NCBI GenBank assembly: GCA_027600665.1 | Contig: JADGJL010000156.1 | Coordinates: 1 to 36,598, forward strand | Source: Irineochytrium annulatum | Taxonomy: Eukaryota > Chytridiomycota > Chytridiomycetes > Chytridiales > Chytridiaceae | Reading direction: 5' to 3' | Length of the DNA stretch: 36,598 nucleotides | Part shown: piece by piece, positions 1 to 36,598 of the stretch | How the letters are laid out: every line of letters begins with the position of its first letter | Position numbering within the stretch: the first letter of the stretch is position 1 | The notes under the pieces: model-generated | The model's input: the letters and a program-made list of their open reading frames with translations, nothing else | What the model was told of the DNA's origin: nothing | Databases searched by the model: none | Program-made: the position numbers and the translations under genes

Positions 1-1148
1 TTTGGGCGCGGGGCCCGGGGGGGGGGGGGCCGGGCGGAACGCGGCGGGGGAGAGGGGCGGGGGTGGTGGCGGCGTCCTTTGGCTCGGGCTCCGGGGGCGC
101 GGGCGTCTCGGCCCGCTGGTTGCGGGCTTGCATCTCGGCAGCGTGTTTGTCAAGCAGACGCTTTTGAGCCCCGGAAGCGCGATAGCGGAGTGCACCCCTT
201 GCGCTTTGGACTTTCTCCAGCACGTGGTCGCGGACGCGAACATGCCGGTCCTGTCGGCTAACGTTAGCTTCGAGAGCTGACAAAAAGGGCACCCAACAAA
301 GAAAACACCCACCGACACCTCCATCCTCAACTTCATCCTCTCTGCCTCAAGCGAAAGCGTATCGAACGACGCCATGATTTTGATGTAGTGCGCACCGAGG
401 TCATCCTGCCCGTGCTTGGCCAGCTCGGCGTCAATACCCCTCTCCCTGACCAAAAACAAGTGGTGTCTGAGCAACTCCCGCTCGTACTGCACCCTCGCGC
501 GCAGCTCGTCCGTCTTCCGCTCGTCCTTCGCCGAGAGGGCGTACTTCAGGATGGCGTCCCAGTGAGTCGTCGGGTTCATGTACGCGATCCTGACTAAGGC
601 ATCGCTGTGGTCCTCCTCGTCTAGAACGAGCATCAGCCCATCATCAAAGCAGTGTCCGCGAACTCACCAAACTTCTCCATGGCCTCCTCAAACGTCCTTT
701 CTTCATTCTCCTCCTTCCAGGCGACGATCTTGTCGAACACCTCGGCATCCTCATCGTACAGGAAGTGCACGCAGCACCTCCTGTAGTGCCTGGTGACGAT
801 GTCGTCGTCCCCCAGGTCCAGCAGCTCCCTCTCGTCCCCGAAAGCCTCCTTCTCCAGCAGCTCGGAGACCTCCTCGTCCGTCATGGCGGCACGGGTTTCG
901 GTCAGATCTTCCGGCGCCGTCAGCGCGACCATGAGGAGAGTGGACACGTTCGCGGGATCGTGCTTCGAGTCCGTCGAGGTCTTGGAGGGGACCGGTGGTG
1001 CCTCGACGTTGATGACAATCGTGGCGTCCGGGAGGGCCGGAAGGTCCCGGGAAGCATCGGAACGATCATCGGCCCCCTGCCCCTGCTGGACCTCGGCTCC
1101 GGCTCCGGGCAGGCTGGGGACGGGCTTCGCGGTCGACGGGGTGGGCAT
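1..1148 (-). CDS. Unknown acidic/coiled-coil protein, 3' end cut by window edge
   Basis: I do not recognise the family. Proposed exons (minus) are 1148-668, 620-309 and 276-1, about 356 codons, still open at base 1. The N-terminal 80 residues are Pro/Ser/Ala-rich. They are followed by an acidic helical region (EEVSELLEKEAFGDERELL, then Trp/Cys/Tyr-containing helices), a long charged probable coiled coil, and a Pro-rich end. Intron 1 (47 nt, GTGAGT..TAG) is well supported, because reading through it gives a stop soon afterwards. Intron 2 (32 nt) restores an open frame but its donor is less certain. The start is the first in-frame ATG. An acceptor-like ctctaacag just before base 1235 would allow an upstream exon and a longer N-terminus. 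Coding character is convincing; function is unknown. Confidence 0.6.
17..29. repeat. G13 homopolymer inside a GC-extreme edge
   Basis: An uninterrupted run of 13 G lies in a nearly pure G/C stretch. Read on the minus strand it encodes Pro residues in the tail of the partial gene. Homopolymers of this kind are prone to length error, so the reading frame to the left of it should be treated with caution. Confidence 0.8.
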
Positions 1149-1741
1149 TGAGCGCCGTAGAGGCAGTGCAAAGTAGTCTGAATTCGGTGTCACCGCGCCC
1201 AAACCACCCGCCAGCCAGACGCCACTTTCAGACACCTGTTAGAGAGTCAGAAGGTTAGGCGGCCAACCAGCAGCAGCCAATGAAAAGACGGAGAACCAAA
1301 TCCTGGACCGCAACCATCCGACTCATCCAGGCCTCGCCCTCTTATACGACGACGAGAAACCGGTCTTATCGCCCGGATGTTCGCATCTGTAACTGTTCGC
1401 AGGGGCGTGGTTGGGAATTGCGTTCACATCCCGGGTTCCGGGGTGCGCCGCTCTTTGCGTGTTGATTCCGCACCTTCATGATGCCGTCGTGCCCATGCCC
1501 CGCCCTCCGTAAGGGGGCGTGACAGGGGCTTGAACATCGGCGCATCGGTAGAGGCAAGCAATTGAACATACAAGAGCTGAGGCGATGGCAGGCATGGGGG
1601 ATGTGTGGGAGAACGCGGCGGCGCATCTTCCGGGTTGAACGTAGAACCCAACCACTACCTTTTTTTATTTTTTTTATATTTTTCCTATATAAATGGAATT
1701 TATTGCCATGAAGATCACAAGTATTTGATAACAGGGCACAT
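1149..1741. other. Intergenic, 5' of unknown gene and 3' of BTB gene
   Basis: No convincing coding exon is seen. A T-rich tract with an embedded tatataaat sequence (about 1660-1695) probably belongs to the 3' untranslated region of the minus-strand BTB gene. The part next to 1148 may hold an untranslated or short coding 5' exon of the unknown gene. Several overlapping open frames here look like chance products of GC-rich sequence. Confidence 0.5.
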
Positions 1742-2894
1742 TTATTTGATAAAAGGGTCGTGGATATCGGTGATCGAATCCGCAATCATTTGACACCAGT
1801 GATGGAGCTTGCTCTCATCATCCACAGCATCCCCAATGTCAGCCAGCATTGTCACCCTTCTCTCATACTCATGCGTCGCCCTCTTGATAACGTCGGTGGC
1901 AATATCCAGTACTGTCGAAGATGGGACATCCTTTGTAAGTGTCTGAAAGTTTAACTGGTCGCAGCGGGCCGCGAGCTCGTCAACAGCCTTTTCGAACAAC
2001 ACTTCACAGGCGAGATACTTCGCGTTCGCGGCAATCTTGAAATCGTCGGCCGCAATCACCGTATTCGTGATGCTCCCCGAATACAACCATTCGAGGATCA
2101 TCTTGAAGGAGCCTGGGTAGGGTACGTCGGCCTTGACAATATGGCTCTCAGCCTTCGAAAAAGTTCCTCCGAACATATTCTTCTTGAAGAACTGCGAATG
2201 CCGCATCAAGACTGGCGCGTCACGAAGTAGATGTCCCGGTCGTTGACGGTGAGAACATGGGTCGCCTGCGCTGGTGAGTTGATGAAGAGCGCGAGAGCGG
2301 CGCCTTGCGTCGGCGGGAGCGTGAAATCTGCTGTGGGTGCCGATCTTCCCAGGTCCAGAAGGTGTACAGAGGCCTCCAAAACGTGCTCAAAGCAAGGACG
2401 GAGCTCGTCCTCCACCGTGTCGCCTCCACCATATGACATTCTCCAAAGATATTCGGGACCAAGACCTTGGCTGGGAGACATGCATGCGATGTAGAAGTCC
2501 CTTTGAACCCAAAGCAGCGCGATCTCGGAAACCGGATGGATTGGTGAAGGGGTCGACGAACGACGACACCCTTCTGTAAGGTACTAGTCGACGGATGGCA
2601 GACGGTCGGCTCCAAAATGGAGCCGAAACCCTTCTGCGCCGATTTCCTGCGCCGTCACCAGTTGTTCCTGGGAAGGGCTTTGCGGCTGCGAGTGAAGAAG
2701 ACCAACGGATATGGATCGCGATACCTGCCACCTTCGCGATTCGAGATGGTCTCTGTCGACAATTGACATCCCCTGTCAACGCTTAGGTAGTTCACTTCTC
2801 GAACTTCCATTACCTCGAAAAGGAGCAAGTTAATGCGGTCCTGATTCTCAGTCGTTCTCGAACGTGCCTCCGTCCACGCTTCCTCTCTTCTCAT
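1742..2894 (-). pseudogene. BTB/POZ-domain protein gene with an apparent single-base frameshift
   Basis: Proposed exons (minus) are 2894-2814, 2772-2604 and 2573-1742. The C-terminal half is a clear BTB/POZ fold: the VLMRHSQFFKKNMFGG helix region, a DVPYPGSFKMILEWLYSG segment, then the AANAKYLACEVL helix. BTB proteins commonly dimerise and often act as CUL3 adaptors. The strand ending NDRDIYF and the following DAPVLMRHSQFF are in different frames, meeting at about 2210-2225; one missing base would restore a normal BTB domain. A 32-nt GT-AG intron in phase could also bridge the break, but it would delete the first BTB helix. The N-terminal part (ALLWVQRDFYIAC) is unassigned, and its introns (41 and 30 nt) are tentative. 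It is either a recent pseudogene, a sequencing error, or an unusual short-intron gene. Confidence 0.55.
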
Positions 2895-2932
2895 CGCTGT
2901 CGTCCCAAGTCGATCCTCCAGCGTCCTCAACA

Positions 2933-5253
2933 ATGCGCGCCGCCCTCGCCCTCCTTACGGCGCTGTCCGTCATCTCCCACGTTTTTGCACAGGCCGCGAA
3001 TGCGACGCGGGCGTTGCAGAGGAACGAGCCTGCTGATGGGAAGGTACGAGCGAAGCGGAGCAAGCGAGAATTTTGGGGGAGAAGGCAGGAGCGAGGGAGG
3101 GGAGGAGGGAGGGGGGGATGAGGAACGACAGGGAGGTCAGAGAGGAATGAAGGTCGAGGATTGAGAGGAAGGGCGGGACGGTAAGGACGAGGGAAGAGCG
3201 GAGGTAATGAGAGGGCGATACATAGCAGGAGGTAGTATGGGTGGCGCGATTGCGCGACGACGGCTCACCTTTCCTCCCCATCGACTTCCCTAACCCGCCG
3301 ATCCCCCCTCCTTCTTCTTCATCAGATGATCTACGGCGCTTGGCTCTACACCCAGGACGACCCGACCGGACAGGGACAGGGACTCGACCGACCGTCGAAG
3401 TTTAACTCCCGAATCGGCTTCAACGCAGGGGTATTCCAGCTATCACAGGGTATCCCCATCATGGACACCACAGTCAATCCGCCGTTGAATCATACGGCGG
3501 ATTTGAGCGTGTTGGATGATAATACGGATGCCGCTCTTTTCCTCACCGTCTGTAAGTAGAGCGGCGCGTACCTAACCACCGCGCGAAGCAATTACTATGA
3601 CCTTTCTCCTCGAGACTATCCCTCCACTTATCCCACCTTTCCATTCCCCTCCCCTTCGTCCCTCCCTTCGTCTCACCGCTTCTAACCCTCCACCCTTCCT
3701 ACAATTAAAAGACCCAAACAACGGCCAAGGCGACGGCATTTCCCTCGTCCAAGACAGCGATCGTCAACAACTCGCCGCCCAGCTCGTATCTATCGCCGCC
3801 ACGGGGCGGAAGGTGTACGTCAGGTACGCTCCGGAGATGAACGGACAGGGGTGGTTCATCTATCAGAAAGCTTCTCAGGTAATTTGGCCACATAAGCGAT
3901 CAATCTATCGCGCGGAGCGCGCCTACTTGTGCATGGAAGCACCCAATCCTGGCGCGAAGCCCACTTTTTTAATCCCTTCGCCCGGATCCTTCGGGTGAAA
4001 GCGCACGTTTCTCCCCGCACCTATTATCCAACCACAGCGGACGAGGCATTATCCGCTAAGCAACTTCATCACACACGCGAACTGCCACTCTCCTTCCCCT
4101 ACCATCTCTCCTATCACCCCTCCCATGCTAACGCCACCTCCCACCCACGCTTATAGGCTGACTACATAGCCTCTTTCCGCGCTCTCGTCGACGCCGTCCG
4201 CGCCGTGCCCGGTGGTGACGCCATAGCCTTCGTGTGGGGGCCTAACCTCTCGCAGTCGTACACGTCAGACGAGTACGCGGGATGGTACCCGGGGGACAAG
4301 TACGTCGATTGGGTCGGTTTGAGCATCTACTGGAAGGTGTGTAAAAGCTGCTAACGGCTCCTTGATCAACCGCGCGAAGCGCGTCTTCATATGTCTTCGA
4401 GCCCAAGTTTCATTACCAGCGCCCCGATCCTCGCACGAAGTGTGAGGATCGGGCGTTGCCGTCCATGTTCCATCTGTTTCTCTTTTCTCATCTTTGTACA
4501 TCCTCATTCTCACGAACCCATTTCCCCGGACAACAGGGACCCGTCGGCTCTTACCCTTGGCACGAACGCACGGTGGCACCATCCGACTTCGTCGCCCAAA
4601 TCATTGATGGCTACGGCAGCCAGGGGTCCCAGGCCTCCTTCTACACCTACTACTGCGTCAACCGCGGCAAACCCTTCGTCCTGACCGAGGGTGCGGCCGC
4701 CTACAACCTTCACTACTCGGTTAGCCCGTCCACAATGTCCATCACATCCGAGGGCGACTTCACCCAGGCCGAGACGGAGATGAGCTTCTGGGGCAGTATC
4801 TTGAACGACGTGTTTTTGAGCAAGCACCCTATGTTTAAGATGGCCATGAGCTTCGAGTACATCAAGACCGAGACGGAGGGGAACGTGAACACTTACAGGG
4901 ATTTCAGGAGCAGCCTGGAGCCGGATACGCTGACGGGTCTGAAGGGGCTGCTGCAAACTTACGATGCGAAGGGCTTGTTCCAGTGGGCGGGGCCCCCGGG
5001 GTCCGCGCTGGCGAGCACGACGGCGGGGAGTGGAGGGGCGACGGCGACTGGTGCGGGTGGGAGTGGGGCGACGGGCGGCGCGCAAGGTGGGATTACTAAC
5101 ACGGCGTCGGTCTCGCTTCAGACGGGGGCGTCGGGAGCCAAGACGACGACCACGAATAGCGGGGCTGTTGGAAAGGCGATGGGTGGGGAGGTCGTCGGGT
5201 GGGTCGTTGCGTCCGCTGCGGCCATGGCCGGGTTTTGGGCGATTGGATTCTGA
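2933..5253 (+). CDS. Secreted GH26-like beta-mannanase-type glycosidase, probably GPI-anchored
   Basis: Five exons, 2933-3043, 3326-3551, 3712-3878, 4157-4336 and 4537-5253, give 466 aa with consistent phases (0,1,0,0). The protein starts with a signal peptide (MRAALALLTALSVISHVFA), then a GH26-like TIM-barrel domain. A general acid/base candidate is Glu154 in YAPEMNG, and a nucleophile candidate is Glu279 in PFVLTEGAAAY. Motifs FVWGPN and YPGDKYVDWVGLSIYWK lie between them. The last 100 residues are Gly/Ala/Ser/Thr-rich and end in a hydrophobic segment with no polar tail, as expected for a GPI signal. Likely role: hydrolysis of mannan or related beta-glycan at the cell surface or wall. Substrate is inferred from family resemblance only. 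Introns 1, 3 and 4 are unusually long for this window (200-280 nt). Confidence 0.88.
3050..3056 (+). repeat. GCGAAGC mini-hairpin motif, intron 1 of the glycosidase gene
   Basis: The heptamer GCGAAGC, known as an exceptionally stable DNA mini-hairpin (GC stem pairs around a GAA loop), occurs six bases into intron 1. The same heptamer or a one-base variant occurs in all four introns of this gene. Confidence 0.5.
3583..3589 (+). repeat. GCGAAGC mini-hairpin motif, intron 2
   Basis: This is a copy of GCGAAGC within accgcgcgaagcaa. The left flank (CGC) matches the longer hairpin of intron 4, but the right flank has diverged, so only the inner stem remains. Confidence 0.5.
3897..3924 (+). repeat. 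Intronic hairpin CGCGC-GGA-GCGCG, intron 3
   Basis: A perfect 5-bp stem (3909-3913 with 3917-3921) closes a GGA triloop. It is preceded by gatcaat, which also precedes the hairpin in intron 4 (gatcaac). The two sites therefore look like diverged copies of one short element rather than chance palindromes. Confidence 0.55.
3951..4002 (+). repeat. Second hairpin cluster in intron 3 (GCGAAGC plus TTCG-type stem)
   Basis: GCGAAGC recurs at 3954-3960. About 15 bases downstream, cttcgcccg can pair with cgggtgaaag, allowing a G-U wobble. Both lie in the intron between exons 3 and 4 of the glycosidase gene. Confidence 0.4.
4363..4386 (+). repeat. Intronic hairpin CGCGC-GAA-GCGCG, intron 4
   Basis: A perfect 5-bp stem (4371-4375 with 4379-4383) closes a GAA triloop, containing GCGAAGC. 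Its upstream flank gatcaac matches that of the intron 3 copy. Confidence 0.55.
4423..4453 (+). repeat. 14-bp stem with GAA triloop, intron 4
   Basis: Bases 4423-4436 pair with 4440-4453 around GAA. All pairs are Watson-Crick except one G-U at 4433/4443. In the pre-mRNA this is a strong hairpin; the single G-U implies either drift or selection at the RNA level. Confidence 0.65.
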
Positions 5254-5706
5254 GCGGTGATGGATATGCGGACGGCTTAAGCAGTGGACTTCCTTCTTCT
5301 TCTCATTCCTCGATTTCCCTCTATCGTCACGCCTCGGGCTGCGCCCGGCCTTGCATCTATCTTCATTCCCTTTCCGCGACTTTAACCTTTCTTTGCATTT
5401 GCCTCTCTTATAAGTCCTTGTCTGGCTGGCAAGCGCATGCATATTTCAATACCATATCCTCTGTTTCGATCCATTGCGGAGCTGTCGATCTGAATCTGGC
5501 TCCTTTTCTCGTGCGATGGGTCGCGTTGGCCGAGACTCGGCGGCCAAAGCAGGTTTGGGTTCTTTGGTTCTTTGGTTCTGAGTGGAGATTGGCTGTTGAA
5601 ATAATGCGATTTGTGACGGCGTCGCCTCTTGGAGGTTCTCGCAGTGACAGATCAAGATCAATGGACAAGCCGTTTGGATGGCCTCGGTGGCTTGTTGGAC
5701 GTTCCA
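5254..5706. other. Intergenic between glycosidase and F-box gene 1
   Basis: No supported gene. It should contain the glycosidase 3' untranslated region and the promoter of the downstream F-box gene, both on the plus strand. A short tandem repeat lies near its 3' end and is listed separately. Confidence 0.5.
5558..5580 (+). repeat. Tandem GGTTCTTT repeat, about 2.9 copies
   Basis: The unit GGTTCTTT is repeated directly, the third copy ending GGTTCTG. It lies about 130 bases upstream of the F-box gene 1 start, and is a slippage-type microrepeat. Confidence 0.7.
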
Positions 5707-7821
5707 ATGTCGCTGCCAGTCCACGATGCCGCAGACGCGGACGGTCCAACGGCAGCCAAGAAGCGGGAGCGATCGTCCGCCCCCGCGCATTGGGACGTGA
5801 TCAAGAGAGCCAGGCAGGACAACGGTCGCCCCGTGATCGGGCTGATCGACCTGCCCGCCGACGTGCTCGAACAGATCATGCTGATCACGGCCGGCAGGAC
5901 GACGGCGCGCTTCCTGAGCACCTGTCGGCGGGCGAGGTCGGAGATCGGGACGAACGAGGTCCTTTGGAAGCGGAAGGTTGTAGCGGACTTTGGTTTCCCA
6001 GGCGCGCCGTTCGAGCCGGCAAGATCGTTGAGCTGCCCTAGGTGGCAGGATGTATATGTTGCCCATTATAACGTGAGCGCGATATGTTCTTGTTCGTGGT
6101 CGTACAGTTCGTTCATCCTTGGTTGCAGCTGGTAAACGGCTGTTACGAGGCCTTTGTCCCTTCCCCCACCGCCGGCGCACGCGACCCTTCTTACAACCCT
6201 GCCGACGACGTTTCTCTGCCGGAGCCTCCATTGATTTTCAGAGACGATCCTCTCCGAGTGGACCCGAACGCTCCGTCGTCCCCGGAGTCGGCCTACGACT
6301 CAGACCAGATGGAGCCGGACCATATCATCGACGCCGACGAGATCGCCGCGCTCAAGGCCGACCTCAACGTCCCGGTCCCGTCGGCCGTGGCTCCTGAGCA
6401 GTGGGACGCCTACGTCCTTCACCGTGTGGACGGCAAGTTGAACGAAGCGCTCGAAAGCTCGGCCCCGCTTCGAGCCTTCCCGCGGGCTCTGGTTCACAAC
6501 CGCGTGACCCGTGTCACAGGAGAGTGGGACATGAGGCTGGGCCCACGCAACCGTGTCGGGGAAGTCGGCTACAACGACACGTTCGAGCTGTTTCTTGGCC
6601 GCGCGGGCAGGAAGCTTTGGGTGGCGCGGGTCGAGGAAGGCGGCGGGCTTGCGGAGGCAGTCTGGCAGTCGGCTGAGGACGAGGAGGTGGAGCCGCTCGC
6701 GTTCCGCGGCGACGTGATGGTCCTGGCCACCGCCGACAACCTGACGGGGTCTCCCGTGCCCGCTTCGTCGCAGGTCAGGGTGATCTGGGGGCTCGGCGGT
6801 CGCGCGAGAGAGAGCGACATTGATTTGTCGGTCGACGCGCTCGAGGCGGTATTAAAGCCGGACGGGAGCACGGCGGTCTCCGTCGGCGTGTGCATTGTTA
6901 GGGCTGAGGGGGATTTGTTGGTCGTGTTGGCGACGGTGTCGTACGCTTTCGAGCTCCATCGCAGTCTTCAGCCGGACATGGTGGAGGAACAGGATGGCTC
7001 CTATGCCTGGACTGGGTTCCGTCGGGGCGATCATGACATGGTGAGGAAGGAGAAGCGGGCGAACGTTATGCTGGCGTACAGGATTGATCGGGAGGGCGGG
7101 TCCGTGAAGCATCTGCGGGGTCGTGACATCTCGGCAACTCTTGGCCGGTATACGGATACTTGGCACGCCTTTCGAGACAGGGTTTTGTTTGGTGAAGACT
7201 CGGACCCTGGCCATGTCACTTATCAGGATGCTGGGGTGACTGCGGAGGGCTGGGAGTTTAAGGAGGCGTAAGTATCCACACCCCGCTCTGCATCCCTATC
7301 CTTCATACTCAACTTTATTCAGCGATTCCTATGTATACGATTTCACCGTGCACGGTCGAATCGCCCTTATTTGCTGCAGGGGTTGCCTGTGGTGCACCGA
7401 TGACGATGAGCGGGACTCAACTCAAGGTCACTTGGTGTGCATGGACCTTTTAACAGGAGCAGTGCACTGGTCGGCGCCCTTAGATAAACCGGCAGATCGC
7501 ATCGGTCCGATTTCCGGGGACGGCTCGTCCGTGCTCCTGCACAAGGATGGGGCCGTTTTCGGACTTGCATTCAGAAAGATCGAGGAGGGGGAGACTTGGG
7601 AAGCCGAGCGGTGTTGGCCCAACGAGAAAGTGGGGATTGGGGAGTATATGGAAGCTGGGGTCGTGGAGGGTGAGGATGAAGAGTTAGGCGAGTTAGTAAG
7701 GGAAACGGGTCGCTTAAAGTCGCTGATCCTGAGGGAAGTAGTGGTTTGGAATCAAGAGAGGGTGGATGGGGAGTTAAAGAACCACCTCTTGTACTTATGG
7801 GAGCCATTTGACGACCTCTAA
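5707..7821 (+). CDS. F-box protein (paralogue 1) with predicted beta-rich C-terminal domain
   Basis: Three exons, 5707-6072, 6129-7267 and 7323-7821, give 667 aa with intron phases 0 and 2. An F-box is seen at residues 46-90 (LIDLPADVLEQIMLI ... CRRARSEI ... LWKRKV), followed by a conserved W-containing segment (CPRWQDVYVAHYN). The rest is made of repeated beta-strand-like blocks (DTFELFLGRAGRKLWVARV, RGDVMVLATAD, GRIALICCRGC, GHLVCMDLLTG). These suggest a PQQ-like or WD-like propeller used for substrate recognition in an SCF ubiquitin ligase. The function is inferred from the F-box; the substrate is unknown. A close paralogue with the same three-exon structure lies at 21840-23899 on the other strand. 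The start is the first ATG in frame; no ATG precedes it in the open frame. Confidence 0.85.
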
Positions 7822-8104
7822 CGTTCTGTGCTAAGAAAAGGCGTTTTTAACACTTGCATTCTCCGTAACAATTGTGGAAGTTGGTAGGTAATTACTGTTT
7901 GCTTTTATACTACGGTGAGCGAGAAAGTAGAGATTAGCCGTCCTACCGACATGAAGAGTGAGATTTAATAGCTATATCATGTCGGAGATTGATACTAAAG
8001 GGAAAAAACCGATACAAACGTCCGCTTTTATTAAGTCCAAATCTTCAAAAAGTTCTATTCTCCCACACACCTCAAGAAAGTTGGAACACCGTAACACCAC
8101 AACC

Positions 8105-9547
8105 CTAAAAGTAGCTATATGAGGTCGGCCTCTCGTCAATAGCGAAGCAGGCCGACACCCTTTTAACCTCATCCTCCGGTGTGACCTTCGCGAGGCCCAT
8201 CTCCTCCAGCTCCCTGATCGACACGGCGCCCAATATCATCGCCGAAAAATGTCCCACGGGCATCTCCAACGTCGCGCCTACCTTCTCCGTGTCGTCCTTC
8301 TCCTCCAACACCATCTCCCCGCCTTTCGCCCCACCCTTGAACGCGACGACGACGGGTTTATTCAGCTCCGGCGTCAAGCTGTCCTCGAGCATGACGCGCA
8401 CCCTGAACCCCTCGCCCGCGACGGCGACGCAGCCGTTCCACCTCCGCTTCGTCAGGACGTCCGCGAAAAGACGGCGGAGGTTGACGACCTTGTACATGAG
8501 GTCGATCCCATGGCGCGAAACGAGGTGGGCCGAGCGCTGGCCGATGTAGCAGGACGGGTTCGGGCTGTAGCGCGGGTCGAGGAGGATGCGGTGGAAGTTT
8601 GGGTTCGCGGTCGCGATGCGGAGATGGCGAACTTGGTCGTTTTGGTTGTGAAGGAAGTTTAGGAGTAGGGTCAGGGCGGTCTTGTCCTCGTAGATGAGGA
8701 AGTGGAGGGTGCCATCCACGACGTGAGGCTGGCGTTTGTAGTTAAGCTAGGCGACTGTCCGCGTTGTAAAAAAAAGAAAGCTCACCTCCTCCTTGTTGTC
8801 GTACTGAACCACAAGGTAACCCTTCAGGGTCCCCTCCGCGTCCCTAACGCCCATCGTGAAAGCGTAGCCCTTCCCCTTAAACAAATCCTTCTCAATGTCC
8901 TCCTTCGTTTTGAAGAAGCATCCATGCGTCTTCCCCGCGAACCGCTCAAAGCACTCGAAGACTTCATCCGTCTGCCCCGCCGCGATCTCCACGACACTGT
9001 ACCCGGAACTTTCGGCTTCGCGCCTGTACGGGATCCAGCTCGGCGAGATCGCGTACTCGTAGCACAAGCCGACGCTTCCGAACCCAAGCCTGGCGTAGAA
9101 GTCCGTCCTGAACGGATGCAGCGCCGCGAGGCTCTCCCCAGCCGCGTCGCACCTCAACAGGAAATCCCTCACGACCTCCTTAGCGAGCCCCATCTTCCTG
9201 TTCAACGGCGTCACGCCCACAGACGCCAGGCCGCCGACCTTCGCTTCCCCGCCCAGCACGTTCATCGTGAAGCGGATGTGGCGCGAAAACGCGGCCAACT
9301 CATCCGGCTTGCTGTCGAGAAACAGGCCCCAGGCGGATCCTCGTGGGTCCTGGCCGCGGGTGGAGAAGTGATCAACGAAATGGCGCGTCGCGGCCTCCGG
9401 CGTGGGCATGTTCAGGCCGAGCGCATAGTAGGCGTAGCAGGACGAGGAGCCCTTGGAGATGGCCTCGAGGTCCGCGGGCGTCGTGAGCTGGCGGACCTTG
9501 TAGGCCGGCGTGGGCCGGGGGGACTTCGAGGCCGTGGACATGGACAT
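8105..9547 (-). CDS. Eis-like N-acetyltransferase (GNAT plus SCP2-type C-terminal domain)
   Basis: Two exons (minus), 9547-8786 and 8728-8105, are separated by a 57-nt GTGAGC..CAG intron in phase 0, giving 461 aa. Residues about 17-160 carry a GNAT fold: an SVGVTPLNRKMGLAKEVV acetyl-CoA loop and ALHPFRTDFYARLGFG. The middle is a second GNAT-like region (LKGYLVVQYDNKEE). The end (YKVVNLRRLF ... VRVMLEDSLTPELNKPVVV ... GHFSAMILGAVS) resembles the SCP2-like domain of bacterial Eis proteins. This three-part order is characteristic of the Eis family, in which lysine or aminoglycoside amines are acetylated; the substrate here is unknown. It is slightly longer than bacterial Eis (about 400 aa). A bacterial origin followed by intron gain is possible but unproven. 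It converges on F-box gene 1, with 283 bases between stops. Confidence 0.82.
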
Positions 9548-10112
9548 GATGGCTGTGGTCAAAGGATTTGGGTTTCCGTGCCAAAGTCGGGGCAGGAGCT
9601 AGTGGAAGGGTAACGAACAAACTACCACCATGCGAGACGCGTCTCCCAGTGTTGGCCCTGCGCGGCCGTTCGGTGACTCGCCCGGGGCAGCCCATGCTTC
9701 TCCAAACACTCTGATCTGTGGTGATGCTCCCAGCAGGTCTGTTTTTCCTCGTCGGACTTCATCAAGGGCGTCTGTGTAGAGGATGAGCCTTGCGTCCGGC
9801 GACCTTGTCGAGGTAGCTTTGATCCCTCCAGGTCCCTTAATTCCAACGCTCTCACCGGGAGCCGACGCTCGAGATATCAGACTCACGGCGTTTAGGGGCT
9901 GGTGGGGATGACTTCGTACTTACGAAGCCCAAAGCCATTCGTCGCTTGTCTCTGGCAGGTCGATCAATCAATCGCCCGCGGCCACCTCCACTTCCCTCCA
10001 CCGTATTTGAATAGTGTATGGTCTAATATCATATATGGTCTAATATCATTGTTCTATTGACAAAACAAAAACTACAATGTTCAAACGAAAACAGATGCAG
10101 TAAAACGCAAAG
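9548..10112. other. Intergenic, 5' of Eis-like gene and 3' of P4-ATPase
   Basis: No supported gene. A 95-codon open frame on the minus strand (9599-9886) has no recognisable features. The part near 10113 is AT-rich and probably holds the P4-ATPase 3' untranslated region, with a 17-bp tandem duplication. Confidence 0.5.
10017..10049. repeat. 17-bp tandem duplication
   Basis: TATGGTCTAATATCAT occurs at 10017-10032 and again at 10034-10049, a period of 17 with 16 identical bases. It lies about 60 bases beyond the P4-ATPase stop codon, in the presumed 3' untranslated or termination region. Confidence 0.85.
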
Positions 10113-13100
10113 TTACTTCAGTGACTGCGGACCCCGCATGTTTCTTCCGACCGTCCCCGATCCTTCGTTTTCCTCCTGTATTGGCTCATGGACGGATTCT
10201 CTCGGCCCCACCCCACTGTTTCCCCGATAAATTGAGGACCCATGCACCGACGCGGAATCCCGATTTGATGTCGGGGTCGACCTGCTTCGCCGCCTAGAGT
10301 TGTGCGACGACCTCCCATCCTCTATGTCGGACCCGTTATCCGGCATCAGGTTGACGTTTGATCTCGTGTTGTGAATACCCGGGGCAATTACGTCCGCCAT
10401 GCCGCCCTCGTGAGAGAAGCAAAATCCGAGGTTCGGGAGCTCCTCGTGCGTGCCCATGAACACGAGCGACATCTTTGTCGCGTTCCGGGAATCCGTCGAC
10501 ACCTTCCCCAATCGGGACGACGACGCCGCGCCAAGAGTCTTCGAACCGGTTTTGCCCGCCTTCCCTGGCCCTGCGAAGCCCTTTATCTGCTCCGAGTTGA
10601 ACATCTGCCGCGCCTTCAGCAGGGCCGGATTCGAGGCCGCGGCGGACGAGTGCGTCTTACGGTGGCCCAGTGCGGGAAGGTTAATCGAGAGCGACGTCTT
10701 GAGCGACCCGGCGTTTAGGTGCGCACCGAGGTCGATGGACGCCCCGCGGGCCGTTATCCGATGCCGGAGCTTCATCTCGTCGCCAACCGTGCTCTTCCGC
10801 GCCGTCGCCGAGCCTGGTGCATCCGCGCGGGCCTCAGGCGCCATATCTGGCCGCGGCGGCAGCGTCGCCGAGATACGCGTATCGACTGCTGGCGGAACGA
10901 AGCCATCCGGGTTGTCGACCGCGCTGTTGCTAAGCATCACGGGAGCATGATCGGCGCCGACGTTGAGGCCCTCCTCCGTGGACGTGGCCTGCGCGATCGT
11001 CGAGTTGCTTTGATCGACCACGTTTCCGTCCGCCAGTTCGCCCGCGTTTGCTGGTGAAATCTGGTCGTCCGCGTCCGGCTGAGGCGACTTGAGGTCCGTC
11101 GGGTTCGCCATCGAGTGCTCCGAATTGGACCGCTTCATGCGGGATGCCGTCGATGTCCGCCGCGCCGCATCCAGGTTAACAGCATAGTCGGAGTGGATCC
11201 GCTTCATTGTTGTAGGTGCGTCGTCTTCCTCGATGCCGCTGTGCTCCGACACCGCTCCGTAATCTCCCAATGTCGTCGATGTCGCCGTGTGCGCGCCACC
11301 CTCAATGTCCGTGTCGACCACATCGCCCTCCTTCCATTCGTACTTCTGATACTCGGAAATGATATCAGTGTCGTTCGGCTTAAAGTACTGCTGAATAAAT
11401 TTGAACACGAGGCGTGGCATCAACGCGAGGGCAACTGAAACAAAAATCGTGATGAAGAAATGCGGTTGCATGAACAGGACCGTTGTTTCGCCGTAGGTTG
11501 GGTTAAGGATGGCAGCCGAGTAAATGACGAAATAGAGAACCCAGATTATGAGGCTGCAGGCGATGCCGAGGAAGGTCATCCAAGGCCAATAAGACGTATT
11601 CATCCCGTTGTACAGATTGACTGTTATAATGATTGAAAATGCAATAGTGGTGCCCTGCGAGTCCTTGTCTGTCTGATTCCCCTCGTAGTCGGCAGCGCCG
11701 CCGCTCACGGTCAGGAAGGAGAAGTAGTATATCACCAGGGATTGGTAAATTGCATCGAGGGCAAAGACCCAGAACCGCTCCATCGTGAACAGGGACTGCT
11801 TAATGCCCTTCATGTAGAGCTGAGGTACTTGTAAACCGAGAATGTCATTCACGTCTTGATCAAAAATGCCTTGGACCATCGTGGGGAGAACAGTAAAAAA
11901 AGTGTTGAAAAACATTCCATATGTGAAGTCCGTTATAATAGCGGCCGAAAAGCTATAAAAGCCGTTAGCATCTACACTCTCAGGCATCAACAATAAATGT
12001 GCTTTACCCGCAGTCAAACTGGTACCAAAACAGTACGAAAAGCCAAAGAATATTCTTATGAAAATATCCGAGAATGAGTTGAGCCGTCCGTACATAACCC
12101 CATCGGCCGTGGACGAGTAGTAACTTCCCCAAAAATCTAAACTGTGCAATCGCGTAGTCGCTAGCCATGACTGCCTGCAAGCCCTCCTTTCCAATAATTC
12201 CAATTCCGACGTCTGCTTCCTGAATCATACTCACGTCGTTTGCACCATCGCCAATAGCAAGGCACATCGCGCCCTAGTGACACATTAGATCACAATGATT
12301 GGGCGATCGTGAGAACTCACCAGCCCCTTGCGCACTAACGATACGACCTTAGCCTTCTGAAGAGGGCTGACTCTGCAGCAAACTACGGCCCTGCACCTGC
12401 ATCCCAGCTCCAGCAGCAATGGCCTGCATTGCGGCTGCAGCGCGAATTTCAAGCTCTCACCATCGATGACCAGTGCGTGCTCCCGCCTCTGCTTCAGCAT
12501 CCCGTCCGGGGTCCAGAACCTTTCGAGCGCCTCGACGATTTGCTGGATGGTCGCCTCCAGACAACCCGACCGGATGATGATCAGCAGCATGTCCTTCTTC
12601 AATAGATTGGACGCAAATCCGATGTTGATGGCCGTCTCCATCTTATCGCCCGTCAAAACCCATATCTTGATGCCCGCTTTCGCGAGCGTACCGATCGTCT
12701 CCGGGACGCCCTCCTGCAGCTTATCCTCGATGGCCGTCGCGCCCATCAGGACGAGGTCCCGCTCAATCAGCTCAGCCACCGCGTCAATCTTCCGGTCCCG
12801 GTCCTTGATGGAATTTTGCGCCGTCTGGTACTTCGCGTTCCAAGCTTCGTACTGGTCCTCCGGGATGACTTTGTACGCCAAACATAGTGTCCGGAGGCCG
12901 TCGTTGGCAAAGAGCTCGAGGTGCTTCGACGTTGTGTCCTCGAACTCCTGCTCCCGCTCCCCGACGTCTTGATGCCCTTTCTCTTTTGTGATCTTCAAAC
13001 GCTCGAAGATGACGCTGTCGGCCCCCTTCACAAGGAGGACGACCTGCCCTTCCGGTCGCCTCACAATGACGGACATGCGCTTGCGGTCCGAGTTGAACTC

Positions 13101-15320
13101 AATCACGTTGAGAAGCGTGTAGGAGCGCTCCTCACCCAAAAGGTCGACATCGAGCACGTTCTCACGGCGACGAAGGAACGTAAACCCGACGTCTCTTGCG
13201 GCCGCGACCAGCGCCGCCTCGTCGGGTGACTGCGCCTTATAGTCAATGCAGTCCGGCCGCTTCTCCTTCGGCTTCTTCTCCGCGAGGACGGTGTGGCAGA
13301 TCGCGAGCAGGGTGAAGAACTCGCGGATCTTGCGACCCTGCTCGCCGTCCTCCTTAATGTCGAGGTGCAGCTGCGAGTCAATGAAGGAGAGCTTGTCGCT
13401 CACGTAGCGGGCGTCGAAGAGCTCCCTCATATTCTGTCGCATCTGATCCTCGGCGTTCTGAGATGTTGGCGCGTCCATCTTCTTCCCTTCCCGTGCTGCG
13501 GCGCCTAAATTCGCCTCTGTGACGAAGTTTCCTCCATATAGCACGCCATTGATCGAACATTTCCGGAATTCCATCATGTTACATGTCAGCGTTCCGGTCT
13601 TATCAGAAAAAATGTACTCAATTTGGCCTGTCGTTTCGACGTCAACACACCGTACACCTTAAAAACAAATATTGAAACCCACCAAGATCGTCGCACAGAT
13701 TCCATGCTTGCGGCGACACGTGCTTATCCATCTCAGCGTCATACATGTCCGCGTCCAAGCTGATCATGAAGGACTGCACCGTCTTCGATATATCGACACT
13801 GATGTAAAGGGCAATAGGGATAATGTTCTGGAAGATAATCATGCAGGAGAAGAAAGTGACGAATGCCGCATAACTCGGCGAGTAAAAGTCCGACGGCGTG
13901 TTTCCCAACCCGATAAACGGTGCCTTTTCCCCGATGAATTTCCCCGCATACACGGACGTAATCAGCGAGCAGATGACGCACATTCCCGTCAGCAGCAGAA
14001 AGTTGAGCATCACGAGTGGGTTCAGCTGCCGGTCGATCCTGCTCCGCTTACTTGGCGTGATGCCTGAATTCAACATGATCTTCGTCTCCGACCCCGTGAA
14101 GAGGACCACACCGATGAGCCACTTCGTGTTCCGGAGTACGCATCCGCGGAGGAGCACGCCGTTGATGCTAAGCGGAACCTTTCGCCCGTCGTCGAACGTG
14201 TCGTCCTCCTGGTCATGGACCGTCAGGAGGCCGTTGTAGTTGTAGAGATTAGCGTTCGGGGGCTCCGAGTCAAAGTGGCAGCGGAGGCGCACGCAGTCCT
14301 CCGGGCTGCGGACGTTCGACAGGTCCGTGATGCCCCTGCGGATCTTCAGGTTCGTCTCCCCGTCCAGATTCTTCGTCTCAACGTAGCAGGCGCAGTCCTG
14401 CTCGCTCGTTGAAATGATGGCGATGTCCGCTGGGATTGGGTCGTTATTCCGCAGGTATACGAAATCTCCGACTGAGCGCAAAACGTCAGTCACGTCCTTT
14501 GGCCGCGCGCCAATGCAAATGCCGTTTACCTCGCACATCCTCCCACTTGCTCAACTTCCACGCCGGTGGTTTCGCCTTAGACTGGCGGACCGACAACCGT
14601 GGCTGCTTCGCCTCCTGCTTCCCATCATTATTTAATGTGTCATTCGATGCCGGCACGTCCGGGTTCGCGCCGATATATTCCGGGTAGTCCGCATTCGCCC
14701 CACTGCCACCCGCAGCCCCTGTCCCCAAACTGATGACGCTGGACTGAGGGTGGTTGACGTTCCTCCAGGACTGCAAGAGATATGTCTTCGCCTTATTGAC
14801 ACTTTCATCGGACTTATGCCGCTTCCAGTCTTCGAATGCGTCCTGTGAAAGTGTTAGCAACACAGACGGGATGCATTTGGGCGGTATGGCCTTCTCGTAC
14901 GGACCTTGATAGCGGTCACTCCGATGATTAGAATGACCGGCGCGGCCGTCAAAGCCGTTGACACTTCCGCAAATGGTGGGAAAGCCTGGAGAACAACGAG
15001 GCTGGTGAAGTAGAAGTTGGCGACACTCCTGAACTGCTCGAACAGATCTGCATGCCTAGTCAACACTCTGCCGCTCATTCAACAAGCAAGTGGTCCATAC
15101 TCTTCGGGAGGAAGGTCAGGATCGTGTATTTCGACGTCCTGATCATGTTGGTGGGGAACGACGGGGGAAGCGGCGACGGCGGGGTGTTGATGTCTGCGTA
15201 GCCGCCAAAGTTGACCATGATCCGGCGCTTCTCCTCCTCCGTCGTGTCGGGCTCCGTCTCCTCGACATCCTGGATGAGATCAAGGTTTGACCGGGATCCG
15301 AGCCAGTTCACGGACGTCAT
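10113..15320 (-). CDS. P4-type ATPase, Dnf-like phospholipid flippase
   Basis: Seven exons (minus), 15320-15101, 15047-14905, 14842-14530, 14471-13683, 13627-12321, 12273-12008 and 11952-10113, encode 1625 aa. All phases are consistent. P4 landmarks appear in order: [21 protein letters not shown], a first membrane pair, the actuator [23 protein letters not shown], the phosphorylation site Asp497 in [18 protein letters not shown], and GDGANDVSM (from Gly932). A C-terminal membrane block follows. Such enzymes move phospholipids to the cytosolic leaflet at plasma or endosomal membranes with a CDC50-type partner. After the last membrane segment the protein has a long Ser/Arg-rich disordered tail. 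Near residue 1530 this tail carries GFCFS, resembling the autoinhibitory (G/A)(Y/F)AFS motif of flippases. Resemblance to yeast Dnf1/Dnf2 is strongest around the DKTGT region. Confidence 0.93.
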
Positions 15321-16677
15321 GGTCGGGGGCCGAGGTCGGGAATGGGGGACGGCGGACGCGGATCCTGTGAAGGGTTGTCAACACTTGCTGGCCTGGGCTA
15401 TCAACACCGCAGAAATCGGAATTCATCCGATTTACGCGCTCGTGGTCCGCGATGGTGAACTTCATCATCCGCTGTGGCGGTCCGATGGACGCCGGGGACG
15501 ATCGGTGCTGGCTCGGGATCGCGCGGGAGGACGAACTTGTGGATGAGGGTGTCAGTATCGGACGGGCAGGATCGAGCTGCACTTGGGACCCCTTCATTCG
15601 GCAACATCTGCAAGCACCGGTGACGATCCGACAAGCTTTGGCCGACATTGGCTGGCGTTGGATGCGGAAGTGCCGGTGGATTGCTAAACAGTGTCGATAT
15701 TAGGTTGCAGACCTTCAATCTATTAACATTCGACAAGAGCTATTGCTCTTCGGCATGATAGGTCGTGTCGAATGGGCAGCAACAGCGGCGCCTGCCGCGG
15801 AAGCGTTCGGGGACTTGCGAAGACCTCACTGATGATATCCGAGTTTTTACCTGTGGATCCGAAGATAGTCTCTCTGTCGCGCCGATGCTGGGTAGCTTTG
15901 ATGGAGGCCTTTTCGGCACCTCATTTTGTGGTTGATTCTGTCATCGCCTTTGTTAGTTTTGCCATGTGGCCTTAATTATAGCTTAGGCATTCAATTTCAT
16001 GTTTTGTTTCTGCGTAAACTCCTTTTATTTTATTTTGATATTATGAGGCGGGCCTCGAGGACATTAACATTGAGGCGTCTTGAGAGTGGCTCACGGCCAG
16101 TGGCCAACGAGCAAGTTGGAGGACGTACGTCACGGCGTATTCCCTAAGAACGAAGGGCCAACGACCGAACCTTAGCTCGAACAAGCCCAACTCGTGAGCG
16201 CGGCTGGGTTCAGTGGAACTTCGACGTTGAAACAGAAGAAGGACGGCAAAAGCGATTGAGAAATCACGACCGGCCTGTCCCGCCTGCCCACCCCCGTCAC
16301 GGTGCCCAAAGCCCTGAAAATGTACGGCCAGATGCGGGGGCACGGACGCCGGGGTTCATCGCGATGGACTGGAGTCGGCGACGGGACGGGAGGAGGAGGA
16401 CGAGGCTGCGCATGCACGGTCTTCGTTTGGTCGAACGTGGAGCACATCCGATACCTTTTGGTGGTGGATCGGCCCGCTTCTTCGTTCTCGGCCATGGGCG
16501 ATCTCGCGAAGGTGGCGGATCTGGGGAGTCGCTGGCGGACGATTTGTTGGGGACGGGAGGGGTGGACCGTGGGCTTGTGAGGCCTGGCGATCGACCCGCT
16601 TGAAGGCCGGATCTTCCGTTCATTCACGCATGCAATCTAACACTGTTGTCCTTGTCTATGCAGATTTCGATAAAGGA
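15321..16677. other. Divergent intergenic region between P4-ATPase and USP7 genes
   Basis: About 1.36 kb, presumably holding both promoters. A short perfect hairpin aagagc-tatt-gctctt lies near 15735. A tctatgcag just before 16664 looks like a splice acceptor, so the USP7 gene may have a 5' untranslated exon upstream. A 107-codon minus-strand frame starting MAENEEAGRS (16495-16172) has a proper ATG but no recognisable domain. I regard it as possible but unsupported. Confidence 0.45.
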
Positions 16678-20910
<4,233 letters not shown>

Positions 20911-21839
20911 TTCTGCGGAGTTCGCTCTTGTCTTTGTACTTAGTCGGCGCTGACGTTGTGCGCCCATAGGCGGTTCAGCCTAGATTTGAGAGGCTGGATT
21001 TTGTTTCCTCCACTTAATAGTGTGCCTTTTCTAGTTATGTTTCTATTTGTGGTGCGTTTTTACTGCTGTGTGGCTTCCGTCGAGTATTCTCCCTCACGGG
21101 TGCTCGATAGGTCCACATGTGATCACGCCATCACTTTTTCACTCTTCTCCTTTATCCTTTTTTTTTTTTCTTCGACCATATTCCATCACTTTACATTAGA
21201 AAGGAAGTTTAGGGATCATCAGGGCCGGTACGAAGGAGTAAAAATAAAATGAACGTGACATGTATTCACCATCATTGGCTCGAACACGGGTCTTTAACCC
21301 GATGCCGAACTCGCCAGAAGAACACGCTCCTGTAGGCATTGCACTCCGTGCGTCCGGCACCGTCCCACACTGGACGGACGGACGGCCCTTGTGATAGTTT
21401 GTAGATGTCACCGAGATGCCACTACAGTTAAATTGTCGTTGCATCTGGTTGTGTACCTCCTTTCTAATTATTCCCGCCTAGCCCCAGTGGTCGGCGCATT
21501 GCTGCAAGCCTCAGTCTTCCTTAAGACCTCCCAGGCGGGGTTGAGGACCAGAAGCTTCATCATTCAAGCAGGATGTTGAATTGTAGTCCACGCCGGTTTT
21601 TAGTGATAAACTTGCGGATCAGTAGGCGCCAGATCTCAATCCCAGTTGTCATCAATGTCAGCAACCATGGTGGCCCTCCTTCCGAGGTCAGTGGTCATGG
21701 CGAAATCTGCGACACCGTCGCGTCCGAGCTGCCCAAAGAGTGGATCTAGCACTGGAACTTGAGCTTACCGTTAATCTATTTAGGTAACTAAATTGGCCGA
21801 AGACCTGCCTCCTAAAAAGTTCTCCTGTTCCATCGGCTT
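20911..21839. other. Convergent intergenic region, USP7 and F-box gene 2
   Basis: No supported protein gene. It contains a T-rich tract (around 21158-21170) in the presumed USP7 terminator region. On the minus strand near 21262-21310 is a degenerate tRNA-like patch, with an A-box-like tggcgagttcgg and a B-box-like gttcgagcc. A GGAC tetranucleotide occurs three times near 21372. Confidence 0.45.
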
Positions 21840-23899
21840 TCACAAGTACAAAAGGTGATTCGCGAGCCGTCCCTGCACTCTCTTCTGATGCCAAACCGCC
21901 ACCTGGCGGAAGAGCAGCGACCTGAGACCCAACTGTCTTTGCGGCGCGACCTCGCTCTCCCCCTCCACTTCTTCCCTCCCCTCCACATCCTGCATTTCCG
22001 TTGAGTCACAATACTCGCCAACTCGCTCCCGCTCGACGGGCCAGCTCCGGGCCGGCCCCCAGCTCTCCCCTTCCTCAAGCTCCTTAAATGAAACGCCCAA
22101 GATGGATTCATCGTTCTGCAAAAGCGCAGCGGAGCCGTCGGGAGAAATTGGGCCGATTTGGTCCAAAGATAGGTAACATGGTACAGACCAGGACTTCTCT
22201 CCGATCAAAAGGTCAAAGCAGACCAGATGACCTTGATGGCTTCTCATGTAGGAGTCGTCAACAATGTAGTCGCAGCCCTTGCAACAAAGCAGCGCTATCC
22301 GGCCGCGTACAGAGAAGTCAAGAACATAGCTTCCGCTGCGAAGTATGAGTAAGCCGGCGCCCCCGCTCCACACACTTGGGAGTGGTAACTTACGCGTCTT
22401 TGTACTCCGAGACCTCAACTACGCTGATATCGTTGCTGGTCAATTTGCTCATATCGGAATTCTCTCCATCCAGGCCATAATCTCGGTAGTCCTCCCAAAC
22501 CGCCGTGAACTGGAACAGCATCGCCGTCAGGTCGTGACCCCGCACAAACTTGACGGAATCGGCCGCTCGGTCAATGCAGTACACCATCATGACGTTCGCT
22601 AACCTCCCCTTCCTCACCCCGTCAAGGATCGGTTGGGACCACTTCGACCCGTCATCGGCCTTGTCGAAAGCGTGATCGATTTCGAATTCGTAAGAAAGTG
22701 TCGCCAACAGGATCAACATGTCACCGTCCGCCCTCACAGCCCACACGGTCGTCTCCCACACGGTGCTCCTTTCCGGCAACACCGCCGCCTCAGCCGCGTC
22801 CGCCGTGACGTCCATGTCGTACTTCCTCGCCCGGTCCCGCAAACCCCAGACAACCCTGACGAGCGGCGGGACAGGCTTGAAGGAGTCCTCGACGGTCCCC
22901 GTCGCGAGCACCATCACGTCACCACGGAAGACGAGTGGCTCGACCTTTTCCCCGGTAGCAGACTGCCAGACGACCTCGCCGACCCCGCCGCCCGCCTCCA
23001 CCTTCGCCACGCACAACCTCTCACCACCCGCGCGGCCGAGAAAGAGGTCGAACGTGTCGTTGTAGCCGAGCGCGCGGATGCGACGCCATCCACCGTGCGT
23101 GGGATCCGTCCGGCCCGTGATACTGGTGAGGCGGCTGTCGATCATGTTCCTGGGGAACGTCCGGAGTAACGCCGAGCTTTCGAGCGCCTTCACCAGCTTG
23201 TCCCCCGGCTCGCGGCAGATGGCGTACGCGTCCCATTGCTCTGGCGCCACGAGACTCGAGAGCGGGAGGTTCTGATCCTTCTCTAAGTCGGCGAGCTCGT
23301 CCCTGTCGATGAAATGGTCAAGGTTGACCGGATCGTAGGGCGAATCCGGGGTTGATGGCGCGTTTGGGTCGTCAGGGTAATACTCGTACGCTAGCAGTGC
23401 TGCTCCTCGGAGGTTGGGAATTGAATGTTTGAAATCATCGTCGGCGGCATTGTAGGACGAATCGTGGGCGCTTGTTGACGGAAACGGGAGGAAAAGGCTG
23501 TACCGACCATTAAGCATCTGGAGAGATTTGATTAACACTCAAAGTTTGCAAAAAAACGAAGGAATCAACTCGCGATCCTACGTTATGATGAGCAATGTAG
23601 ACATCCTGCCACCTCGGGCAGCTCATCGTCGTCGCCGGCTCGAAGCGGATACCCGGAAATGCGAAGTCTGCAACGACCTTCCGCTTCCAAAAGATCTCGT
23701 TGTCCATGAGCAACGACCTCGCGCGCCGACAGGTGCCCAAAAACCGCGCCGTCGTCCTGGCGTCCGCGATCACGAAGATCATCTCCAGAATGTCGGCCGG
23801 GAGGTCGAGCAGCCGGATCGCGCCGTTCCCGTCCGGCTCGATCTTGTCGGCCACCCCACCACTGGACTCGGGCACCGTCCGCATCTTCTTTTTCGGCAT
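21840..23899 (-). CDS. F-box protein (paralogue 2)
   Basis: Three exons (minus), 23899-23582, 23517-22394 and 22335-21840, give 645 aa with intron phases 0 and 2, the same as in the gene at 5707-7821. The F-box is at about residues 29-73 (LLDLPADILEMIFVI ... CRRARSLLM ... FWKRKVV), then CPRWQDVYIAHHN. Matching blocks follow: VAPEQWDAY, GYNDTFDLFLGRAGG, VFRGDVMVLATG, VKFVRGHDLTAML, GRIALLCCKGC, GHLVCFDLLIG. Both end in LxNHLLYL. The protein is a probable SCF substrate receptor with a beta-propeller-like C-terminal half; the substrate is unknown. The start is the ATG just before a KKK segment. The reading frame stays open upstream, so a longer N-terminus is not excluded. The gene is oriented head to head with the RdRP-helicase gene. 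Confidence 0.85.
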
Positions 23900-24395
23900 G
23901 GCGATCGAGCGGTCCGAACGGCGACGATCGAAATGGGGGAACAGGACACAGGACGGACCCTTCGGCTGCGATGCCGCGGCACTGCAATGCCTGGAATGAT
24001 ATCCAGTGGCTTGGCAGAATGAGGTTCCGTGCGATCTTACGCCCAAGAAGGGTCGCCATGGGCTTGGCGATATGGAGCCGGTGCCTTACATATACTGGAC
24101 CATGGCCTGCGGCAGCTCGAAGAATGGGACCGTCTTGTAGAGATTGGCACGCGGGACTCCGCACGGCGGTAGCCAGCCCTGATGAAGCATTCCGAGTCCC
24201 TCAAGGAATGATCGGAGGGGCGGCTTCGAGGCCGAACGATCGCGTCGTGAAAGCCGAGCTGCAGTTCCTGGACGCCTTCACACTCGTGCTAGGATGGTTC
24301 TATGCGCTTTCCTTAGCCGCTAAGTCGTGCCACTGTCATGGGCTCGTGTTCAGCTGTAAAAAGACTCCCACACCCCAGATCACTTTACGCCGAAC
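23900..24395. other. Bidirectional promoter region, F-box gene 2 and RdRP-helicase
   Basis: A 496-base gap lies between two divergent start codons. No open frame in it has recognisable content. It should carry both promoters. A catatac sequence near 24090 is the only TATA-like element I noticed on the F-box side. Confidence 0.45.
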
Positions 24396-27300
24396 ATGAC
24401 GACGCCCGTCGCTGCCGCGGCGCCCGATCCGCGTCCGAGGTCTCCGCACCCCGATGGATCCGTCGTCACCGGCTGGGACGCCTCGGGGAGCACCGCGTTG
24501 CCGCCTGCGAATCAATCGGTCCACACTGGCGTCGTCGGTGCCCAGTTCTCACCCGCGACCGCGGCCTTGAACGGCACTAGCGCCCGGATCCAAGACACCG
24601 CCGGACCGGGAGGAGCCAAGCGGCGTGTGATCAACCTGGACGCCTACATCGCGAACATCTCCCCCAAACGCTCGAACAGAACGTCCACCGCGGGCCCGGT
24701 TACCGTTCAGTTTCCGGCGAACTCGAGATGGAACGGGACGAACCATGCCGTGCGGTCGCAGGGGAACGGGAACAACGCGGGCAGGAGGAACGGCGGACAG
24801 CCGAAGCCACGACCTCCCCCGCAGCCCTCCCATGCGATCGTGTATAATGCCGTGAAGGGCGAGGCGGATTATAAGAGTAAGAGGCTGGAGCCGGCGCCAA
24901 GAAACACGTTGGCGAGTAGGATGCTGCCGTCGGGACTGCTGTTCTTGTTCGTTGATTATGAAGGGGTATGCTTCGAGATCTTTTGGGCGGGACTGACACA
25001 GGTGTAGGACCCAAACAACCTCGATCAGCTCAAAGCCTACGCGAGCTTCCTTCACACCGGCGGTTCACAGAAGCTGAGCCGGTGGAGTCTCCTGACGTAC
25101 TCGACCGGACACCTCGCTACGCGGAGATGCGTGTTCGCCCCTAGGAAGCTGTGCGATTCGCTAAGGGTGATGCTGGGCTTACCAAGTTTTCAACCGGCAA
25201 GCGCGAGCTACGGGAAGAGGGTGCCCGACCCGGGGAAGAAGATGCCCTTGGCAAAGTTCGCGTCGCTTTTCTAGGCATGGAGGCTAATGGGTTTCCAAGA
25301 TACATCAAGTATTCCGGCCTGCTCTTCAACGAGATCCAAGGCCCGATTCTCATGCTGAAGAACGTGACGATGGTAATGGGGGAGGACGTCGAGCGGCACG
25401 GGTTCACCTTCACGGACGGGTGCGGCCGCATATCAACGGATCTGATCGAGGAGCTCGTGCCCGGTCACCGTCGGTCCCGGAAGGACTTAATTCCTACGGC
25501 AATACAGATGAGGGCGCCGGGAATAAAGGGCATGCTGGTGGCCGATCCCTTGCTGGAGAGGCGGACGGTGGTGCTGATGCCGTCGATGCGGAAGCTGAGG
25601 GTCAAGGAGGTGCCTGTGGGGATTGTAAAGGATGGGAGGGTGGACGACAATGCGGTCATAAGCGCGGTTGACGGTGGCCAATTACGAGATCTGATCGACT
25701 GCGACTCGTAGGCGCTTGTGCATTCCTTTCGCCATTAATTGTCTACGCCTGCTAGGATCCCAGTCGGCATCCTGGCCTTCTCCAAGCCCCAAACGTCCGG
25801 CATCCTCAACTCCCAAATCATCACCCTCCTCCTCGAGCGCGGCGTATCCTCTACCCTCCTCCTCAACATGGATACCCAGTACAAGCAGTCCATGCGCTTC
25901 ATGATCACGGATGTAATGGCCGCCCTTGACTTCCTCCACCTCCGCGGCATGCGCGCCCAGTTCCTCACCGTCCTGTCCGCCCTCCGTGCGCCCGAGGGCT
26001 CCGCAACGCGGGAGTTGAAGTTGCGGACCGTGTGGAGGCAGCTGAGGGACTTGCAGGCAAACGAGGTGGCGAATTGGAGGAAGAGGGAGGCTGCGTTCAA
26101 TTTTAGCGGGTGGGGGAAGTTCAAGGCGGAGGAGGTGAAGGATGAGGATGTGAGCGCGAATGATCCGATGAGGAGGGTGTACCTCCCTTGCGTGAAGTCG
26201 AGGAGGCTTTATGGCGTTGCAGATCACTGGGAGTCCTTGGGACCCGGCGAGTGTTTTGTGCGGATAACTAACGCGGATGGGGAACCGGTGGTCATCGAGG
26301 GAGACGTGCTTGTCGTGCGGAACCCATGCTACCACGCGGGGGACATCATCAGATTAAAGGCCGTGAGGGGGGACGAGCAGGTCGCGCATTGTTTGGATGT
26401 GATTGTGTTCTCGTGCCAAGGAGAGAGACCGGACCCGGACAAGTCGTCGGGAGGGGACCTGGACGGGGACTCGTTTATCGCCATTTGGGATGAGAGGCTG
26501 CTTGAGGCGGTGGTTGATATGAAGCCTTTCAATTACCGGCCCGATGCCATGAAGGACCTTGTGAAGACGACTTCGCTACGGTTGGGAGAGTTAAAGGGTC
26601 TCAGGCCCAAGAAGGCGGCGAATCTCAACAAGACGTCTTTGATCGACAAGCTGACCTCCCTTGACACTCGCGACAAAATTGCCGGCAAGATCGACGGCCT
26701 CTTCAACGCGTGCCGCAAGTCCGACCCTCCCACACCCGACGACGCTGCGCGGCCGATTTTGACGCGCCAGGAGCTTATCGCGTACCTAAACGCCCTCTTC
26801 TCCATCGGCATCGACGACGTCGACCTCGACATGGAGCAGCTCCTGAAGGGAGTCGAGCGGGAGGTGAAGCAGCACATGAGCTCGGCGCTATCGACCCTGA
26901 GCCGGTTCTTGGAGAGCTGCATCCAGGCGTCGGACTCGACGTCGGACCTGATCAAGCGGCAGACGGCGCCCGATTCGCTCGAGGTCATGTTCGGGTTCTT
27001 CGTGCTGTCGGTCGATGAGGACCAGAGCTGGCAGCAGCCGGGGTTCGAGGACGAATACGTTGTTCCCGAGCGTAGGGAGACGGTCGACCTTACACTGAAA
27101 ATCTTAAAGATGGGCGAGAAGCTTATCATGGATGAGCCCGCAGTCACCTCGCTGCTCGATGTGACGCAAATGGAGGTTCTGAGGAAGTTCTTCAAGATGG
27201 AGGTCGTGAACAACTGCGCTAAAGTGATTAGGAGGAGGGAAGAGGAGATTGAGATTGCACGGAGGGCGTGCTTGGACGTGCCGGTCCGAGGGTTGATTGA

Positions 27301-30300
27301 GATGTACAGTGAGGCGAAGAGGAAGGTCGCAAAAATGCAGGAGGAGTATGGTACGCCAGTTTGATCACTCGATGACGATTTGACGTTAGGCTTTAGATCG
27401 CAACGGGGAATTGAATCTGCTGCATGAGCTGGAAGAAGAGAAAATGAAGTTGGATGCCTTGCATAAGGAGATGTATATCGACCCGAAGCAGCTGACGGAA
27501 TACAACGACAAAAAGGTGATCACAGCGGTTTACCTAATCACGCGTAACATCTCTATAGAAAGTATGGAAGGAATTGGATGGGCGACACTTGTCGATTGAG
27601 AAAGTGGTGAAGCACGTCGTTAACGCTTTGAGCGGCAAAGTGAAAGATATCGGTGGGCTAGACAATGTGGTGGAATCTAACGTTTTTACAAGATAGCAAG
27701 TTGATTCTCGATGTCGAAACGATTTTCATGCAGGAAATTAATATGTTTGGGAGGTGCGAATGATGGCATTTGAAGACGTTATGCTGTGCCCTGACTATAT
27801 TTCTTCAGCGAGCTTCCGATCTACAACTCCCGAGCAGCGCTGGTCGACTTCTGCACGGCCGGAAATACCAGATGCATGCTTATTCTTGCGGAGACAGGCT
27901 CAGGGAAATCCACTTGCTGCCCGCATTTTGTAGCAAACGAGCTGTTCTTCCAAGGTTCCCTTGCTGATTCATTTTCAATCGCAAACACATCTTGCAGGCC
28001 TTCTTTCCTCTCAGAAGCCAATCATCGTCGCCCAGCCGCGCCGCCAAGCGACAACATCCCTCGCCGCTAAACTTGCTGAGACGCGCTCCTCAAACCTGGG
28101 CGACGCCGTCGGCTCTCACATTGGCAAGTCTAAAGCCGTCACGAACAAGTTTCGGACAGTGATCAATTGCACGACATACGGCATCCTCCTGTCGTATGCG
28201 TCAAGGGACCCGGCCTTCCTCAACTATTCGGTTATTATCCTCGACGAGGTGCACGAAGATTCGCCCGATTTGTACTTTCTGTTCTCAATCATCAAAATGG
28301 CCATGAGGAGGAACTCGGAGCTAAGGATGATCCTTATGTCGGCTAAAGTTAACGCCGAGAAGCTGCAAGAATTCTTTGGGGAGTGCGACGTGCTGACGGT
28401 GTGTTTGTGGACTTCTTTACTGAGGCTAAATCACGTTTCAAAGGTTAAGGGGCGTGCATACCCCATTCAAGAACACTTCTTGAACAACTTCAGCAACCAG
28501 CCAGACAAATACATTCAAAATGCGCTTGACGCCGTCGCGGACATCCACGCCAGCACCCCTGTTGAGGGGAATTGCGACATCCTCGGTTCGTGGCCTTTTT
28601 TCTTTCTTGGAATGTTGATCGAGTTGGAAATTTTTTAGTCTTTCTTCCGAAAGTCGCCGATATTGATATAGCGGCCGCAAAATGCCGTGAAGCGGTCAGG
28701 GATAAGCTGGGAGATGAGGCGGCAACTCTTTACGCGTACCCATTATACTCGTCGCTAGACCAGAAATCGAAAGATTTCATATTAAAGAGGTAGGACTCCA
28801 GCTACCCTTTCTGATTCGCTAAGCGCAGTTGGGAAGGTTACCTGTGGATCAATGGCCCGATGATGCTAACGATGGGGACGCCGATAGCGACGATGGCGGA
28901 AACGACGATGATGAAACTCTGGAGCTTAGCCTCGAAAAGCTGGACGTGAACGGCGATGCTGGCGATGCCGATGAAACAGTTAAGATGGACGACGCAGAGG
29001 TTTATGCGAACGAGTTGATGGATGCGACGACGAAGAAGAATGAGGTCAAGGTGCTCACGCAAATGCTCAGCAAGCTTGCGTCGGAGGCGAAGGGCGTTAA
29101 AGAACAGGATAGTGTCGAAGATCGAGGGGCGGAGGATGAGAAGACCGCTGACTTAGTAAAGGCGGAGCCAGGTAATGTTGACGACAAGGTAGCTGGTGAA
29201 GAGGAAGAGGACAGTAGCTCCGAGACAAGCGATCATGCTAACTCGGACGCATCGAGAGTCGAAGGCTATGAAGGTTTGTCGCTCCTCGTTATCGCTACGT
29301 TCTGGCCTAAAGTAATTTTCTCCGCCACAGAAGGGCCCCAGGATAGCCCGGAGTCGGGGAAGGTGGAACTTGTATCAAAAAATGAGATTGCAACAGAGCA
29401 GCCCGCCGACGCGGAATCCGAAACCGCCGCTAATATCACGACGGAGAGTGACAACACAGCAGCGGAGAACGCTGATACCGCGGACACAGACGTCAAGAAG
29501 CCCCTCAGTAAGCGTCAAAGAAAGCTATTGCGCCTCGAGGAGAAAGCGAAGCGTCGTATAGAGCGCGTCGAGCGACGCAGGGCCGAGAAGGAGGCCGCGA
29601 AGGTGGACACAACGCGCCGTGTCATCTTCTGCACGAACGTGGCCGAGACGTCCCTCACATTTCCCCGCATCGGCTACGTGGTCGACTCCGGTCTCCAGTT
29701 TCGTGTACGCCAACAGGCCCAGCTAGGGATCAGGAAAGTCGGGCTCGAGTCGACTTCCGCTGTGTCGGCACTACAACGCAAGGGCCGTGCGGGACGCCTC
29801 GGGCCGGGGGTGTGCTATCGCCTGTTCTCGGCGGAGGATCTTGAGGACTTTGAGGAGCAAACCTTTTCGGACTCGGACCGCCTTGACATGACGATCCTTC
29901 AGATTATCGAAATGCACGACATCCGATCTTTCGAGTGGTTTCACCCTCCTTCTGCCTCGGACCTCGAGTGGACCCTCGAGGTCCTCGTCGGATGCGGCTT
30001 TGCGGACCACGACCACTACGCAAATGTCTACCATATTACGCGGGACGGGGATTTGGCTGTCCAGATGGGGAGGATCGGTTTGCCCGCGCAGGCCATCCAC
30101 TTCCTCCTGGCCTCGCACCGCGCGACGGATGACGAGCTGCTCCGCGCGCAGTGCGTCGTCGTCGCCGCGCTCAACGCGAACGGGCTCAGGGGCCAGCTAG
30201 TGACTCGGAACTTCTCGTACAGGCATGCGGAAAGCATGGCCGGGTCCGACTACGTCGATGAGGACTACTTGATCGCGTGCCCGGAGACTATGGAGACGAT

Positions 30301-31378
30301 ACCCGCGACGGCGAAGCTCGTAAATCTGTACTGGACGTTCGCGTCGCTTCCGAGCAAGTCGGCAAGGAAGAAGTGGTGTGAGGGCGCGAAAGTGCATTAC
30401 CGTCGAATGAAAGACGTAGCGACGGCCGTGAAGGAGATTGCGGATTTCATTAAAAGGCGGGACAGGGACTTTGCCTTTAATGGCGGGGAGTGGTATTTTG
30501 ACGAAGAGACGTGGGTCAAGTTCGATGGAGGGGTTCCGCTGTCGGAGGAGAGGGAGCTGGAGCTGTCGGCGGCGGAAATGGCGACTCTAGCGGAGTATAG
30601 TGAGTTGATGAGGCAGGCGGATGAGGATGCGGCGAAGAGGGATAACGAGGTGGAGGAGGACGAGGATGCGAACGACGTTGGGCTTGAGGAGACGGTGGTG
30701 GCCGGCGAGGTCATTCGCTCCGTGACGGACGGTGATCAGCTTGTCGTTGACGGCGTGGCGACTCCTAGTACCGCCGGCGTCCCCGCGGTTGACGGCAAAG
30801 ATTTCGCCGCGCGCATTGATGACGCGCCGCCCTCGACACCCAACTCGGTCCCGTCTAGCCTGACTCCCGGCCAAGTGCCCGCCATCCTTCAGCGCTCCGC
30901 CACCGCAGAGGACTCCAACGCCACCCTTGCGCGCGAGATCGCCTCCGGTTTCACCTCCACCACCCGCTCGACCGCGAAACCTTACCGCGACGTCCTCGCG
31001 GAATCTCTCCGCACGATCGCCTTCATCTCCGAGCACCTCGCTATCTCCTTCCATACCAACGTCGGCCTCGCCGACGGCTCCTCCCTCGCCTACGGCGGCT
31101 CATTAGGACCCGACGCGGGGACGCTCGTCCCGGAAAGCGAGATGCCTTTCGGCGTCACAGGCGCTTGCGTGGCCAATGTCGATAGGAACGAGGAGAAGAA
31201 CTTTGACGGGGTTGGGAGGGGTCTGTGCATGTTTATGTGCGCGACAGAGTTTAGGGAGACGGTTTATGCGAGTCAGCTGGATTGCTTACCGTATGGCATA
31301 GTGGAGGTGTTGCCGGAAAGTAGGAGGAACTTTTTACAGGCTTTGTTGCATAGCAGGGGTTTAGACGATATGTATTAG
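24396..31378 (+). CDS. RNA-dependent RNA polymerase fused to a DEAH/RHA-type helicase
   Basis: Thirteen exons encode 2107 aa: 24396-24965, 25008-25185, 25275-25707, 25756-27350, 27397-27515, 27559-27652, 27693-27753, 27809-27954, 27998-28398, 28444-28585, 28639-28789, 28888-29273, 29331-31378. Residues 1-180 are disordered. The RdRP domain (to about 900) shows LLTYSTGHLATRRCVFAP, FTDGCGRIS (from 295), FSKPQTSGILNSQ and the catalytic DLDGD (Asp628/630/632), as in QDE-1/RDR enzymes. A predicted coiled coil then leads to a DEAH helicase: motif I ETGSGKST (1045-1052), motif II DEVH (1148-1151), motif III SAK, motif V TNVAETS (from 1527), motif VI QRKGRAGR (1574-1581), and ratchet and OB-like ends. 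About 210 acidic/charged residues interrupt the second RecA domain. Likely role: making dsRNA for silencing, with a built-in remodelling motor. Every junction keeps frame, so one polypeptide is the simplest reading. Confidence 0.87.
28790..28887 (+). other. Intron with two competing acceptors in the helicase part
   Basis: The donor is AG|GTAGGA. The nearest acceptor (cgcag ending 28828) would shift the frame and reach a stop soon after. The acceptor ending 28887 (gatag) keeps the frame and has a TGCTAAC branch-point sequence about 15 bases upstream. I used the second. Use of the first would truncate the helicase within its second RecA domain. Confidence 0.6.
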
Positions 31379-31826
31379 TGTGTTGATATTTCTGCGTCGT
31401 AGTCTTCTCAACGCATGGCGTTTTTCTTTCGGCCATTCTGTTGATTTTGAATTTTTCTCAGCTCTCCACCAAATCCCACTGCTACATGTTTCATATTTCT
31501 AGTGGATTTCTCATACCCGTGGCTGCAATTAGTGAATATCCCTTAAAATGATGACATAGGATGTATCTTTAATTAGAAAGATATATAGAACGCAAGCGAA
31601 CGGGCACGACGATGCCACATCAGATTGTCACAATAAAGACGTAAATTACTGAATCAGGAATGGGTGGCGGCGGCAAATGAAAGGGATGAGATGAAAGTTG
31701 ACAGTGTGATTTAGACCGCCAATGAAGAAAAGGGGAGGCTAGCGCGTTGGATAAATTTGCTCTAAAACTCTTGCAGCTCAGAGTCACGCCATAGGAGAGT
31801 TTTTGTGGCGGGAAAGCTATTGAAAT
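31379..31826. other. Convergent intergenic region, RdRP-helicase and cytochrome b5
   Basis: AT-rich, with no gene seen. It contains a perfect 7-bp inverted repeat (TATCTTT, six-base loop, AAAGATA) at 31564-31583, which may lie in the 3' untranslated region of one of the converging genes. Confidence 0.5.
31564..31583. repeat. Perfect 7-bp inverted repeat between convergent genes
   Basis: TATCTTT (31564-31570) and AAAGATA (31577-31583) flank AATTAG. The hairpin is AU-rich and modest in strength. It lies between two converging stop codons. Confidence 0.6.
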
Positions 31827-32709
31827 TAAGCCTTCTGCTCCAAGACCTTGTAGGCAATGAAGGCGATAGCACCGACAACGGGAATGAGACCGAACAGGAT
31901 GCTAGTTTGAGCAAGAAAGGTTAGTTCAGTAGATCGCGAAGGAGGCCTTCCCATCGTCATCCGATCATTCCCCACACACACTAACACTTTTCACATCCCG
32001 GACTATAATTACTTCACCCTAATAAGAAATACTCACGAAGTAACGTTCGTCTGGGACGCCTTCCTGCCCTCGGAAGAAGTGCTCGTAGCGGGCGCGACCT
32101 TGTTCGCAGCCTTCGGGGGCGGCTTGCTCTTGTCGCTCAAGTCCGCGACAAAAAAGGTCTTAAGGAGATCTCTCGCGTCGTCAGAGTGGCCGATCTCCTC
32201 GAAGGCCTCCGTCGCGTCCGTGCCTTCAAAAGCCAAAGAAACAAAACAAGATTGTTAAAAGATTGACACTGAAATCATGGGCGAGCGCAAAAGTGAAGTG
32301 CAAAAAACGTAACGCACCGGCCTGCTCGAGCAAGACCTCCTCACCACCCGGGTGCTCGTCGAGGAAGCGGGTGATGTCGTAGACCTTGCCCTCGATCACC
32401 ATCCCTGTCGTAAGAATGCAGATTGGTAAGCGAACGAAATAAAAGCGATAATCAAGCAGCAAGCAAGACACAAGAACTCACAGCAATCGTCCCGGGTGTT
32501 GTGGGAGGCAACATCCGTCCTGTGAACGACGATCAAAGTCAGATCTTGGATCGCGCCATGACGGAACCCGAGCTTCCCGCAGCAACACCGTCCACCCACG
32601 AGCGCGGTGCAAACCCGCCCAGCAACCTCCGGTTCCAAAATCGCCAGCTCTCCCTCCTCGATCATCACATCCGCGTCGTAACGCACCAGGAAACAACGGT
32701 CGAGGTCAT
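31827..32709 (-). CDS. Cytochrome b5, tail-anchored (ER electron carrier)
   Basis: Five exons (minus), 32709-32687, 32519-32482, 32404-32318, 32223-32037 and 31902-31827, give 136 aa, the usual length. The heme-binding fold shows [27 protein letters not shown] and [16 protein letters not shown]. The axial heme ligands are His38 and His62, 24 residues apart as in animal cytochrome b5. A Lys/Pro/Ser linker leads to a single C-terminal membrane helix ([19 protein letters not shown]) and a short KA end, a tail-anchored layout for the ER or outer mitochondrial membrane. It passes electrons to desaturases, hydroxylases and P450s. The first exon (MTSTVVSW) is the least certain; it is chosen because it restores the VxSWxxVAxHNT pattern in phase. 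Confidence 0.9.
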
Positions 32710-33364
32710 CTTGCAGGTTAAGGAAGAAACGGGGGGGTATGCGGGAGGTCGTGGTGCTCCACACAAAAAATGGGACGATGTGGACTATGACGTACGAACG
32801 TCAATAGCCGGGTCAAGCATTACCCGGGAATAGGAGAATAGGGGCTGCCTGCGATGGTCCGATTGCCGCGAGAGCGCGGAGTGGACGGGCGTAGAGGGCG
32901 TCAGGTTTAACTGTTGGCGTCGAAGATATTACCAAGCTTCGCGTAGCTCACCACATTAGTGATGACGTTGCTCCTGTGAATTCTCTTCGGTGCCGTGGGA
33001 GAGGGTGAAAAAGGATGTATTGCCATGGGATGTCTCGTTGTCTTGCGTCCATAGAAATGGCTTCCTAACGCCAAGTCCCCAATGAAGTAGTTGCGACATT
33101 TTAAGTCATCCTCCGCTTGCTCCATCGTCTCAATACGCTGATGGATGACATAGGACAATAGATCTCAACGTGCTGCCTGCTCCGCACGGCTAATCTTTAA
33201 GGTCTGTGCTGAAGTAATGTGCATACACAAAGAAGTAAATGCGGAGCCATGTTACGTAGGAGGCAGCATCATTTATTAATGAATTGTTACTATATAATCA
33301 ATACTAGATAATCAATAAGGGAGATATGCCACAATCTACTAACTCCTCAAATAATCATGTATTT
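32710..33364. other. Intergenic, 5' of cytochrome b5 and 3' of F-box/LRR gene
   Basis: No supported gene. An 83-codon minus frame (32907-33158) lacks recognisable features. The right half is AT-rich, with a direct repeat ATAATCAATA at 33294-33303 and 33308-33317, close to the stop codon of the next gene. Confidence 0.5.
33294..33317. repeat. 10-bp direct repeat ATAATCAATA
   Basis: Two identical copies are separated by four bases in an AT-rich stretch just past the F-box/LRR stop codon. It is probably low-complexity 3' sequence. Confidence 0.6.
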
Positions 33365-34942
33365 TTATTTCAATGTGTTTGCATATACCACATTGTTAAG
33401 CTGTTCCCTCATGTCCTCAAGCTTGTCGGCTGTGAATTGGCTTCTCCCGCCTGCTAACTCAAAGCGGCACTGTCTCATGAAGTCATTGTCATCTGCAAGT
33501 GTAACATCCACGCACGCTAGCATTGGGGTCGTTGTCGCATCTATGATTGTCTCAAATAGGATCTGTGGCGACATCTGGATACCTTCTTGGCGATAGCACT
33601 GTAAGTTAACGTTTCTTAGGTGAAATGTAACATCCTCCATAATTGGCATTCCTGCTGACAAAATTTCATCCCAGTCCAAAATTAATACGCAAGCAGCAGA
33701 CGATCTCGTAATGTTTAAGGACAAGGATATAGTTTGAAGATTTTTCAGTCGCAGGGGAAGTGAGACTGTTTTTGTTGTGCTGGTGACTTCCGACATGCTG
33801 ATTGAAAGCTCCCGCAAGCTCGTCATATTGCTGATAACACTCATCAGTGAGGCAATGACACTTAGTTGTGCGTCCTCAGAGCAGATGTTTAAAATGACAA
33901 TTCTGGGCATAGTCTCCAGCCAGGTCACTTCCATTTCAGACTTTGCAACGCCTATGTTAATTTCCAGGAACTTGAGCTGATGGAGGTCCGTAAATTGCAG
34001 CATTTTGAGGTCCTCCATTTCAGCAACTTCGAGTGACAAATCCACGAGACAGGATTTGCAAGAGTTGAGAAGTTTTGCAATAAACCGAAGGGATTCCTCA
34101 TGAATACCCGCAGTGCTAAGGTATGTGAGGTAGGCCACAGATTTCACAATTTGCGCAGTCATCTGCGGGGAGAAGCTCATTGGGAAGGTATTCTTATCCT
34201 CAAAAGTCGTAAGGATGCGCAGATTTCTCCCCTGCGCAATAAGATGTTCACCCATAGCCATTGCATCGGCAGCACCGTGCAACTCGGCATATTGAATGGC
34301 ACTAGTGTTTTTGCCTTTTGCTTTCAAAATGTCTAAAAATGCCGCCAAATCTCCGTCCATTGCCTCATCATCAAAAACATGCTCAAGTGCCAAAGATTTG
34401 ACGTTGCAGCCAAGCCCAAGTAAGACACGACCATTCAGACGGGATGAAGGAGAGATTAATAGGTGGTAAGGGCGCTGTCCAGGAAGGCTGAGACGATTGG
34501 CGAGGGCCTGAGCCCACTCAGCACCTGCCATTGGCGCGCCAACGAGGTCCAATTTCTTCAGCCATGGCAGGAGGCGATCCGGTGGCACGCAGACAGGGTC
34601 ACAGATGTCCCGACATTCAAACCAGCGGACTGATCCAAGATACAGCTCATATCTCCTCTCTTTGCTGCTGACAGGCAGACCGTCATTCCTGGAGGAAGGC
34701 GGAACATGCTTGAGGACATGGTCAAGCAGAAATTTGCAACCATCCCAGTCGACATGGTCCCACGTGACAGGGAAGAAGCGATCGGATGACCATAAACGCT
34801 CCACTGCAAATTTGAAGTACTGGCTTGAAACGAAGAGGCAGCTGTGCAGGGCATAGCGATGCGCGCGACGGGCGGGTTCCAGCTGGCGGAAAATGTTCAT
34901 CTTGATTTCCAGGACGATCCTGGCATCGTCAAACACGGACAT
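33365..34942 (-). CDS. F-box/LRR-like protein, intronless
   Basis: A single uninterrupted exon of 525 aa starts with a true ATG (MSVFDDARIVLEIKMNIF). The N-terminus has an F-box-like pattern: a hydrophobic helix, then ALHSCLFVSSQYFKFAVERLW, the usual C..VS..F...A...LW signature. The remainder has irregular leucine-rich repeats (LRILTTFED, LTYLSTAGI, LVDLSLEV, LKFLEINIG, LRELSISMS, LQTISLSLN), typical of F-box substrate receptors in SCF ligases. Unlike its neighbours it has no introns, and its base composition looks visibly less GC-rich. This fits a family that spreads by retroposition or evolves fast, though composition alone does not prove transfer. The substrate is unknown. Confidence 0.8.
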   Translation of the reverse strand: MSVFDDARIVLEIKMNIFRQLEPARRAHRYALHSCLFVSSQYFKFAVERLWSSDRFFPVTWDHVDWDGCKFLLDHVLKHVPPSSRNDGLPVSSKERRYELYLGSVRWFECRDICDPVCVPPDRLLPWLKKLDLVGAPMAGAEWAQALANRLSLPGQRPYHLLISPSSRLNGRVLLGLGCNVKSLALEHVFDDEAMDGDLAAFLDILKAKGKNTSAIQYAELHGAADAMAMGEHLIAQGRNLRILTTFEDKNTFPMSFSPQMTAQIVKSVAYLTYLSTAGIHEESLRFIAKLLNSCKSCLVDLSLEVAEMEDLKMLQFTDLHQLKFLEINIGVAKSEMEVTWLETMPRIVILNICSEDAQLSVIASLMSVISNMTSLRELSISMSEVTSTTKTVSLPLRLKNLQTISLSLNITRSSAACVLILDWDEILSAGMPIMEDVTFHLRNVNLQCYRQEGIQMSPQILFETIIDATTTPMLACVDVTLADDNDFMRQCRFELAGGRSQFTADKLEDMREQLNNVVYANTLK

Positions 34943-35931
34943 GCGGTCGGGGTGCGTGCACCGTGCACAGATGACCCTGCTTGAAGGGCATGGTCAGTTT
35001 TGGGAAGAGTAAGTTAATCGCCCATTACCGGATGGCAGAGTGGTTGCGGCTTGTGCGATGATGAAAGCAAGGCCGATTTGACAAACCAGGCATCCATCGC
35101 GAATGTGGCAACGCCTCGCCTGCCCGGACCCGACGCGTTGTCGAAAATCCGCCTGGATGACCACCTAAAATTCGTCCTCTGGACGAGTCGTCGAAGCCGA
35201 CTTGGACGCCGCCTAACGACTGCCAGCGTGTACGCGTCTCCTTGGCGCAACGCCGAAGCGCTGTTTCCTCGTCACAGAAATCACGGCCGCCAGTGCGAAA
35301 GTCGGAAAGGAGATATGAGCAGGAATTAAATTTCTGGCAGCGAGAGAGAGGGCGACGGGTTGGGGGCGCGGGTTGGGGCGGAGGGGTTGGTCGCTGCAAC
35401 TCGCCAATAGAGAGATTTCTAGTGTACTTCGTGATCGATGACAGAATGATCTATCTCCTATCTCAGGAAGTCGATATGTGAGGACGATGACGCGGTGGGA
35501 TAACAAGATTGGGGCATCGCGGTGGCAATGCGCTGCGGGCGGAACAGCGAATCGGGACTTCACGGCTCGTCGTTAGTGATAGCAGCATTCGCTCTGTAGA
35601 AGATCGAACGAAGGAAGCGCTCAAGGTCGTGAGGAGTCAGTGTGCTTGCTGTGCCATGTCCATGAAAATCACTTGTGCATCATTTACAACACGCGCCGGG
35701 ATCTGGTGCGCTCGCCTGTCGAGGGCCTCGCCCCCGGCCCTGCGAGAGTTCCAATCACCAATCTCCCCACCGGACGGCCATTCATTGCGACGGACGGAGA
35801 CCGGCCGGCGAAGCAGCCCGACAACCTCACTGCCGGGACGCCGGCCGCCAACCGCGTAGAACGCCTAACAGCCAGCCCGAGGACGTTCGGGCGCCACGCC
35901 AACGCGTCCTCCCGGTGGCGCAGCACACGAC
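34943..35931. other. Divergent intergenic region between F-box/LRR gene and right-edge gene
   Basis: No convincing gene. Several overlapping open frames of 70-125 codons occur on both strands, as expected in GC-rich DNA. One plus frame (35640-35951, rich in Pro/Arg/Thr) ends inside the next gene and might be an upstream exon. I found no splice pair that joins it well. Confidence 0.4.
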
Positions 35932-36598
35932 ATGGCGCTACCTCACCTTAAGAGCCCGAAGACGGGCCTGGAGTCGTTCGGCAGCCTCCGACGCGTCAGC
36001 GTGCACTCGGCTGAATCTGCGGAGCTATTCCAGCGGTCCTCGGTTGCGTACCAGCAGCAGCAGCAGCAGCAGGCCGGCGTAGCGGGGTCGGAGGTGAAGA
36101 AGGACTCGTTCGCGTCCCTTGGCGCTGGCTCGTCCTCAGCCAACAGCCTCCGGCGCTTCTCGGCCTCCGGCGACGTGTCCAAACCCATTAACAGCACCAA
36201 CTCGGTCTCTTCCGCCCGGGGAGATCGGGAGTACATCGCCGAGCCCTCCAACTCAAACAACTCCGTTTCCAACAACAGCAACAACCTCAACGCGACCCCG
36301 GGCCTCAAATCCATTCACAGCCCGGGCGCGTCCAGCAATTCGTTGCGATCCCACTATATGCACCGCGGCAGCACCTCTACCGACCTTAGCGGGAACAGCG
36401 GGAGCGCGGGCAGCTCCCACGCGTCAATGCACGGCGGGAGCGCGGGACGGTCACGGCGGGACTCGACGTCGCTGCACGGCGCGCCGGCATTACCTGGGGC
36501 TACAACATTGCGGGATAAGGGATTGTGGAGGGCGGGCGGATCGGGGGAGCTCTTCCCGAGCGATGGCGGCAGTTCGGGGATGCTGAATGACCCGGGCG
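35932..36598 (+). CDS. Ser/Asn/Gly-rich low-complexity protein, cut by right edge
   Basis: From ATG at 35932 the frame is open for 222 codons to the end of the window, and it is closed by a stop at 35857-35859 upstream. The sequence is mostly disordered: Ser/Asn/Gly-rich, with a seven-Gln run (residues 41-47) and repeated basic-Ser sites (LRRVSV, LRRFSA, SRRDST) that match the RRxS pattern favoured by protein kinase A-type enzymes. There is no folded domain in the visible part, so the protein cannot be named. Such N-terminal regions are common in fungal signalling proteins, transcription factors and RNA-binding proteins. The start is the first ATG after the upstream stop; an earlier exon is possible. 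Confidence 0.6.
   Translation, partial: MALPHLKSPKTGLESFGSLRRVSVHSAESAELFQRSSVAYQQQQQQQAGVAGSEVKKDSFASLGAGSSSANSLRRFSASGDVSKPINSTNSVSSARGDREYIAEPSNSNNSVSNNSNNLNATPGLKSIHSPGASSNSLRSHYMHRGSTSTDLSGNSGSAGSSHASMHGGSAGRSRRDSTSLHGAPALPGATTLRDKGLWRAGGSGELFPSDGGSSGMLNDPG
36052..36072 (+). repeat. (CAG)7 trinucleotide repeat coding for Gln
   Basis: Seven uninterrupted CAG codons are in frame in the right-edge gene, giving a polyglutamine tract. Pure CAG without CAA is prone to length change. Confidence 0.9.

What the first reader, a model, noticed from the sequence alone, without database searches (positions are those of the whole stretch)
24396..31378. One gene encodes a silencing-type RdRP followed by a full DEAH/RHA helicase
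Seen: RdRP landmarks (FTDGCGRIS, SKPQTSGILNSQ, DLDGD) and helicase motifs I, II, III, V and VI lie in one frame across 13 exons. The polymerase-to-helicase link crosses four small exons (27397-27753) whose phases 1,0,1,2 all match. If the first linker intron (27351-27396) is not spliced, the frame stops within 5 codons, and no room is left for a second promoter. Known: S. pombe Rdp1 works in a complex with the separate helicase Hrr1, C. elegans RdRPs work with DRH-3, and Dictyostelium RrpA-type RdRPs carry an N-terminal Dicer-like helicase. Inferred: a C-terminal DEAH/RHA helicase on an RdRP is a different architecture that I do not recall being described. It could supply template unwinding or product release in cis.
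Basis: partly seen in the sequence, partly recalled or inferred. Interest (0 to 1): 0.92.

Follow-up and report, generated by a model that had tools for sequence, protein, structure and literature searches.

The report
Chytrid RNA polymerase fused to helicase
A chytrid fungus and several relatives appear to encode one giant protein that joins an RNA-copying enzyme of the gene-silencing kind to an RNA motor of the splicing-helicase kind, a pairing I did not find described, although a version with an unrelated helicase is known in another fungus.

Summary
Thirteen exons (24396-31378) join into one 2124-codon frame with no internal stop: a silencing-type RdRP (PF05183), a linker and a C-terminal DEAH/RHA helicase. 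Merging of two genes is very unlikely: 18 proteins from 11 chytrid species in 8 genera carry RdRP, DEAD and Helicase_C together; the linker resembles the same place in relatives (10 of 15 tested beat all 500 shuffles); both halves form single clades.

The novelty claim needs narrowing. An RdRP with a C-terminal helicase is already published: Fusarium Fgrdrp5 (PMC11237814), whose helicase is SF1/UPF1-like. SF1-fused RdRPs are the chytrid family's nearest sampled relatives (100/99 against canonical RdRPs). New is the DEAH helicase in that position, perhaps by a helicase swap; independent gain is not excluded (AU p 0.105). Ten paper searches found no description. One paper says Chytridiomycota seem to lack RdRPs.

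Unlike 17 of 17 comparison DEAH helicases, 17 of 18 fused ones lack the threonine of motif III (SAT). I infer an RNA-driven ATPase or translocase serving the polymerase in cis. Function is untested.

The parts
24396..31378 (+). whole fused gene, 13 exons, 2124 codons
   Evidence: spliced frame without internal stop; deposited model P0001
24396..24965 (+). exon 1: low-complexity N-terminus and beginning of the RdRP region
   Evidence: the start codon is uncertain (P0001 starts upstream)
25008..25185 (+). exon 2: RdRP, N-terminal part; its 3' border is uncertain
   Evidence: P0001 uses a later donor
25275..25707 (+). exon 3: RdRP with FTDGCGRIS (25409-25435); its 5' border is uncertain
   Evidence: motif largely kept in relatives
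25756..27350 (+). exon 4: RdRP catalytic part with GGDLDGD (26450-26470) and the start of the linker
   Evidence: Pfam RdRP; GGDLDGD in 16 of 18 members, missing only from two gene models that skip it
27397..27515 (+). exon 5: linker
   Evidence: similarity of the 92-residue linker to relatives
27559..27652 (+). exon 6: linker
27693..27753 (+). exon 7: linker
27809..27954 (+). exon 8: helicase entry LPIYNSR (27813-27833) and motif I TGSGKST (27894-27914)
27998..28398 (+). exon 9: RecA1 with motif II DEVHE (28243-28257) and motif III MSAK (28336-28347)
28444..28585 (+). exon 10: start of RecA2
28639..28789 (+). exon 11: RecA2 (FLPKVADIDIA...)
   Evidence: relatives share DILVFLP
28837..29273 (+). 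exon 12: acidic insert inside RecA2, first part
   Evidence: family-wide insert of 55-357 residues
29331..31378 (+). exon 13: end of the insert, motif V FCTNVAETSLT (29627-29659), motif VI QRKGRAGR (29774-29797), HA2-like and OB-like C-terminus, stop
   Evidence: family profile matches Prp43 residues 369-639; fold of a relative

Best explanation
The gene encodes one protein that makes complementary RNA for the silencing pathway. The N-terminal RdRP copies a target RNA into double-stranded or short antisense RNA, and the C-terminal DEAH ATPase, joined by a mostly helical linker (347-427 residues from the catalytic DLDGD to the helicase start), acts on the same RNA to feed, clear or release it. 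The RdRP belongs to a class in which a C-terminal helicase is common. In chytrids the place of the SF1 UPF1-like helicase is taken by a DEAH/RHA helicase, most likely by replacement. DEAH helicases move 3'->5' (recalled), the direction in which a polymerase reads its template, so the motor would sit naturally on the template strand; UPF1-type motors move 5'->3' (recalled). Loss of the motif III threonine suggests a translocating or remodelling ATPase rather than a strong duplex unwinder. Shown here: one frame, linker similarity, conserved catalytic motifs, grouping with SF1-fused RdRPs, and Argonaute- and RNase III-type matches in the same genome. Inferred: role in silencing, motor action in cis, polarity, and the order of events.
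For: Single 13-exon frame. RdRP, DEAD and Helicase_C in 18 of 18 family members. Linker similarity beats all 500 shuffles in 10 of 15 relatives tested (of 17), z up to 15; DLDGD-to-LPIY distance 347-427 residues in the 16 members with intact DLDGD. GGDLDGD in 16 of 16 covered; DEVHE 18 of 18; GSGKS 18 of 18; motif V with minor variation 18 of 18. RdRP halves: 15 rows one clade, 100/100. Helicase halves: 17 rows one clade, 100/100, with the same small subclades. DEAH-fused plus SF1-fused RdRPs against canonical 100/99 (100/100 without two long rows); grouping with own-genome C579/C963 and oomycete P0128 RdRPs rejected, AU p 2.9e-6. Own genome: Piwi-domain matches on five contigs, paired RNase III matches on C123 and C328. 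AlphaFold2 model of relative P0014 matches DEAH helicases over about 700 columns (best Prp43 chain E 3.7e-32; target TM up to 0.80 to Prp2/Prp22). SF1-fused relative Fgrdrp5 contributes to exonic siRNA in Fusarium (PMC11237814 abstract). Motif III SAT in 17 of 17 comparison helicases and 1 of 18 fused ones.
Against: No transcript or protein evidence was available. Deposited models in these genomes do merge neighbours (P0121 carries a 5'-nucleotidase, P0013 an extra helicase). Replacement of SF1 is not proven: a tree with SF1-fused RdRPs as their own clade is not rejected (AU p 0.105), the DEAH branch is long (1.48), and without two long rows its place among SF1 lineages is unresolved. Sampling of unfused RdRPs is thin (6 canonical rows). 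Linker similarity is not significant in P0228 and P0013 and marginal in P0011, P0012 and P0122. P0001 and P0009 sit differently in the two trees, though not on strongly supported branches. No HA2 by Pfam. The substituted motif III argues against classical unwinding. The folded model is of P0014, whose gene model lacks DLDGD and is damaged at motif I, with low confidence there; no RdRP was among the 50 fold matches shown.
Confidence: 0.6

Rival explanations
1. The C-terminal half is an ATP-driven translocase, clamp or RNP remodeller that strips proteins or holds RNA, and does not separate strands.
For: Motif III threonine absent in 17 of 18 members while motifs I, II, V and, where the model covers it, VI are kept with minor variation; 17 of 17 other DEAH helicases keep SAT. 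Recalled: SAT changes in Prp22 uncouple ATP hydrolysis from unwinding.
Against: Rhizoclosmatium P0012 keeps SAT; whether K, S, Q or A abolishes unwinding in this context is unknown.
Confidence: 0.3
2. The DEAH helicase was gained independently by an RdRP lineage that never had an SF1 helicase, rather than replacing one.
For: AU test does not reject SF1-fused RdRPs as a clade excluding the DEAH family (p 0.105); long branch of the DEAH clade.
Against: Best tree nests DEAH among SF1-fused lineages (94/86 and 91/86); helicase at the same end in both groups.
Confidence: 0.35
3. Two neighbouring genes merged by prediction.
For: Gene merging does occur in these annotations (P0121, P0013). No cDNA was available.
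Against: Same order and similar linker length across 8 genera; linker similarity; the two halves share small subclades; in paralogue C284 a stop-free stretch, 22361-21030, holds the RdRP C-terminal motif LFSAGID and overlaps the stretch with the helicase start (21286-20294) in another frame, so only a short intron is needed to join them.
Confidence: 0.03
4. The protein acts in RNA quality control (a Prp43/DHX15-like role on lariats or pre-rRNA) and not in small-RNA silencing.
For: Prp43 is the closest solved helicase by sequence profile and by Foldseek E-value.
Against: RdRP catalytic motifs are conserved; Argonaute- and RNase III-type matches present; the related Fgrdrp5 affects siRNA. The closest ordinary DEAH gene of the same genome scores 111 bits against 217 for the fused paralogue, and fused helicases form a separate clade.
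Confidence: 0.1

Closest known systems
Fgrdrp5 (FGSG_09076, P0140) and other RdRPs with a C-terminal SF1 UPF1-like helicase (PF13086/PF13087)
   Same: RdRP near the N-terminus with the helicase at the C-terminus in the eight scanned; RdRPs form one group with the chytrid family against canonical RdRPs
   Different: Helicase is superfamily 1; here it is DEAH/RHA superfamily 2. The middle region is about 700 residues there and shorter here
Prp43/DHX15 and other DEAH/RHA helicases
   Same: Motifs I, Ia, II, V, VI; fold of a family member including the helicase-associated parts
   Different: Fused to an RdRP; insert before motif V; motif III not SAT in 17 of 18; Pfam does not recognise HA2 or OB in the fused helicase (the one HA2/OB match, P0013, lies in an extra N-terminal helicase)
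Canonical eukaryotic RdRPs (plant RDR2; oomycete P0128; own-genome C579)
   Same: PF05183 catalytic core with DLDGD
   Different: P0128 carries about 430 residues before the RdRP domain and no helicase; grouping the DEAH family with C579, C963 and P0128 is rejected
S. pombe Rdp1 with separate helicase Hrr1; Dictyostelium RrpA with N-terminal Dicer-like helicase (both recalled, not tested)
   Same: An RdRP works with a helicase
   Different: Separate proteins, or helicase at the other end and of another family

Membership tests
Eukaryotic silencing RdRP (PF05183) | Pfam match above cut-off | tested here: met
   207.6 bits against a cut-off of 23.8; 18 of 18 family members match at E <= 0.01
Eukaryotic silencing RdRP (PF05183) | Catalytic DxDGD aspartates | tested here: met
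   GGDLDGD at 26450-26470; 16 of 16 members whose model covers it
Eukaryotic silencing RdRP (PF05183) | RNA-templated RNA synthesis | not testable with these tools
   needs biochemistry
DEAH/RHA helicase | Motifs I, II, V and VI | tested here: met
   TGSGKST, DEVHE, FCTNVAETSLT, QRKGRAGR in the window; conserved in the family
DEAH/RHA helicase | Motif III SAT | tested here: not met
   SAK in the window; SAT in 1 of 18 members against 17 of 17 comparison helicases
DEAH/RHA helicase | HA2 (winged helix and ratchet) and OB domains | tested here: inconclusive
   no Pfam HA2/OB in the window protein and no HA2_C hit on C166 or C284; family profile aligns with Prp43 to residue 639; model of relative P0014 matches whole DEAH structures. 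The window protein itself was not folded
RdRP with C-terminal SF1 helicase (Fgrdrp5 type) | RdRP belongs to that clade | tested here: met
   DEAH plus SF1-fused against canonical 100/99; nesting within SF1 not proven
RdRP with C-terminal SF1 helicase (Fgrdrp5 type) | PF13086/PF13087 helicase | tested here: not met
   neither family among the ten listed for the window protein at E <= 10; a DEAH helicase stands there
RrpA-type RdRP | N-terminal Dicer-like helicase | tested here: not met
   the helicase is C-terminal; the definition of the type is recalled

The most novel reading that the evidence does not exclude
One class of eukaryotic RdRPs is a polymerase platform that works with a helicase in cis, and in chytrids that motor was exchanged for one of another superfamily and opposite polarity. 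The DEAH version pulls the template in the polymerase's own direction with a motif III altered so that ATP use drives translocation rather than unwinding, giving RNA silencing a natural pair of machines that differ mainly in their motor.
Probability: 0.35. Interest if true: 0.85.

Novelty: new variant of a known kind. Interest (0 to 1): 0.7.

Why it matters
RdRPs often need helicases in silencing, but the two are usually described as separate proteins (recalled). Here they are joined in one frame and kept so in 8 chytrid genera, and comparison with SF1-fused relatives could show which features of the pairing are shared whatever the motor. [quoted passage not shown] The altered motif III gives a sharp biochemical prediction.

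Tried and rejected
Gene-merge artefact: considered because automatic models in these genomes do merge neighbours; rejected on linker similarity, conserved order and shared subclades.

Origin from the canonical RdRPs of the same genome: rejected when the DEAH clade is held with C579, C963 and oomycete P0128 (AU p 2.9e-6).

SF1 helicase fused to an RdRP in this genome: the ten PF13087 matches lie on contigs other than the five RdRP contigs (such searches score only the best candidates).

Alignment A3 (window exon 13 with full-length relatives) put the acidic insert against motif I and was not used. The 17 comparison helicases were a convenience sample: 16 of the 106 P0015-P0120 proteins plus one own-genome frame; partial own-genome frames were dropped. 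That tree shows that fused helicases cluster, carries a long-branch warning (P0105), and does not name the donor family. P0014 was left out of both trees, P0008 and P0013 out of the RdRP tree; of SF1-fused proteins 29 listed ones were used and the algal ones left out. P0005 and P0014 were not in the linker test.

Literature: ten searches found no RdRP-DEAH fusion in titles, abstracts or the passages I opened; most listed papers were not opened, and the library holds open-licence PMC papers only. Papers: PMC11237814 abstract and passages; PMC6396948 passages, no 'helicase' in its main text; PMC4290597, PMC12663654 and PMC5796279 passages.
Full report
What was checked. The window is contig C166 of a 26.9-Mb, 1082-contig genome. 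Its protein is deposited as Irineochytrium annulatum HK101_002707 (P0001), a fungus of Chytridiales. Thirteen exons joined at GT...AG introns give 2124 codons without an internal stop, with linker phases 1, 0, 1, 2. Pfam finds RdRP, DEAD and Helicase_C in order. P0001 is identical over 845 residues that include the linker and differs at the start, at exon 2/3, in skipping FLPK and in retaining a 57-base intron.

It is a family. A whole-protein search found 14 proteins with both RdRP and DEAD/Helicase_C, and two further searches added two each. The 18 come from 11 species in 8 genera: Irineochytrium (2 genes), Phlyctochytrium bullatum (4), P. planicorne (1), Blyttiomyces sp. (2), Chytriomyces hyalinus (3), C. 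cf. hyalinus (1), Siphonaria sp. (1), Rhizoclosmatium (1), Entophlyctis sp. (1), E. luteolus (1), Physocladia (1). NCBI places four of those looked up in Chytridiales and Blyttiomyces in Chytridiomycetes incertae sedis; the Siphonaria look-up was ambiguous, and Chytriomyces and Rhizoclosmatium were not looked up. All 18 match RdRP, DEAD and Helicase_C. Each search scored only about 8000 candidates and listed at most 120, so absence elsewhere is not shown.

One protein or two? From DLDGD to the helicase start LPIY there are 347-427 residues in the 16 members with intact DLDGD. The 92 residues encoded by the window's small linker exons score above all 500 shuffles against the same place in 10 of the 15 relatives tested (z 4.5-15); P0012 (6 of 500 shuffles as high), P0122 (14) and P0011 (19) are marginal, and P0228 (77) and P0013 (100) are not significant. 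In the paralogue on C284 a stop-free stretch (22361-21030) holds the RdRP C-terminal motif and overlaps the stretch with the helicase start in another frame, so a short intron suffices to join them. RdRP halves (15 rows) and helicase halves (17 rows) each form one clade at 100/100, with the same small subclades; P0001 and P0009 are placed differently in the two trees on branches that are not strongly supported. Two deposited models show that merging happens (P0121 with a 5'-nucleotidase, P0013 with another helicase), but those extras lie at the N-terminus and occur once each.

Are both halves intact? GGDLDGD is present in 16 of 18; the other two (P0013, P0014) have gene models that skip it. 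GSGKS and DEVHE are in 18 of 18, and motif V with minor variation in 18 of 18. Motif VI is complete in 16 of 18, cut in P0004 and P0006. FTDGCG varies slightly (FTNGCG in P0013). Motif III is SAK in 10, SAS in 4, SAQ in 2, SAA in 1 and SAT in 1, whereas 17 of 17 comparison DEAH helicases have SAT. An insert of 55-357 residues, acidic in most, precedes motif V in all 18. By profile, the best solved relative is Prp43 (E 4.6e-97; chain residues 89-358 and 369-639), which reaches into the helicase-associated region although Pfam HA2 does not fire on the window protein or at C166 or C284 in a genome-wide search. The AlphaFold2 model of P0014 (mean pLDDT 69.8, pTM 0.55; mostly above 75 from residue 541 on, low at the damaged motif I region and the insert) matches whole DEAH helicases by Foldseek (best E 3.7e-32; target TM up to 0.80). 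P0014 is a damaged model of a relative, so this supports the fold of the family, not the window protein directly, and its RdRP half is not assessed.

Where the RdRP belongs. Searching with the RdRP half of P0007 returned, after family members, five RdRPs fused to SF1 helicases (149 to 111 bits), then two RdRPs without a helicase (78 and 62 bits). A profile search that itself contained five SF1-fused rows listed many more, by their names from ascomycetes, basidiomycetes, Glomeromycotina, animals and volvocine algae (best 120 of 439). Domain order is RdRP first and SF1 helicase last in the eight I scanned. In a 55-row tree, DEAH-fused and SF1-fused RdRPs (with five unfused relatives) stand together against six canonical rows at 100/99. 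The DEAH clade is placed among SF1 lineages (94/86, 91/86) on a long branch. Holding SF1 rows and their unfused relatives as their own clade costs 7.1 log units (AU p 0.105, not rejected). Holding the DEAH clade with C579, C963 and oomycete P0128 costs 56 (p 2.9e-6). Without two long rows the split from canonical stays at 100/100, but the position inside is unresolved. So relationship to the SF1-fused class is well supported within this sampling; replacement of SF1 by DEAH is the best but unproven reading.

Surroundings. The genome has RdRP-family matches on C166, C284 (second DEAH fusion), C579 and C963 (which group with the canonical rows) and a weak one on C1, Piwi-domain matches on five contigs, and paired RNase III matches on C123 and C328. 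A silencing pathway is therefore plausible. [quoted passage not shown] this genome and its relatives are counter-examples.

Mechanism. Fgrdrp5 of Fusarium graminearum, an SF1-fused relative (P0140), is reported to share in biogenesis and accumulation of exonic siRNA (PMC11237814 abstract), and its authors describe the C-terminal helicase and AAA domains. By relatedness I propose that the chytrid protein makes RNA for silencing, with its DEAH ATPase working on the same RNA. DEAH helicases move 3'->5' and UPF1-type helicases 5'->3' (recalled), so the chytrid motor would run with the polymerase along the template and the SF1 motor along the product. The motif III change points to translocation or remodelling rather than strong unwinding (inference, with recalled Prp22 work). 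None of this was tested biochemically.

Novelty. RdRP plus C-terminal helicase is known; RdRP plus DEAH/RHA helicase was not found in ten searches of an open-licence library. Hence a new variant of a known kind.

Noticed in passing
window 1372-1657 (+): Signal recognition particle RNA (RF00017, 116.6 bits, full model).
   Followed up: no
window 10116-14550 (-): Frames of a phospholipid-translocating P-type ATPase (PF16212, PF13246).
   Followed up: no
window 19901-20758 (+): C-terminal part of a USP7-like ubiquitin protease (PF14533).
   Followed up: no
window 23510-24085 (-): Weak F-box-like match (just below Pfam's cut-off) upstream of the fused gene on the other strand.
   Followed up: no
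window 32226-32477 (-): Frame that looks by eye like cytochrome b5 (HPGG motif); not tested by any search.
   Followed up: no
own genome C284 about 24597-18269 (L023): Second RdRP-DEAH fusion in the same genome (P0009), with a shorter insert and its linker in one long stop-free stretch.
   Followed up: yes
P0003 and P0008 (Phlyctochytrium bullatum, HDU96_008980 and HDU96_008981): Two fusion genes with consecutive locus numbers on contigs of equal length, so probably a tandem pair; four fusion proteins were found for this species.
   Followed up: no
P0125, P0183, P0189, P0198 and others: Several SF1-fused RdRPs also list PF13521, a P-loop (AAA_28) domain; in P0125 it lies at the N-terminus before the RdRP.
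   Followed up: no
P0192 (named Bradysia odoriphaga): SF1-fused RdRP named from a fungus gnat falls inside a group of fungal rows; contamination or transfer is possible.
   Followed up: no
own genome C963:6601-8869 (L025): RdRP-like locus whose best match contains several in-frame stops, either intron-rich or decayed.
   Followed up: partly
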